A stretch of 64,000 nt of DNA from Desulfobacteraceae bacterium Eth-SRB1 (GTDB taxonomy: Bacteria; Desulfobacterota; Desulfobacteria; Desulfobacterales; ETH-SRB1), in NCBI GenBank assembly GCA_004193555.1, contig RPGP01000001.1, positions 648,156-712,155 of the forward strand, read 5' to 3'. The position numbers were made by a program, and so were the translations under genes. The notes beneath the pieces were generated by a model. That model saw only the letters and a list, made by a program, of their open reading frames with translations, was not told the DNA's origin and did no database searches. Position 1 is the first letter of the stretch; the number at the start of each line of letters is the position of its first letter. This document shows, one piece after another, positions 1-64,000 of this stretch.

Positions 1-853
1 CCTGGTGTAAACTGAGTTTTCTCAGATAATTTTGATGTGTTCTGTCGACTATGAAATGATTGTCGATTTCAGGACAGGCCACTGTTTCGTTCTGTTCATA
101 AGCTTCTTCAAACAATCCTTCCAGCGTGTGCACCTCTTCGCTATGCTCCTTGAAATCCTCCAGATTGCTGATTGCCACCATTCGAATATAGGAACCTTTT
201 TTCCACCCCATACTCACTTGAGAACAATTAAATCGAGAGGCAATTTCATTGACCAGCGTCATGCAGGACAACAGAAATTTCTCTTTATCCATTATCCTGC
301 CGGCAACTTCCAGAGCATTGACCAGCAGTGGATTTGCTGCGTCGCTCCCTTCAACATTTGATTGTTGTTTACGGATATAATAGTGTAAAGGAATATCGCT
401 GATAAGCTGTGCTCGAACAACCACATCGTTAAACTGCCGGGCGTTCTCCCTGTCGGCAACTAAAAGAAGGGCCGCCTCATCATCATGAGTATTACCGGCA
501 TCTATTTTAATAACCAGGGCAACAGGAAGAGAGATACGGGGAAGAGCCATATCTAACCGCTCATAGGCAAAACCGTTTTGACAGGCCCTCTCCACCAGAT
601 TGAGCGCCGCCGCGAAAAAACTTTCTTTATCCGATGTCATGGCTTCGTTGCTGTAAAATTCCTGGCGCACACGCCAGTCGTTACTCCTTTTTGTCATAAA
701 AAACACAGCCGGAGATTTACACAAAACAGAGACGTCGGAGAGCAGAATCTCCCAGAATTCAGTTTCATCCCCTTCATGAAAGCGCAATGACTTGAGATTT
801 TCTAATATTGCCCTTCCGTTTTCCTGAGGACCTTTTTGATTTGTTTCAACCAT
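1..853 (-). CDS. Partial GAF-like regulatory or secretion-accessory protein (N-terminal 284 residues)
   Basis: The reading frame is open from an ATG at 853 to the window edge with no stop. It is the last visible gene of the giant-adhesin operon, 170 bp after the HlyD-like gene. The residues visible (start MVETNQKGPQENGR) form a soluble alpha/beta pattern with no signal peptide. A segment around residues 190-284 (ALEVAGRIMDKEKFLLSCM, then NEIASRFNCSQVSMGW) resembles the start of a GAF domain. From family knowledge, LEPR-XLL secretion operons in these bacteria often carry a GAF-containing protein with a downstream HlyD-type adaptor portion, so this may be the N-terminus of such a protein. The C-terminal part is outside the window, so the role in secretion is inference. 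The start is supported only by a weak GAAAG 5 nt upstream. Confidence 0.6.
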   Translation of the reverse strand, partial: MVETNQKGPQENGRAILENLKSLRFHEGDETEFWEILLSDVSVLCKSPAVFFMTKRSNDWRVRQEFYSNEAMTSDKESFFAAALNLVERACQNGFAYERLDMALPRISLPVALVIKIDAGNTHDDEAALLLVADRENARQFNDVVVRAQLISDIPLHYYIRKQQSNVEGSDAANPLLVNALEVAGRIMDKEKFLLSCMTLVNEIASRFNCSQVSMGWKKGSYIRMVAISNLEDFKEHSEEVHTLEGLFEEAYEQNETVACPEIDNHFIVDRTHQNYLRKLSLHQ

Positions 854-1023
854 GTATTCTTTCGCTGTAATAAGTAGTCAGGCTGAAGCTGTTTAGGCTG
901 AAGGAGTCAGAAAAACATGATTGCTCGTACGTTGGCGGAAATACCTGATTCTTGCACCAAACATGGCTTTAAAATGCGCTTTTCCCTATCAGTCTTCAGC
1001 CTTCAGCCTATCCACCTGAATAG

Positions 1024-1827
1024 TTACTTAAAACTTATAGTTGCCAGCCCCCCGGGGATAACCTTGCCGCTCTTGTTTTCAAATTCAACCTTGACCTTGA
1101 CCAGTCCGCTCGCTTTATCCGCAACAGAAGAAACAAACACAACCGTCCCTTTCTTGATGCTTATACCCTCGCCTTCACTCACACCGATCGACACAATGTC
1201 TCCTTTTCTCAGAGTGCGCGCATATTGTTCGTCAATATTAAAATCAACATAACAATCCGACGTATCGACCACAGTTACAATCATTTCACCCGCTTTAGCC
1301 CACTCACCCTCTTCACGTTTTATGACCGTCACCATACCGTTAATAGGGGAAGTCAATACATATCGGGCCAGAACCTCCCTGGAAATTTCATATTCAATAT
1401 GTTCCTGTTTTTTTTTAGCTTCAGCGACATTTATTTTGCCGCTCAAACTGTGATACTGCATCTCAAGATTTTTTACTTCATCATGACTGACAGAAGCTGT
1501 TTCTTCATAAAGCCGCCTGGCGGAATCGAGCAGTGATTTAATAATAACGAGATTTTCTTTGTTCGATTCAATTTCGGCATTGTCATAATAAATCTTTTTT
1601 CTCCGTTCAACTTCCAGTCGTTGCAGCGTATTGTCAAGCTTGAGAAGCTTGTCTTTGCTACGCACGCAATCTCCCTCTTTTACAAATATTGTTGATATGA
1701 TGCCATCAATGGACATCACAAGTTCAATCTCGTAAACGGGGATAACAATCCCCTCATATCTGACAGAAGCAACTGCCTGATTTGCTCCCAGAAAAATAAA
1801 CAGGAATAGAATGATCAGTTTCTTCAT
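1024..1827 (-). CDS. HlyD/RND-type periplasmic adaptor (membrane fusion protein)
   Basis: A 267-residue periplasmic adaptor that would bridge an inner-membrane exporter and the TolC-like protein encoded just upstream. A signal peptide (MKKLIILFLFIFLGANQAVA) is followed by the first lipoyl half-motif (SIDGIISTIFVKEGDCVRSKDKLLKLD). A helical hairpin runs over roughly residues 75-155, and then comes the second lipoyl half with a beta-barrel segment (LTSPINGMVTVIKREEGEW). I chose the ATG at 1827 rather than 1845 because AAGGA sits 7 nt upstream and the protein then begins exactly at the signal peptide. It is short for the family. No inner-membrane ABC transporter gene is visible in the window, so the energising component must lie beyond the left edge or elsewhere. 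Membership of the type I secretion system for the giant protein is inferred from gene order. Confidence 0.85.
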   Translation of the reverse strand: MKKLIILFLFIFLGANQAVASVRYEGIVIPVYEIELVMSIDGIISTIFVKEGDCVRSKDKLLKLDNTLQRLEVERRKKIYYDNAEIESNKENLVIIKSLLDSARRLYEETASVSHDEVKNLEMQYHSLSGKINVAEAKKKQEHIEYEISREVLARYVLTSPINGMVTVIKREEGEWAKAGEMIVTVVDTSDCYVDFNIDEQYARTLRKGDIVSIGVSEGEGISIKKGTVVFVSSVADKASGLVKVKVEFENKSGKVIPGGLATISFK

Positions 1828-1892
1828 ATGGTTTCCTTGTTGCATGATGAGCTATTCCGGCCACGGCTTCAGTCTATCCACCTGAGTAGTTA

Positions 1893-2054
1893 GTGCCTGA
1901 ACGAAAAGTCACTTATTCAATTTTGTTGGGTTTTGCTTCATTATTTTATGAATTGTAAATTCTTGATCTTGTAGGTTGGGTTGAGCGCAGCGAAACCCAA
2001 CATTTTAAAATCGCTCAACCCAACCTACGAAATGAGGGGTTTTCGTTCAGGCAC
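1893..2054. mobile_element. 162-bp MITE-like element with 6-bp target duplication
   Basis: Perfect 15-bp terminal inverted repeats, GTGCCTGAACGAAAA at 1893-1907 and its complement at 2040-2054, bound the element. It is flanked on both sides by TAGTTA (1887-1892 and 2055-2060), which looks like a target-site duplication. It contains no coding capacity. The left flank (tatccacctgagtagtta, 1875-1892) resembles an uninterrupted sequence at 1008-1025 at the end of the adaptor gene. It lies between the TolC-like and HlyD-like genes of one operon, so it would be transcribed with them. Confidence 0.7.
1971..2028. repeat. Long perfect palindrome inside the MITE-like element
   Basis: GTAGGTTGGGTTGAGCG (1971-1987) recurs as its exact complement at 2012-2028, with a 24-nt loop. 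The loop contains another copy of the aacccaac word. Sequences of the form gtaggttgggtt...aacccaac are, from general knowledge, a common dispersed repeat in many bacterial genomes. As RNA this would form a 17-bp stem between two operon genes and could change transcript stability. Confidence 0.75.
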
Positions 2055-2076
2055 TAGTTACGTCAAATCAATCTCT

Positions 2077-3759
2077 TTATTGCTTTTTACTTTCAAGACC
2101 GTTCTTCCCTGGAACCGTTGCTTCGATGTGGAACTGGTAATCAATCTGCGTGGGATCTATGAGGTATTTTTCCAAAATACTTCCAATAGCGACTTGCAAC
2201 ATTGCCTGGGTGAGTTTGAAGTTCACAACACAGCTTAACACTTTTCTTTGATACGTAACGTAATCTTCCTCCTGGTTAAGAAGATCTTTCAGGCTTATGC
2301 GACCGGACTGAAATTTTGTATGCTCTATCTCAAGCAATTGTTGCCGAATCTTCAACCCTCTTTCATATTCCTTCAGTTGCTCCTGAAGGCTTATTACCGC
2401 ATCTATCTTACTATATACTGAATTGCCCAGACTTTTTTTCAATGCATCAAGCTCAACTTCAGCCTGCCTGACACGCATTCTGGCAATTGATAAACTGCTT
2501 TTTGCCTGAGCATTATCGAATACAGGAATGCTGAATTTGATTCCCGCCGACCAACTGAAAAATTCGTCATCCGCCACATCCCGCAGTGATTCTTCATATT
2601 CCTGATCAAGACTGTTCAGGCCGACCGAACCAACAATATCCAACTGCGGAAGAACCTGATTTCGGGCGTATTTTACTTGAATCTTCTCTTTTTCCACCTT
2701 TTTTTCTGCAATCTCATACTCAGGCCACTTTTCAAGAGCCATCCTGACATATTCATCGCAATCCACTATATGTTCATAATTTCCGAAAGGATCGTCTATT
2801 GCGATCAACCGGATATTTTTATATTCAGACGCCGAAACATTGAGCAGGGTAAACAACTGATTTTGCACTTCAATGGCTTTACTTTTTGCATTATACGACT
2901 CACTTCTGAGAATGCTGACAGCGCTTTGAGCCTCCATAAGTTCCGTATAAGCTATCTTGCCGCCCATGGCCCGGGCTTCAATGTCTTTAATAGAATTTTC
3001 CGCAATTGCGAGAGATTTCTCCCAGCTTCCGCTTATTTTTTGAGCCCCATACAATTTCCAGTAAAGTTGCGCCGTGACCGCGACCAGTTCCATTGCTTTT
3101 TGGTCAAACTTTTTCTTATCTATTTTACTTTCAATTTTTGCCAGATCAATCTTGGCGCATGTGATATCCTTCCCAAATCCCTTTAAAAGAGGTTGTTCCA
3201 GGGATAATTTTATTGAATTGTCGTATTCATATTCATAGTTTCGAAGTCTTTCGATTGTGGAACTGCTTCTCTGCCTGTCTATAAATTTCAAATCCCAGGT
3301 GGCGCCGCTCGATACACGACCTCCCAGACCAAGGTCAAACATGTTCACATCTTCATAATACTCTTTTTCCCACCCACGAGTTGAAAGATCTTCAGCGGTG
3401 TTCGGCAGATGGGTTCTTGTCTTGTTAAAAGATGATTGAAACACCGGTTCAAAAATACCTTCCTCGGCTTTAACACGTTCTTTGGACATCTGCGTTTCTA
3501 TATAATCGTTAATGGCGCTTGCATTTCTTTTGACGACTTCCTGCACCAGATTTTGCAGGTTGAGATGAACAACTTGTTCTTTATGGTTAAGCAGGTCTAT
3601 TTTTTCGGTTTCTGCTTGAAACGCAACAGCGTTCTTATAACCATAAAGGCATACCGTCAAAATTATCGCGCACACCAAAATAAGTTTTATTCTCATGTTG
3701 TTGTTCAATATCATTTTGCACAAACCCGACACTATTCCGCCCATTTTAGAAAACAACAT
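2077..3759 (-). CDS. TolC-family outer-membrane efflux/secretion protein
   Basis: A TolC-like outer-membrane channel of about 560 residues. An N-terminal hydrophobic segment (MRIKLILVCAIILTVCLYG) serves as signal or anchor. Two OEP repeats of long amphipathic helices follow, with typical signatures such as SLEQPLLKGFG, WSAGIKFSIPVFDNAQAKSS, ARMRVRQAEVELDALKKSL and FQSGRISLKDLLNQEEDYV. The start is uncertain. ATGs occur at 3783, 3759, 3744, 3717 and 3696, and I chose 3759 because GGA lies 6 nt upstream. That start overlaps the end of the giant gene by 14 bp, so translational coupling is likely. Position directly after the giant LEPR-XLL gene and before an HlyD-like gene suggests it is the outer-membrane component of that protein's secretion system. 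Confidence 0.88.
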   Translation of the reverse strand: MLFSKMGGIVSGLCKMILNNNMRIKLILVCAIILTVCLYGYKNAVAFQAETEKIDLLNHKEQVVHLNLQNLVQEVVKRNASAINDYIETQMSKERVKAEEGIFEPVFQSSFNKTRTHLPNTAEDLSTRGWEKEYYEDVNMFDLGLGGRVSSGATWDLKFIDRQRSSSTIERLRNYEYEYDNSIKLSLEQPLLKGFGKDITCAKIDLAKIESKIDKKKFDQKAMELVAVTAQLYWKLYGAQKISGSWEKSLAIAENSIKDIEARAMGGKIAYTELMEAQSAVSILRSESYNAKSKAIEVQNQLFTLLNVSASEYKNIRLIAIDDPFGNYEHIVDCDEYVRMALEKWPEYEIAEKKVEKEKIQVKYARNQVLPQLDIVGSVGLNSLDQEYEESLRDVADDEFFSWSAGIKFSIPVFDNAQAKSSLSIARMRVRQAEVELDALKKSLGNSVYSKIDAVISLQEQLKEYERGLKIRQQLLEIEHTKFQSGRISLKDLLNQEEDYVTYQRKVLSCVVNFKLTQAMLQVAIGSILEKYLIDPTQIDYQFHIEATVPGKNGLESKKQ

Positions 3760-6700
3760 CTTCAATCCAGTACTCAAAGTCATCAGTAACAGTGTTCTGC
3801 TCCCACGCGGCCGTCCCGAATGTCGGCATCATGCTCGGATCGTTAATAGCCAGGACATCGAGTATAAGCGGATCGACACTTGACTCGCCGGATTCATCCA
3901 TGTCTATTGAAAACGATCGAACGCTTCCTGCTGAATAATCATCTCTTTCATAGATCTTCCCCAGATCGGCGCTTTGAACAGTTCCCTGTGCCTGAGTAGT
4001 CGTCAACCTTCGAAGCAACTCCGAGTTTGCGGCCAGGTGATTAAGAAGCTGATAATTAATCTCTTTCGTATATTCCCAGTCAGCAATGCCAGATATGGAA
4101 GAGGGCTTTTCTATATCGTTCAGTTCATTATACGTTAATGTCGGCACAAAGAATCCTTCATTGACGAATTGCACCGACCATCCTTCGGCATCACGCAGGA
4201 TTCCGGTCGCTTTCCTGCCGATCTGCACATCCATTTTTGCCGGTGACTGATCATACTCTGCCACAAATATTTTATCAGCCTTGGTTTCAATGGCCTCTTG
4301 TTTCATTTGCGCCATAACCTGACTATCTGCCGTGACAACACGGCTCATAACGCCGTGACCGATAATATTAAGTGCATCGGCAGTTACATTGACGCTGTTA
4401 TCATTTGCAGAATCGGTAATTTCCCCTGCTGAACCTGCTTTAAGAGTAACACCGCCGCCATCTGCATTAATAGTGGCCACCTCGATATTATTTCCCGCAT
4501 CATACAGCACAGAACCACTCGCACTGCTGGTCACAGCATCCACCGCCATCTCGATATCGTCGCCCGCTTCAATCGTTATTGTCAGCGCATCGATTGTGCC
4601 GGTCTGATGAATATCGCCTGCTGTAGCAGTCAGTTCTATTGTGCCGCTTCCCGCATCAAGTGACACGGCGGAAATATCATTACCCGCTGTATATTCGATA
4701 TTTCCATTGTTTGTTAAAGAAGTTGTATTATTTGCCATGACGATATCGGAACTTGCAGTGAGATCGATGCCGCCTGCCCCTGCGGTAATAGTTATATCGG
4801 CGTTTTGATTGATGTTGTCGCTTGCGCTAACGGCAATAGTGCCCGTAGATGTAACAATGGCGTTCAGAGTTATGTCTGAATCAGTCGCCGTCCCTTCCGA
4901 AGTTTCCGAAGTGACAAGCGATATATCACCCGCAGCGTTTATGCCGGTGGCAACCGTAATCAATCCCGTTGTCGCGGTAATGGAAACATTGCCACCGGTT
5001 TCGATATCGCCGATCGTGGCATCGGTCTGTGCCAGCAATTGAATACCGCCTGTGCCTGCACTCAAAAGACTGGTGGTATTCTGCCTGATCTGGCCGGTAC
5101 CGGCTTCGATGTCGATCGCCCCGGTACCGCCCGTGCGGATATCGGCATCAGCCTTAAAGTCCACCAGGCTGCCGGCAAGCACGGTTACATTACCTGAGCC
5201 GGAAAGAATATCCGCATTTGCAATAACCGTCTCGCTGGCGCTTATCAGCACATTACCGCTGCCATCGGCTGAAAGGGCGCCGTCATTGGCCGTCGCAGTG
5301 CCCTCAGTAAGCGAGATGTACCCATCGAACGCTCTAAGAACGATCGATCCATTGCCACTTGTCGTGCGCAGATCCGACTGAGTTGTGTCTGTTGCAGTTG
5401 CTGTGTTGCCTGTTACGTTCACTTTTTCAACGCTTACGACAACGTCGCCGACAAAGATATCATCGGTTTCGATTAGGTTAATGCCTCCGGATGTGGCGCG
5501 CGCACTGACTGCTTCAACCGTCGTATCCAGTCCGTTTGCGCCAACTCCGAGTGTGCCGATCCCTGTACCTGCAGAAAGCCGCAAAGCATAGGCGGTCACG
5601 TCAACATGGGTATCGCCGTTGTCCAGGATGGAACCGTCTGTTGCGGTGATGGAAACATCGTATTCAGTCTCAATGCCTGCCAGATTGACATCCTGAGCCG
5701 CCAGCAGACGAACGTTACCGTAAGTAGTGGTAAAGCGGCTGCCATCGGCCTGGGTAATCGAACCGGCGCCTGTCTCAATATCGATATCGCCAAAGGATGT
5801 AGTGGTGACATCGGCCGCCGCCGCGAAGATGAGCGATCGTCCGGCCAGCATCGTGATTGCACCTGTCCCGGATATGACATCAACGTTTGCCGTCACATCG
5901 GAACCAGCACCCTGCGCCTGTATCAGCACATTGCCCGTGCCGTTGGCCGAAACCGCGTATCCGTTTGTATCGCCGTCATTGAGGACAATCGAACCATCGG
6001 TTGTGATCAGAACGATATTGCCGTTATTACCGGTAATCAGATCAGCCTGAGCCGTATCATCAATATCAGTCATTGTCGCATCGGCATTGAACTCGGTGAC
6101 GCTGACCGCGACACTCCCCACAGTAACTGCATCGGTTTCATTGATGTATATACCCGCAGTTGTTGTTCCCGTGGATAGCGCCGTCAAAGTGTCAACAGCC
6201 GTAGTCAAGTGACGGTCGGTCGCGCCGATAGCGTCATCCGCGGCAATTCGCAAATTGGCGGCCGCCACGTTTGTCGTGCTTCCCGTTGCATTGACAATCG
6301 TCCCGGTATCCGCAACCAAGCTTACGTTTGTAGCAGTAAGGTTCCCCACCGTGATATCGGTGGCTGCGTTGAGTCGCAGGCTGCTACCCGTTGCTGTAGC
6401 GCTTGACGTCCCTGCCATCATGATCGCGCCTGCTTCTGCATCTAAGGAGATTGTGCCGGTAATCGCCGTGCCGATCTCCACTGCAGCAGAAACATTAATA
6501 GCATCAGCCGCTTTCAGGGTTATATGACCCGTGTCGCTTGATATATCGGCGTTCACGGTAATGTCGCTACCCGACGTATTGGCATTGATCAGAATGTTGC
6601 CGCTGCCGTTGGCGCTTACTGTTTTGCCGTCTGTGTTGCCGTTCGTACCATCGTTAAGGATAATACCACCGTTAGTGGCGACGAGCACGATGCTGCCGTT

Positions 6701-9700
6701 GCTCTCCGTGGTCAGGTCAGATTGCGCCGTATAGGTCGTTTCGGCGTCTGCCGCCGCAATATCGACGCGGTTGACCTGGACGGTCAGCGTATCAACGATC
6801 ACTGCATTGCTTTCGGTAATGTACAGACCACTTGCGCCCGAATTAGCATTAACAGTATCGACGGTGGTTTCAATGTGGTTACCCGCTGTGCCGATACCCG
6901 TCCCTGCCGTCAGTTTTACACCGGCCGCCGTGATGTCCACTTCAGTATCACCATTGGCATCCAGATCGATGATGTTACCCGCCGTGGCAGTTACGCTTAC
7001 GTTAGCCGTGCCGGCTGTCAGCGACTCGATAGTTATATCCGTACCGGCCATAAGCAGGATCTTCCCGTCCGTGCTTGCCGTGGATGTGCCGTCGGCCATT
7101 GTAATATGACGGCCCGCTGTCAGGTCGATCGTCTTTGCGCTGGTGTCGACTGTAATGTCTGCGTTCTGCAGGATGTCCTGGCCAGCGTCCATGCTGATGT
7201 TGCCGCCTGTGCTCGTCAGATCGGCGTTCAGTGTAATGTCGGAGGTTGCTCCAACTGCCTTGATTAAAAGGTTACTTATGGCAGTAATGATGCCCGTGGA
7301 AAGCGTTGTTATACTCCCTGCCGCCGTGGTCAGAACCAATGCGCCTCCACTCGTCAGATCGCTCTGAGCAAAATCGGTCTGTGTAGAACCGGTGACAGTT
7401 CCATCGGTCTTAACGCGGTTCACCGTCACTGCCGCTGTCTGGCCAATGGTAATATCGGTTGATTGGGTTGCAAAGAATCCACCTGCACCCGCACCTGCGC
7501 TTGCCTTTGCTACTTCGGTTTCCAGATGATTACCACTTTCGCCGATTGCTGTTGCAGCATGGAGACGCAGCTCGCTGGCGTATACATCTACAGCGGTCCC
7601 GGTGGTGTCCAGTATGGAGGCGCCTGAAACAAAACTCACCGCACCCCAGGTCGCTTGCGCCGTTAGCGTGTCTCCAGCACGATCGGCGGCGGTGCGCGCA
7701 TCGATCGTGCCAATAGTGATGTTACCCGCCGCACCATAGCGAATATTGCCGGCAATTGTCTGAGTTGTCGCACTGTCGGCCATTGTAATATAACGTCCAG
7801 CTATCAAATCGATTGTCTTGCCGCTTGTGGTGGCTGCGATGTCTGCGTTCTGCAGAATATCCTGACCCGCATCCACACTGATGTTGCCGCCTGTGCTCGT
7901 AAGATCAGCGTTCAGTGTAATGTCGGAGGTTGCTCCAACTGCCTTCAAAAGGAGATTCCCGGTCGCTTTAATGCCGGTATCGTCTCCGTCGCCTTCGTTT
8001 ACGGTAATAGGACCGGCTGTGGTTACCAGTACCAGGTGACCTGCTGAATCAAGGTCGGAGAAACCGATGTCTGTTATTGTGCTGGTCGTTGCATCTACAG
8101 CCATTCGCGTTATTGCAATGTCGCTCACTGTATCGATCACGATACCGTTCGCTTCTGTTACAAAGAGTCCACCTGCGCCTGTACCGTCTACATCCGCCGC
8201 CAGTTTCGCAACGGCAAGTTCCAGATGATTCGCACGGGTACCCGCACCGTTACCGTCTGCCACACCAGTTGTCTTCAGAAGTAATTCATCGGCTGTAATA
8301 TCGGTGTCGTTCGTGCCTGAATCTGTGATGCTTGCAGCCGACAGACTCACATCCGAGGTCGTGCTGATTGCACCAATTGATATGGTCGTTGTCGCCGCGT
8401 ACCGGATATTGGCTGCAGCGCTCGTTGTCGTGCCGTCGTCCATAACGATGCTTGTCCCGGCAAGTACTTCGATTGTGCCGCTGCCCGTTGTGGTAATGTT
8501 CGCCTTCTGCGCAATGCTCGTGTTCGCAGAAAGGCTTATATGTCCGCTGCCGCCGTCGATCGCGTTGTTCTGGGTAATCACACCTGCATTTGCTTTCAGC
8601 AGTATGTTACCCGCGCCCACCGCTGTCACTTCGTCGCTGACTACCAAGTCACCTGTATTGCTCACCAGCACAATGTTGCCGTCGGCGCTCGCCGTCAGGT
8701 CTTCCTGTGCTTCATAGGTCGTCGGCGTTGCCGTTGCTGTCTCGTCAACACGGTTTACGTTCACTGTCTGTGAGTCAACTGTAACCCCATCGCTCTCTGT
8801 GATAAACAGCCCGTCCCCGCCGGCGTTTGCTGTCAGGGTTGTTACTGTTGTCTCGAGGTGATTCGCGCCTGCACCGATTCCACTGCCTGCCTTCAGGACC
8901 AAACCTGCCGCTGTGATGTCCACTTCCGAATCGCCGTTTACATCCTGATCAAGGATGTCGCCTGCCGTAGCTGTTATACTTACGTTACCGGTGCCGGCAG
9001 TAAGTGTCTCAATGGTGATGTCTGTACCTGCAAGAAGCAGGATATTGCCATCTGTACTCGTTGTGGATATAGCATTAGCCATCGTAATGTGGCGACCCGC
9101 TACCAGGTCGATTGTCTTGCCGCTTGTGCTGGCTGCGATGTCTGCGTTCTGCAGAATATCCTGACCCGCATCCACACTGATGTTGCCGCCTGTGCTCGTA
9201 AGATCAGCGTTCAGTGTAATGTCGGAGGTTGCTCCAACTGCCTTCAAAAGGAGATTCCCGGTCGCTTTAATGCCGGTATCGTCTCCGTCGCCTTCGTTTA
9301 CGGTAATAGGACCGGCTGTGGTTACCAGTACCAGGTGACCTGCTGAATCAAGGTCGGAGAAACCGATGTCTGTTATTGTGCTGGTCGTTGCATCTACAGC
9401 CATTCGCGTTATTGCAATGTCGCTCACTGTATCGATCACGATACCGTTCGCTTCTGTTACAAAGAGTCCACCTGCGCCTGTACCGTCTACATCCGCCGCC
9501 AGTTTCGCAACGGCAAGTTCCAGATGATTCGCACGGGTACCCGCACCGTTACCGTCTGCCACACCAGTTGTCTTCAGAAGTAATTCATCGGCTGTAATAT
9601 CGGTGTCGTTCGTGCCTGAATCTGTGATGCTTGCAGCCGACAGACTCACATCCGAGGTCGTGCTGATTGCACCAATTGATATGGTCGTTGTCGCCGCGTA

Positions 9701-12700
9701 CCGGATATTGGCTGCAGCGCTCGTTGTCGTGCCGTCGTCCATAACGATGCTTGTCCCGGCAAGTACTTCGATTGTGCCGCTGCCCGTTGTGGTAATGTTC
9801 GCCTTCTGCGCAATGCTCGTGTTCGCAGAAAGGCTTATATGTCCGCTGCCGCCGTCGATCGCGTTGTTCTGGGTAATCACACCTGCATTTGCTTTCAGCA
9901 GTATGTTACCCGCGCCCACCGCTGTCACTTCGTCGCTGACTACCAAGTCACCTGTATTGCTCACCAGCACAATGTTGCCGTCGGCGCTCGCCGTCAGGTC
10001 TTCCTGTGCTTCATAGGTCGTCGGCGTTGCCGTTGCTGTCTCGTCAACACGGTTTACGTTCACTGTCTGTGAGTCAACTGTAACCCCATCGCTCTCTGTG
10101 ATAAACAGCCCGTCCCCGCCGGCGTTTGCTGTCAGGGTTGTTACTGTTGTCTCGAGGTGATTCGCGCCTGCACCGATTCCACTGCCTGCCTTCAGGACCA
10201 AACCTGCCGCTGTGATGTCCACTTCCGAATCGCCGTTTACATCCTGATCAAGGATGTCGCCTGCCGTGGCGGTTACGCTAACGTCACCAGTGCCGGCAGT
10301 AAGTGTCTCAATGGTGATATCGCCCGCTGTCGCAAGAAGCAGGATATTGCCATCCGTGCCTGCCGTGGATGTGCCGTCGGCCATCGTGATATCGTGGCCC
10401 GCTATCAGGTCGATTGTCTTTGCGCCTGAGTTAGCTGTGATGTCGGCGTTCTGCAGGATATCTTGTCCGGCATTAAGGCTGATATTACCACCCGCTGCTG
10501 TATTGGTGAGGGCAGCGCCCAGCGTAATGTCGGATGTCTCTCCGCCTGCCTTGACCAGGAGGTTGCCCGTTGCGGTAACGGCGCCTGTGGAAAGCGTTGT
10601 TATGCTCCCCGCCGTTGTTGTCAGAACCAATGCGCCCGCGCTGATTAAATCCGATTGAACCGCATCGGTTGTGTCCATCAGTGTCGTACCGTCCACACCT
10701 ACACGCTTCACCATCACCGCCGCTGTCTGGCCGATGGTGATGTCGGTTGATTCGGTTGTAAATATTCCACCCGTGCCCGCAACCGCGCTTGCCTTTGCTG
10801 CTTCGGTTTCCAGATGATTATCGCTTTGACCCGCTCCGGTCGTTGCATTGATTCGCAGCTCGTTGGCGTACACATCTACCGCAGTTTCAGTATTGTCAAG
10901 AATCGAACCGCCGGAGATAACGCTCACCGCACCCCATGTCGCCTGGTTGGTCAACACACCGGCATCGCGATCCGCTGTTGTGCGTGCATCAAGCTGACCC
11001 ACTGTTACATCACCGCTTGCCTTGTAGCGGATATTCTTGCCGTTGGTCTGGCTAACGGCGCTATCTGCCATGTCTATCGTACTACCCGTCGATTCGACGT
11101 CGATCGTGCCGCCGGTGGTGCTCAGATCACCGGCCGCCGCCTGCGTGATCGCTCCCGTCGCCAGCACTGTGATGTGGCCACTGCCGGCATCAATCGCAGC
11201 ATCGATATTCAGAACACCGGTAACATTCAGAAGCACATTGCCAACACCAGCAGCCGCAACACCAGTGGTATCGGACCCGCCATTAATAATCGTCAGAGCA
11301 CCAGAGGTCAACACAATGTGACCATCGGCGCTGGTTGTCAGATCTTCCTGTGCCGTATAGGTCGTTGCCGTTGCCGTGGCCGTCTCGTCAACACGGTTTA
11401 CGTTCACTGTCAGTGTATCAACTGTAACCCCGTCGGTCTCTGTGATGAAGAGTCCGTCACCGCCGGCATTCGCCGTCAGAGTTGTTACCGTTGTCTCAAT
11501 ATGGTTCGCACCCGTGCCGATGCCGCTGCCTGCCTTTAGAATCAATCCTGTCGCGGTGATGTCCACTCCCGTGTCTGCATCTGCATCCTGGTCGATAATA
11601 TCGCCCGCCGTGGCGGTTACGCTTACGTTACCAGTGCCGGCAGTAAGTGTCTCGATGGTGATGTCGCCCGCTGTCGCAAGAAGCAGGATATTGCCATCCG
11701 TGCCTGCCGTGGATGTGCTGTCGGCCATCGTAATATCGTGGCCCGCTATCAGGTCGATTGTCTTTGCGTCTGAGTTAGCTGTGATGTCGGCGGTCTGCAG
11801 GATGTCCCGGCCCGCGTTGACGCTGATGTTGCCGCCTGTGCTCGTAAGATCGGCGTTCAGTGTAATGTCGGAGGTTCCGCCAACTGCTTTGATTAGAAGG
11901 TTACTTGTAGCAGTAATGATGCCCGTTGATAGCGTTTCAATATTGCCATCAGTGGTTTGCAGCACAAGAGCGCCGCCACTTGTCAGGTCAGATTGAATCG
12001 CATCAGTTGTATCCGTCAGTGTCGTACCGTCCACGCCCACCCGCTTGACCGTTACTGCCGCTGTCTGACCGATGATAATGTCGGTTGATTCGGTTGTAAA
12101 TATTCCACCCGTGCCAGCGTTGGCGCTTGCTTTCGCAACTTCGGTTTCCAGATGATTGCCGCTCGCACCAAGGGCGGTGGTTGCATTGAGCCGCAGTTCA
12201 TTCGCATAAATATCGATCAGGCTTCCTGCTTCCGTGCTGTTATCAAAGATCGATCCGCCGGAAACAATGCTCACCGCTCCCCAGTTACCTTGATCGGTCA
12301 CCCCACCACCAGTACGGCCAGTTGCCGTGCGGCCATCCAATGCACCCACTGTGATGCTTCCGCTCGCCTTATAGCGGATGTTGTCGCCGTTGGTCTGGCT
12401 CACTGCGCCATCCACCATTGCTATGGTATTACCCGTCGATTCGACATCGATCGTGCCGCCGGTCGTGCTCAGATCACCAGCCGCTGCCTGCGTGATCGCT
12501 CCTGTCGCCAGCACGGTGATGTGGCCGCTGCCGGCATCAATCGCGGCATTCAATCCCAGTGTTCCCGTGGCGTCGATACGCACATTGCCGCTTCCGGTAG
12601 TGGTTACTGCCTGATCAATAGTCAGGCCGCCGCCCGCCGTTAGTGTAAAGGCTCCATTGCCCCCGGCGGTAACACCGTTCAGCGCTGCAGCGTCACTGCT

Positions 12701-15700
12701 TGGTGTGGTCGTTCCTGTTGTTGAAACACGATTGACACTGAGGGCATCGATGCTGCCTGCTGAGAGGCTGTCTTTTTCATTAAGGAAGACTCCGCCCGCC
12801 GCTGCATTGGCAGCAAGAGTGGTCACCTGAGTTTCGAGAACAGCGCTCCCCGTGCCGATATCTGTACCGGCATCGAGACGCAGACCGGCGGCCAGGATGT
12901 TGGTGGTGCGTGGTGTGCTTGAATCATCTGCCTGCGCATCGAAAATGCTGCCGCCTGCCTTGATTCCAACGCTGCCGGTTCCCACGCTGATAATGCCAAG
13001 CGTAGCGCTTCCGGCTGTGCTCTCCAGGCGGACGTTGCCGTTGCTGGTGAGCAATTGCGCCGAGGCCTCCAGCGTAATCGCTGCATTGGCTTTCAGTTCA
13101 ATGGTCTGCCCGTCAGCGGAGGTTTGTACTTTTGTTGCAGATCCGTCGTGTTGGTCATTGACGATGATGTCATCGACGGAAATCATGCTGATACTGCCAC
13201 TGGTGGAGGTAATATCGGCGCGGACATCAATGTCTGCCGCCGTATCTTCGCCACTGCTTTCCCCGCTCTGCAGCAGAAAATTGCCGATTTGTCCCTCCGT
13301 TCCTGTTGTTGCCGTGCTGCGGATGCCCTTTTCAACAACAATACCACCATCGACGGTCACAATACTCATGTCCGCGTCCGACCCGGAGAGATCGACGGCA
13401 AAACTGCTGTCGCCGGTGATGCGAAGGGCTGTCGCCTCGCGGATAAACAGGCCGCCGCTTATGGTATTGCTTGCGGCCAATCCTGCGATCCGTGTCTGGA
13501 TGGGCGTAGCGCCGACACCGATGCCCGCCGTCGCGGTCAGTGTCGTTAATGCCGTTTCACCGTTCAGGTTGGGGCTGTCGTCCGTCAGTCCGTCGGTAAT
13601 GGCACCATCCCGCGCGATAAGTTCCATGGTGCCGTCGGCTTCGATGATGCTCAGGGTAATGCCGGTGCCGGCATCGAATTTGACCGCACCGGTGTCATCG
13701 GAATCTATGGTTGAACGGGCGATGACACCATCGCTTTGGGTAATGGCCGCTGCGGCCTCGAACCACACCAGCCCGCCTGCCGAGGTAACGTTTGCCTGCT
13801 GCAGGATACTACTGCTGTTGCTGTCCAGTGTGATTGCACCGGCGCCGGTGGCGCTGATTACGGCCGTGTTCGTGATGTTTCCGTCCGCGGTAAGAGTGGT
13901 GCTGCCGGTGGTCGCGGTAATTACATCATCGATGTCGATTGTCTTACCAGATCCACCCGCTGTCAGAGTGATACCGCCGGTTCCTGCCGTGGTTACACCC
14001 ACACCACTCGACGCGACGGTAATTGATCCTGCTTCAGTGGTCAGGATAATATCCCCTGAATGCGCCGCCGAGGTCTGGGCGATCTTATCGATTTGAATAT
14101 CGCCGCCTAAGTCAAGCGTCGTATTGTGTGCCGTAATGCCGATATTGATATCGTCGTCACCGTCATTGAGGGCCGTCAGACTGTTGATCTGGGCCCAGGG
14201 GAGCTCGATCCCCGCGCCCGCCTCGACATTGAGATCGCTCGCCCGCAGAGGTTCACTGCTTACGAGGTCGAGATTGTTTGTCGCGTCTTTCTGCCAGATC
14301 TTGCCGACGTCCGAGTACAGAACCATGTCATTGTTTTTGGCCTCAATCCGGTTATAGATCGTAATGCCAGAATGCCCGTCCAGATTAATAGTTCCATCCA
14401 CCATGAATGTATAGTACGAACTCTCAAAATCTTCCACCACAACGGTGCTGCCATAGATCTCGATCGCATCACGGAAGGTGTATTGCTGAGATTGCTGAAT
14501 CGCGCCCAAGCGCACCTGCCCAGCATCATTGTCAGCATGGGTATCGGCCAGGTAGGTAGTGGTCGCGCCTTCCTGGCGTCCGATGATGATTTTACTGAAC
14601 CCATTGGCAAAGGACTTGATTTCGCTGTTGTCGATGTTCAAGTACCCGGTATCCTCCCACGGCGGGCTGGCCACTTCGATGTTCAATCCCACCGTCGTGG
14701 GCCGCAGGCTCAGGGTACCTGTGCCGATGACCGAACCTTCGCCGCCTTTGAAGTTGATCTCGTCACCTTCGATAAAGATATCTCCACCGCCGGTGAGGGA
14801 AACGCCCTTCTCGAACACCACAAGACTCGCGCCTGTGATGGTCAGGTTGCCGTCACCGGTAAGGCACAGAGACTGGTTGAAGGTAACAGTCCCTGTCGCG
14901 TTGATGGTAAGATCGCCGTTGACATTCACCTCATTGAAGAACGTAACATCAGTCGCATTATAACCGGGGGTACCGGTGATGGTAAGCCCTTCCAGTGGAT
15001 CGGTCAGTCCCACGGAACCCTGGATTTTCACCGTGCCAGCGGCTGCCAGGCTCAGGTAGTCGTAGCTCAGATCGCCATCGCCCTCAAGCGTATGAGAACT
15101 CTGGTCCCCTAACTGGATGGACCCCGTGCCGTCTGTCCCTGCGGTCACTGTGATGTTTCCATCAACCTCGACCGAGTCGAGAATAATGACATCGTCGGTG
15201 GTGGTGGTATCGGCCGACATGACCGTCGTGTGTCCGGATCCATCGACATACAGGGAGGAGTGATCCAGGAGCGTGAGATCCTGGTTGATATATATCTCAC
15301 CGCCCAGAACCGGCGCCTTCAGCACCAGTGTATCGTAGAGAATCACGGGAGCGGTCCCGGTTGTATCTCCCACGTAAATAATGGAGCGGCTCTCGTCGCC
15401 GCCGATGATGATCCGGCTGAATCCATTTTGCAGGTTGGACAACTCATCAATACTCAGACACAACAGCTTGGATTCGACGAGCTGGAGCGGACTCCCAAAG
15501 ACCAGGTCGCCAAGCAGGATCGGACGAGAGGGGTCGAGCGGGGCAATCGTCAGCAGCGCTCCTGCGCTTCGCAATGTGTCGTCGATCTGTACATCATTTG
15601 CCAATATGGTAATGTCTTCTCCTGAGGCATCCACCGGATCGGAAATCGTCTGCTCGCCGGTAAGAGTTGAAACGCCGGTGCTGCCGCCCTTGGAACCGGT

Positions 15701-18700
15701 GACCGTTGTATCTGCGGCAACCATTTCAACATCGCCGGTGGCGATCACCGACACATTGGCCCGTTCGCTGCTCGTCACGCTCAACGTCACGGCGTCCACG
15801 ACGATGGAAAGCGGGCTGAAGAGGAAATCGCCGTAGGTCTCACCCACTTCATCACGGGCAGCAATGGTAAGCGCTCCGCCGATAGTCTGGAGGTATGGCC
15901 CTCCCGGGTTGCGCAGGAACTGGCCGTTCGCGATGTGGGAGCTTTCCTCATACGATTCGATATAGGCGGTCTTGATTCCACCATCCGTCTCATTGACCGT
16001 AAATTTCCCGCGCCGCATGGCCCAGTCGATTTCGGGATCGAAATTTGCGCCCACGGTTCGCCAGCCCACGGCGGTGTGATCGTTCAGCAATGCTCCGTGG
16101 GGCACGCGGATGCTGATATCACCGGCACCGGCAATCCGGATGCCTGCGGCAAGGGTTACATCGCCGTCCTCGGCGGTGATTGCCACGCTGCCGCCTGTGG
16201 TGGCGATGTCGGCGTTGAGGGTCATGATGCCGCCCACCCCGCCGGCATAGAGGTCAACGCTGCCGGTTGTTGTGGAAACTCCGGTGCCCTCAATAGTAAT
16301 CGCGCCATTATGCGTGAAAATTTCAATATCTCCTGCCAGTTGCTGGGTGATTTGGGACAGGACGATCCCGTCCGTCTCCTCGATGGCGATATCTCCGCTA
16401 ATCGTATTGATGATATTTAGATTCGCCACCTGGGTTTCCAAGGCGTCTCCAGAGCCGACACCGGCTTGTGCGCTGATGACCAGTGTGGCATCGGGAGCGA
16501 TGATGTCCGCCGGATTATCGCCGCCGTCCAGTACGGCGCCGCCGGCGCTGGTAATGGTCAAGTCACCCGCATTGGTGGTGCTCAGCTTGCCAAGCGTGAT
16601 GTCGCCGGCGGCATCGAGATCGATCAGGCCGGACCCTGCGTTGACAAAGGTCTCGCCGGTCATGGTGAGAGTCCCGCTTCCTGCATTCAGAGTCAGGTTA
16701 CCGCTCGTGGAGGTGATGTCTGCCTGCTCGGACAGGACCATGCCGTCGGCCGCAGAGAGGGTCACGGAACCGGCGGCGGTGGTGATTGCCTGGTTCAGGT
16801 TGAGGGCTCCCGCGGTGGTGGTCAGTGTGACGGTATTGCCGAGTGTGGCGGTGATGGCGCCGTTAATGGTCATGGCCCCGCCTGAGGTAACATTCACCGC
16901 CGCATCGTCGGTGCTTTCGATGCGGTCGATTGTGACACCGTCCTTTTCATATACACTGATCGCTCCCTTAGCGATAATGTCGAGAGTATCCGCCTCAATG
17001 GAATTTTCATCGCTTGTGCCCGCGGTGACCGACCCGGCAACCGCCGACAGGACAACATCGCCCGCCGAGTTCAGGCTGGTGATATTAATATCGCCCGCCC
17101 TGGAAGTAATGCTGATGTCTCCGGCCGTACCGGTAATGGAACCGATGCTGATATCGCCGTCCGCCACCAGGCTTACGTTTCCACCCGCCATGGCAATGTT
17201 CGTTACCGTCAATGTGTTCAATGCGCCGGTTTGGAAGACCGTCAGATCGCCGCTGCCGGTTATGGTCACCTGCATTGTGCCGACTTCCGACGTGATGGTA
17301 AGATCGTCGGCCACGGTTACGTCCAATGAACCGGCGGTAACCTTTCCGCCGAGGGTCAGTCCCTGGCCGGCGGTCAGTTCCACGCTGCCGCTTGTTCCTA
17401 CATCGATTGCAGAAACGATCACCAGATCATTCCCCGCCGACAGGGTAATAGACTCGCCGTCATTAGTGGGCAGGTTTACCACAGTAAGGCTGCCGGTGGC
17501 GCTCATGCCGAAACTCCCCGAATCGCGATCCGGTACGATCAGGACATAATCGCCGACAATCGGGTCCGGATTGGATGTGTTTTCGTCCCGGGCCGAAGCG
17601 TTTACAGTAAAGGCTGTGTTTGACACATCGGCGGTCAGGGCCAATGTATTGTTAGACACCGTTGCAGTTACAACATCCGGATCGATTTTATATTTGAGCG
17701 CGCCGAGAATGGAGTCCCAATCGGCAGTCACTTCCGAACCATTTACAATATCTCCCGCCTTCACCGCATAGGAATTCGCGCCGATGGTAACAGTATAGGT
17801 AACACCGCTCTCGGCGGTCGCAGGGAAGGTCAGTTCGCTTACCTGGCTAACTGCGGTTCCCACATCCTGGATGTGTTTCGTGGACGATGCTCCGCTGACA
17901 GTCGCGATGCTGTCGTAGGTAACAGTGACCGCATCGACCGTAAAAGCGGTGTTGTCGACATCCGCCTTCAGTGAAAGAGCGGAGGCCGCCGTGCCCGCAA
18001 CGGCGTCCGGAATCGCAGTGCTAACGGTTCCGGCAGCGGCAACGCCGCTGATCATGATCACATTGTTGTCTACCGTGGCGGTGTAATGGGTCGCATCATC
18101 GTTCTGAATCGCAATCTGAAGCTGTGCCGCCAGTTCTGATTTTGTGGCGGAATCATCTGTTGTATAGTTAAAGGTTGTCCCTTCGATGGTAACTGAGTAG
18201 GCAGTGTTGTTGGCAGGCGTGACGCCGCTGAGGTCGATGGTCCGAACCGAAGTCGCGGTAATTGCTTCTCCGTCATTGATTTTAGCGGTCAGATCGGAAA
18301 GCGCCGAACTCCAGGACGCCGTGACACCGTCCTCCCCGATCGTCGTCGTATAATCGCTGTCGTTGATACGAATGGTAAAGGTCTGTCCGTTCTCCAGTGT
18401 GAAATCATCAAATATCACGGTGTTGATCTGAGGCCGGTCTACCCCTGCCGGCGTGGTCGCCATGGCCCCGTTGTCGGTCACATCTGTCTTATTAGACATC
18501 AGAACCGCATCGACGGTAAAGGGAGTATTGTTGGTATTCGCAACAAGTGTCAGGGTATGCTCCGTGGCATCCACCGTCACATCCACATTGTTCCCTGCCT
18601 CGATGGCCGTTTTAAGATCGGTAAGCAATTGAGACCACGTCATCAGGGCTTCCGGATCTCCCACCAGCTTGGCCAGGACGCTGTAGGATTCTTCATCGAT

Positions 18701-21700
18701 TATAACCGTGAAGGTGTCGCCGGCGGCAAACGTGAAGTCTCCGAAATCGATCAGGCTTTCCTGCTTGGCACTGACGTCGGCAAACTGACTCGACAGAGAC
18801 CCGCCTCTCTCGACGGCCGAAACCGAAGTCACGCCTGTCGCATCGATCGTGAAAGGTGTGTTGACCACATCAGCGGTCAGCGTCATTTTGCCTTCGGCCG
18901 CCGTCACCGTCGCGGTAACCGCTTCCCCGGCTTCGATCTGCGTCTTCAATTCGCCCAACACGTCGGACCAGGTCTGGGCCAGACCCGTGGCATTGCGCGC
19001 CGTGGCGCTGTAGGAGGCGTGGGCATTGATCTGCGAGGCCAGACCGTTAGTGACCTCCGTCAGGGTGGCGCTTCCATCGGCGGTATAGGTTAATGTGTTG
19101 CCATCGATTATAACCGTGTAGGCGCCGTTGTTGACAGCGGCAAGCGAGGAGATGTCGAGGACACGCCCTGCTTCCGTGGTTGAGGAGAGGGAAACCGCTT
19201 CCGTCCCGGCAATCGGAGCCGTGGCAGTCATGGAAATGGCGGAGGTTCCCGCACCGGAAGAGATCGTAATGGTATTGTCTGCCGACGCAGCGGTATAATT
19301 GGTATCGGCGGTGATCAGCGTGGCCAACCCCGTTGCGATGTTGGAGAGCCCATCGCTCGCTTGGGCGATGTAGGTGAAGTACGTTCCCACAACAGTGACG
19401 ACGTAGGCGCCGCTCTCGACTACGGCCACGCTGTTGAGATCAATGGTCCGATCGTGGCCTGGATCGGCTATGTCGGGATCATTGATCGTGGCGCTGCCAT
19501 CCACCCCGCTTTCCAGGGTGACCGAAATGGCAACAATGCCGGCGCCATCGGTTACGTTGATCTGGTTTCCAGCACTCGCGGCAGTATATGAATCATTATT
19601 GTTAATTGCAGTGGCCAACGCCGAAGCGATGTCTGCGAGCGCATTTCCACTCGCGGCAGTGTAGGTGAAATCCGTTCCGGCGATTGTCACCGTATAGACT
19701 TTGTCCTCGACGACGGAGATGCCCGTCAGATCGATGGTGCGATCATAGGCCGGGTCAGCGATGTCGGCATCGTTGATCTCGACGCCGGCCACGCCGTCCA
19801 CGGGCGCCAATGTTTCGAGACTGATGTTCGCCGCATCGGCACCGGTGATCGAGATCAAATGGTTGTCTCCAGCACGCGCGCTGTAGGCGTGGTCATTGAC
19901 CACCACAGTGTAAATGGTGTCAGCCGCCGGATTAGCCCCACCAAATGCCAGGTCGGACACCTGAGCGGCGCTGCTTCCGGCCGTCTGGTCGGCAAAGCTT
20001 CCGTCGTTGATTACCGCATCCGGCACCGTCCCGGCGAGGACCTGATCCACGGATGCCGCATTCAGGGTAAAGGAAATGTTGTCGGAAGCGCCGGTCAATG
20101 TCAGGCGCCTGTAAGCAGTATCCACATCGACGGTTACTGCGCTCGATGATTCAAGCTGATATTCGAGAGCCGCGAGAACGGAAGACCATTCGGCTGTGAC
20201 AATCTTGTCATTTACCGTATCTCCGGGCCTTACGCTGTAATCGGTTCCGTTGAGCGTCACAGAGTAGCTGTAATCAGCGCCCATTACATTGCCGAAGCTG
20301 ACCTGATCGATCTGTTTCGCATCGCTTCCTGCCGGAGTGATCGTTGCCACGGATATATTGACGATGTTTCCGCTTGACACGAAGAGTCCCAGTTGATTGA
20401 CCGTGGTCGGCCCGGTGGTGAGTCCACCGCTTTCCGCGATATAACGAACCTCGATCTCGTCGCCGACACCGGATATGGAAGGATCAGACAGCACCAGCGG
20501 GGCATGGGATGTAGTGCCGTTGACCGCAACTGTAAACCCATACAGATCGGCGGCGGTCTGATCGTAAGCATAACCCGTGATATGTCCGTCGTCGTCGCGT
20601 ATCTGCGCTTCCCATTCATAGAGCGTTCCCTTGGCATCCACGGTGACCGAACCGGCTGTCTTCTGAGCGCCTTCCGCGGTCGCCGACTCAACATAATCAA
20701 CATAAAGATCGGCGCCGGATTTGATGACAATATCGTCGCCTGACGCCACGTTGCGCACATCGCGCACATACAGATCGGCGCCTGCATTAATTTCGATTGT
20801 GCCGTCCTGTACTACTATCAGATCGACGGTCAGGCCGGTGGCTTCGTTGATGAGAATATCACCTGACAAGGTCGACTCGACGCTTATGGACTTCACCAGG
20901 GTGTTCAACTGCACGCCGTTGGTTGCCAGCACGTCCAGGTCATCTGCGATAAACACGGATGCGCCGTCGGCGGTGATGGAAGTGGCGATTAACTGAAGGT
21001 GGCCGTTGGCCGCATCCGCCGCCACGATGCCGCCCTGAACGGTGAGCGTGCCGTTGATATCCAGTGTAACGTTCCGGGCCGAATCATAGCCGGACAGTCC
21101 ACCGACAAAGCCGGTCAGTGTCAGGCCGGAGTCAAGATCGACATAAATGTCGTTTTTCGCCCGCAATTCGAAATTGGATGCCGGCAACTGATTTACCTGA
21201 ACATTGATAAAGCCTGTCGGCTGTGGGACAGCGCTTTCAATGATGGTATCAAGAAGGTCTCCATCGTTGTTGAAGTCGATTGCTGCATCCGCCTCGGAAA
21301 TGATGTCGTCACGATCGCCATCGTTATTGAAATCAAAAGACTTGGTAACGTTATGTTCACCCTTTGCCAGAATGATAAACTGGTCAATCTTGCCGTCGGC
21401 GTCACCGGCCTTTACCGAAATAGTCCCATTGAGAATTACATCTTCTCCGGCCACAAGTTCCAGGCGCGTGCCTGCAGTGAGAAAACCGTCCAGGCTCAGT
21501 GTTCCGCCGGTCTCCAGGATCAGTGTATCCGAGGAGAGCGTATCAGGCAGAAGCCTTGTCGTTGTATCCAGCTCAGGGTTGTCGTTATGCACGCCAAACA
21601 GGAAATAATTCCCGGCGCGATACTCCATGAGATCAGGCGCATTGAAAAAGCGGTAGAGAGAGACTACGTTCTCGGCGACAAATGCAACGCCTTTCGTGTA

Positions 21701-24700
21701 CGTCAGCGAATCGCCGCTTGTGGGATTTTCGACCACCACGCTGGCATCGGTGCTGGTCAGGCGAATGGTATCGGCGGTAATGTGTCCACCGGCGCCGACG
21801 CGCAGTTCGTTCTCGGCTGTCAGACTGGCGAGGGAAGATCCGCCTGTGGCGGTCGTTGCCTGCACCACATCCATACCCGCGACCTTTTCAATGTACCCGT
21901 CGTATTCGACCAGTTCGATATTGCCGCTCGTGGTTTGAGCATCCAGACTATTGACCGCGATCTCAAGACCGGTAATGCCGGTTTCGGCAACGAGGGTAAG
22001 CGTGTTTGCGACAAGATCGACTCCTTCATCGATAGAGGTCTCGGCGATTTGACCGCCTGCGGTCAGTGTGATATCGCCGGTTGAACTGACTGTCGTATAG
22101 GTTACAGGGTTGCCGACGGCGTCTTTGATTTCAGGCTTCTCAGCTTCGCTTTCGAGATAGATGCCCGCCGATGCATAGCGCACCAGGATGTCTCCCGACG
22201 CGGTGACGTTAATATCGTTTTCGTCTTTGTTGGAAGAGAGGCGCACATCGGCCATATCCACGTTTCCCTCAGCCGTAAGTGTAAAATCGCCATCTGTAAT
22301 ATCGACATCCTTTAGAATCACATCGCGTGATTCCTGAGAAACGGATACATCGCCGGCATGATTAGTCTTGATCGAAAGCGCGTTTACCTGAGTAGTCAAG
22401 GCAATAGCACCGGACACTGTCACGGAGAGTTCATCAGCGGTCAGTACGCCGCCCGACTGTGTGATTGCGCCTTGCACGTTCAAGGTGATGTCGCCACGTG
22501 CGCCGGTTTGCAGGGTTTTCACGACCATGGCAGCGCCGTTGCCGACTTCACAGGTGGTCAGATCGATATCGTTACGATCGCTCGAACCCAGGGTCTTGAC
22601 CAGGGTTGCTGTGAGATCGCCGAAGTTGTTTACCGTCACTGAACCATCACTGGTGATGACACTGGTCAGATCCACATCACCGCTATTGTTGAGATCGATA
22701 TCTCCCAATCCCGTCAGGGAAAGATCGACGCTCGCGGTTTTGGTATTGAGAATCATCCCGATGTCGGCCGTTGCTTTGACGAGATCAGCAGTGATCGCAC
22801 CGGTGGCCAGGGTCGTGGTCACATCGCCGGCAGATGCATCTTGCTTGACTTGCCGGATGTACCCGCCCGGCGCGCTTAAATCCACCTTCGCCCCCTCTCC
22901 TGAGGCGGTGAGCGTCGCATTGGTCAGCAATATATTGCCGCCGTACTCGCCCGTGGTTAGCGTGATGTCGCCTTCAGAAGCGATCAGCCTCGTCTCCTCG
23001 TCGCCCGTAATACCACCGTCCTTGCTGACACCGTAGCCGGCGTTTAGTGTAATCGTTGCCGCGTTGACGGAACCGCTCAGACTGATATTCCTGTCGGCTG
23101 TAATAAGGGCGTTGACCGTCGGGCTGACCTCGCCTCCGAGATTGATATCCTGCGAAGAATCAAGAGTAACGTTACCGGTCGCCTCTATCTTTCCGGAATC
23201 GCCCACAAAGAGGTTGCTGCCGGCATGGAGGTCCACCGTGGCTGCGGAGAGCGTGGATGTGACTGTCTGGCTGTCGATAACGCCGCCCTTTACCTGCAGT
23301 AATGCCTCTGCATCAATATCCAGAATATTCGTTGCCGTCAGTTTGCCGGAAAGTCGCACATCGGCACCGGAGTCGATGGTAATTGACCCGCCCTTGATGG
23401 ACTCACCGGTGAACTCGCCGTAGGCGCGCGTTGTGGCATCCTCGGTCGTCTCCACGGTGCGCAGGACTGTCTGCTGCTGAATAACGGGTTCGCTCTTCCA
23501 GACGGTAACATCCTTCATGTTCACCACCATCACATCCTTTACGGTGGTCTGGTAAACCGGACGGTAATCGTAGATATCCTCGTTCATGGTAACCATCTGG
23601 TAGCCCAGCTTGATGCGCCGGTCGTAGATATCATGCCAGTCCGAGGTCCAGTGATAGTCGTAATCCTGATAGGTTTCGGTCATCGTCTTGGATTTTTCGT
23701 CGGTCATTGAAACCCAGATACGCAGGTCATCGCCGTAACCGCCGTTGGCTTCGCCGCCGGCGCGGTAATCGTTTTCGCCGATAATCCACTCATAGACGCC
23801 ATTCCAGTAATCGTAAGTGGCCGATGTCATGTTGTACGAGTGCCAGTAATCGTAGGCATCATTGCCGCTCCCCGCCTCGCAGATAATGTTCAGCGCCCAG
23901 GTATCCTCGTACACCGACTCGCCAACCTCCTTGTACAGGGTGCGTACCATGAACTCCGGCACATCCTCTTCCTCGTCCCATGATGACCGCCAGCCGCTGC
24001 CGTCGTCATTGTCCACCCAGTGCCCTACCTTGCCAACCCAGGGACCCCAGTACTTGAAATTAAACGCCCACTGGCTGCCACGGGTGCTGGAGCTGTTCAG
24101 GGTCAGGGTGAGGGTATCTTGCGCCATCGTATCAACGTAGGTATCGGGCGCATTGATGTGATCGGTAAAGCGCCCTAACTGGAATTCGTCGAGGGCATCC
24201 ACATCAATGGCACCGCTGTTATAAGAATAATTACTGTTCAGTACGTCCGCATAGGCGTGCTCCATCTCGGTCTGCTCCCACTCCCAGTTTGGATCCCGTT
24301 CCAGAAGGTTATCGGAACTGCGATCGGCGATCTCAAAGATGCGCTTGCCCGTGCCTGTGTCGTAGCTGACGGCCCAGCGGGCCTCGCCATCCTCGTTGGC
24401 GCTGTGCGGCCCTCCCTGGTCATTAATCCAGGCTGTAGCTCCCTTCGAATAGGGATAATAATACCGCCAGTAGCCACCGGGATAGCCGTTTACGGGGTAG
24501 TAGTAATCGGACCTGTCCTGCTTATACGTGACGTTGGACTCGTCCTTGTATTGTCCCACCAGTTCGCCCGTAGGGTTGGCCTCTTCGCTGATCGTGTTCC
24601 ATGTGCCGTCAGTGTTTTCACCATTCAGCGTCGTGTCGCCGGTAAGATATTGCGGTGTCCCCTGTGAAACCACACGCAGGACGTCTTCCTGCGCTCCGCT

Positions 24701-27700
24701 TGGCATCTCAATATATTTGTCCCTCCAGCCGTCCACATCAACGTGGTAAACTGTCTGCGCATTACCAGCCCATTCCGGCGCCCAGGCAGTCGTCGTGGTA
24801 TTGCCGTTCAGTGTCTTTTTGGTCTCGGGATTACTGTAGTTGAACTGGTACAGCGGCATGTAGCCCGTATGATTGAGCACTGCCCAGCGCTGAGCGTCGT
24901 TAAGCTCGGTGAAGCCCTTATAGTGCGTCTTGTTGTCTTTATCCGGCGCAAAATCGACGACCAACTCGGCGGTACGATCCGGCAGGGCTTCGGTACCGGC
25001 ATTGTCCCAGTTAACCTGGCTGTTGAGGTAATCGATACCTTCGACCAGGATCTCACGGAATTTGGCGCCTGCGGGCGCATTAGGATTGTAGTAACCGGTC
25101 TGCTCCAGGGTCACATCCATGGTGTGGTATTCGGAGCCTACCACAACCTTTTCCGTGCCTACCTGCTCGGTGATCTCGGTCTGCACCCAGGAAATTTCAG
25201 GCACCTCAATCTGTCCTGCAGACACCTGCTGGTAGCCGGTGACGACATCGATGGTCTCGGAAACAGTAGTATAAACCGGGATGCTCACTTCGCGGGTCCC
25301 GGAAACGCCGGGATCAGCGTTCAGGACGACATCTCCGCCGGCATTGATTGTGATGGCGCCCAGGGCGTCAAGCAGACCCTGGCCGCTGATGGTGATGCTG
25401 CCGCCGGAAAGATCGCTTCGGCTGATCAGACTTTCCATCTGAGCACGGGTCCAGTTCATATTGACGCCTGCGTTGAGGTCGATCCTGTCGTTCGATTTGA
25501 CAAAGCCCGCAATTTTTAAAACGCTTCCAGCATTGAATAACACTCTGCCGTCGGCGTTACCAAGATCATCGATACCCGCCTGGACGATTCCGTTTACTTC
25601 CACTGTCGGCCCCACGAGGTGGACCAGCTTGTCGCCCTTAACAATGGCTTCCGTGCTGGAATCCAGGGCCCCGGATATGGTCAGATTTGTGCGCGCATTC
25701 ATGTAAACGTCGGAGTCAGCGCCTGTCGCATAGACATAACTGCCCGCCAGGACACTGACGGCCCCTCCTGTGATGCTGACGTGATCTCGCACGTCCACGT
25801 TGCGCAATACCGTGACATCGCCGCCGGTGGAGCGGATGTCCAGCAACCCGACCTTGGCGGCTCCCAGCGGATCACGCTGGCCGATCACACCCTCGATGGC
25901 AACGCCGTCTATGGAAACAATGCTGATAGTCCCGCCCGCGACGGTATCGAGAGTGCCGCCGGAGACGTATTCACCGGTTGTCTCATCCAGAATCAGTGTG
26001 TTGATAAGAACGCCGATCCTGCTGCTGTCGGTGCCGCCGCTGATGTTAAGGGTATCGCCTGCTGTGATGAGACCGTCGATCAAAACCTGAGAAAGCGAGG
26101 TAATAGCGATATCGGCGCCGATATCGCCGGCAGTGATTAGACCATGCAGTTGCACATCACCGTCTGCACGCAAGTTAACCTGGCCATCCACGTCTGCCGC
26201 CTCTTCTGTCGTCCAAGTCCCTTCGCCTGTGGCGTCCGCCCTGATGGCGCTTGCCTGTGACTGATAAATACCCACGCCGCTTGTATTGGCGCCGGCCTTT
26301 ACCGACACTGTGCCGGTAGCGGCAAGATTACCGCCGGTATCGGCGTTTCCTATGTTTACATCGCCTGCAACATTGATATCCACAACAGACTGCGTGCCCG
26401 TCCAGTTGAATGTTCCGGCAGCGTCATAACTCGCGCCCGCGCGCACACTGCCGATTACGTCAAGATCGGTCGACCGGATGGTAATCCTGCTGCCTGACGC
26501 CTGAGAATAGAGTTGGGCGTCTTTATCGACTGTAACCATCCCGCCTGCCTTTATCTCTAACAAAGCATCGGCAGACATCACAGCGCCGGTTTCGTCCGAT
26601 GCCTCGATTCCCGCCGCGACAGCCCCCGCAGATCCAATGGAAACAGCATCCCCTGCATCGAGTTTCAGGCTCTGCCCGGCGGCATCGATCAGCAGGGCGG
26701 TATTGTAGATATTGATATCATCTACCGCCTTGACGAGCATGGAACCTGTTAGGTCAAGATCGCCGTGGAGATTGACATCGCTGGTGGCGGTAACCGTCAC
26801 CTCGTAGTCATAGGTGGCGGGAGTGAAGACATTGCTCTTCACAACGCCGGCCAGATCTATATCGTTGCCGCTGAGAACCAGCAGCGCGCCGGTCTCCAGC
26901 CAGCCCGATTCGTGGGCTACTGTAAGGGCGCCGCTCGTGGAGCCTATCTGCAGCAGCGCAAGCCCTGGATTGTCCTTGCCGATAGTGCTGTTGATAAGCA
27001 CATCATTAAGTCCGGTGAGGATAATGCGGCCGCCTGTATCGAGAGAAGTGAACGTGCTGGTGCCATAGGTTTCAAGACTCATCTCACCGCTCGTCTCTTC
27101 GGTTCCGGCGGTAATCAGGATATCGCGCTGGGCCGTAAGATCGCCTTTAAGTAACAGAGTGTCGCTGGCATTGATAACGATATCGGCGTAGCGGCCGCGG
27201 GCGACAAGATCCCCCTCGAGTACCGTCGCACCGCTGGGATTGAGCGTCATACCTCCGGAAAGGGTTTCGATCATGCCTGTTGAAGAAAGCTGTACCGCCT
27301 GATCGCCGTCTGCGTATGTTCCGCTGTAGAGATTTACGGCATCGTAGCCGCGCACCCATCCTGAGACGGAGATCGTTCCGCCGGGCGCGTCGGCCTTGCC
27401 GATATTGACCACAGAGCCGCTCTTTGCTGCATCGATGGCGTAGCCGCGACCGGACGTGGCGCCGTCGGCAAGCTGCGCATGATTGAAACCGAGCCTTTCG
27501 GCGGAGCCTTCCGTTATCTCGGCGACTGTGAATTCATAGTTGCCCCGCAGCATCAGGCGGCCATCGTTGAGACCCACCTCTATCTGTGTCTCGTCCAGGT
27601 TTTGCGTACTTTCCACCGCCGGTGTGCCGGAAAGGGACTCGATCACCGTAAATTCAGTAGCCTCGATTGCCGTTTGCAGATCGTCTTTTAGGTAGCCAAG

Positions 27701-30700
27701 GCCGTTGTTATCGTCGGTATCTCCAGCTATAAGGGTAATCTCGGCAGACACGACATGGGTACCCAAATCGACGGTCAATCGGAAACCGGCATCACCGCTG
27801 ATATGACCATCGGCGAACTCCGCGAAACCATCCGCTGTCAGTTCCTGGGTCCATGCCGGGGCCAGAACGGACATATCGCCCGATGCGCTCAGGGTGATAG
27901 AGCTGTTCTCCTGCCAGGTCTTGAGTTGAACATTACCGCCAACGACGATTCCCTCATCCGCCCAGGGATCTTCCTCGGTCGGCGTTCCACTGCCTTTCCC
28001 GCCACGCACATCGATGAGTGCGCCCGCCAGCAGATCGCGGCCCAGGCGGATCTGACCGTCCGCCTCAATGGTAATGGCCGAATCGCCGTCGTAAGTATTA
28101 AGGGTACTCCCTAAAAAACTGCCGGCAGCATCATAATTGTCCACCACCTCGCCGCCTGCAACAAGCTGCCCGTATATTTCCGCATCCTGCACCGCGTGGA
28201 TCACGATGCGGCCATCGGGATTGGCTGTAGCAACCCGCGCCGCACCCGGCATCTTTACACCGATGCCGTCATTGCTGACGCCGCCATAGAGCTCTATGTA
28301 GTCGTTGGCGCGGATGGTTGCGCCGATTTCAGTACTGCCGCCCGATTCCGTTTCGGTCATCCCGCCGAGATAGAGCTGGCCTGTGGAATGAATAACAATC
28401 CGTGAATCCTCTTCATACCAGGTGATGGTCTCGGATTCCAGATTCCCCTGGGCATCGAAGACCTGGTCCATGCGGCCGCCGGAAAGCACCGTTCCCATAA
28501 GGCTTGCGCCGCCCACTGCATCAATGTTTACCACACCGCCACTGTTGTCTGAAGTAAGCCCGGCGGCTGTCAGGCCTCCGGCACTGGTCAGCACCACCCC
28601 TGAGCCCGCGTCATTGGCGCCGGGTGTCTTGGAAGTAGTGAGGGTGACACTCTTTGCGGCAGCTAACACAGTATTGACATAAATACGCTCTCCCGCCGAA
28701 ACGCTGACAGTAGAATCGTCGCCGGACCATGTAATGCCGCTTTCTCCTATCACGCCTCCCGCCACCGCGCGCGCTGCAAGGATCACGTCCCTGCCGCCGT
28801 CGATTGTAATTGCCGTTCCCGCGGTAGTCGTGTTGAGAGTCGAAGCTGCATGAGTATAGACGCTCACACCATCCACATCGCTACCCGGCCGGTTATTGGC
28901 CCCACCGAGATCTGTGCCGTCAAGGGCAACGCCGCCCTTGATGATGATATCGCCGGTAACATTCGCCTCGCCTTCCCAGTAAACCCATGTATCCGACTGT
29001 ATGACCAGATCGGCATCCGCGCCGAGAAGATTGATATTGCCGCGAACGATGACATCGTCAGCGCTGGCCACTGTGAAACCGTGGCCGTCATCGAGGGTGG
29101 TCACGGTGCCGGTGAGAAGGAAGCCGTAGCCGCGCTGGCCAAGCAGTACATGGGGATCCTGCACCTGGATCTTGTCGATGACGCCGTCACCCTCTTCATC
29201 GAGGGCATAGGCCATGTAACGATTCTGACCGTCATCGATGACCCAGCGGTTTGTTTCCGCCGCGGGGGTGTCGAGATTACTGTTGAAATAATCCACTCCC
29301 TCGGTAAAGGAGGTCATAAGCTCGTTATCTCCGGCACCGACCTTGTAATAGACAGTGGTGTCATAGCGGGTGTAACCGCTTTGATCCAGTATCCGGAACT
29401 GCTGGGCTGCGGTCATATCTTCAAATGCGGTGCCCGCGGCTGGAATATCAACATCACTCCAGTTAACAGTCGCATTCTGATAATCAGTGCCTTCGGCAAA
29501 GGTAAGCACAAAGGCTTTGGCCGGGATAGCGGCCTCGGCATCGTGATAGATCACACCGTTAAAGCGGCGATATCCCGTCTGTTCGAGTACGAGTTCCTGC
29601 TGTGCCGGATTCAATTGCTCGAATGTGACGTCATCGGCCGGCTCATCAAGCTCACCCCAAACTATGCCGGTGTTCTGGTAATCCGTGCCCTGCAGCGGCG
29701 CTGTGAGAATCTGCCGTCCTTCCTCGGCCGCGGGGTTGTAGAACATCTGATGATCATAAACTGCATACCCGAGGGTGTCGGCGACAATTGCCCGCTGGGC
29801 CGGAGTCAGATCCTCGAAGGTCGCGTCCCCGGCAGGCGGACGTACGCCTCCCCAGTCTATGCCGTCGATGGCGAAATAGACGCTGCCATCGGTCAGGGTC
29901 TTCACAAACTGCAGATCAGCAGATGCAACGGGATTGTAGTAGGTAGTGCCTTCATACACGTCATATCCGAGGGCATAGGCCACCATCTTTTTTTGTACAT
30001 TGGTCAGGCTCGAAAAGGAGGCATCGGCCGCAGGCGCCCCAGCATCACCCCAGTAGATATCGGCATTGCTGTAATCAACCGCCGATCCCTGCGTGAAGGT
30101 GGTCACCAATTTTTTACCCATGGGTGCATTATAATTAAAGAAATCAATGCCATCGTCCGTATCGTAGCCGAGAGATTGCGCCACCATTTCTTTCTGAGCC
30201 GCAGTTAATTGCTCAAACGTAGCGCTGACCTCCGGCACTTCAACTTCGCCCCAGTCGATCAGGGCGTTTGTGTAATCGGGGGCCTCACCCTGGATAAAAC
30301 CGGTGACGAAGCGTTTGCCCTCGGAAGCGTCGGAATTGAAATAGACGGCGTCTTCATAAGCGGTATACCCATCGCTGTTAACCCCTTCAGCGAACTCCGT
30401 GGTGAAGCGCAAACCCTCGGGCGCGTCGGAATTATAAAAGACACCATCTGTATAGACCGTGTAGCCCAGAGATTCCGCAATCTGATTTTTGGCCGCATCG
30501 CTCAGAGAGGAAAATGGCGTAAAGTTGGCAATCGAGGTAGCGGCTACACCCGTGTTTTCCAAATCAATGTTGTTTTCGGTAAAGATGGCGCGCGCTCTCA
30601 GGTCGTCGGCATTGATGCTGCCTGAATTCAGCGCCGTGATAATGGCGGCAATTTTTTCGGAGTCTGCTGTTTCGGCAAGGGTCTTGCCGGGAAGGGTATC

Positions 30701-33700
30701 AAAATAATCGGCAAAGGAATTGAATGTATCCCCGGCTGTTATATTAAGAGTACCGTTGGCGGTTACCGAGCCCGAGAGTTTCAGTTCGCCTGCCGTATTA
30801 ATGGTAATCGAGGTATTGTCCCCGTCCTTGACCGGAACAGGTGTGGAACCTTCGTACACAAAGTGAGCGCCTGCCAGCACCGCGCTGCCGGAGTTGAGGT
30901 GAATGTAGTCGACGGCGGACAGCGTGACGGTGGAATTGTTTTCCTGTACCGAGACCTCGGCACCTTCCAGAATGGTCATGCCGGTTCCGGCATCCATTAC
31001 AACGGCTGATCCTTCGCCCATGGCAAAAATGCCCGTGGCGCTGATTATGGAAGCGGATGTGGTCACTGTCACCTCGCTGGCGTCATTTATGGTGTACAGA
31101 GCGCTGCCCTGATCAGCGGTAAAACCGTTGGCCTCGGCGCCATAACCCACAATAACGTTTTCGCCTGTGGAACCCTGTACGTCGATGGTTACTCTGTCAT
31201 CGCCCTTGACCCACCCAGAAAGGACCATTTGTTCGGTAAGATCGATCCGCACATCCTTCGCGGAAATGCCGGAATCCGCCGGGCCCATGGGATCCTGCAC
31301 ATTCTTGTTCTGCACCTCCATCAATCGACCCTCGAATGCGAGGTAGTCTGTGGATTGCACGTCGCCCATGACCTTGATGCTGTCGGCTGTAAACATGGCG
31401 CGGTCTGTCAGTTTTGAGTTGAAATGGAACAGACCCACGTCTTTGTCCTCTACATCACCAATAGCCATAAACACATTATCGTTGTCATTGTGACCAACGG
31501 TGACCTGACTGAAGCCATCCCTGAACGCCGCGAGATCGCGCATCCCGAGCTCAAAGTAGCCGGTGGCGCCGGCAATGGAGTAATCGCGCCCATATGTGGA
31601 CTGGCCGGCGGCGCCGATGCGGTAATTCTGATCAAGATAAGCGCTTCTCAATGTAAGAGCGCCAGTTCCGATAACTTTGTCCTCGCCTGAACGGAAATCC
31701 ACATCGTCGGCATAGATCAGTATGCCGCCGCCTTCCGAAGCGGTAGATATGACACCGCTGTCTAATGAGAAAAGCGCCTCCCGCGTTGACAATCTCACAT
31801 CTATTGTGCCCTGGCTGGTATATAGTCCGCCATTGGCGCGACCGTCGTCGACCACGCTGAGATCATTCAGTTCGCGCACCACGATATCGGAATAAACGCC
31901 GCTGCCGGTATTGACAACGGTGAGTTCCTTCAGCTCTGTATAAATTACACCGTCGATGCCCGCAGCCTTGACGCTGACAAGCGCCTCGGGGGCGGTCAAG
32001 ATGGCGTTGCTTACATCCACCACGCCGGATGCATCAAGCTGGAGATCCGTTGCTCCCCAATCGGCGCCGGCGCCGCTTATGAGGGTTGTGAGCGCAGCCG
32101 TATCGTTGATAATAACGCGATCGAGCGTATCATCAAAATCGATGATGCGATTATTATAACGGAACTGGTGATCGTTCAACTGCAGCGCCGCAGCAGAGGC
32201 AAAGCTGTCCAGAATAAGTTCATCGTAGCCGCTGCCGCCGACAACCTTGAGATACCCGTCCCCCCCGACAAGGATGGTATTGTCGCCGCCGCCCGTGTCA
32301 ACTGTATTGCTTCCCTGATCGCTGCGGATTGTGTCATCGCCGCCTGCCGCAAAAATGGTGTTCGTTCCGATGCCCATGTCGATATATTCGGCCTGGTCGG
32401 AGCCTACAAACCTGTCATCGCCGCCCTGACCGTAATAGTGAACGCCGCTTGCCGCCCCGCCCGTGAATGTATCGTCTCCTGTTCCGCCATAGATGACGCT
32501 TGTCGCGGAACCTCCGTTGATGACGAAGAAGTCGTCCCCTTCACCGCCGTCGAATAACAGCTCCGCCGTCACCGTTGGTGAGACCATGAAGGAATCGTTC
32601 CCGGATCCGCCGTTGGCGATGATCGTATTGACGCCGTAATAGACGTTCTTCTCACCGAGGGATCGCACCTCTATGCCGCCATCATCGAGCTGGTTGATGT
32701 TGCAGGTCTCATTGACGATTTTGTCATACTTATCGCCACCGCCATAACGGCCGGAGGTGTCGCCCATATGGATATACACAGTGTCGCCGACCTGATGACT
32801 GATGACCGGCGGAGCACCCCATCTCCACATGTAATCGCCTGAGATACTGATGCCGCAGACTGTAACGCTTGCCTGCAGATAGGCGCTGGCGGGAGTGATA
32901 TCGATCTCGCCGCTGAACCCGGCGAGGGTCTTGTGGATTTCAAACAGTCCCAGATCAATATCCACATCGATCGATCCATAGGCGCTTGCGGCAAATCGGG
33001 TGTCGCTGATGGTCAATGACATGCCGGCATTGAGTTCCAGGATATACAAATCAATGCTGATGTCAGCGCTGCCGGTGATACTGAAGTGACCGTCGGACCT
33101 GATGTACCCGCTTACATTGATGTCGATGAAATTAAAGAAATTGAGCGAGGCATGATCGATATTCAGTTCGAAAATGTCGTCCTTGATGCTGATTTCGCCC
33201 GCAAAATCCACTTCAAAAAGGAAAATATTTAGAGCGCCGTCAAGGGCCAGCCGGAAGGTTGTCCCGGCAGCAACACCGGCATATTCATGGGTGTCGCTCG
33301 TATTTATCTCCAGGATCGCCCCTGCATCAATACCGATAATGTCAACACCGAGGTTGACATGCATTCCCGCCCTGAGCGCAAAGACAGGCCCTTCGGCGGT
33401 GTCTAAAATCGCGGCCGCGCCTGTGACATCGACATTCCCGAAAGCGCCAAGTTTGAGCGACATATCGAGTTCGGCTTCAAAACCTTCTGCGGTAATCAGG
33501 ATATCGACAGCGCCCTTCATCTCAAGCATATTGCCTATGGTAATGGTTGACGAGCCGGCCAGATGGAAAGAACGGGCAGCAAGGTCAATCTGGGTGAAAC
33601 CGCCGGTAAAATCTCCATCCGTATTTCTTTCAAGCGCTTTGACCTGCTGAACATTGGCGGTGGTATTAATCTGGAGAAGGAAATTTCCGGCGATGGAAAA

Positions 33701-36700
33701 CACACCGTCCAGGCCTATAATTTCATTACCAGCGCCCATTCCGGTCGCTTCGAGGCTACCGTACAGGCCGCCATTGGTAAAGCCAAGGGTTCCGACCACC
33801 CCTACATTCAGAGGATCCATATCGATGATGGCGCCCACGCTTAATTCCGCCCTGATTTGATCGCCATCGGTGATACTGAAGAGTATCCCGAATTCACCCT
33901 TGAGTTTCAGCACATCCAACAGATTGAGATCTCCCGAACCGGTCATGGATACATAAAAATCTGCTGCTTCGGTCTTGCCCGGAGGTATTGCCGAAATGGT
34001 CACGGAGTGATAATCCAGCACGCCTCCGTTTTCCACCCAGAATTCTTCAGGCACATCGTAGACGATATCTTTGCCGAAGGCGTTCATGTTCAATTCGAGT
34101 TTGATTTCGGATGTCAGGATGTCCGGAATATTCAGTGTTCTGTCAAGCTCCAGTTTGACTGCGACACCAACAGTGCCTTCCACCTCTCCCAAAACCAGGA
34201 GACCCATGGCATGGGATTCAAAAAAGAAGGAATCGGGATCACCTATGCCTGCATCCACATCGACAAATACCGTCAGGCCTGTTGGCGATGCCTCGAATTC
34301 AAAAGCGCCGGTAAGAGTTACGACCTCAAATAGATTAAGTTCGGCCTGTCCTGCCACACGAATGTACTGATCATCATATGTCAGCACAATCGGCTCGGAA
34401 GGATTACCTGTTGCAATGGCATATCCCGTCATAACAACATCATCGTCAGGGTTGTTGAGGTCTTTCGGGTCGATCCAGGTACTCTTGGAAAAATCGATGG
34501 TGGTGAGGCTTGCAGAGACGTCCACACCAGCATTGAAGGAAACCGCACCTGTCTCCTCGTCTTTCGTGATCTCGCCAATATCCAGCGAGAAACGAGCGCC
34601 CGTATTGAGGTCAAGATTCAAATCCCTGGCATCGAGCGTCACACCGTCGATACCCACCAGGCCGACCGTATCGATGTCCGCCTGGGCGGCGAGATAGACG
34701 CCCACATCCACAGAAGTCGTCCCGATGACCAGCTCCTTGGCCACGATTACCCCGAGATCGAGGTCCACAATGGCCAGACCGATGGCGTCCGGATTGGTGG
34801 CATCACTCTCGTCGATGCGCCCATCACCGGTGCTGTCATAGAAATAACCGTGCCCGCCGACCGGCATACCGATGAAGCCGTTTGCGTCGTTGATGCCTAT
34901 GGACAGACTGGTGACTGTTGTCTCATCGCCATTGGAAAGAGTAACAGTTTCGCTTCCGCGCTTGGTAAAAGCCATAGATGCCGAGAGCTGTATAAAACCG
35001 GCAAGATTAATTTCGGCATATCCCACCTTGGCCTGGATGATCTCCTCGTCGAAATCGAGAATGACGGCATTGTTGCCGCCGGCAGGCACGGCTAATCCGT
35101 TCAGGGCAAGCATGCCGTCGCTGTTGAGATCTTCGGTGACTTCCAGAAGATTGTTTCCATTTAGATCTTCGCCCGGGTCGAGAAGCCCGTTATCGTTTAC
35201 ATCTTCATCATAAGTATCCAGAACCCCGTCGCCATCGGCATCTTCAGGAGAATCAGGAAAGCTGGTCTCGTAATTAATGGAAGGCGGCCCGAAAAGCTGC
35301 AAGGCTGCATTGATGTACCCGCCTGTGGGATCCTGGGGCAGATAAAAGGTGTTGATGTTGACCTCGACCTCTTCCGCCTTTACCGAAAGGATATCTTCAT
35401 CAATGCCGACCAACCCCGCGTAACCGACATGAGCCTTAGTCGACAGAAACTTGGGAACCTGATCTTCGGCTCCTGGAATAAGCCCTGCGATGGTTGGGCT
35501 CATGATGGCCATACCGAAATCCACGTCGTCGATGACAAGGCCGACCGCGCCCTCGTTTATATTGTCAAGCAGACCATCATTATCAACGTCGGGCCCGTAG
35601 CGGTAGGGGCCGCCGATGCCGGCGAATCCGGTCAGATTCGCGCCGCCGAAGGTCATTGAATCCACCTGCAGTGGCAGGGGCTGACCGGGAACATAGTTAT
35701 CCACAACAAGTTCGGCCGCTTCATCAAATATCTTTTCCAACCCGCCCAGATCGACGCCAACCGTGTACTGTTCGCCCTTGCGGAAGGCAAAAGACCCGCG
35801 GAGGGAAAGGAACTGTGAGACCTGAATTTCAGCCAGGCCGATATCCAGACCGATCAATTCGTTTCCGGTATAATCGAGATAGACAGGTGTTCCTCCGGTT
35901 TTGATCTCGAATCCTGCCGGACGACCCTCATCGGGAACGGCCGGAAAACTGGTCGCATAATCGGCCCTGGAACTCATGATTCCGTCGAACAGTTCGCCAC
36001 CCTGGTTCAATTCGACCGTGATATCCTGGGCGCGGACCATGAACACATCGCCGAAACCGTAGGTGGTAACGGCATCCGCATGGGCGGAGAGTGAATAGAA
36101 GTTCTGAGAATTAAAAATTTCGGGCAGATTTGCCTTGAAAATGCCCAAGCCTACATCGAGACCTTCCATACCGAATCCGTAGATATCGTCGGCATTCACC
36201 ACCTGCAGCTTACCGGGCTGCCCTTCAATTTCCACATACTCCGGTCTGCCGTAACCCACAAAGGCATAGACATCCTTGGCTCCGAGGGAAAGACCTTTGA
36301 AGCCAACATTCTCGACCCGCGAATAATCATCGGAAATGCCCGCAAGACTCTTGATACCGTTGAGCACGGTGGATGCAGTATCGCCAAGGGCCGCTTCCAG
36401 CAGACTTCCAAGCAGCTCCGTTTCACCGGGCAAACCGGTGTTCATGGAACCGGTAAACGTCTCGCCGAGATTGAGTTGAAAATCACCCTGGAGATGAACG
36501 AAATCACCCAGATCGAGACTCAGATCGGGCAGGTCGAGCGAGCCGAGAAGAGTCAGGCCGAAGTCTGGATCAAAGCCGATGGAAATGTCGAGATTTTTGA
36601 CAAAGTCAATGGCGCCCATCAAAAAATCGGGCATGCCGGAAAAATCCGGGATCATATCGCCGAGGGCCGAAAGGTTGAGGCTCGGGAAAAGACTTCCGGT

Positions 36701-39700
36701 TTTGGGAAGCTCGAACTCAAAATCAAAACCGGCGTTGAGTTCGAAAAGGTCAAACAGGCCTATCGTAGCGTCCAGACCAATCCTCAGGGACATGCCGTCA
36801 AAATCGATGCCGAGGGAATCACCCTCGCTTCCGATCGGAATGGTCAACTCTCCGCCTTCCATGCCGCTGTAGTCGATGTAGCCGGATGGAACAGGGTAGC
36901 CGCCGATCATCATGATTCCGGCATTAAGTTCGAATACCAGATCAGTCGCATCCAGCGTCAGAAACGGGTCGGTTCCAACGAGACCCGCAAACTCCGCCGT
37001 CGCCGCCAGACTGAAAAAATCTATGTTCGGAAGGGTAATGCCAGGGGCCAGCGCCGGCTTGACCATCGCGAGGGCGAAGTCCAGATTATCGATCGCGAGA
37101 CCGATGGCATCCTCATTGGCCGGATCAGACTCGTCAATCACGCCGTCTCCATTTGTATCGGTTCGGTAAGGCCCGTTGATCCCGGCAAAGGCGTAGATAT
37201 CCTTTCCGGCAACCACCAGTGCCTCGCCGGGAGCGGTGATTTCAGTTATGCCCGGCACGACAAACTGAACGGCATCGAGCATGCGCTTCTGGAAGGTGAA
37301 ACCGCCTTGCAGACTGATGATACCGGCGACATTCGCATAGGCATTACCGACGGAGGCTTCCATAATAGCGTTGTTGAAATCGATCACAACAGGGTCGCCA
37401 CCCGTCTCGATCTCATAACCGGTTGAGGCATTGCCCTGACCGTCCTTCGAAAAATCAGCTACCAGCCCTTGCTGGCTGCTGCTGTTGACGCTCACATTGA
37501 CATCGTTGAGATCAAATTCGATGACGTCGGTAAAACCCACGAAAGCGATCTGTTCGCCATGGGCCTTGAGGGCCGTGAATTTCGTGCTCTTCGGTACGAG
37601 AGCGGCCAGTGGATTGGTCAATATGTCCGGCGTGCCTGTCGTCAGAATTGTCATGCCAAAATCGAAGTCGTCTATGATTAGACCGATGGCGTCCTCGTTG
37701 ATGTCATCTTCTGCATTGACTGTACCATCGCCGTTGGTATCGGTGCGATAGGGACCGCCCACACCCACAAAGGCCTGTACGTTGTTAGCTCCAAGTTCTA
37801 TGCTGTTGGCACGAACACCGGATATAGCGCCGGCCAGGCCGGCGTTGACGGTAATCTCGTTGGAATCGGCCCGACGGAAGGCAAAGTCACCCGACAGATA
37901 GACGAACTCGGAAACCGCCAGCAGGGCATCCTGAACCTCGGCCTGGATAAAGGCTTCGCTGTAGTCGAGTGTAACCGGATCGCCGCCTGTGGCTATCGCA
38001 AGACCGCTGTCGCCGAAACTGGCGACAAAGTCCACCACCGGACGTTTGTCCGGCATAGCCTGCCATCCGGCGCTCCAATTGAGCTGGACATCAATATTAT
38101 TCCCGGATAGATCGAAGATATCTTCTCCGCCGACAACCGCGAAATTGTTTGCAGTAGCGCTGAGCGCCGTAAATTTCGGCAGATTGAGACTCTTCTTTGT
38201 AGGTATCAGAATGGCAAGTCCCAGGTCCACCTCGCTGACCGCCAGGCCGAACAGGTCTTCCTGATCACTGATCTGTGTGGCAGAGTCAAAGTCAGGTGTG
38301 CCGTAGCCGACAAAGACGTCTACATCATCCATACCGATAGTCATGGCCTCGACTTCAATGTTGGAAATGGTGGACCAGTCAGAGGATACATTGGCCCCGG
38401 CAACCGTCAGCGCTGCCATCGTAGGCGCCATCTGCAAATCAGTCGTCGTCAGACCGGAATTAAGCGTCACCCTGTGACGTTGGCCTTTTTCAAAACTGAG
38501 TCCCCCCTGCACATAAACAAATTCGTCTATTGCGAGAGTCGCCTGCGCCACCTGAACGCCAAGATAGCTACTCTCATAATCCAGGAAAACAGGCTCGCCG
38601 CCGGTAGCGACTTCAAGACCGCCCGCGCCGAAACTGCCTGCAAAATCAACATGCGGCTTGATCTGTGTGCCGTTCCATGCCTTGCCCTGGTTAGCGGCAA
38701 CCTCGATACCATTGGCCTCGATGGTAAGAAAATCAATGCCTGTAAATGCTACCTGATCGGTCATGGCAGAAATTGCCCACAGACGCGGCACAACTTTGTC
38801 CGGATCATTGAATATGGCAAGGCCCAGATCCAGATTCTCGACCACCAGTCCCACCGCATCGGGATCGCGGACATCCTGACTGTCAATATCTCCATCTCCG
38901 TCACTGTCCACAAAATAGGGACCGGAGCCGGCAAAAAGATTCACATCGGAAAGCCCCAGGGTAAAGGCGCTCATGGGCATGTTATTGATACGAGAATATT
39001 GCAACGGAGTGACATAGCCTTTCGTTACCAGCGACGCCAGCGTTGTTGCTGCTTCAGGAGAAGTATTTGAAAAACCGGTGGCGATATCCACGGCAATACC
39101 GCCGGTTTTTTCCAGGGCAAATCCGCCTTCGATGTAGAAGAAGTCATCAATTGTGATCAAAGCGTGGCCTACATCTACACCGATCATGGAACGGTCAAAA
39201 TCAAGCATGATCGGCTCGCCACCGGTAGCCAGCTCTAACCCTTCTTCGCCGAAGCTGGAGACAAAATCAATATAGGGAGCGATTTGCAGCCCCTGCCATT
39301 TTGATCCCTGGTTCATCTGCACTGTGAGATCATCGACATCGAGCTGCATAAAACCCCAGTCCACATCGAGCGGATCGGGCCAGTTTGCCCTCATCGCATA
39401 CATCTTCGGGATCACCTGATTCGGATCGATGGCCTTTGTCGCACGCATCAGGGTAAAACCGACATCGATATCCGCCAGCTCAAAGAATGGATCGTCAGGA
39501 TCTCCCACAGTGATGGTAACGCCGGCGGCACCGAAGCTGATAGCATCGACGGGGAGATCATCGAAGCGGGAGTTGTCGGTAGAGAGAAACGAGTTGCTTT
39601 TGAACGGCATCAGTTTTGTAGCAAGTGTAGAGGCTTCTCCAGTCAGGCGGGACGGCAACCCTGTTGCCACATCCACCTGCATACCGGACGATTTTTCAAA

Positions 39701-42700
39701 GGCGAAACTGCCTTCTATCTGGAAGAAGTCATCCACATTGAGCAGTGCGTGCTCAAGAGAAACACCGATCATGGAACGATCGTAGTCGATTACTATCGGA
39801 TCGCCGCTTGTCGGAATCGACAGATAACCTTCATCAAAACTGGTGGAAAAGTCGACATGGGGTTTTGCAAATGTTCCGCCGCGCCATTGTCCTCCCTGGT
39901 TAAGGTCAATCTGCAGGCCGTCGACATCGAATTTGAAGTAGTCCCAGTCAATATCGAGAGGATTAGCCCACCGCACCTGCGTGGCATACAGATTGGGAAT
40001 TATGGAATCAGGATCTGCCGCAAGCGTCGAATCCATCAGCACCATTCCAAGATCGATATCATCCAGTGCAAACCCCCATGCATCGGAGTTCGTCGTCTCA
40101 TCGGGATCAAACAACCCGTTTCCATTCGTGTCGATGAAATATGGACCCATGCCGGCGAAGATATCCACATCGGTTCCGCTCAGAATTGCAGTATCGACGG
40201 CAAGGTCTTCGATGCGAGAATGATCGGCGCTCAGTCCCTGCACCTTGCCAAGACCGGTGCGGAGAGATAAATCCATTGCAATCGGGTATGTGGAAGGAAG
40301 CCCTGTCGCCACATCCACTGTGAGACCGGATGATTTTTCAAAATAGAGCCCGCCGCTGACGTAAATGTAATCGGAAATCGCCAGTGTCGCTCGACCGATC
40401 TGGACCGCGGTTATCTCGCCTCTGCTGCCTGCAAAATTAAATTCTACCTCGCTTCCCGGCCCGGTTGTAACTGTCAGCGGCGCAGCCGCGAAATCTACCA
40501 CAGCATCGCCCGGTTGGATCTTACTATTGATCTCGACCGAAATATCGGCCGCCGCGACGGTTATTGCATCAATGCCGACAAAGGCGACATTGCCCACATC
40601 GGCTTTCAGCGCCGTCCATTTCCGAGCGGGTGCAGTGTGGTCGGCCATCAGGGCGAGCGCAAAATTGGCATTCAGGAGTTCAAATCCTAACGCGTCTTCT
40701 GTTCCGCCATTAAGGCCGGCAAAGGCATTCACGTTCGCAGCGCCGATAGTCAGCAAATTCACATTCACCTGCTCGCCGCTGTTCAGCATTACCGTATCCG
40801 TGCTCTTCTTAAAGGCAAAACTGCCGTCAACGTTGAAGAAGTTTTCCACATCAATAGTGAGTTGGCTGCTTGCCTGAACCAGTGCTCCTGTAAAATCAAA
40901 GGTCACATTTTCATCGACCCCGGTGGCTACCTGCAGTGTCTCGCTGCTGAAGTCAATTACCGAACCGTCGCCGGCCGCGAGATTAACAGTAACATCTATA
41001 TCGTTGCCGGCCACGGTTACACCATCAATACCAAGGATGCCGGCGCCCGCTGCCTCTGCCTTCAAAGCGGTCCATCGCCGTTTCTCCACGGTCTTCTCAC
41101 TTACAAGCGCCAGGGCGAATTTTGCACCGGTGAGGGCAAGACCCGCGGCATCGGCTGTTCCGCCGTTGATTCCCGCGAAGACATCCAGATCGGATGCACC
41201 CACAGTAAGAATATCCATTAAAACCGAAACGCCGCCGGACGGCGTCAGGGTTTCGCTGGATTTATGAAAGGCGAATGTGCCGCCGGCCCTGAAAAAATCA
41301 GCCACATTCAGCACCGCGCCGCTGACGCGCACTTCCTGAATAGCCGCCGATGCAACGATTTCATCACCGAAAGTATAGGTAAGGCCGGCCGTTTCGAGTG
41401 TTTTGTTTTCATTCGTCAGCACTGTGGCACTGTCTTTCCACAGGATCTCTGATTCCGCCGCCGACAGTTCAACATCACCGCCAAGCTGGGCAAACGCTCC
41501 ACCTTTGGCTTCCAATGCCCTGCCATTCGCAGACACGATCAGTCCGACCGAAGCATCGGAAACACCAATTTGGTATTCTCCCGCCACCATCGACACGTTA
41601 GCCCCTGCAGAAAGGACATTCAGTTCCGCACCGTTTTTCTTAAACCCAAAGTCACCGCTCAGGGCAAAGGCGCCGGCAATCGATGCCTGCATGTTCATTG
41701 CGCTCACTTCAAAAAGATCGGTGGAAGCGTCCATTGTACCGAAGGTGTAACCATGCCCGGCCGTTCCAATCTGATATCCCGTATATGACTGATTGGTCGT
41801 ATTGTATTGAATGGAGGCGTACTCGGCGCTGACGGAGGCAAAATCTCCGCCCTCAAGCGTCAAGCTTCCCGACGATTCCATAACAGATCCACCTGCCTTG
41901 CTCGCAATCAGACCAAAACTCGCATCCGCCACACCAACACTTACGTCTGCTGCTGTAAAATCCGCGGATACCCGCTCACCGGCGATGGCCAGTTTCTCGT
42001 TGTCGGTTGAAAACCAGAAATCGCCCGCTATATTAACCTGGTCTGCGAGGGTGAAGGTGATATCCTGGCCCGTTAGATCTAACCGCTCGCCCAGAGTGCC
42101 GTCGCTGTCAAACCGGGCCAGTTCACCATCGCCATCGGAGACGATTACAGTGTCTGAAGGATCTGACAGATTCACGACGGTTGCGTTATCCTCTCCCAGA
42201 CCATAGTCTAATGCAAAGGACAGGTTCCCAACGCCAAAATCCAGTTCGCTCAGATTGAGAAATGATGCTCCGTCCAGGGAACCTTCGGCGACAATCCAAC
42301 TGCGTGTGTCAAGAAGGCTGACAGGCTCGAACAGGGCCAGGCCGAAATCGATGTCAGTAAAGGACAGACCGAACCGATCGGTATCGCTATCGGAATTTAC
42401 ACCGAAAAAACCGCTGATATCCCGTCCGCCGACTGTGACACTGCTGACATCGACAGTCTCTGTATCGTTCAATGTCACTGTTTCTTCCGTTGGGGCCTGG
42501 GCAAAGGAAAACTGTCCAGTTAAATAGAACGAACTTCCTAAATCGAGAGTTCCGCCGAGAGTCAGTGAAGTCGGCGCCTGATCTGTTAAATAATCGGCAT
42601 TGAGCAACATGCCAAGGGTATCGTTTTTCGATCCAAGATCGCTGCTGATAAATGAAAAACCGTCCCCTTCAATGATCTCTCTTGTCACTAATTGAAGCTT

Positions 42701-43414
42701 GTCGGACGTTTGAACCAGCTCCAAATAATAGTCTGAATTAAACCCGTACAAACCGGTAAGATCTGTAAAGATTCCCGTTGAGCTGCCAAAAGTGATGATA
42801 TCAAAGGTATCGCCGATAGTGGGCACAAATTCGTCTAACAACGACACACTGAGCTTTCCGCCGAAATCAGCCTCGCCGGTGACATTCAGTTGATCATATT
42901 CCGTCCCGGCGGTTAAACCGGCCAACTCGATTTCCAGAATACCGTCCGATGTCTGGGCAAATGTGTCTACTGTTTGAGCTCCGGGAGAATAGCCGGGGGC
43001 AACGGTTCCCTCGTTCACCAGATCCAGCGCTGTAACGCCGCTTCCTTTGAGAGTCATATCTCCGGTGACGGTAACCGATGTGTGCAGGGCATCGCTGTAA
43101 GAAATTTGAGAGATATCAATAACAGCGCTGTTTAAAAATTGGGGGTCTGAAGATATGTCAAGTTGCCGGGGTGTTTCCTGATAAGCAGCATTATCCTGAA
43201 GTATTGTCTCGACAATAGCGCCTGTCATATTATCGGCATCATCCAGATCGTTGAAGAGCACATTGCTCACCAGGACTCCGCTTAGTGGATCCGCCGACAA
43301 CAAGACTCTCTGCTCGAGAGTTTCCACGTTAAAAGTGTTCCTGAAGCCTCTTCTTGAACCCGTTTTACGTTTCCTGTTTCTCGCTTTTCTTATGGATTTC
43401 AGAGATTTTCGCAT
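3746..43414 (-). CDS. Giant LEPR-XLL / RTX-type repetitive surface protein (13,222 residues), probable adhesin
   Basis: One uninterrupted 39.7-kb frame encodes a protein of roughly 1.3 MDa. The N-terminus is very basic (MRKSLKSIRKARNRKRK), followed by a LEPR-XLL motif (LEQRVLLS, residues 33-40) that typifies very large surface proteins. It has no Sec signal peptide. In order it holds beta-rich modules with about seven Ca-binding D-x-D/N-x-D-G loops (about residues 270-3300), glycine/aspartate RTX repeats (about 3602-3738), seven 65-residue Gly-Tyr modules (about 4300-4735), an aromatic-rich block (about 6050-6670), about 70-residue beta modules (about 7670-8670), and long filamentous-haemagglutinin-like repeats to the end. 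The C-terminus (DDFEYWIEDVVF) is acidic then hydrophobic, as in type I secretion substrates. AAAGGGG lies about 8 nt before the ATG. The gene sits 153 bp after sapC and overlaps the TolC gene. A role in adhesion or surface-layer formation is inferred. Confidence 0.9.
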   Translation of the reverse strand: MRKSLKSIRKARNRKRKTGSRRGFRNTFNVETLEQRVLLSADPLSGVLVSNVLFNDLDDADNMTGAIVETILQDNAAYQETPRQLDISSDPQFLNSAVIDISQISYSDALHTSVTVTGDMTLKGSGVTALDLVNEGTVAPGYSPGAQTVDTFAQTSDGILEIELAGLTAGTEYDQLNVTGEADFGGKLSVSLLDEFVPTIGDTFDIITFGSSTGIFTDLTGLYGFNSDYYLELVQTSDKLQLVTREIIEGDGFSFISSDLGSKNDTLGMLLNADYLTDQAPTSLTLGGTLDLGSSFYLTGQFSFAQAPTEETVTLNDTETVDVSSVTVGGRDISGFFGVNSDSDTDRFGLSFTDIDFGLALFEPVSLLDTRSWIVAEGSLDGASFLNLSELDFGVGNLSFALDYGLGEDNATVVNLSDPSDTVIVSDGDGELARFDSDGTLGERLDLTGQDITFTLADQVNIAGDFWFSTDNEKLAIAGERVSADFTAADVSVGVADASFGLIASKAGGSVMESSGSLTLEGGDFASVSAEYASIQYNTTNQSYTGYQIGTAGHGYTFGTMDASTDLFEVSAMNMQASIAGAFALSGDFGFKKNGAELNVLSAGANVSMVAGEYQIGVSDASVGLIVSANGRALEAKGGAFAQLGGDVELSAAESEILWKDSATVLTNENKTLETAGLTYTFGDEIVASAAIQEVRVSGAVLNVADFFRAGGTFAFHKSSETLTPSGGVSVLMDILTVGASDLDVFAGINGGTADAAGLALTGAKFALALVSEKTVEKRRWTALKAEAAGAGILGIDGVTVAGNDIDVTVNLAAGDGSVIDFSSETLQVATGVDENVTFDFTGALVQASSQLTIDVENFFNVDGSFAFKKSTDTVMLNSGEQVNVNLLTIGAANVNAFAGLNGGTEDALGFELLNANFALALMADHTAPARKWTALKADVGNVAFVGIDAITVAAADISVEINSKIQPGDAVVDFAAAPLTVTTGPGSEVEFNFAGSRGEITAVQIGRATLAISDYIYVSGGLYFEKSSGLTVDVATGLPSTYPIAMDLSLRTGLGKVQGLSADHSRIEDLAVDTAILSGTDVDIFAGMGPYFIDTNGNGLFDPDETTNSDAWGFALDDIDLGMVLMDSTLAADPDSIIPNLYATQVRWANPLDIDWDYFKFDVDGLQIDLNQGGQWRGGTFAKPHVDFSTSFDEGYLSIPTSGDPIVIDYDRSMIGVSLEHALLNVDDFFQIEGSFAFEKSSGMQVDVATGLPSRLTGEASTLATKLMPFKSNSFLSTDNSRFDDLPVDAISFGAAGVTITVGDPDDPFFELADIDVGFTLMRATKAIDPNQVIPKMYAMRANWPDPLDVDWGFMQLDVDDLTVQMNQGSKWQGLQIAPYIDFVSSFGEEGLELATGGEPIMLDFDRSMIGVDVGHALITIDDFFYIEGGFALEKTGGIAVDIATGFSNTSPEAATTLASLVTKGYVTPLQYSRINNMPMSAFTLGLSDVNLFAGSGPYFVDSDGDGDIDSQDVRDPDAVGLVVENLDLGLAIFNDPDKVVPRLWAISAMTDQVAFTGIDFLTIEANGIEVAANQGKAWNGTQIKPHVDFAGSFGAGGLEVATGGEPVFLDYESSYLGVQVAQATLAIDEFVYVQGGLSFEKGQRHRVTLNSGLTTTDLQMAPTMAALTVAGANVSSDWSTISNIEVEAMTIGMDDVDVFVGYGTPDFDSATQISDQEDLFGLAVSEVDLGLAILIPTKKSLNLPKFTALSATANNFAVVGGEDIFDLSGNNIDVQLNWSAGWQAMPDKRPVVDFVASFGDSGLAIATGGDPVTLDYSEAFIQAEVQDALLAVSEFVYLSGDFAFRRADSNEITVNAGLAGAISGVRANSIELGANNVQAFVGVGGPYRTDTNGDGTVNAEDDINEDAIGLIIDDFDFGMTILTTGTPDILTNPLAALVPKSTKFTALKAHGEQIAFVGFTDVIEFDLNDVNVSVNSSSQQGLVADFSKDGQGNASTGYEIETGGDPVVIDFNNAIMEASVGNAYANVAGIISLQGGFTFQKRMLDAVQFVVPGITEITAPGEALVVAGKDIYAFAGINGPYRTDTNGDGVIDESDPANEDAIGLAIDNLDFALAMVKPALAPGITLPNIDFFSLAATAEFAGLVGTDPFLTLDATDLVFELNAGIMMIGGYPVPSGYIDYSGMEGGELTIPIGSEGDSLGIDFDGMSLRIGLDATIGLFDLFELNAGFDFEFELPKTGSLFPSLNLSALGDMIPDFSGMPDFLMGAIDFVKNLDISIGFDPDFGLTLLGSLDLPDLSLDLGDFVHLQGDFQLNLGETFTGSMNTGLPGETELLGSLLEAALGDTASTVLNGIKSLAGISDDYSRVENVGFKGLSLGAKDVYAFVGYGRPEYVEIEGQPGKLQVVNADDIYGFGMEGLDVGLGIFKANLPEIFNSQNFYSLSAHADAVTTYGFGDVFMVRAQDITVELNQGGELFDGIMSSRADYATSFPAVPDEGRPAGFEIKTGGTPVYLDYTGNELIGLDIGLAEIQVSQFLSLRGSFAFRKGEQYTVGVDLGGLEKIFDEAAELVVDNYVPGQPLPLQVDSMTFGGANLTGFAGIGGPYRYGPDVDNDGLLDNINEGAVGLVIDDVDFGMAIMSPTIAGLIPGAEDQVPKFLSTKAHVGYAGLVGIDEDILSVKAEEVEVNINTFYLPQDPTGGYINAALQLFGPPSINYETSFPDSPEDADGDGVLDTYDEDVNDNGLLDPGEDLNGNNLLEVTEDLNSDGMLALNGLAVPAGGNNAVILDFDEEIIQAKVGYAEINLAGFIQLSASMAFTKRGSETVTLSNGDETTVTSLSIGINDANGFIGMPVGGHGYFYDSTGDGRIDESDATNPDAIGLAIVDLDLGVIVAKELVIGTTSVDVGVYLAAQADIDTVGLVGIDGVTLDARDLNLDLNTGARFSLDIGEITKDEETGAVSFNAGVDVSASLTTIDFSKSTWIDPKDLNNPDDDVVMTGYAIATGNPSEPIVLTYDDQYIRVAGQAELNLFEVVTLTGAFEFEASPTGLTVFVDVDAGIGDPDSFFFESHAMGLLVLGEVEGTVGVAVKLELDRTLNIPDILTSEIKLELNMNAFGKDIVYDVPEEFWVENGGVLDYHSVTISAIPPGKTEAADFYVSMTGSGDLNLLDVLKLKGEFGILFSITDGDQIRAELSVGAIIDMDPLNVGVVGTLGFTNGGLYGSLEATGMGAGNEIIGLDGVFSIAGNFLLQINTTANVQQVKALERNTDGDFTGGFTQIDLAARSFHLAGSSTITIGNMLEMKGAVDILITAEGFEAELDMSLKLGAFGNVDVTGAAAILDTAEGPVFALRAGMHVNLGVDIIGIDAGAILEINTSDTHEYAGVAAGTTFRLALDGALNIFLFEVDFAGEISIKDDIFELNIDHASLNFFNFIDINVSGYIRSDGHFSITGSADISIDLYILELNAGMSLTISDTRFAASAYGSIDVDIDLGLFEIHKTLAGFSGEIDITPASAYLQASVTVCGISISGDYMWRWGAPPVISHQVGDTVYIHMGDTSGRYGGGDKYDKIVNETCNINQLDDGGIEVRSLGEKNVYYGVNTIIANGGSGNDSFMVSPTVTAELLFDGGEGDDFFVINGGSATSVIYGGTGDDTFTGGAASGVHYYGQGGDDRFVGSDQAEYIDMGIGTNTIFAAGGDDTIRSDQGSNTVDTGGGDNTILVGGDGYLKVVGGSGYDELILDSFASAAALQLNDHQFRYNNRIIDFDDTLDRVIINDTAALTTLISGAGADWGATDLQLDASGVVDVSNAILTAPEALVSVKAAGIDGVIYTELKELTVVNTGSGVYSDIVVRELNDLSVVDDGRANGGLYTSQGTIDVRLSTREALFSLDSGVISTASEGGGILIYADDVDFRSGEDKVIGTGALTLRSAYLDQNYRIGAAGQSTYGRDYSIAGATGYFELGMRDLAAFRDGFSQVTVGHNDNDNVFMAIGDVEDKDVGLFHFNSKLTDRAMFTADSIKVMGDVQSTDYLAFEGRLMEVQNKNVQDPMGPADSGISAKDVRIDLTEQMVLSGWVKGDDRVTIDVQGSTGENVIVGYGAEANGFTADQGSALYTINDASEVTVTTSASIISATGIFAMGEGSAVVMDAGTGMTILEGAEVSVQENNSTVTLSAVDYIHLNSGSAVLAGAHFVYEGSTPVPVKDGDNTSITINTAGELKLSGSVTANGTLNITAGDTFNSFADYFDTLPGKTLAETADSEKIAAIITALNSGSINADDLRARAIFTENNIDLENTGVAATSIANFTPFSSLSDAAKNQIAESLGYTVYTDGVFYNSDAPEGLRFTTEFAEGVNSDGYTAYEDAVYFNSDASEGKRFVTGFIQGEAPDYTNALIDWGEVEVPEVSATFEQLTAAQKEMVAQSLGYDTDDGIDFFNYNAPMGKKLVTTFTQGSAVDYSNADIYWGDAGAPAADASFSSLTNVQKKMVAYALGYDVYEGTTYYNPVASADLQFVKTLTDGSVYFAIDGIDWGGVRPPAGDATFEDLTPAQRAIVADTLGYAVYDHQMFYNPAAEEGRQILTAPLQGTDYQNTGIVWGELDEPADDVTFEQLNPAQQELVLEQTGYRRFNGVIYHDAEAAIPAKAFVLTFAEGTDYQNATVNWSDVDIPAAGTAFEDMTAAQQFRILDQSGYTRYDTTVYYKVGAGDNELMTSFTEGVDYFNSNLDTPAAETNRWVIDDGQNRYMAYALDEEGDGVIDKIQVQDPHVLLGQRGYGFLLTGTVTTLDDGHGFTVASADDVIVRGNINLLGADADLVIQSDTWVYWEGEANVTGDIIIKGGVALDGTDLGGANNRPGSDVDGVSVYTHAASTLNTTTAGTAITIDGGRDVILAARAVAGGVIGESGITWSGDDSTVSVSAGERIYVNTVLAAAKSVTLTTSKTPGANDAGSGVVLTSAGGLTAAGLTSDNSGGVVNIDAVGGASLMGTVLSGGRMDQVFDAQGNLESETITWYEEDSRIVIHSTGQLYLGGMTETESGGSTEIGATIRANDYIELYGGVSNDGIGVKMPGAARVATANPDGRIVIHAVQDAEIYGQLVAGGEVVDNYDAAGSFLGSTLNTYDGDSAITIEADGQIRLGRDLLAGALIDVRGGKGSGTPTEEDPWADEGIVVGGNVQLKTWQENSSITLSASGDMSVLAPAWTQELTADGFAEFADGHISGDAGFRLTVDLGTHVVSAEITLIAGDTDDNNGLGYLKDDLQTAIEATEFTVIESLSGTPAVESTQNLDETQIEVGLNDGRLMLRGNYEFTVAEITEGSAERLGFNHAQLADGATSGRGYAIDAAKSGSVVNIGKADAPGGTISVSGWVRGYDAVNLYSGTYADGDQAVQLSSTGMIETLSGGMTLNPSGATVLEGDLVARGRYADIVINASDTLLLKGDLTAQRDILITAGTEETSGEMSLETYGTSTFTSLDTGGRIILTGLNDVLINSTIGKDNPGLALLQIGSTSGALTVAHESGWLETGALLVLSGNDIDLAGVVKSNVFTPATYDYEVTVTATSDVNLHGDLDLTGSMLVKAVDDINIYNTALLIDAAGQSLKLDAGDAVSIGSAGAVAAGIEASDETGAVMSADALLEIKAGGMVTVDKDAQLYSQASGSRITIRSTDLDVIGSVRAGASYDAAGTFNWTGTQSVVDINVAGDVNIGNADTGGNLAATGTVSVKAGANTSGVGIYQSQASAIRADATGEGTWTTEEAADVDGQVNLRADGDVQLHGLITAGDIGADIAITSLSQVLIDGLITAGDTLNISGGTDSSRIGVLINTLILDETTGEYVSGGTLDTVAGGTISIVSIDGVAIEGVIGQRDPLGAAKVGLLDIRSTGGDVTVLRNVDVRDHVSITGGAVSVLAGSYVYATGADSDVYMNARTNLTISGALDSSTEAIVKGDKLVHLVGPTVEVNGIVQAGIDDLGNADGRVLFNAGSVLKIAGFVKSNDRIDLNAGVNMNWTRAQMESLISRSDLSGGSITISGQGLLDALGAITINAGGDVVLNADPGVSGTREVSIPVYTTVSETIDVVTGYQQVSAGQIEVPEISWVQTEITEQVGTEKVVVGSEYHTMDVTLEQTGYYNPNAPAGAKFREILVEGIDYLNSQVNWDNAGTEALPDRTAELVVDFAPDKDNKTHYKGFTELNDAQRWAVLNHTGYMPLYQFNYSNPETKKTLNGNTTTTAWAPEWAGNAQTVYHVDVDGWRDKYIEMPSGAQEDVLRVVSQGTPQYLTGDTTLNGENTDGTWNTISEEANPTGELVGQYKDESNVTYKQDRSDYYYPVNGYPGGYWRYYYPYSKGATAWINDQGGPHSANEDGEARWAVSYDTGTGKRIFEIADRSSDNLLERDPNWEWEQTEMEHAYADVLNSNYSYNSGAIDVDALDEFQLGRFTDHINAPDTYVDTMAQDTLTLTLNSSSTRGSQWAFNFKYWGPWVGKVGHWVDNDDGSGWRSSWDEEEDVPEFMVRTLYKEVGESVYEDTWALNIICEAGSGNDAYDYWHSYNMTSATYDYWNGVYEWIIGENDYRAGGEANGGYGDDLRIWVSMTDEKSKTMTETYQDYDYHWTSDWHDIYDRRIKLGYQMVTMNEDIYDYRPVYQTTVKDVMVVNMKDVTVWKSEPVIQQQTVLRTVETTEDATTRAYGEFTGESIKGGSITIDSGADVRLSGKLTATNILDIDAEALLQVKGGVIDSQTVTSTLSAATVDLHAGSNLFVGDSGKIEATGNVTLDSSQDINLGGEVSPTVNALITADRNISLSGSVNAATITLNAGYGVSKDGGITGDEETRLIASEGDITLTTGEYGGNILLTNATLTASGEGAKVDLSAPGGYIRQVKQDASAGDVTTTLATGAITADLVKATADIGMILNTKTASVDLSLTGLGDIDLNNSGDVDLTSVITSDGSVTVNNFGDLTATLVKTLGSSDRNDIDLTTCEVGNGAAMVVKTLQTGARGDITLNVQGAITQSGGVLTADELSVTVSGAIALTTQVNALSIKTNHAGDVSVSQESRDVILKDVDITDGDFTLTAEGNVDMADVRLSSNKDENDINVTASGDILVRYASAGIYLESEAEKPEIKDAVGNPVTYTTVSSTGDITLTAGGQIAETSIDEGVDLVANTLTLVAETGITGLEIAVNSLDAQTTSGNIELVEYDGYIEKVAGMDVVQATTATGGSSLASLTAENELRVGAGGHITADTIRLTSTDASVVVENPTSGDSLTYTKGVAFVAENVVSLYRFFNAPDLMEYRAGNYFLFGVHNDNPELDTTTRLLPDTLSSDTLILETGGTLSLDGFLTAGTRLELVAGEDVILNGTISVKAGDADGKIDQFIILAKGEHNVTKSFDFNNDGDRDDIISEADAAIDFNNDGDLLDTIIESAVPQPTGFINVQVNQLPASNFELRAKNDIYVDLDSGLTLTGFVGGLSGYDSARNVTLDINGTLTVQGGIVAADAANGHLQLIATSITADGASVFIADDLDVLATNGVQLNTLVKSISVESTLSGDILINEATGLTVDLIVVQDGTIEINAGADLYVRDVRNVASGDDIVIKSGADLYVDYVESATAEGAQKTAGSVTVDAKGTLYEWEAQIRDDDGHITGYAYDQTAADLYGFTVAVNGTTSHAPLVLSDPSISGVGDEIEVRYIAESGGLTTGPTTVNQLGLFVSSGNIVNISVATITPAGSDAKQIDQVSFGNVMGADYSYSVTLNGTDYSVRPGDTVNDKIVTAEWSSVLAALEYQLESSSAVTVDVDTAYRRLTLTGASDNISFTLNAASVDQVLAGTVPDAVINDGSFADQTAGSSAAQVSDLAFGGANPAADTIYTVVVNDHAYSARAGDNHLISITGADAANISLETLAPVDGVAGVEINDADIADPAYDRTIDLTGISVVEDKVYTVTIAGTDFTYTAASGNALADIASALATAINNNDSYTAASAGNQINVTDGAGIVAISVTLESGVDGSATINDPDIADPGHDRTIDLNSVAVVESGAYVVTVVGTYFTYIAQASDGLSNIATGLATLITADTNYTAASADNTITISSGAGTSAISMTATAPIAGTEAVSLSSTTEAGRVLDISSLAAVNNGAYTVIIDGNTLTYTADGSATLTEVTNGLASQINAHASYSATARNATGLAQTWSDVLGELKTQIEAGEAVTATVTAAEGKMTLTADVVNTPFTIDATGVTSVSAVERGGSLSSQFADVSAKQESLIDFGDFTFAAGDTFTVIIDEESYSVLAKLVGDPEALMTWSQLLTDLKTAIEAGNNVDVTVDATEHTLTLVANTNNTPFTVDAVLMSNKTDVTDNGAMATTPAGVDRPQINTVIFDDFTLENGQTFTIRINDSDYTTTIGEDGVTASWSSALSDLTAKINDGEAITATSVRTIDLSGVTPANNTAYSVTIEGTTFNYTTDDSATKSELAAQLQIAIQNDDATHYTATVDNNVIMISGVAAAGTVSTAIPDAVAGTAASALSLKADVDNTAFTVDAVTVTYDSIATVSGASSTKHIQDVGTAVSQVSELTFPATAESGVTYTVTIGANSYAVKAGDIVNGSEVTADWDSILGALKYKIDPDVVTATVSNNTLALTADVSNTAFTVNASARDENTSNPDPIVGDYVLIVPDRDSGSFGMSATGSLTVVNLPTNDGESITLSAGNDLVIVSAIDVGTSGSVELTAGQGLTLGGKVTAGSLDVTVADDLTITSEVGTMQVTITGSGDLTVFQTGALNTLTVTNIAMAGGNVSLVADGDISIGSITGTAGDISITSRAGDINITSLNSAGDVVLSAVAGSVTAGTSDENSIEADTLDIIAKGAISVYEKDGVTIDRIESTDDAAVNVTSGGAMTINGAITATLGNTVTLTTTAGALNLNQAITTAAGSVTLSAADGMVLSEQADITSTSGNLTLNAGSGTLTMTGETFVNAGSGLIDLDAAGDITLGKLSTTNAGDLTITSAGGAVLDGGDNPADIIAPDATLVISAQAGVGSGDALETQVANLNIINTISGDIAIEETDGIVLSQITQQLAGDIEIFTHNGAITIEGTGVSTTTGSVDLYAGGVGGIMTLNADIATTGGSVAITAEDGDVTLAAGIRIAGAGDISIRVPHGALLNDHTAVGWRTVGANFDPEIDWAMRRGKFTVNETDGGIKTAYIESYEESSHIANGQFLRNPGGPYLQTIGGALTIAARDEVGETYGDFLFSPLSIVVDAVTLSVTSSERANVSVIATGDVEMVAADTTVTGSKGGSTGVSTLTGEQTISDPVDASGEDITILANDVQIDDTLRSAGALLTIAPLDPSRPILLGDLVFGSPLQLVESKLLCLSIDELSNLQNGFSRIIIGGDESRSIIYVGDTTGTAPVILYDTLVLKAPVLGGEIYINQDLTLLDHSSLYVDGSGHTTVMSADTTTTDDVIILDSVEVDGNITVTAGTDGTGSIQLGDQSSHTLEGDGDLSYDYLSLAAAGTVKIQGSVGLTDPLEGLTITGTPGYNATDVTFFNEVNVNGDLTINATGTVTFNQSLCLTGDGNLTITGASLVVFEKGVSLTGGGDIFIEGDEINFKGGEGSVIGTGTLSLRPTTVGLNIEVASPPWEDTGYLNIDNSEIKSFANGFSKIIIGRQEGATTTYLADTHADNDAGQVRLGAIQQSQQYTFRDAIEIYGSTVVVEDFESSYYTFMVDGTINLDGHSGITIYNRIEAKNNDMVLYSDVGKIWQKDATNNLDLVSSEPLRASDLNVEAGAGIELPWAQINSLTALNDGDDDINIGITAHNTTLDLGGDIQIDKIAQTSAAHSGDIILTTEAGSITVASSGVGVTTAGTGGITLTAGGSGKTIDIDDVITATTGSTTLTADGNITNTAVISATGAGAITLDSNSSSILQQANVTSAGGLVWFEAAAAITQSDGVIARSTIDSDDTGAVKFDAGTGITLSIIEADGTMELIARDGAITDGLTDDSPNLNGETALTTLTATAGIGVGATPIQTRIAGLAASNTISGGLFIREATALRITGDSSFAVDLSGSDADMSIVTVDGGIVVEKGIRSTATTGTEGQIGNFLLQSGESSGEDTAADIDVRADITSTSGSISMISVDDIIVNDQHDGSATKVQTSADGQTIELKANAAITLEASAQLLTSNGNVRLESTAGSATLGIISVGTGSVGIKAGGSIFDAQADDSSTPRTTNILAAGLRLDAGTDIGTGSAVLETQVTTLAANAAAGGVFLNEKDSLSAGSIDALSVNRVSTTGTTTPSSDAAALNGVTAGGNGAFTLTAGGGLTIDQAVTTTGSGNVRIDATGTLGLNAAIDAGSGHITVLATGAITQAAAGDLSTTGGTIDVESTGNTIAMVDGAVSQTNGDNIRYKASGSITVGALDGRTATGRTGGGVTDQGNWGAVSIVSGGSIFDNSTEAGSLIDIYANELRLNATTALGASGNHLETEVAKASANAGTGGIFTTESTDIIIGQTAAVTVKRVGVDGTTLTDTTDAIQSDLTSGGALVLQTTDGNIETLSTGIITATSNLLIKAVGGTSDITLNADLTSTGGNISVNAGRDILQTADITANSDAKTIDLIAGHDITMADSTSTAGTDGNILLLATAGDITIETLTAGTGNVSVTATAGDIIDQDADADTGVDITATGLILKAGSGIGTGANHIETTVTTLTANAGGDGLFITETDGVTVDTLTVNVNRVDETATATATTYTAQEDLTTSADGHIVLTSGALTIINGGSDTTGVAAAGVGNVLLNVTGVLNIDAAIDAGSGHITVLATGAITQAAAGDLSTTGGTIDVESTGSTIDMADSAVSQTNGKNIRYKASGDVTVGQLDARTTADRDAGVLTNQATWGAVSVISGGSILDNTETAVDVYANELRINATTGAGQSDNHLETEAAKASAVAGTGGIFTTESTDITIGQTAAVMVKRVGVDGTTLMDTTDAVQSDLISAGALVLTTTAGSITTLSTGAVTATGNLLVKAGGETSDITLGAALTNTAAGGNISLNAGQDILQNADITANSGAKTIDLIAGHDITMADGTSTAGTDGNILLLATAGDITIETLTAGTGDVSVTATAGDILDQDVNGDSEVDITAAGLVLKAGSGIGAGANHLETTVTTLTANAGGDGLFITESDGVTVDSQTVNVNRVDETATATPTTYEAQEDLTASADGNIVLVSNTGDLVVSDEVTAVGAGNILLKANAGVITQNNAIDGGSGHISLSANTSIAQKANITTTGSGTIEVLAGTSIVMDDGTTTSAAANIRYAATTTISIGAISTTSDVSLSAASITDSGTNDTDITADELLLKTTGVADGNGAGTRANHLELAVAKLAADVDGTGAGGLFVTEANGIVIDTVSDIAITRMAVDATTSTITDIGFSDLDSAGHLVLVTTAGPITVNEGDGDDTGIKATGNLLLKAVGATSDITLNADLTSTGGNISVDAGQDILQNADIAASTSGKTIDLVAGRHITMANAISTTSTDGNILLLAGTDITIETLTAGTGNVSITATAGDILDQDVNGDSEVDITAAGLVLKAGSGIGAGANHLETTVTTLTANAGGDGLFITESDGVTVDSQTVNVNRVDETATATPTTYEAQEDLTASADGNIVLVSNTGDLVVSDEVTAVGAGNILLKANAGVITQNNAIDGGSGHISLSANTSIAQKANITTTGSGTIEVLAGTSIVMDDGTTTSAAANIRYAATTTISIGAISTTSDVSLSAASITDSGTNDTDITADELLLKTTGVADGNGAGTRANHLELAVAKLAADVDGTGAGGLFVTEANGIVIDTVSDIAITRMAVDATTSTITDIGFSDLDSAGHLVLVTTAGPITVNEGDGDDTGIKATGNLLLKAVGATSDITLNADLTSTGGNISVDAGQDILQNADIAATTSGKTIDLIAGRYITMADSATTQTIAGNIRYGAAGNITIGTIDARTAADRAGDTLTAQATWGAVSFVSGASILDTTGTAVDVYASELRLHAATAIGESGNHLETEVAKASAGAGAGGFFATQSTDITIGQTAAVTVNRVKTDGTVTGSTQTDFAQSDLTSGGALVLTTAAGSITTLSTGIITAISNLLIKAVGATSDITLNADLTSTGGNISMDAGQDILQNADITVDTSAKTIDLTAGRHITMADGTSTASTDGKILLMAGTDITIESLTAGTANVSVTATAGNIIDLDANGDTEVDITAAGVKLTAGTGIGTAGNHIETTVDTVNANSGASGLYITESNAVIVDTLTVQVNRVDIAAADAETTYTAQSDLTTESNGSIVLVATNGGIILNDGTNGNTDGKTVSANGSGNILINANTSGSDITVNADISSDTGHITLKAADAINVSAAVEIGTAITGTISLDAEAGAIMMAGTSSATATGSSLRLNAATDITVGNLTATNVSLVADTGTIVNATGSTTNVAAANLRIAADDAIGATDRHLTTAVDTLTALSTGTTTAGIYINETDAVTVGSVAVSVTEFNADATMTDIDDTAQADLITGNNGNIVLITTDGSIVLNDGDTNGYAVSANGTGNVLIQAQGAGSDVTANVDVISGTGAITMLAGRSLIFAAAADVTTTSFGDIDIETGAGSITQADGSRFTTTYGNVRLLAAQDVNLAGIETEYDVSITATDGSILDNGDTHVDVTAYALRLSAGTGIGTLGVGANGLDTTVEAVSARATSGGINLIETDDIFVGDVVVSVEKVNVTGNTATATDTTQSDLRTTSGNGSIVLRAFDGYISLTEGTATANDGALSADGSGNVLISASETVIANADILSGSGNVTVLAGSLVDFKADADIRTGGTGAIDIEAGTGQIRQNTTSLLSAGTGGIQLLAQTDATIGDIETGGNVSITATTGLITVATGINAAGDISLVTSETSEGTATDSDITLNAIVTSTGTIAVSASDNINQNADITITAGAGGIDLTASSDIVMANNTTSLTNNGNIEYTAGNDISAVSLDAGSGTIELTATAGDIHQTGTIDALTITIEAGDDIEMAVDAVTSSASGSVLYDAGNNIEVATINADGGGVTLKAGSAGEITDSANDNSVNVTADALNIIGHGVMSRVVTADSQVMAQMKQEAIETKADKIFVAEYDQSPAKMDVQIGRKATGILRDAEGWSVQFVNEGFFVPTLTYNELNDIEKPSSISGIADWEYTKEINYQLLNHLAANSELLRRLTTTQAQGTVQSADLGKIYERDDYSAGSVRSFSIDMDESGESSVDPLILDVLAINDPSMMPTFGTAAWEQNTVTDDFEYWIEDVVF
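5400..13000 (-). repeat. About twelve long C-terminal repeats (about 215 residues each) inside giant gene
   Basis: Each unit carries the signature L-x-L-x-A-G-x-G-I-G-x-x-x-N-H-L-E-T-x-V (for example LVLKAGSGIGAGANHLETTV). That is followed by G-[GL]-[LI]-[FY]-[IV]-T-E-x-x-x-[VI] and by V-x-V-N-R-V. Between signatures lie beta-helix-like stretches rich in TSTGGNISVNAG and TAxTGDI. These resemble the repeat texture of filamentous-haemagglutinin-type beta helices. The units run close to the C-terminal secretion region and are the most homogenised part of the gene. Confidence 0.75.
7831..10267 (-). repeat. Near-perfect 1.1-kb direct repeat (recent tandem duplication, period 1,299 bp)
   Basis: Bases 7831-8968 recur at 9130-10267. 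I found no difference in the stretches I compared line by line. The first mismatches are at 7830/9129 and 8969/10268. Identity is lower but still visible just outside. The period of 1,299 bp is exactly 433 codons, so the frame is kept and two 215-residue units were added (residues about 11,050-11,429 and 11,483-11,862). The other units in the array are much more diverged, so this is a recent event or a repeat-driven assembly artefact. Confidence 0.92.
17520..20400 (-). repeat. Array of about 70-residue beta modules inside giant gene
   Basis: Modules recur with a core such as YTVTIAGTDFTYTAASGNAL, then a helix-like A-x-x-L-A-x-x-I-N segment, then a strand ending in Y-x-A. A related variant alternates YSVxxGD, W-x-S-x-L-x-x-L and TLTADxxNTxFTVDA. 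About a dozen are visible between 20,400 and 17,520. The composition is almost free of Gly-rich RTX units and of Cys. No enzymatic motif is visible, so a structural role is the simplest reading. Confidence 0.65.
23400..25270 (-). other. Aromatic-rich, non-repetitive block inside giant gene
   Basis: About 610 residues rich in Tyr and Trp interrupt the low-complexity beta repeats. Examples of the texture are SDYYYPVNGYPGGYWRYYYP, DYWHSYNMTSATYDYWNGVY and HWTSDWHDIYDRRIKLGY. The first part holds a diverged Gly-Tyr module. The last part runs through YDYRPVYQTTVKDVMVVNMK into VWKSEPVIQQQTVLRTVE. Only one Cys is visible. It reads like a folded domain carried on the rod, possibly a ligand-binding tip, but I recognise no family. 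Confidence 0.6.
29210..30520 (-). repeat. Seven tandem Gly-Tyr modules of about 65 residues (inside giant gene)
   Basis: Seven consecutive units share the pattern L-T-x-A-Q-[KQ]-x-x-[IV]-x-x-x-x-G-Y-x-x-Y-x-x-x-x-[FY]-[YF]-N, then an F-x-x-G-x-D-Y-x-N-x-x-[IV]-x-W segment, then a Pro/Ala linker. Examples of the helix are FEQLTAAQKEMVAQSLGY and FEDLTPAQRAIVADTLGY. A diverged further copy is present near 24,850-25,100 (FTELNDAQRWAVLNHTGY). I do not recognise the family. The predicted helix plus aromatic strands makes it distinct from the surrounding beta repeats. Confidence 0.8.
32203..32612 (-). repeat. RTX (haemolysin-type calcium-binding) block inside giant gene
   Basis: About 135 residues rich in G-G-x-G-x-D units are visible (GGSGNDSF, GGEGDDFF, GGTGDDTF, GQGGDDRF, GGGDNTIL, GGSGYDEL). 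These are the nonapeptide repeats that form Ca-binding beta rolls in type I-secreted proteins. Here the block sits about a quarter of the way into the protein rather than near the C-terminus, so it probably separates the N-terminal rod from the later repeat regions. Confidence 0.85.
33500..42600 (-). repeat. N-terminal beta-rich modules with Ca-binding loops (inside giant gene)
   Basis: About fifteen related modules of 150-220 residues recur. Each has a core resembling F-[x]-x-x-G-[GS]-F-A-F-x-K followed by a short beta pair (for example IEGSFAFEKSSGMQVDVATG). Most also carry a block ending in AIGLxIxDxDxGxxI. Many contain a Ca-binding loop just before that block, such as DTNGDGTVNAEDD near 37,730, DSDGDGDIDSQDV near 38,890 and DSTGDGRIDESDA near 34,810. 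Near 35,100-35,240 several such loops follow one another (DADGDGVLDTYDED, then DVNDNGLLDPGED, then DLNGNNLLEVTED). The pattern suggests a Ca-stabilised rod. Boundaries are approximate. Confidence 0.75.
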
Positions 43415-43567
43415 ATTAAAACCCCTTTGTCTATTTACGTGATATCCTTGGAGATAAGGCTTGCTCAGACATTTCTATTGTTTCAGGTTGTATCGCCTGT
43501 TGTAACAGCTTTACTTCACAATTTCCCAAAACGGATAAGCGATTTGGCGACACCCTTCGACGTTTGG

Positions 43568-44377
43568 TTAATGTATTGCCTTTTTCTTTTTCGGAGATGG
43601 TTTATCGCTCGTCAAGAGAGCTGCATCATCTTTTTCGATCTCGGCGAAATGATCACCTAAATCCTTCACACTTATCGTCTTCTTATCTTTGAACCCGAGC
43701 AACCGCTCAATCTGGGAGAGAGAACTCAAATGAGAATATGCAACCGGAATGTATTTTTTCGTCCGCATCTCAAGAAATGTCTCGTCAGAAAGAGAGTTTA
43801 GCCTCTCCTCATTAACAACATAAGCACCAGTAATATTCTTCAATTCATTTCCGATACGCACTTTCATATTAAGCGGCGTAAACATATTTTTCTCCGCTAA
43901 ATATTTACAAAGATCTTCCGTAAATTGATCCATTTGTTGAAGTTCAGATAGATAACGTTTCACTCGATTCATTAATTCAGCGGGCTCGCCTTTATCATCA
44001 AAAAGGTCCTGCCCTTCTTTTTCATTGATGAGATTACTTTGCTCGTCGATACAAACCGTAAAGCGGCCCTCTTCATTTGTTTTAGCGAGGGCAAAAGGAT
44101 AACGCCGAATAATGGCGGGGATATAAGAAGCCTGCCACTTATCATCCTGTATAAAAAGATTCTCTCCCTCTTCCAGGCCTAATAAAACAACGGGTCTGAA
44201 TTGATCTTTTCGCTGGTCTTCAACAAAGACAATAGGATAAATAGACGCCGCCCGTGAAAATTCATGAACCATAATTGAAGCCATATTGATATTTTTCGCA
44301 AATTCAAAATTTTCAATCGCTTTAACCTTTTTCTTCCCATGTTTTTCTAATGTGATCGGAACAACGCTTTTAAACAT
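43568..44377 (-). CDS. SapC family protein
   Basis: A 269-residue protein of the SapC family (named from surface-array-linked genes of Campylobacter). Family features are visible. MFKSVVPITLEKHGKKKVK begins the protein, followed by an E-F-x-x-A-x-x-Y-P-I-V-F core (HEFSRAASIYPIVFVED), the P-V-V-L-L-G-L-E-E-G-E-N-L-F segment, and the W-x-A-S-Y-I-P-x-x-I-R-R-Y-P-F-A motif. The C-terminal part is Lys-rich (DKPSPKKKKAIH). It has no signal peptide or membrane segment, so it is probably cytoplasmic. AAGGAG stands 8 nt before the ATG. It is the first gene after the riboswitch and lies 153 bp before the giant adhesin, with no terminator seen between them. The biochemical role of SapC proteins is not established. 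Association with type I-secreted surface proteins is recurrent. Confidence 0.88.
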   Translation of the reverse strand: MFKSVVPITLEKHGKKKVKAIENFEFAKNINMASIMVHEFSRAASIYPIVFVEDQRKDQFRPVVLLGLEEGENLFIQDDKWQASYIPAIIRRYPFALAKTNEEGRFTVCIDEQSNLINEKEGQDLFDDKGEPAELMNRVKRYLSELQQMDQFTEDLCKYLAEKNMFTPLNMKVRIGNELKNITGAYVVNEERLNSLSDETFLEMRTKKYIPVAYSHLSSLSQIERLLGFKDKKTISVKDLGDHFAEIEKDDAALLTSDKPSPKKKKAIH

Positions 44378-44423
44378 CTGACAATCTCCTTTTTAATTTT
44401 TAATGTGAACCCAATCAAGTATT

Positions 44424-44556
44424 GATGGCGTCGTAAAAAGTCGTCACTCCGGTGAAAACCGGAGTCCAGGCGATCTGAAACTACCTGTAATTACTGGATT
44501 CCGGCTTTCGCCGGAATGACGAAAGCCGGTGTTTACTGACTTTTTACGACTTCATC
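44424..44556. mobile_element. 133-bp MITE-like element in the sapC leader (family A)
   Basis: Ends are GATGGCGTCGTAAAAAGTC and the complement of GATGAAGTCGTAAAAAGTC. The flanks carry the direct repeat AAGTATT (44417-44423 and 44557-44563), a likely 7-bp target duplication. The core includes the widespread word TTCCGGCTTTCGCCGGAA and a smaller hairpin (ccggtgaaaaccgg). A sister copy lies at 47755-47886. The element sits between the riboswitch terminator and the sapC ribosome-binding site, so it is transcribed as part of the leader. Confidence 0.8.
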
Positions 44557-44565
44557 AAGTATTAA

Positions 44566-44606
44566 CAAAAAACGCCACAAGGCATGTTTGTCGAATGGCG
44601 TTATCA
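44566..44606 (-). terminator. Intrinsic terminator / expression platform after the riboswitch
   Basis: On the minus strand the arm AACGCCA pairs with TGGCGTT and is followed by six T residues, giving a Rho-independent terminator. The loop contains TTCGACAA (44595-44588), which is complementary to TTGTCGAA (44623-44616) right at the 3' edge of the riboswitch core. Pairing of these two 8-nt segments would enclose and disrupt the 5' arm of the terminator. This gives a simple switch between terminated and read-through RNA. Which state c-di-GMP favours cannot be told from sequence alone. Confidence 0.75.
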
Positions 44607-44620
44607 GTAAATATGTTCGA

Positions 44621-44690
44621 CAACCTGGCTATCATAACCTTCCGGCTTTAGACCCATGGCTTTGCGTCACCACATTTCAGCAGTTTTGCC
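44621..44690 (-). promoter_or_regulatory. Cyclic-di-GMP-I (GEMM-I) riboswitch aptamer
   Basis: The minus strand shows the conserved elements of the class in order. GGCAAA is at 44690-44685. A short hairpin follows with a GAAA loop (ACTGC and GTGGT arms, 44684-44669). Next is the conserved GACGCAAAGCC (44668-44658), and then a second hairpin with a GGAA loop. That hairpin carries a tetraloop-receptor-like internal loop (CTAAA on one side, TATGATAGCC on the other) and closes with TGG/CCA. This layout is the known docking of the first GNRA loop into the receptor of the second stem. It lies about 35 nt downstream of a good promoter and upstream of sapC and the giant adhesin, so c-di-GMP probably controls the whole operon. 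Confidence 0.9.
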
Positions 44691-44725
44691 TTTTTTGACA
44701 TTTACATTTTCTCATTATTATTAGT

Positions 44726-44754
44726 TATGTAGCGCCAACACACTTTATTGTCAA
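44726..44754 (-). promoter_or_regulatory. Sigma-70-like promoter for the riboswitch-sapC-giant operon
   Basis: TTGACA (44754-44749) is a perfect -35. After a 17-nt spacer comes TACATA (44731-44726), a moderate -10, within an A/T-rich stretch. Transcription would begin near 44,718, about 30 nt before the first conserved riboswitch residue. Confidence 0.65.
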
Positions 44755-44899
44755 GAAACAAATCTCCCAGACAGTAATGCTGATGGCAGTCTGTTTGCCA
44801 ACATGAAGAATACAACCTTTTTTGCCTGTTTCACAGGCGCTCCACCAAGAATCCGGGCAACATAGGATGTAAGTAAAAATTATACTTCGGACCCTTCTG

Positions 44900-44962
44900 C
44901 AGAAACGATTATGCCACAGAAACGATTGTGCCATTGACCGGGACGAACCGTACGTGTAATAT
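44900..44962 (+). promoter_or_regulatory. Promoter with tandem 17-bp operator-like repeats upstream of the protease gene
   Basis: CAGAAACGATTATGCCA (44900-44916) is followed directly by CAGAAACGATTGTGCCA (44917-44933), with one difference. The next base begins TTGACC (44934-44939), then a 17-nt spacer and TAATAT (44957-44962). Tandem direct repeats abutting the -35 are a typical position for an activator or repressor. This would drive the protease gene 265 bp downstream and is divergent from the adhesin promoter, about 150 bp away. Confidence 0.55.
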
Positions 44963-45226
44963 AAATGCAAACTTTGATGCACTCTACAAAAGCTCCGCTA
45001 TGCCGACGCGTCGGGGTTTAAAAAACGTAGCATGGGGCCTCTGTGCCCCACAAAGAGGGCACGTTACATACAACAACACATTCACCAAGCGCTTGGAACT
45101 CGCCACTCCGGTAGATCCCGGATCGAGTCCGGGGAAATCAAGGTGTTATGGATTTCTGTTTCCGCCCGCCTGTACAGGCGCGGCAGACAGGCGGTAATGA
45201 CAGGGCTTTGGACCGGCTAATTACAT
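44963..45226 (+). other. Leader / repeat-rich region before the protease gene, no gene seen
   Basis: Together with the preceding promoter region this fills the 850-bp space between sapC and the protease. It contains a GC-rich imperfect inverted repeat (ggggcctctgtgcccc near 45035-45050), a stretch related to the dispersed gatccggcatccag-type repeats (near 45,110-45,140), and a perfect 14-bp palindrome CGCCTGTACAGGCG (45167-45180) followed by another gacaggcgg word. Short frames here are made of these repeats, and I do not call them genes. Confidence 0.5.
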
Positions 45227-47650
45227 GTGATTATGATGCAAAAGAAATTGTTGATTTCAGTTTTCCTCACACTTATTGTTTATATCTGTGCGGTTTTTGT
45301 CGCGGTTTCCCTGGCTTCTGAGAGCGGAAATTCACGGATACCTGCATGCGCCGACCTATGGGTTGAAGTCATTGACGGGCTGGTGTCGATAGATGTCAGG
45401 GATGCTGAAATCCGCTGTGTTTTACAGGAGATAGCGAGAAAGGCAAAGATAGCGCTTGATATCAGCGACGATATCGATGGAAAGATTACTCTAAGAACAA
45501 AGGATCTCCCTCTGGATGATGTTCTGAAGAGACTGTGCGAAAACAGGGCTGTTGTTTATCAGTACATTCCGGAAAAGAATTCCTGCCGGATCATAAGTGT
45601 GGGCGCATATTCAAAGGGAAAGAGCGAAAGGGATAAAACGCCGCCTACAGGCAAATTATCACTTGGCGACAACATGCAAAGGCAGGAATCCCGTCATTCC
45701 AACAATAAGCCTGCGTCTGCTCCGGAAGAAAAACTGTATGACAGCAGGGGACGTCTTCTCTACAAACCCGGAGAGCTTCTCGTCAGGTTCAAGAAAGACG
45801 CGACAGAAATCCAGATTGCCGACCTTCATAAAACTCTGGGAAGCACGGTTTTGCGCAGAATCGACCGTCTCCGGCTGGAAAGAATAAAGCTGAGAGAAGG
45901 GCTCTCCGAACGCGACGCAATCAAGGCTTATATGTCATCCGGCATCGTGGAGGTCGCCGAAAGGCACGCCTTGAGATATGCAGATGCAACCAATCCCAAT
46001 GACACTTATTTTGTTAATGGTGACCAGTGGGGGCTTGCGAAAATCCGGGCTCCGGATGCCTGGGACATTACAACAGGAAGTCCTGATATCATTATAGCGG
46101 TTATCGACACCGGCGTGGACTATTCGCATCCGGACCTTGTGGACAATATCTGGAAAAATGCTACTGAACAGATTGGAGATGCTAATGGAGATGGATTCCC
46201 CGGAATTAAAGATGTTGATGATGATGGAGATGGCTTGACAGATGAGGACTCTCAAGGCAGAGAACCAGGAGACCCAGGTTATACGTACGATTTGAAAGAT
46301 GATGATGACGAAAACGGTTATGTAGACGACATCTATGGCTGGGACTTCGCTAACAATGATTCTGACCCTATGGATACAGATGGTCACGGCACCCATGTTG
46401 CCGGGATAATCGCGGCTGAGGGGAACAACACCATGGGTATCGCCGGTGTCTGCTGGAATGCCAGGATAATGGTATTGAAGGTCCAGGCTAACGAAAGCAA
46501 TTCCATGTTGGACGCAGACATCATCGAGGCCATGCATTACGCCATCTGCAACGGGGCACGTATTGCGAATTGCAGTTTCGGCGGTGAAGGTGATTCGTAT
46601 GGCGAGTTCAGTGTTGCAACAGAATTTCAGGGTGCAGGCATTATCGCCGTGTGCGCGGCTGGAAACGACAGCGCCGACAACGATAAATTCCCGAAATACC
46701 CGGCCAGTTATGACCTGCCCAATATCATAGCTGTTGCCGCGAGCGATCTAAACGACGATCTTGCGGACTTTTCCAATTATGGGTCGACGAGCGTGGATAT
46801 CATGGCGCCGGGGGAGGGAATTAAATCAACAATACCCGCGTATTCCTATACTGAAGCGTCTGTTACAATTGGCTCTGAGCTGCCATACACCGCTTATGGT
46901 ATGGCTTTTGCCGGAACAACAGAGGCAGAAGGAATTACCGGAACTCTTTATAACTGCGGCAAGGGGTATCCCAATGACTTTCCGGAGGATGTCACTGACT
47001 ACATTGCGCTTATTGAAAGAGGGAGCAATAGTTCTGAGCCATTTCTTTTTTCCGAAAAGGTTTCCAATGCTCAGGCAGCAGGTGCGATAGCAGTAATCAT
47101 CTATAATAACAGTGGACCATTCGACAACTTGACCCTCGGTACTCCAGGGGACTGGCCGCCGGTGGTATGCATATCACAGGAAAACGGCGTTGCGCTGACA
47201 GAAATGAGCACATCGCAGGTAACAGTCATTAACCTCCTTGGCAATACCTTCTCCTTTAGAAATATGAGCGGCACCTCCATGGCGGCCCCACATGTTTCGG
47301 GTGTCGCCGGTCTAATCCTTTCAAAAAATCCCACGCTTGATTATTCCGCTGTGAAATCAGCTATTTTAGATACAGTGGACAAAATTCAGGATGTGTCTGG
47401 TCAACTGGTGTCCGGTGGCAGGGTCAATGCGCTGAATGCGCTTTGCAGTGTCAACACATTACCCGGTGATCTATCCTTTAACGGGATGGTTGGGCTTGAT
47501 GATGCCATTATTGCGATTCAGATCATTTCCGGTTTGCATTCAACTATCTGTCCTGTTTGTATTGCAACCCAAATTGATATAAACAAAGATGGCAAGATTG
47601 GCATGGAAGAAGCGATCTATGTGATGCGGAAGATTGCAGGTTTGGAGTAA
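45227..47650 (+). CDS. Secreted subtilisin-like serine protease with secretin-type N-terminal, PA and dockerin-like domains
   Basis: An 807-residue S8-family protease. A signal peptide occupies about residues 1-31. Residues about 45-127 match a secretin/TonB short N-terminal-like fold (VSIDVRDAEIRCVLQEIARK). Residues about 180-254 look like a subtilase propeptide. The catalytic triad is visible as Asp294 (AVIDTGVDYSHPDL), His387 (DGHGTHVAGI) and Ser684 (MSGTSMAAPHVSG). A Ca-binding Asp-rich insert lies between Asp and His (DVDDDGDGLTDED). A PA-type insert lies before the Ser (about residues 540-660). The last 60 residues form a dockerin-like pair (GDLSFNGMVGLDDAI and DINKDGKIGMEEAI). The start is GTG at 45227; ATGs at 45233 and 45236 are equally possible. 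It is divergent from the adhesin operon. Processing of surface proteins is inferred, not shown. Confidence 0.88.
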   Translation: MIMMQKKLLISVFLTLIVYICAVFVAVSLASESGNSRIPACADLWVEVIDGLVSIDVRDAEIRCVLQEIARKAKIALDISDDIDGKITLRTKDLPLDDVLKRLCENRAVVYQYIPEKNSCRIISVGAYSKGKSERDKTPPTGKLSLGDNMQRQESRHSNNKPASAPEEKLYDSRGRLLYKPGELLVRFKKDATEIQIADLHKTLGSTVLRRIDRLRLERIKLREGLSERDAIKAYMSSGIVEVAERHALRYADATNPNDTYFVNGDQWGLAKIRAPDAWDITTGSPDIIIAVIDTGVDYSHPDLVDNIWKNATEQIGDANGDGFPGIKDVDDDGDGLTDEDSQGREPGDPGYTYDLKDDDDENGYVDDIYGWDFANNDSDPMDTDGHGTHVAGIIAAEGNNTMGIAGVCWNARIMVLKVQANESNSMLDADIIEAMHYAICNGARIANCSFGGEGDSYGEFSVATEFQGAGIIAVCAAGNDSADNDKFPKYPASYDLPNIIAVAASDLNDDLADFSNYGSTSVDIMAPGEGIKSTIPAYSYTEASVTIGSELPYTAYGMAFAGTTEAEGITGTLYNCGKGYPNDFPEDVTDYIALIERGSNSSEPFLFSEKVSNAQAAGAIAVIIYNNSGPFDNLTLGTPGDWPPVVCISQENGVALTEMSTSQVTVINLLGNTFSFRNMSGTSMAAPHVSGVAGLILSKNPTLDYSAVKSAILDTVDKIQDVSGQLVSGGRVNALNALCSVNTLPGDLSFNGMVGLDDAIIAIQIISGLHSTICPVCIATQIDINKDGKIGMEEAIYVMRKIAGLE

Positions 47651-47754
47651 GGTTTTTTTCTTCAAAATGATTGACGGTAGCGTTAACATCTTTTACAATG
47701 AAAAATCCAATTATCTCCAGCGTTGCATAAAAATTTAACATTTTACTACCCTTG

Positions 47755-47886
47755 ACAAGCTCTTAAAAAGTCTCGAAATCGTCATGCCGGACTTGATCCG
47801 GCATCCAGAACGCATTGAATTTACTGGATTCCGGCTTTCGCCGGAATGACGGAAAACGGTGTTTTTTGACTTTTTACGAGTTCATC
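47755..47886. mobile_element. 132-bp MITE-like element, family A, second copy
   Basis: It shares the ends and core of the element at 44424-44556, including TTCCGGCTTTCGCCGGAA and the outer words cttaaaaagtc / gactttttacgagttcatc. It is flanked by ACCCTTG (47748-47754 and 47887-47893), a likely target duplication. It fills the space between the protease and rfbB genes, which converge. The pair of copies with different flanking duplications is good evidence of mobility. Confidence 0.75.
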
Positions 47887-47892
47887 ACCCTT

Positions 47893-47960
47893 GATGGTCT
47901 CGTAAAAAGCTATATTATGCCGCTTCGCGACACTGTAACCGAAAATATCTTGTCAATCAT
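47893..47960. repeat. Left half of a TCGTAAAAAGC-type repeat (family C)
   Basis: Starting with GATGGTCTCGTAAAAAGC, about 68 bp match the stretch at 52006-52073 (shared words TTATGCCGCTT and CTGTAACCG, then CTTGTCAAT). It abuts the previous element and ends at the stop codon of rfbB. The right end is missing or unrecognisable, so it may be a remnant. Confidence 0.6.
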
Positions 47961-47961
47961 A

Positions 47962-49020
47962 TTAGAAGGTTAGGTTGTAATGACTCTCTATCCACGACAT
48001 ATATTCTCCGCTTTTAACCCTTTGTGCCCATCCTGAGTTATCCGAGTACCATTTAATGGTTTTTTTGATCCCGGTTTCAAACGACTCAGCAGGGACCCAT
48101 CCCAGTTCTCTTTTGAGCTTACTGAAGTCTATGGCATATCTTAGATCGTGGCCGGGCCTGTCCTTGACAAAGGTAATCAGGTCTTGAAGATGGGGATGGT
48201 TCGGCCTGGGTATTATTTCCTCTATCAGATCACATATCATCTTGACAACATCAATATTGCGCATTTCACAGCCGCCGCCAGTATTATATGTTTCACCACG
48301 TTTTCCATTTTGCATGATGAGCCAGATTGCCTTGCAATGGTCTGTGACATACAGCCAGTCTCTTATGTTCAGCCCGTTTCCGTAAACCGGAAGAGCTTTC
48401 CCTTCAAAAGCGTTGAGTATAATAAGGGGGATAAGTTTTTCCGGAAACTGATACGGCCCATAATTATTCGAACAATTAGAGATTGTTACAGGCATGCCAT
48501 ATGTTGTTCCATAGGCTCTCACAAGGTGATCGGAAGCAGCCTTTGATGCAGAATAAGGGCTGTTTGGATGGTATGGAGTATCCTCGGTAAAGTAACCGCC
48601 ATCATCAATGGAGCCATACACTTCATCTGTACTGATATGATGAAAAAGAAGTATTTTGTCCTTATGGGATCTAACTAACTCAAGCAGATTAAATGTTCCG
48701 GTAATGTTTGTTTTGATAAAAGCGTCCGGCTCTGCAATCGATCTGTCAACATGAGATTCAGCGGCAAAATGGCATACAGAGTCAATTCTGTATTTTTCAA
48801 AAACCATCTCCATTGCCTGCTTGTCACATATATCAGCCTTTATGAAATAATAGCGATCATGGAACTTTTTATCAATTCCCGCCAGATTTTCAGGGTTGCC
48901 TGCGTAAGTTAATTTGTCCACATTGATTATCCGGCCTTTATAACCGGACTCTGAAAGCATATAGCGGATAAAATTTGATCCGATAAACCCGCATCCTCCT
49001 GTTACAAGCATATTTTTCAT
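47962..49020 (-). CDS. rfbB: dTDP-glucose 4,6-dehydratase
   Basis: A 352-residue extended short-chain dehydrogenase that converts dTDP-glucose to dTDP-4-keto-6-deoxyglucose, the second step of dTDP-rhamnose and related sugar synthesis. The NAD-binding motif GGCGFIGS is near the N-terminus. The catalytic STDEVYGS and [12 protein letters not shown] (Tyr-x-x-x-Lys) motifs are intact, as are [17 protein letters not shown] and [17 protein letters not shown] chose the ATG at 49020 over 49062 because AAAGG lies 8 nt upstream and the protein then begins directly at the Rossmann strand (MKNMLVTGG). It stands alone here without rmlA, rmlC or rmlD, so the rest of the pathway must be elsewhere. Its product could feed a glycan on the surface proteins, but nothing in the sequence shows that. 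Confidence 0.95.
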
Positions 49021-49173
49021 ACAAACACCTTTCAAATAAGCGTTCAATGGTTCACGGTTCACGGTATTTAGTGCGCACTAATTTTTTTATTATATCATCC
49101 GAAGAAATCTATTGAAACAATTAACTTTAAAATGATATGGAATCAATTTGTTTGTATTAACGGGCAAACTTTT

Positions 49174-50586
49174 ATGGAAATAAATAAAAAACAACGGGTT
49201 TGGTTGCGAATGCTTCCAGGGATTGATCATATCCTTGAAATTTCGGGCTCAGATCCTTTTTTTGAAAATATTCCTCGATCTGTTCTGTTGCATTCCGCCC
49301 GCTTAGTCCTTGACGAGCATAGAAAAATAATACTTGACGGCGTTAAGGAAATTAATGAAAAAAGCCTGTCAGATATCATGATTCTTGATGAGGTGAAAGC
49401 CGCTGTAAAGGATGCCATGACACTAAATCTTCTGCGTACAGTTAACGCCACGGGTGTTGTTGTTCATACAAACCTTGGCCGTTCATTACTTGCCGCTGAT
49501 GCTATTGCCAACCTTTCGGTAATTGGGGGCAGGTATTCAAATCTTGAATTTGATCTGTCAAGAGGGGAGCGTGGCTCGAGATATAGCGCTGTTGAGGATA
49601 TCTTGTGTGAAATAAGCGGCGCTCAGGCAGCTATGGTTGTAAATAATAATGCCGCCGCTGTCTTGCTGTGCCTAAACACAATATCACGAGACAAAAAAGT
49701 TGTTGTTTCAAGGGGTGAGCTCGTTGAAATCGGAGGTTCATTCCGGATTCCCGATGTTATGGCGAAAAGCGGTGGGATTTTAAAGGAGGTCGGCACAACA
49801 AACCGAACCCATCATAAAGACTATGAAATGGCCATCGAAAGCGACACAGGCCTTTTATTAAAGGTGCATACAAGCAATTACAGCGTTGTAGGCTTTACCG
49901 CTGATGTTTCCCTAAACGATCTGGTTAAGATGGGAGAAAAATATCATATTCCGGTGATGGAAGATCTTGGCAGCGGAACCTTTATCGACTTTTCAAAATA
50001 CGGAATGTTAAAGGAGCCTACTGTTCAGGAATCTGTGGCAACAGGCGCTGACATCATTACTTTCAGCGGGGATAAGCTCCTTGGTGGGCCGCAGGCTGGC
50101 ATTATTGTCGGGAACAAGGATATTATCGACAAAATTAAGCAAAATCCTCTTACAAGGGCGCTTCGCATTGACAAGCTTACACTTGCAGCGCTGGAGAGCA
50201 CACTCCGTTTATACAGAGAGCCGGAAAAGGCGCTAAAAGCCATTCCAACATTGCGAATGTTAACTCTTCCCTATAATGTCATTGCAAAAAAAGCGGCCCG
50301 GCTTTGTAGCAAGCTGGAAAATATTGGCAATTCCCGCATGGAGATTAAGCTTATTGATCGCTCATCACGGGCTGGCGGAGGCTCCCTTCCGCTTCTTGAC
50401 CTTCCAAGTAAATGTGCAGGAATAAAGGTGAAAGGAATATCCGCTGATGCAATCAAAGAATATATGCGCGGGAATACTCCTCCTGTTATTGGAAGGATAG
50501 AAGAGGATTTATTTGTTATGGATCTCAGAACAATACAGGATGATGAACTCCAGATTATTGCAACAGCTTTCAAAAACATGCTATAG
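49174..50586 (+). CDS. selA: L-seryl-tRNA(Sec) selenium transferase (selenocysteine synthase)
   Basis: A 470-residue PLP enzyme that converts Ser-tRNA(Sec) to Sec-tRNA(Sec) using selenophosphate. The family N-terminus (LRMLPGIDHIL) is followed by TVNATGVVVHTNLGRSLL, NLEFDLSRGERGSRY, and the PLP-lysine segment TFSGDKLLGGPQAGIIVG. The lysine is residue 301 with this start. The late GGGSLPLLDLPS region is also present. I prefer the second ATG (49174) because family members begin about 8-10 residues before the LPxxDxxL motif. The upstream ATG at 49132 would add 14 residues, and neither has a clear ribosome-binding site. It is the first gene of a probable two-gene unit and implies that the organism makes selenoproteins. 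selB, selC and selD are not in the window. Confidence 0.93.
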   Translation: MEINKKQRVWLRMLPGIDHILEISGSDPFFENIPRSVLLHSARLVLDEHRKIILDGVKEINEKSLSDIMILDEVKAAVKDAMTLNLLRTVNATGVVVHTNLGRSLLAADAIANLSVIGGRYSNLEFDLSRGERGSRYSAVEDILCEISGAQAAMVVNNNAAAVLLCLNTISRDKKVVVSRGELVEIGGSFRIPDVMAKSGGILKEVGTTNRTHHKDYEMAIESDTGLLLKVHTSNYSVVGFTADVSLNDLVKMGEKYHIPVMEDLGSGTFIDFSKYGMLKEPTVQESVATGADIITFSGDKLLGGPQAGIIVGNKDIIDKIKQNPLTRALRIDKLTLAALESTLRLYREPEKALKAIPTLRMLTLPYNVIAKKAARLCSKLENIGNSRMEIKLIDRSSRAGGGSLPLLDLPSKCAGIKVKGISADAIKEYMRGNTPPVIGRIEEDLFVMDLRTIQDDELQIIATAFKNML

Positions 50587-50597
50587 GTTTTAAGGTT

Positions 50598-51959
50598 ATG
50601 ACACACAACCAGCGGAAATTATTTCAAAACCGTTATTCAACCCGTGAGTTTCTGTTTTCCAGGACAGATTCAAAAAAACATGGCAAAAAGGCTGGCAGCG
50701 TATATCCAGACCCGGATGAACTTAAACTGAATGAGCTTAAAAAAGAATTCCCGGATATTCTGTTTGGCAGATCCTTTATCGATCGTGCCGTGGACAGTCT
50801 TGATTCTTTATCACAATTCGGGGCAATGGTTATTCAGGTTGATGATTTGGATGAAACAGAAAATGACCATGTAACAGACACACTGACAGACACACTGATT
50901 GATGCGGCCAGAATAATTGATGCGGAATGTAAAAGCAAAAACGGAATCTGGGGTCAGATAGACGGCAACATGGTTGGATGTGTTTTCCCCGGCGTAAGCG
51001 AAACCGTATGCCTGGAACTTGCTGATGAGACCAGAAAAAAGCTTGCGGAGCTCAGGAAGGAGACGGTTTCCATAGGAATTGCATCATACCCCGCATTAGA
51101 TTATGAAAAAGCAAGCATCCTTGAAAATGCGCATAAAGCGCTTAAACATGCTGAACTTATTGGCCCAGGCAGCAATGTTTCGTTTGATGCTGTAAGCTTG
51201 AATATCAGCGGAGACCGGCTGTACCAGGAAGGGGATATTAATGGGGCAATCGAAGAATTCAAACTGGCCCTTCTGCTTGATTCTTCAAATGTGAATGTCC
51301 ATAACAGTGTTGGCGTTTGCTATGGTGTTCTGGGCGCTTATGAAAAGGCTATAGAACATTTTGAGGAAGCCGTGAGGCTTGACGCGGCAGAAGTCATGGT
51401 CTTATATAATGCGGGACTTATAAACATATTGATAAACAATAATGATAAGGCCCTTGAATGGTTGATAAAAGCGGATAGCACAGGAGATGATGTCTTTGAA
51501 GTAGCCTTTCATGCAGGGAAACTTTTTTTTGATAAAGGTGAACTAAAAAAAGGAAAGCTCTTTCTTGAAAAAGCGGTACAGCTCAGACCAAAGTCAGGTC
51601 CAGCGTACCTGTATCTCGGAGAATGTTACATGGCAGCGCATATGATTGATGAGGCTGTGTCAGCTTATAAAAAGGCAATAAAAAACAATCCAAATGATGC
51701 GGCTTCACTCTCAGCCCTTGGATATCTTTTCGATGTTCAGGGAGAAAATCCTGATATCACAGCCATTTTTTGCCAGCAAAGCATAGATATTGAACCGGAA
51801 AACGGTCTTTTTAGAAACAGGCTTGGCAGGCTGTATTTTAAACAGAATCAGCTTGAAGATGCTTTACATGAGTTTGAAAAGGCAAATGCTTTTGGGTATG
51901 ACTCAATGGAATTTATCGAAAAGATTCAGAACTGTTTAGCCACAAATTCACACAGATGA
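50598..51959 (+). CDS. Degenerate GGDEF-like domain fused to TPR repeats
   Basis: A 453-residue cytoplasmic protein 11 bp downstream of selA. Residues about 50-195 have the layout of a GGDEF nucleotide-cyclase domain, with LFGRSFIDRAVD at the front and VSIGIASYPALDYEKASIL near the end. Where the GGDEF signature should be, however, the sequence reads GQIDGNMVGCVFPG, so cyclase activity is unlikely. Residues about 205-445 hold six to seven TPR-like helix pairs (for example EGDINGAIEEFKLALLLDSS and LGAYEKAIEHFEEAVRLDA). AAGG lies close to the ATG. The last residues (NSHR, stop) come from a dispersed repeat (see 51946), so the original C-terminus may have been changed. The function is unknown. 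Co-occurrence with selA may reflect operon structure only. Confidence 0.7.
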   Translation: MTHNQRKLFQNRYSTREFLFSRTDSKKHGKKAGSVYPDPDELKLNELKKEFPDILFGRSFIDRAVDSLDSLSQFGAMVIQVDDLDETENDHVTDTLTDTLIDAARIIDAECKSKNGIWGQIDGNMVGCVFPGVSETVCLELADETRKKLAELRKETVSIGIASYPALDYEKASILENAHKALKHAELIGPGSNVSFDAVSLNISGDRLYQEGDINGAIEEFKLALLLDSSNVNVHNSVGVCYGVLGAYEKAIEHFEEAVRLDAAEVMVLYNAGLINILINNNDKALEWLIKADSTGDDVFEVAFHAGKLFFDKGELKKGKLFLEKAVQLRPKSGPAYLYLGECYMAAHMIDEAVSAYKKAIKNNPNDAASLSALGYLFDVQGENPDITAIFCQQSIDIEPENGLFRNRLGRLYFKQNQLEDALHEFEKANAFGYDSMEFIEKIQNCLATNSHR

Positions 51960-51982
51960 ACGCAGCTTAGGTTTAAATACAA
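51946..51982. repeat. attcacacagatgaacgcag repeat, copy 1
   Basis: ATTCACACAGATGAACGCAG followed by ttaggtttaaataca recurs almost unchanged at 55386-55421. Here it overlaps the 3' end of the TPR gene and supplies its final residues and stop codon. Confidence 0.75.
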
Positions 51983-52005
51983 AGAAATCACAGAATATTA
52001 AAAGT

Positions 52006-52075
52006 GATGAACTCGTAAAAAGCTAAGTTATGCCGCTTTGTGGCGCTGTAACCGCAAATAACTTGTCAATTATTT
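52006..52075. repeat. TCGTAAAAAGC-type repeat (family C), second copy
   Basis: It begins GATGAACTCGTAAAAAGC and matches 47893-47960 over about 68 bp. The 492-bp space between the TPR gene and gmhA holds this repeat, a palindromic repeat (52077-52193) and a MITE-like element (52281-52422). I see no gene in it. Confidence 0.6.
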
Positions 52076-52076
52076 G

Positions 52077-52193
52077 AATATCGAACAAAGAATTTCGAAT
52101 GATGAAGTGTGGAATCGCTACGCTCTATCTTTTTACATATTAAAAATGATAGAATACCTTACTTCGACATTCATAATTTTTTGTTCGATATTC
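52077..52193. repeat. Palindromic gaatatcgaac repeat (family D)
   Basis: The arm GAATATCGAACAAA (52077-52090) recurs as its complement at 52180-52193. The interior contains aatttcgaatgatgaagt and a cgctacgctc word. Both are shared, as variants, with repeats at 53098-53201, 55524-55602 and 57322-57396. Confidence 0.65.
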
Positions 52194-52280
52194 TGCGGTT
52201 TAAAACAGACTCGTAAATTTAATTTTTAGTGAAAAGCAAAATATATTGAACAGTCAAGGAGTTATATTAAATTCGTGCAA

Positions 52281-52422
52281 ATGAGTTATTTGTAAGTCAA
52301 ATTCATCAGGTGTTAGATGTTAAGATAAAACATTTAACTGTCATATCAAGATCTTAACACTTAACACCTGACACTTAACACTGTTCGTAAGAAGTGGTTT
52401 TTCGACTTTTTAAGAGATCATC
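52281..52422. mobile_element. 142-bp MITE-like element, family B
   Basis: The segment matches the reverse complement of 58088-58230 along its length. Shared words include gataaaacatttaa, atatcaag, cttaacac and aagtggtttttcgactttttaagag. The right end resembles the TCGTAAAAAGTC-type end. The left end is degenerate and no clear target duplication is seen, so it is older than the copy at 58 kb. Confidence 0.65.
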
Positions 52423-52451
52423 AAGATTATGGTACAGGACGAATAAAATAA

Positions 52452-53018
52452 ATGAGAAGTCTCATCTTAAATATACTTGAAGAAAGCATTAAGGTAAAAG
52501 ACAGGAGCATAAAAGACAATATTGACTTAATTGTCAAAGGAGCGGGCATGCTGGTTACATGCATAGCCTCGGGTCATAAAATCCTGATTTTCGGCAATGG
52601 AGGCAGCGCAGCAGATGCCCAGCATATTGCTGCGGAATTTGTAAACCGGTTTCAAATTGAAAGGCCGCCTCTCGCGGCTATCGCTCTTACAACCGACACC
52701 TCTATCATAACGAGCATAGGCAATGATTATCATTTTGATGAAATATTTGCCAAACAGGTGTCAGCTATCGGCAAAAAGGATGATATTGCCTGGGGTATCA
52801 GCACAAGCGGCAACTCCAAAAATGTAATAAAGGCAATGAATACGGCAAAGGATATGGGGATCTTTACAATCGGCTTTACAGGTCGCGGCGGAAAACTAAC
52901 TGAGTGCGCTGACCTTGCATTTCCTGTAGAATCGGATACAACAGCAAGGATTCAGGAAACGCATATAACCATGGGACATATCCTTTGCGATCTTGTGGAA
53001 AGAACCCTTTTCCCTTAG
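52452..53018 (+). CDS. gmhA: D-sedoheptulose-7-phosphate isomerase (SIS family)
   Basis: A 188-residue SIS-domain protein. It would convert sedoheptulose 7-phosphate to D-glycero-D-manno-heptose 7-phosphate, the first step of LPS heptose synthesis. The diagnostic loop GNGGSAADAQHIAAEF is intact, as is the WGISTSGNSKN segment and the C-terminal ARIQETHITMGHILCDLVE, whose Glu and His residues are part of the zinc-dependent site. Length is as expected for the family. The alternative in this family, DiaA (a DnaA-binding regulator), is less likely because the catalytic and zinc residues are kept. It is followed after 200 bp by an unrelated gene, and the preceding space is full of repeats. Confidence 0.88.
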   Translation: MRSLILNILEESIKVKDRSIKDNIDLIVKGAGMLVTCIASGHKILIFGNGGSAADAQHIAAEFVNRFQIERPPLAAIALTTDTSIITSIGNDYHFDEIFAKQVSAIGKKDDIAWGISTSGNSKNVIKAMNTAKDMGIFTIGFTGRGGKLTECADLAFPVESDTTARIQETHITMGHILCDLVERTLFP

Positions 53019-53097
53019 CCTGATGGCATGGTCGTAAGATTAAGAAATAAAATGTTTATGATAAGAGAATATTGAACAGCAGAGTAAAGCGTTTTTT

Positions 53098-53201
53098 GAA
53101 CATCGAACGTTGAACATCGAATGATGAAATCGCTTCGCTCTGCCGGTTTATAAATTGGCAAAATTCCTTATTCAAAATTCGACGTTGGACGTTCGATGTT
53201 C
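53098..53201. repeat. Family D palindromic repeat, second copy
   Basis: It begins GAACATCGAACGTTGAACAT and ends GACGTTGGACGTTCGATGTTC, so the two ends are complementary. The interior contains aatgatgaaatcgcttcgctc. It occupies the gap between gmhA and the deoxyhypusine-synthase-like gene. Confidence 0.7.
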
Positions 53202-53219
53202 ATAGCCTTTTAACTTAAA

Positions 53220-54167
53220 ATGACACATACTTATAAACCTATAGACTTAAGTCGTCTGAAAACATATTCTCTTTCAGAGAGAAAGAGCAAGGTATCTGCA
53301 TCCAATTTTGCGAGCGCCTGGAAAAAGGGATCATCTTTTAAAGATTTTATTGGGTCTCTTCCGGACATACTTGCCGGCAATCATATTAAGAGGGTAATAT
53401 CCTCTATTGCAACTGCATCGAGGAAGGATAAAACCGTGATGCTTGCAATGGGCGCCCATGTCATAAAGGTCGGGCTGAATCCTGTTATAATAGATCTTAT
53501 GGAACGAGGAATTATTACCGCGGTTGCAATGAACGGAGCCGGTATTATCCACGATTTTGAAATAGCTATGACAGGACGGACATCAGAGGATGTAAGTGTG
53601 TCCATTGGAAGCGGCGCTTTTGGAATGGCGAGAGAGACCTGCGATTTTTTAAGTAATGCGATGAAATGTGCAGATGAAAAATCACAGGGACTTGGCGAAT
53701 CGGTCGGCCTGTCTATACTTGGAAAAAAGCTCCCTTTTATGGACAAAAGCATACTTGCGGCAGGAGCCCGCCTGGGAATACCGGTCACAGTTCATATTGC
53801 AATTGGAACAGACATAATTCATATGCATCCAGGGTTTGATCCAAAAGCGGCCGGCGGCGCGAGCCACAGAGATTTCAAAATATTTGCATCTGTAATCGCT
53901 ACTCTGGAAGAAGGTGTATACATGAATGTGGGGTCTGCTGTAATACTGCCGGAAGTTTTTTTAAAGGCTATTACCCTTGTCCGCAATCTGGGAAATAAGG
54001 TAGATAATTTCACCACTGTTAATATGGATTTTATCCAGCAATATCGTCCGATGGTCAATGTCGTTAACAGGCCTACGGCAAGAGGAGGGGCCGGCATTAA
54101 TCTTGTAGGTCATCATGAAATCATGTTGCCTCTTGTCGCGGCCGGTGTAATCGAACAAATAGAATAA
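53220..54167 (+). CDS. Deoxyhypusine-synthase-like protein
   Basis: A 315-residue protein with the fold signature of the deoxyhypusine/homospermidine synthase family. The visible parts are an early AMGAHVIKVGLNPVIIDLME, then AVAMNGAGIIHDFEIAMTG (aligned with the NAD-binding region), IGTDIIHMHPGFDPKAAGGA, and a late GAGINLVGHHEIMLPLVAAG. I do not see the WGK-type segment carrying the lysine that forms the enzyme-imine intermediate in true deoxyhypusine synthases. Bacteria also lack the eIF5A substrate, so the substrate here is unknown. A polyamine or another amino-group acceptor is possible. It is followed 12 bp later by the FmdB-like gene and then hemC, suggesting one operon. No ribosome-binding site is evident at this ATG. 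Confidence 0.72.
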   Translation: MTHTYKPIDLSRLKTYSLSERKSKVSASNFASAWKKGSSFKDFIGSLPDILAGNHIKRVISSIATASRKDKTVMLAMGAHVIKVGLNPVIIDLMERGIITAVAMNGAGIIHDFEIAMTGRTSEDVSVSIGSGAFGMARETCDFLSNAMKCADEKSQGLGESVGLSILGKKLPFMDKSILAAGARLGIPVTVHIAIGTDIIHMHPGFDPKAAGGASHRDFKIFASVIATLEEGVYMNVGSAVILPEVFLKAITLVRNLGNKVDNFTTVNMDFIQQYRPMVNVVNRPTARGGAGINLVGHHEIMLPLVAAGVIEQIE

Positions 54168-54179
54168 GGAAAAACTGTA

Positions 54180-54410
54180 ATGCCGATTTATGAATTTCAT
54201 TGTAATGATTGCAACCGGAATTTTGAACTTCTACTGTTTGGAAAAGAAAAACCGTGCTGTCCTTCATGCAGCAGCAAGAAGGTCAGCAGGCTTATGTCTG
54301 CCTGCGGCTTTATGAGCAAGGGAAGCGGCGGGGAAACTGTTAAAAGCTCTGCCGCAGACTCATCATGCAGCGGATGCACTGCCACCAGCTGCTCAACCTG
54401 TGGTCACTGA
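54180..54410 (+). CDS. FmdB family zinc-ribbon protein
   Basis: A 76-residue regulatory-type protein. The family start MPIYEFHCNDC and the two Cys pairs C-x-x-C (HCNDC, PCCPSCSS) form a zinc ribbon. A short Ser/Cys-rich tail ends SGCTATSCSTCGH. It overlaps the start of hemC as TGATG (stop at 54408-54410, hemC ATG at 54410), which indicates coupled translation. FmdB proteins are named from a putative regulator of formamidase. The actual role, and why this ribbon precedes haem genes in these bacteria, is not established. Confidence 0.85.
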   Translation: MPIYEFHCNDCNRNFELLLFGKEKPCCPSCSSKKVSRLMSACGFMSKGSGGETVKSSAADSSCSGCTATSCSTCGH

Positions 54411-55357
54411 TGAACGGAAATATTAAAATTGGAACCAGGGGGAGTAAACTGGCTCTATGGCAGGCTGGCTGGGTACAATCAACCCTTCAAACAATCCATC
54501 CCTCCCTTTCTTTTGAAATCGTAACCATAAAGACAAAAGGTGACAAGATCCTTGACGTTCCCCTTGCAAAGGTCGGCGGAAAGGGGCTTTTTGTAAAGGA
54601 GATCGAGGAGGCGCTTTTAGACAGACGCATTGATCTTGCTGTTCACAGCATGAAGGATATGCCTGCTGAAACGCCGGAAGGGCTTTGTATCGGCGCGGTG
54701 CCGGAACGTGAATCCCCGAGGGATGTTCTTATCTCTCAAAAAGGGCTTTTGTTTTCAGAGCTTTCAACAGGGGCAAGGATAGGCACCAGCAGTCTTCGTC
54801 GCAGCGCCCAGCTTTTACACAAAAGACCGGATCTGGCGATATTGCCATTACGGGGAAACCTCGACACCCGCCTGAAAAAAGTTGAAGCAGGGGATATGGA
54901 TGCTGTAATTCTTGCGGCAGCCGGTGTAAAACGGCTTGGTTTTGAAAGCAGAATAACGGAATATCTAAATGAAAGTATAATGCTGCCGGCGGTAGGTCAG
55001 GGGGCTCTGTGCCTCGAGATTAGAGAAAACGATCCTGTGATCAAACCTCTAATAGCAGTCCTGAATCATCAGCAAACAAGAAAAGTGGTTTCAGGGGAGC
55101 GCGCCTTTTTGTGCCGATTAGAGGGGGGATGCCAGATACCGATTGCAGCCCATGGTAAAATTGAAAATAATATATTTACCTTGAGCGGGCTTGTTGCAAC
55201 AATAGACGGCAAACGCATAATAAAAGACACAAGGTCAGGACATGTGGACGAAGCTGAAAGCATTGGAATACAGGTTGCGGAAAGTCTTATTTCAATGGGG
55301 GCAAAAAAAATACTGGAAGAACTGAAGAATAATTATTCAGCCACCCCGGTTAAATAA
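54410..55357 (+). CDS. hemC: Hydroxymethylbilane synthase (porphobilinogen deaminase)
   Basis: A 315-residue enzyme that polymerises four porphobilinogen molecules into hydroxymethylbilane. Family motifs are IKIGTRGSKLALWQAG, IDLAVHSMKDMP, GTSSLRRSAQLL and LPLRGNLDTRLKK. The cofactor-binding cysteine is in LEGGCQIPIAAHG (Cys241). I chose the ATG at 54410 rather than 54365 because the longer frame lies inside the FmdB gene and the family sequence begins exactly at NIKIGTRG. It probably works with the cobA/hemD fusion 310 bp downstream on the path to siroheme, haem and corrinoids. Confidence 0.96.
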   Translation: MNGNIKIGTRGSKLALWQAGWVQSTLQTIHPSLSFEIVTIKTKGDKILDVPLAKVGGKGLFVKEIEEALLDRRIDLAVHSMKDMPAETPEGLCIGAVPERESPRDVLISQKGLLFSELSTGARIGTSSLRRSAQLLHKRPDLAILPLRGNLDTRLKKVEAGDMDAVILAAAGVKRLGFESRITEYLNESIMLPAVGQGALCLEIRENDPVIKPLIAVLNHQQTRKVVSGERAFLCRLEGGCQIPIAAHGKIENNIFTLSGLVATIDGKRIIKDTRSGHVDEAESIGIQVAESLISMGAKKILEELKNNYSATPVK

Positions 55358-55385
55358 GTCCTATGGAATTTAACAGGGCAGGCAG

Positions 55386-55421
55386 ATTCACACAGATGAA
55401 CGCAGATAGGTTTAAATACAA
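55386..55421. repeat. attcacacagatgaacgcag repeat, copy 2
   Basis: It matches 51946-51982. The 310-bp space between hemC and cobA/hemD holds this repeat, a run of gttcacggttcagaggttcaaagttcaagg words (55,427-55,455), a family D repeat (55524-55602) and a ctctgtgtgctctgtg motif. No gene is seen. Confidence 0.7.
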
Positions 55422-55523
55422 GTAACCGTTCACGGTTCAGAGGTTCAAAGTTCAAGGTTAAACTGATTCAGGGGGATATAGCATATACTTCTTTAAAGCG
55501 TGAACGATTATAAATATAAAATC

Positions 55524-55602
55524 AGCGGAGCGCAGCGACTTCATTATTCGACATTCGATGTTGGACGTTCGATGTTGGATGTTCATTTTTTAATTTGTTC
55601 TT
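55524..55602. repeat. Family D repeat, third copy
   Basis: The segment agcggagcgcagcgacttc, then attattcgacattcgatg, then gttggacgttcgatgttgg, then aatttgttct recurs at 57322-57396 with few changes. It is the reverse complement of the left half of 53098-53201. Confidence 0.7.
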
Positions 55603-55667
55603 GAAAACCTCTGTGTGCTCTGTGATCTCTGTGGTAATAGCTTTTTACAACGAATCGAAATATTATT

Positions 55668-57206
55668 ATGAAAGCAATAAAAGGCAAAGTATATCTTGTC
55701 GGCGCAGGGCCCGGCGATCCTGGATTGATTACTGTCAGGGGCCTGGAATGCATCAAAAATGCGGATGTAATAATTTATGATTATCTTGCATCGCCTGTTC
55801 TTCTTAAACATGCCCGGGAAAATGCCGAGATTATATATGTGGGCAAAAAAGGGAGCAGCCATACCCTGCCCCAAGACAAAATAAGCGATCTTATAGTGGA
55901 AAAGGCTATCATGGGTTTAACCGTTGCAAGGCTGAAAGGCGGAGACCCTTTTATTTTCGGCCGTGGAGCCGAAGAAGCTGAGGAACTGATTAAAGCCGGC
56001 GTTTCCTTTGAGGTGGTGCCGGGTGTAACCTCTGCAATAGCCGCTCCTGCCTATGCAGGAATTCCACTGACTCATAGAAGCTTTACTTCTACAGTTGCCT
56101 TTGTCACCGGCCATGAAGATCCTACCAAAGAAAAATCAAATATAGACTGGACATCCCTTGTAAAGGGTCTGGGCACTATAGTATTTCTGATGGGGGTTAA
56201 AAACCTTCCCAACATCACAAAGCAGCTCATCAGCCACGGCATGCAGGGTGATACGCCTGTGGCCCTGGTTCAATGGGGCACGACTCCAAGGCAATTCACT
56301 GTTTCCGGCACACTTGATAACATCGTTGAACGCGTTAAATCCGCCGGGCTTAAGTCTCCGGCGATAATTATAGTGGGCGGTGTAGTCAAGTTAAGAGAAA
56401 CAATGAAATGGTTTGAAAACAGGCCGCTGTCGGGAAAAAGAATCGTTGTAACGAGGGCAAGGGAACAGGCAAGTGATCTGGTCAAGCTTCTTTCCGATCT
56501 TGGAGCAGAATGCCTGGAATGCCCGACAATAAAGGTTGTTCCTCCTGATGACTGGAAACCCCTCGACGCGGCAATTAAAAATATTGCCACATACGACTGG
56601 CTGGTTTTTACAAGTGTAAACGGAGTAAACGCTTTTTTTGAGCGGCTGTTTAAAAACAATATGGATGCGCGTTCTTTGGGAAAGTTACGCACAGCATCCA
56701 TAGGTCCGGCAACCGCAAAAAGAATGTTTGATTTTGGATTAACAAGCGATATCGTGCCAAAAAGTTACAGGGCGGAATCCGTCATCGAGGCATTTGCAAA
56801 TGAAGATATAAGAGGGAAAAAGATACTGCTCCCCCGCGCAAAGGAGGCAAGGCCGATTCTTCCTGTAGAGTTAGCGAAGATGGGAGCTGAAGTCGATGAA
56901 ATAACCGCATATCGCACAAAAGAGGTTCGTGATAATGCAGATCTTTTGTTGTCGCGGCTTGAAGAAGGCACAATAGATCTTATAACATTTACAAGTTCAT
57001 CTACTGTAAAAAATTTTTATGCACTTATACCGCCTGAAAAATTCAACAATATGATGCAAGGCGTAACTATTGCCGCTATAGGACCGATAACCGCCGATAC
57101 AGCAAAAGAGCTGGGGTTTGATGTTCATATAGTCGCAAAATCCTTTACAATACCCGGGTTATGCGACGCTATATTGCAGCGCTATAATCAGAAATTTACA
57201 AACTGA
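55668..57206 (+). CDS. cobA-hemD: Uroporphyrinogen-III C-methyltransferase / uroporphyrinogen-III synthase fusion
   Basis: A 512-residue bifunctional enzyme. Residues 1 to about 245 are the SAM-dependent methyltransferase that makes precorrin-2. It carries KVYLVGAGPGDPGLITVRG, VARLKGGDPFIFGRGAEEA, VVPGVTSAIAAPAYAGIPLT and the late PVALVQWGTTPRQ. Residues about 258-505 are uroporphyrinogen-III synthase, with GKRIVVTRAREQASDL, the hinge-like DWLVFTSVNGVNAFF and ITFTSSSTVKNFY. The fusion takes the hemC product to precorrin-2 in one polypeptide and is common in sulfate reducers and clostridia. The start ATG is the only one before the GxGPGDP motif. Most likely it is expressed with hemC despite the repeat-rich gap. 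Confidence 0.95.
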   Translation: MKAIKGKVYLVGAGPGDPGLITVRGLECIKNADVIIYDYLASPVLLKHARENAEIIYVGKKGSSHTLPQDKISDLIVEKAIMGLTVARLKGGDPFIFGRGAEEAEELIKAGVSFEVVPGVTSAIAAPAYAGIPLTHRSFTSTVAFVTGHEDPTKEKSNIDWTSLVKGLGTIVFLMGVKNLPNITKQLISHGMQGDTPVALVQWGTTPRQFTVSGTLDNIVERVKSAGLKSPAIIIVGGVVKLRETMKWFENRPLSGKRIVVTRAREQASDLVKLLSDLGAECLECPTIKVVPPDDWKPLDAAIKNIATYDWLVFTSVNGVNAFFERLFKNNMDARSLGKLRTASIGPATAKRMFDFGLTSDIVPKSYRAESVIEAFANEDIRGKKILLPRAKEARPILPVELAKMGAEVDEITAYRTKEVRDNADLLLSRLEEGTIDLITFTSSSTVKNFYALIPPEKFNNMMQGVTIAAIGPITADTAKELGFDVHIVAKSFTIPGLCDAILQRYNQKFTN

Positions 57207-57321
57207 TAAATCCCCCCAAATAAATAATTCCCGCCATCCTTTATTTGCCTGTTTACACTTTTTTGATTGTATAGGAAGTTATAAAATTATGTTTTCTTTA
57301 ATCGATTTTAAAATAATTTGA

Positions 57322-57396
57322 GGAGCGGAGCGACATCATTATTCGACGTTCGATGTTGGACGTTCGATGTTGGATGTTCATCTTTTAATTTGTTCT
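57322..57396. repeat. Family D repeat, fourth copy
   Basis: It is a close copy of 55524-55602, extending through aatttgttct. It lies in the 210-bp gap between the cobA/hemD stop and the convergent small Cys-rich gene. Confidence 0.7.
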
Positions 57397-57416
57397 ATCG
57401 GTTCTTGCTGATTATT

Positions 57417-57641
57417 TTACTGGTTGCCAAGTCCATTCTGCCTGCCGCAGTCAGGACACTGCCAGGTTATTCCATTGCATGACAGGGTCCATGCATTTTC
57501 ATACATGCAGTCCTGGCATATATTGAATCCGCATTTGCAATTCCAGCAAAAAGGCGGCTTCTTACCGCAACAATAACAGCCTTTCTCTCTTGCCTGACGA
57601 CGTTTTAGCCTGTATGATATTTTATTTGCAGAGTCTGTCAT
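57417..57641 (-). CDS. Small Cys-rich protein, probable zinc-binding
   Basis: 74 residues. After a basic N-terminus (MTDSANKISYRLKRRQAR) come five Cys pairs or near-pairs: CYCCG, CWNCKC, CQDC, then SC-x8-CPDC. The spacing suggests two treble-clef or zinc-ribbon sites. Its start overlaps the 3' end of the CoA-binding gene by 20 bp, so the two are one operon. I do not recognise a named family. With no enzymatic motif visible, a structural or nucleic-acid-binding role is possible but unproven. Confidence 0.7.
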   Translation of the reverse strand: MTDSANKISYRLKRRQAREKGCYCCGKKPPFCWNCKCGFNICQDCMYENAWTLSCNGITWQCPDCGRQNGLGNQ

Positions 57642-58044
57642 GTTCTACCATTATGCATTGATTCATAATAACATCTATGCCCGCTGCCATCAAAAGCTCA
57701 GCGGCCTCATAGTTTTCAATATTCAACTGCATCCAGAAGACCTTTGGCATAAAACGAACAGCCTCCCGGGCATGGGGCATTATTTGAGAAGGATTTCTGA
57801 ACACATTAACTATATCCACAGGCTCCTCAATATCGTCAAGGGATGCATATGCTTTTTCCCCTAATATCTCTTTCTGCGCTGGACGAACCGGAATTATTTT
57901 GTATCCCTGATCTTTAAGATATCTGGCCACCATATTTGAGTCCCTTGCAGGTTTAGGGCTCAAACCTAAAACAGCAATAGACCTGGAATTTAAAAGCAAC
58001 CACTTGATATCCTTGTCATTTTCTATTATTTTGCCGGATTTCAT
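57622..58044 (-). CDS. CoA-binding domain protein (YccU-like)
   Basis: A 140-residue Rossmann-like protein of the CoA_binding_2 family. IAVLGLSPKPARDSNMVARY is the phosphate-binding loop. KIIPVRPAQKEILGEKAYASL and PVDIVNVFRN follow, and FWMQLNIENYEAAELLMAAG with VIMNQCIMVEH near the end is the family's usual C-terminus. Family members bind CoA or an acyl-CoA but lack the catalytic part of succinyl-CoA synthetase, and their physiological role is poorly known. It is transcribed towards cobA/hemD and overlaps the small Cys-rich gene. Confidence 0.85.
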   Translation of the reverse strand: MKSGKIIENDKDIKWLLLNSRSIAVLGLSPKPARDSNMVARYLKDQGYKIIPVRPAQKEILGEKAYASLDDIEEPVDIVNVFRNPSQIMPHAREAVRFMPKVFWMQLNIENYEAAELLMAAGIDVIMNQCIMVEHDRLCK

Positions 58045-58087
58045 TCAATATGCCTCTGTAATCTTGTTATGTTATTTCATAAATGAT

Positions 58088-58230
58088 GATAGTTTTGTAA
58101 AAAGTCAAAAAACCACTTTTTACGAAACGTGTTAGGTGTTAAGAACTTGATATAACAATTAAATGTTTTATCTTAACACCTAACACTTTACACTTAACAC
58201 CTGATGAATTCGACTTTTTACGAATTCATC
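58088..58230. mobile_element. 143-bp MITE-like element, family B, second copy
   Basis: Ends are GATAGTTTTGTAAAAAGTC and the complement of GATGAATTCGTAAAAAGTC. It is flanked by AATGAT (58082-58087 and 58231-58236), a probable 6-bp target duplication. The core has a long imperfect palindrome around ttaacacctaacac. It is homologous, in reverse orientation, to 52281-52422. Confidence 0.7.
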
Positions 58231-58278
58231 AATGATAATAGTAATGTTACATAATATTAAAAGCAATAATAACCATTT

Positions 58279-59253
58279 TTAAAAACCAACCTGGGTAATA
58301 AGATGAGTGACTTTTTTTTCAATTTCGTCACGCACTTTAATCATAAAATCGATGGATCTGCCGGACGGGTCGGGCACTTCCCACTCACGCCTGTTGACAC
58401 CTGATATAAATGGGCATTCTTCACCGCAGCCCATAGTTATTATCGTATCCGGCTTTCCGCCTGAAAGTGCATCCTCAATCGATTGTGGAGAGCGAAACAC
58501 CATATCTATCCTCTTTCCGCTCATTGCTTCAACCATGACAGGGTTGATTTCTCCTGCAGGGTTGCTTCCTCCGCTTACAGATTCAATTTTATCCCCTGCA
58601 AGACGCTGGGCAAAAGCAGCGGCTATCTGGCTGCGGCAGGCATTTTCACGGCAGGCAAACAGGATTTTCTTTCTGCCAAGAAGTGGGGTTAAAAGAACGT
58701 TTGCAGCTTCTTTTACCTCGCTTAAAACAGCAGGGTGTTTTTCCATATCACCGGCATGTTCGATACCCCGGTATGTAAGGCTGCCCTCAAAGCTTGCCCC
58801 AACAGCATCGAAAAAGTATTTTGCGGTAAGGTTGACGCCATCAAAAAGATTTTTTCCTTTTGTAGCCCCAAGTGCAAGCAAAAAGCCGCGCCTGTATTTT
58901 TGCCCCGGATCGGTTAGCTTTAATTTATATTTCCTTGACCAGAATACCTGGCACCTGTCGATGAGCGCTTTCAGCTGGGCAGTCGTATTATAAAAAAATA
59001 TTGGGGTGGCGGCTACTATAACATCCGCCCGGCGAAGAAGGAAATTTATTTCCTTCTTCATGTCGTCATTAATGGGACAAAAACCATGTTTAGCGCAAAC
59101 AGTATATTCTTTACATGGAACGATATCCTTTTCATTTATATCAATGACATGTGTCTGTGCCCCCAGTTTTTCTGCTTCATCCATAAAGGCTGAAAGTAAA
59201 AATGATGTATTACCCTTTTCACGTGGACTTCCCTGTAAGCCAAGCACCATCAT
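58279..59253 (-). CDS. FMN-reductase-like domain fused to a thioredoxin-type arsenate reductase / LMW phosphatase-like domain
   Basis: 324 residues with two domains. Residues 1 to about 185 are a flavodoxin-like NAD(P)H-dependent FMN reductase: GLQGSPREKGNTSFL (phosphate loop), then YTVCAKHGFCPINDDM and DVIVAATPIFFYNTTAQLKALIDRC. Residues about 195-324 are an ArsC/low-molecular-weight phosphatase fold with the C-x5-R loop (CRENACRSQ). A second Cys pair is in TMGCGEECPF, as in thioredoxin-coupled arsenate reductases. Fusion of the two is unusual but seen in anaerobes. It could be a self-contained reductase, with the flavin domain supplying electrons, though no arsenic operon gene is adjacent. 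Both M1 and M2 could be the start, and neither has a clear ribosome-binding site. Confidence 0.83.
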   Translation of the reverse strand: MMVLGLQGSPREKGNTSFLLSAFMDEAEKLGAQTHVIDINEKDIVPCKEYTVCAKHGFCPINDDMKKEINFLLRRADVIVAATPIFFYNTTAQLKALIDRCQVFWSRKYKLKLTDPGQKYRRGFLLALGATKGKNLFDGVNLTAKYFFDAVGASFEGSLTYRGIEHAGDMEKHPAVLSEVKEAANVLLTPLLGRKKILFACRENACRSQIAAAFAQRLAGDKIESVSGGSNPAGEINPVMVEAMSGKRIDMVFRSPQSIEDALSGGKPDTIITMGCGEECPFISGVNRREWEVPDPSGRSIDFMIKVRDEIEKKVTHLITQVGF

Positions 59254-59429
59254 GATATAAAAATCCTTGATTTAAGAGTATATCTTGCATAAAAAAGAAA
59301 TGATTTTTACATATTATATTAATGATTTCGTAATAAGTCAAAATTTTGCCTGTTTGTCCTGCAATTACAAATAATTATCTCTGTGCGCTCTGTGGCAAAT
59401 TAAACTTTTTATAAGGATAACTAATTAAA

Positions 59430-59762
59430 ATGGCAACAGAAAAAGATATTGTGCTGATATATTCGGAGGATATACCGCTTAGCTTTGCAAGAATAGAGGA
59501 AATATCAGCGGATATAAAACGGAACTGGTATCATGTAAAGCTGCTTATTCTCCAAGTGCCTCTTCAGCCTGTCACATGGATTTTAAAAGATTCATATATT
59601 AATGGTGAAGAATTTACAATGGATGGGAGAAAAGTGCGTTTGGAGCTAATAGAATGCCCGGAGGTTGCTGAACCACCTGAGATACATGAAGAAAAGGGCC
59701 GGACATCCAAAGACTCAAAAAAGGGGAAAGTAATATTGCTGAAAAATCGAAAAAAGGTATGA
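59430..59762 (+). CDS. Small conserved-looking hypothetical protein
   Basis: 110 residues, first gene of a three-gene overlapping set. Residues 1-75 have an alternating strand/helix pattern (DIVLIYSEDIPLSFARIEEI, then WYHVKLLILQVPLQPVTWIL). The tail is Lys/Glu-rich (EKGRTSKDSKKGKVILLKNR). There is no signal peptide, Cys or known motif. It overlaps the DUF1848 gene by 4 bp (ATGA). AAGGAT lies 12 nt before its ATG. I do not recognise the family. The strict coupling to DUF1848 suggests a shared function. Confidence 0.6.
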   Translation: MATEKDIVLIYSEDIPLSFARIEEISADIKRNWYHVKLLILQVPLQPVTWILKDSYINGEEFTMDGRKVRLELIECPEVAEPPEIHEEKGRTSKDSKKGKVILLKNRKKV

Positions 59763-60646
59763 AGAAAATAGTAATTTCCGCTTCCCGCAGAACAGACATC
59801 CCGGCTTTTTACATGAACTGGTTTATGGAGCAGATCAAAAAGGGTTCCTTTGAAGTAGTAAACCCTTATAACAGACATGTATCGACAGCGCCTGCAAGCC
59901 CTGACAAGGTTCATACCATTGTATTCTGGTCGAAAAATTTTGGCCCGTTCATTGAAGCGCGGTTTGGAGAAAAACTTCTAAAACTGGGATTTAATCTCTT
60001 TTTTAATTTTACAATAAATTCCGGTTCTGCCGATCTTGAGCCAAATGTGCCCCCTTTGACAGAGCGCTTAAAACAGCTTGAATATCTCTGCAACAATTTT
60101 GGCGCCCGGTGTATAAACTGGAGGTTTGATCCAATATGTTTTTATAAAACAAACAGTGGAGGCATTAAGAACAATCTGCATGATTTACCTGCAATTGCAC
60201 ATAGGGCTTCCGAATACGGTATCAGAAGATGTATTACCAGCTTTATGGATGATTACCGGAAAATTCGCAAAAGGACTGCATTAATTCCCGGTTTTTCATT
60301 TATAGATCCACCAATTGGCAGGAAAAAAAAGATAATTTTAAGCATTGAAGAAAAGCTGACCGCAGAAAAGATTGAGCTGTATGCCTGCTGTGAAAAAGAT
60401 CTGATAGATACTCTTCCCGCGACTTCGGGTATAAGGAAAAGTTCGTGCATACCAAATGATCTTCTAATCAAAATATACGGCGGCAGCCTCTCCTTTAAAA
60501 AGGACTCAGGCCAGAGGATAAAGAATGGATGCGGTTGTATGACTTCTGTTGATATAGGATCATATAATCTTCATCCATGTTATCATAACTGTCTTTTTTG
60601 TTATGCAAACCCATCACCACGCGTATCAGTTCACGGAGGCAGATGA
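59759..60646 (+). CDS. DUF1848 family protein with C-terminal radical-SAM-like Cys motif
   Basis: A 295-residue protein of the DUF1848 family. The family N-terminus [20 protein letters not shown] is followed by [22 protein letters not shown], and [19 protein letters not shown]. It ends with the Cys cluster [20 protein letters not shown] then [10 protein letters not shown]. The C-x3-C-x2-C pattern (CYHNCLFC) matches a radical-SAM 4Fe-4S motif, although it is at the C-terminus rather than the usual N-terminal position. The biological role of the family is not established. It overlaps both the upstream small gene and the downstream dus gene by 4 bp, so the three form one translation-coupled unit. 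Confidence 0.87.
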
Positions 60647-61602
60647 AAATCAGTTCTCTTGCTCTTGAGAATATTACAATATTAGCCCCTCTTGCAGGAA
60701 TTACCATCCTGCCTTTTCGGCTTCTTGCAAAGGAAGCGGGCTGCGCTCTTGTCTGCACCGAGATGATAAGTTCCAACGGACTTGTTCGAGGATCACAAAA
60801 GACAAAGCAGATGCTTGCCAGCCAACCTGGGGAAAAACCTCTGTCTGTCCAGTTGTTTGGCGCCGATCCGTTAATAATGGCCGAAGCAGCAAAAATTGTT
60901 GAATTATCAGGCGCGGATTTAATCGATATTAATTTTGGCTGTTCAGTAAAAAAGGTAATCAAAACCGGCGCCGGTGTTGCTCTGATGAAAGAGCTTGACA
61001 GAGCTGAGGCGCTTATCAAAGCTGTTCGAAAAGCAATAAATATTCCCTTTACTATAAAAGTCAGGACAGGATGGGATAGTTCCGGGAATCAGGCTGTTAA
61101 ATTAGCTGAAATAGCTGAAAAATGCGGTGTGGATGCAATTACCGTTCATCCTCGCACAGCCACTCAGGGGTTCAGGGGCAAGGCTGACTGGTCGATCATA
61201 GCAAAGGTTAAAAAAGCGGTGTCAATTCCTGTTATTGGAAACGGGGATATTGTTACAGCGGAAGATGCCTTAAAAATGCAGGATATGACGGGTTGCGATG
61301 CTTTGATGATAGGACGGGCAGCTATCGGAAAACCATGGATTTTTTCTCAGGTATTGACCCTGATAAAGGGTGGAGATGTAACCCCTGTTGATATTGCATA
61401 TCGTTGCAGCGTTATGATACGATACGCAAAGGCAGTGGTAAAACATTATGGCGAGAAACGTGCGTGTTATATGTTGCGCAGCCGTCTTGGATGGTTTGTG
61501 AAAGGCCTTCCTTATTCCAGCAAATTTCGTGAATCTATCAAGGAACTATCGTCTGAAGATGAAGCTCTAAAATTAATCAGGGCATACATAGAAAATTGTT
61601 AG
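60643..61602 (+). CDS. dusB: tRNA-dihydrouridine synthase (DusB-like)
   Basis: A 319-residue FMN enzyme that reduces uridines in tRNA. The TIM-barrel motifs are [39 protein letters not shown] and [19 protein letters not shown] with the catalytic Cys. [19 protein letters not shown] and the FMN phosphate site [15 protein letters not shown] follow. I chose the ATG at 60643, since GGAGG stands 3 nt upstream and the ATGA overlaps the stop of the DUF1848 gene. The longer frame from 60598 lies inside that gene. The catalytic loop reads GCSVKKV instead of the usual GCPxxKV, a small but visible change. Confidence 0.92.
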
Positions 61603-61710
61603 CCGCAGACCCACACGGACAAACACTGGCTTAAACCTGATTCGGCCACAGTTTAGTGGCAAAAAGAAACGTTTTTGTAAAGGTCTCAACAGCCTTGAGG
61701 GGAATAGTTT

Positions 61711-62004
61711 ATGAACGGATTGCTTTTTATTGATGATGAAGAAGGTGTGCGACGTTCCATAGCTCGTGCTCTCAAAAAGGAACCGTATAAAACCTATACT
61801 GTCAGAAATGGTGAAGAAGGAATAAGATTTATTGAAGAACATATTGATAATATTTCGATTGTAATTTCGGATTACAAAATGCCGGGCTTAAACGGCCTTG
61901 AGACCCTTTCCAGCATCGGCGTAATAAACCCGGAAATAATACGCATCATTCTAACAGGCTATGCAACCATGGAGGCAATCATAATAAACAACAATATAAT
62001 ATAA
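61711..62004 (+). pseudogene. Truncated response-regulator receiver domain
   Basis: 97 residues where about 120 are needed. The fold starts normally (LLFIDDEEGV with Asp8 and Asp9, the phosphoacceptor Asp54 in VISDYKMPG, Thr82 in ILTGYA). After YATMEAI it runs out into IINNNII and stops, losing strand 5, the conserved Lys and helix 5. No output domain follows. Beyond the stop the DNA becomes A/T-rich and leads into an accessory operon, so this looks like a receiver gene cut at an insertion or deletion boundary. GAGGGG lies about 10 nt upstream of the ATG. Confidence 0.75.
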
Positions 62005-62087
62005 TGCCTATTTATTTAATGTCTAACAGCTTGAAATAGCATGAGAAACTTAGGGTAAAAATAATTTATAAAAAATTAAAAAAAGAC

Positions 62088-62117
62088 TTGATTTTTGTTT
62101 TAAAATAATATATTAAT
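62088..62117 (+). promoter_or_regulatory. Promoter of the accessory small-gene operon
   Basis: TTGATT (62088-62093), a 17-nt spacer and TATTAA (62111-62116) lie in a very A/T-rich stretch. Transcription would begin around 62,123, just ahead of the leader hairpin. The 215-bp gap from 62,005 to 62,219 holds this promoter and the hairpin and no gene. Confidence 0.5.
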
Positions 62118-62143
62118 AGAAAAATTGAATAATCCGGTTAACC

Positions 62144-62196
62144 AAGCCGGCCAGAGATGCGAACGTAATTTGGAAAGCATTATATGGCCGGCTTTT
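62144..62196 (+). terminator. Perfect 10-bp stem with T-run in the leader (terminator or attenuator)
   Basis: AAGCCGGCCA (62144-62153) pairs with TGGCCGGCTT (62185-62194), giving a 31-nt loop and a run of six T residues. It is located between the promoter and the first small gene. If it terminates, the operon must be controlled by read-through. The conserved-looking loop (gagatgcgaacgtaatttgg) is worth comparing with known RNA motifs. Confidence 0.65.
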
Positions 62197-62219
62197 TTAT
62201 TTTTAGAGGAGAAATTTTT

Positions 62220-62411
62220 ATGAACTTAAAAATGACAAGAGTTATCAGGGAAATGACACAGATGGAATTAATGAAAAGATCCGGAGTCCCTCAATGTAGG
62301 ATAAGCCATGCTGAAAAAGGCTATCTCCATCTCAATGCGGCTGAGAAACAACGAATTGAAAAATCCCTGAATATGAAGGATTCAATTGATTGGGAAGAAA
62401 AGGAAAAATGA
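62220..62411 (+). CDS. Small helix-turn-helix (XRE-like) protein
   Basis: 63 residues from the ATG at 62220, which has AGAGGAG 8-10 nt upstream. The helix-turn-helix core (MTQMELMKRSGVPQCRISHA, then EKGYLHLNAAEKQRIEKSL) has the XRE pattern of a phage or plasmid regulator. The protein is barely longer than one HTH domain. It is followed by a close-packed series of small genes and probably regulates them, but its operator is not visible. Confidence 0.7.
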   Translation: MNLKMTRVIREMTQMELMKRSGVPQCRISHAEKGYLHLNAAEKQRIEKSLNMKDSIDWEEKEK

Positions 62412-62434
62412 ATTTAATCGAAGGAGAAAAGATT

Positions 62435-62668
62435 ATGGAAACAACAAACGAAATGCCTGCTTTAAACATAGGCGAAAAGACAAATCCAATTCAGGCAGTA
62501 CAAAATCATCTTGAGGCAGTACATGGCAAGCTTAAAGCCGCTCAAAAGCTTAAAGCTATGTCCGGGGCTGATTTGATTGGCCTTGCAGATGATATTGCAA
62601 GCGGCAAAGCTGACAGCAACAGTGAGATAAACGAGATGCCATCAATGATTTTTAAAAGGAGAAAATAA
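62435..62668 (+). CDS. Small hypothetical protein with EMP motifs
   Basis: 77 residues. The ATG at 62435 has AAGGAG 8 nt upstream, better than the earlier ATGs at 62390 and 62408. A helical middle (AVQNHLEAVHGKLKAAQKLK) is flanked by two short motifs of the same type, NEMPALNI near the N-terminus and NEMPSMIF at the C-terminus. No known family recognised. It sits directly before the next gene (2-bp gap), which carries the same motif. Confidence 0.55.
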   Translation: METTNEMPALNIGEKTNPIQAVQNHLEAVHGKLKAAQKLKAMSGADLIGLADDIASGKADSNSEINEMPSMIFKRRK

Positions 62669-62670
62669 AA

Positions 62671-62928
62671 ATGGAAGAAATAATGGAAATGCCAGTAATG
62701 GAATTTGAAAAAGAGGAAAAGGAAATAATCGTCAATAGCCCCGTATTCAGGACAATCCCAATGGATGATTTCAACGGAATGCCGGGGATGTCTTTTTTTG
62801 AGCATACAGAAAAAGAGAAAAAAATAAAAGCTAATGCCATCGGGAAGCCGCTCAAGACTAATCATACACTTAAGGTTAACGGCATGAAAGCCGGTCCCGT
62901 TATGACCTTGAATTTTAAGAAGGTTTAA
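62671..62928 (+). CDS. Small acidic hypothetical protein with EMP motifs
   Basis: 85 residues with a strong AAAGGAG-type site upstream. It begins MEEIMEMPVMEFEKEEKEII, carries a second motif GMPGMSFF around residue 37, and ends with a basic strand segment (TNHTLKVNGMKAGPVMTLNF). The acidic first half and basic second half are distinct. No known family recognised. Shared short motifs link it to the gene just upstream. Confidence 0.55.
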   Translation: MEEIMEMPVMEFEKEEKEIIVNSPVFRTIPMDDFNGMPGMSFFEHTEKEKKIKANAIGKPLKTNHTLKVNGMKAGPVMTLNFKKV

Positions 62929-62930
62929 AG

Positions 62931-63365
62931 ATGTATAAAAAAGCCGTGAGAGTCAAAACAGGATTTAAAATTATCCATATCAACAGGCGGAGAGCTTGCC
63001 GCCTCATGTGCTTGGAATGCGTTGGATGGGAGCAGGCAGAGGTTGACAGGTGTTCAGGCCAGCTTCTTGACGGCTCCACTTGCCCATTGACGGATTTTAA
63101 ATCTATGGGATGCAAGCAAGATGCAGCAAAACGGAATGAATCAATCCGGCGTCATTGCCTTGCTTGTATGGGAGATGCTCAATCTGTGGCAAAATGCAGT
63201 TCAATATTTTGCCCGCTTTATCCGTTTAAAAATTCAGTCGTCGATAAATCGACTTTATATGACATGAAAACCCCTGACGAAGTCATATTATCTCGGTCAG
63301 AAAACGGCTTATACGCCGTAGAAGACAGGCATACAAAGGAGTTTATAGGAAAACATATACATTGA
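62931..63365 (+). CDS. Cys-rich protein with two related Cys-repeat domains, phage-type
   Basis: 144 residues with about a dozen Cys. Two halves share one pattern: C-L-x-C-[VM]-G, a spacer with V-x-x-C-S, and C-P-L-x-x-F. The first is CLECVGWEQAEVDRCSG ending CPLTDF, and the second is CLACMGDAQSVAKCSS ending CPLYPF. From general knowledge, single copies of this motif occur in small phage-encoded proteins and are thought to bind a metal. The N-terminus is strongly basic (MYKKAVRVKTGFKIIHINRR), so nucleic-acid binding is plausible. It supports reading this end of the window as mobile DNA. Confidence 0.65.
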   Translation: MYKKAVRVKTGFKIIHINRRRACRLMCLECVGWEQAEVDRCSGQLLDGSTCPLTDFKSMGCKQDAAKRNESIRRHCLACMGDAQSVAKCSSIFCPLYPFKNSVVDKSTLYDMKTPDEVILSRSENGLYAVEDRHTKEFIGKHIH

Positions 63366-63385
63366 TATAAACAAGGAGGAAAAAC

Positions 63386-64000
63386 ATGAGAAAAATAATC
63401 AGTCAGAAGGAATTTTTTGAAAGATTTAAAAGCAAAAGTTTAATCTTATCCCAGCCGGATAGCAGGCATGGCAAGAAATTGAGTGCAAGCAGGCCGCTCT
63501 ATGGCTTGCATGAAACAAAAATATATCTTGCACAACTGCTTGACCAGACGATTGACACGGAAACAGGGAGTCCTCGGGGCATTCTAAAGCAAGCCCGGGA
63601 AAGGCTTAAGAAGGCTAAAGACGCATGGAAGTCATGGAATAAGGCACAGCCAGCTCATGCCCGGAAAGATAAGCCCTTTGAGAATCACGCCGAAAAAATT
63701 AATGAGCGGGCGGCATTCGTCGAGATGTTGGAACTGGAATGCCGAGAACTCAACAAAATAATTGAAGCAGCCGAGGAAAAAGAAAAGAAAAAGCAGGACG
63801 CCGCGATTCGGAAGACAAAAAAGCGCAAGGCTCTGTCGGGAAAACTGAATAATAACGTTCTTGTCGAGATGGACACTCGCAAGGTGATTGAAGGCGGCAC
63901 AAAGTTTGAGGATAACGGGCAGTTGGTGGCCGATTATATCGCGGGAGTTAAAAAAGAAAGAGCAAAGGCAAGAAAAGAGAGAAACTCCAAAGCGGCAAAG
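63386..64000 (+). CDS. Hypothetical protein, cut by the window edge
   Basis: An open frame of 205 codons from the ATG at 63386, with AGGAGG 7 nt upstream, and no stop before 64,000. The visible part is highly charged. It has a basic start, a long Lys/Glu-rich helical middle (LNKIIEAAEEKEKKKQDAAI, then RKTKKRKALS), a short strand-rich portion (NNVLVEMDTRKVIEGG), and an Arg/Lys-rich end. Coiled-coil character is likely around residues 70-145. No family recognised. Confidence 0.7.
   Translation, partial: MRKIISQKEFFERFKSKSLILSQPDSRHGKKLSASRPLYGLHETKIYLAQLLDQTIDTETGSPRGILKQARERLKKAKDAWKSWNKAQPAHARKDKPFENHAEKINERAAFVEMLELECRELNKIIEAAEEKEKKKQDAAIRKTKKRKALSGKLNNNVLVEMDTRKVIEGGTKFEDNGQLVADYIAGVKKERAKARKERNSKAAK

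Follow-up and report, generated by a model that had tools for sequence, protein, structure and literature searches.

A predicted c-di-GMP-I riboswitch upstream of sapC, a giant LEPR-XLL gene and a candidate export module in Desulfobacteraceae bacterium Eth-SRB1

In Desulfobacteraceae bacterium Eth-SRB1, a sapC gene and an open reading frame of more than 39 kb follow each other on the minus strand of the 64,000-nucleotide stretch of DNA analyzed here (the window), which raises the question of how such a gene is controlled and by what route its product is exported. The first-pass annotation of the window proposed that a cyclic-di-GMP riboswitch heads an operon composed of sapC, a giant adhesin gene and type I secretion genes. 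The findings on the window are all based on one metagenome-assembled genome (MAG). The sapC gene (PF07277) and an open reading frame encoding a 13,222-residue LEPR-XLL protein were indeed identified (Table 1), but the adhesin role of the latter is a guess from its size and family, since its entire sequence yielded no Pfam domain. The LEPR-XLL motif (NF012209) was detected at residues 28–47 with a score of 30.5 bits, the cut-off being 17 bits.

When the whole window was compared with Rfam 15, a single match to RF01051 (c-di-GMP-I, GEMM-I) was obtained, with a score of 77.1 bits (E 2e-13) versus a curated threshold of 35 bits; it covers the model end to end (1–87 of 87) and has no second RF01051 match anywhere in the 3.34 Mb of the assembly. 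The full-length GEMM-I aptamer announced in the first-pass annotation is therefore borne out, and the GGCAAA, the GAAA loop, GACGCAAAGCC and the receptor hairpin are all present in the minus-strand sequence, the tetraloop and its receptor both being retained in the RF01051 alignment. The P2 helix is weak, with two G-U and one U-U, while the core is otherwise intact. The fold of the whole leader is not unusually stable (z -0.37), and this value is uninformative as evidence of structure. Family membership points to c-di-GMP as the ligand, with the reservation that the residue equivalent to C92 of the Vc2 aptamer is a U. The element is a further member of a known riboswitch class, with an unusual position 92 and an unusual target.

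From 5' to 3', the leader consists of a TTGACA hexamer, a possible P1 helix, the aptamer, 13 nt, a terminator, a MITE, an AAGGAG sequence and the start of sapC at 44377. As to the promoter previously placed at TTGACA, the hexamer is there (44754–44749), but its best-placed -10 is poor and none of the sigma-70 promoters scanned for passed at this site, inside the MITE or between the terminator and sapC. The terminator arms (AACGCCA, 44602–44596, and TGGCGTT, 44577–44571) are followed by T6, and the 5' arm begins 13 nt past the aptamer, without any overlap. The MITE has 45 full or partial matches in the same genome, many of which are 73–98% identical, and since it is flanked by direct repeats, its insertion probably lengthened the leader by about 140 bases.

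Table 1. Features of the sapC leader and of the genes downstream, in window coordinates.
Feature	Position	Strand	Basis or remark
TTGACA, candidate -35	44749..44754	-	sequence; best-placed -10 (TACATA) poor
Possible closing helix P1, 5' strand GUAAAUGU	44698..44705	-	pairs with ACAUAUUUAC 44616-44607, two-base bulge; sequence and constrained fold
Aptamer 5' edge AAUGUCA-AAA-AAGGCA, proposed antiterminator strand	44687..44702	-	complements UGCCUU-G-UGGCGUU
c-di-GMP-I (GEMM-I) aptamer	44616..44700	-	RF01051; G20 equivalent 44690 = G, A47 equivalent 44663 = A, C92 equivalent 44620 = U
Aptamer 3' edge UUGUCGAA, second proposed antiterminator strand	44616..44623	-	8-bp exact complement of 44595-44588
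Intrinsic terminator AACGCCA / UGGCGUU and U-tract	44567..44602	-	sequence, custom stem scan
MITE-like insertion, terminal inverted repeats	44424..44556	-	flanking direct repeats AATACTT(GAT)
Shine-Dalgarno-like AAGGAG of sapC	44386..44391	-	sequence
sapC, 269 aa	43568..44377	-	PF07277, 246 bits
Giant LEPR-XLL protein gene, 13,222 aa	3746..43414	-	ORF; NF012209
TolC-like outer-membrane protein, 568 aa	2077..3783	-	PF02321
HlyD/RND-type periplasmic adaptor, 273 aa	1024..1845	-	PF16576, PF13437
Start of GAF-HlyD fusion gene (622 aa in L132)	1..853	-	

The pairing of the terminator loop with the 3' edge of the aptamer, which had been suggested previously, was confirmed as an exact complementarity: TTGTCGAA (44623–44616) complements TTCGACAA (44595–44588), the loop stretch UUCGACAA being the exact complement of the edge as listed in Table 1. 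This complementarity was reached in 2.2% of the shuffles of the downstream sequence; in other platforms with a separate terminator, it was mostly not significant when compared with shuffles. The 5' edge forms with the terminator loop and 3' arm a duplex of -14.6 kcal/mol, matched by 5 of 2000 shuffled edges, and when folding is left unconstrained, this edge is paired with the terminator 3' arm with a probability of about 0.7. Based on the sequence and the folding model, the leader holds a terminator and a mutually exclusive antiterminator. With transcripts starting 8–30 nt before the aptamer, the probability of the terminator increased from 0.16–0.51 in the free state to 0.74–0.92 when the aptamer pairs were enforced, in a model without ligand, pseudoknots or kinetics, and the effect was weak or reversed with starts 35, 4 or 0 nt before the aptamer.

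In the absence of the ligand, each aptamer edge would pair with part of the terminator region, the 5' edge engaging the loop and 3' arm and the 3' edge the 5' portion of that loop; the terminator could then not form and the operon would be read. In its presence, the aptamer and P1 would fold, both edges would be occupied, the terminator would form and transcription would stop, as expected of an OFF switch. The riboswitch would in this way control sapC and the LEPR-XLL gene via transcription termination, and the export module is probably under the same control, on the same long transcript. We infer from the gene order that a single transcript covers all these genes, and no terminator-like site was found between sapC and the giant gene. 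The aptamer, the terminator and the complementarity can be read directly in the leader, and OFF polarity is favored by the modelling. We consider with moderate confidence that an OFF riboswitch governs sapC, the LEPR-XLL gene and the probable export operon by termination.

This explanation is strengthened by the presence of GEMM-I elements upstream of other LEPR-XLL genes. LEPR-XLL matches were obtained in 36 of the 389 genomes of the order, and a model derived from 30 GEMM-I aptamers was run over the stretches upstream of 52 LEPR-XLL genes, each of up to about 5 kb or less where a contig ended sooner. Apart from the window genome, same-strand GEMM-I elements were identified in G004, G033, G055, G340, G303, and G288, one of which belongs to the same family as the window genome, and the association recurs in other families of the order. 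These elements head 6 of 52 other LEPR-XLL genes versus 0.06 expected from the density of GEMM-I (119 in about 224 Mb, 58 relatives), an expectation that, like the shuffle figures above, ignores relatedness and tandem GEMM-I arrays. The element in G288 is just above the threshold (36.3 bits), and that in G303 is cut by the contig end. Being c-di-GMP-I or c-di-GMP-I-GGC (RF03167) elements, they share with the window both the class of aptamer and the class of giant gene. Tandem GEMM-I arrays occur in G033:C75 and C79, G025:C109, and G054:C102.

The same relatives also supply an argument for the opposite polarity, that of an ON switch in which the ligand relieves termination, as was shown for Bc2-cap. 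The elements of G004, G340, and G055 are of the GGC type (RF03167), and the 5' arm of their terminator is the 3' strand of the aptamer itself. Modelling assigned those of G340 and G004 to the ON type, whereas in G055, despite the same overlap, the modelled terminator is already weak without ligand. An ON switch would also match the usual promotion of adhesion by c-di-GMP (PMC6366702), an expectation that conflicts with the OFF polarity modelled here. In the window, however, the terminator lies clear of the aptamer, and the folded aptamer makes the terminator more, not less, likely in the model, so that an ON switch seems unlikely. These ON-type platforms count against the OFF explanation. The GGC elements differ from that of the window in their layout, and in the relatives no sapC was recognized between the element and the LEPR-XLL gene; the gene located there in G055 and G340 has about 470 codons and is TolC-like in G055. 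For two LEPR-XLL operons of the same order, modelling gives the reverse of the polarity predicted in the window.

The search for GEMM-I elsewhere, as proposed in the first-pass annotation, was positive in the case of LEPR-XLL genes and negative in that of sapC. The sapC gene is present in 50 of the 389 genomes of the order and was not found in other genomes of the family of the window genome. No GEMM-I was found before sapC in the other 35 sapC loci of the order, where the only GEMM detected is divergent from sapC (L086), and none that was convincing in 80 loci of named genomes. The closest of these 80 loci (75–77% identity) belong to MAGs named Geobacteraceae and Deltaproteobacteria; no Rfam match was obtained in the ten closest loci, and the leaders of the five closest showed no clear similarity. 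As far as searched, the riboswitch before sapC is particular to the lineage of the window, and the lack of a GEMM before the nearest sapC relatives counts against the OFF explanation.

In three genomes of the family, a radical-SAM (MoaA-like) gene that leads into a formate-dehydrogenase-like operon has a GEMM-I some 85 bases upstream (L043:16861-16945, L047:15777-15861, and L054:8471-8555). The window genome also harbors a formate-dehydrogenase-like operon (G000:C40:57333), with no recognizable GEMM-I, and no degenerate GEMM-I was found before its moaA gene. Homology between the promoter and leader of sapC and the leader of moaA-formate dehydrogenase in the same genome, which have the words TTGACAATAA and TGTAAATGTC in common, was rejected: their likeness was not above that of shuffles (80/1000) or of other DNA from the same genome (53/1262).

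The consensus UGCC is replaced by UGUC in the window aptamer. In the model alignment, the residue equivalent to C92 is C in 45 of the 47 distinct aptamers and U in those of the window and L106. The mapping is based on what we take to be the sequence and numbering of Vc2; a computed check was off by one at position 92, which was attributed to the engineered P3 loop of the crystallized RNA. Since C92 is a ligand contact, the affinity or specificity of the window aptamer may differ from the norm, and the natural U92 would be a test of how far a ligand-contacting residue can change. One alternative is that, with G20 and U92, the preferred ligand is 3',3'-cGAMP or some other dinucleotide, or that c-di-GMP is bound only weakly and the threshold is shifted. 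As quoted in PMC9049102 and PMC7288161, the engineered G20A/C92U Vc2 has a KD for c-di-GMP of 4900 nM versus 0.011 nM and binds c-di-AMP, and cGAMP is selected by natural GEMM-Ib aptamers in Geobacter (PMC6456294). The equivalents of G20 and A47 are both kept in the window, however, where G at 44690 stands in place of the A characterizing the GEMM-Ib (cGAMP) subclass. The data on the double mutant are not directly applicable, and no affinity for a single C92U change with G20 intact was found in the publications consulted. The U, which is known from one MAG, could also be a bulged insertion and not a substitution, and we find an altered ligand rather doubtful.

Together with the weak P2, the C92U change may mean low affinity or decay, which counts against the OFF explanation. 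If the element were decaying or uncoupled, for example after the MITE insertion, sapC would be transcribed independently; the MITE in the leader and the weak -10 would also fit this process. Yet the present aptamer sequence suits both antiterminator strands, even at U92, which has an A at 44591 to pair with, the promoter scan found none between the terminator and sapC, and the aptamer scores 77 bits with an otherwise intact core; we regard decay or uncoupling as quite improbable. A GEMM-I carrying both A20 and U at position 92 lies divergent from a sapC gene in G292 (L086:2613-2694, the same as L106:9573-9654); by analogy with the published mutants, this pair could favor c-di-AMP.

Direct RNA-level gating of an adhesin had been regarded as a distinct design, but it has precedents in Bc2-cap (PMC4933901), Vc1-gbpA (PMC4744006), and the class II riboswitches of Clostridioides difficile (PMC6366702). 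Since control of a surface protein by a riboswitch is already known from Bc2-cap and Vc1-gbpA (PMC4933901, PMC4744006), the design is not new. Upstream of cap, which encodes a collagen adhesion protein in Bacillus thuringiensis, the c-di-GMP-I riboswitch Bc2 is an ON switch (PMC4933901). It resembles the window in having a GEMM-I in the 5' UTR of a surface adhesion gene (a guess in the present case) and a terminator/antiterminator, but it serves a single wall-anchored protein in a Gram-positive organism, whereas in the window an OFF switch is predicted and the genes concerned encode a giant protein together with an export module. In C. difficile, class I riboswitches are OFF and class II, which serve surface proteins, are ON; with Cd1 before flgB, the window shares ligand-promoted termination (predicted here) and a long operon (23 kb in the case of flgB), although Cd1 serves motility genes and not a giant surface protein (PMC6366702). 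The window riboswitch provides a testable link between cyclic-dinucleotide signalling and a hardly studied class of very large secreted-type proteins.

The export module is the more interesting part of the locus. The type I secretion claim was half right: TolC and HlyD are present, but the genes identified downstream of the giant gene include a SecA-like ATPase and no recognized ABC transporter. Beyond base 1 of the window, the GAF-HlyD gene is followed by genes for a 719-aa M50-HlyD fusion and a short, 642-aa SecA-like ATPase, the three genes being located at L132:14038-19999. The SecA-like protein matches PF07517 (SecA DEAD, 259 bits), PF01043 (preprotein cross-linking, 96 bits) and the SecA chains of the PDB (E about 1e-112), and is devoid of the C-terminal zinc tail of the ordinary 840-aa SecA encoded elsewhere in the genome. 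The operon does not encode a canonical type I secretion system: it shares with such systems the HlyD-like adaptors and TolC encoded beside a giant substrate, and differs from them by the SecA-like ATPase and the M50-HlyD fusion. In the accessory SecA2 systems of Gram-positive bacteria, a second, shortened SecA is linked to giant surface proteins. The window operon likewise has a second, short SecA linked to a giant protein, whereas its module shows no SecY2, is linked to TolC and HlyD, and occurs in a Gram-negative organism.

Similar sets of genes are present in other genomes. In G004, the giant gene is followed by a small ORF, GAF-HlyD, an HlyD fusion, SecA-like, and HlyD genes. In G319, an ORF ends just before sapC, which precedes further ORFs, M50-HlyD and a SecA-like gene, while in G211 sapC stands ahead of such a set and a LEPR-XLL ORF comes after it; the SapCs adjoining the LEPR-XLL modules of G319, G322, and G211 are 54–57% identical to that of the window. 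The M50-HlyD protein was identified in 13 of the 17 LEPR-XLL genomes searched; among three genomes without LEPR-XLL, it was absent from two and gave a 17.9-bit match in one. At many of the 80 named sapC loci, a LEPR-XLL, SecA-like or M50-HlyD ORF adjoins sapC. Together with LEPR-XLL and SapC, the module is conserved across many Proteobacteria, where it is annotated only piecemeal, and is a candidate undescribed export system; searches of open-access text yielded no publication on a module of this kind. That a cyclic-dinucleotide riboswitch gates an undescribed Gram-negative route, in which a short SecA, M50/PqqD-HlyD, GAF-HlyD, SapC, and TolC export LEPR-XLL giants, is proposed tentatively, with somewhat less than even chances. 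A second SecA, with no ABC transporter seen, may answer the question as to how proteins of at least 10,000 residues leave a Gram-negative cell. A plasmid of Pseudosulfitobacter sp. DSM 107133 carries LEPR-XLL, HlyD, site-2 protease, SapC, and a SecA-like gene annotated as prepilin peptidase, and a Methylosinus plasmid carries a comparable set with TolC. The prepilin peptidase label given to SecA-like ATPases in two plasmid records (L298:13770-15794 and L299:7902-9818) may be the reason why the module went unnoticed.
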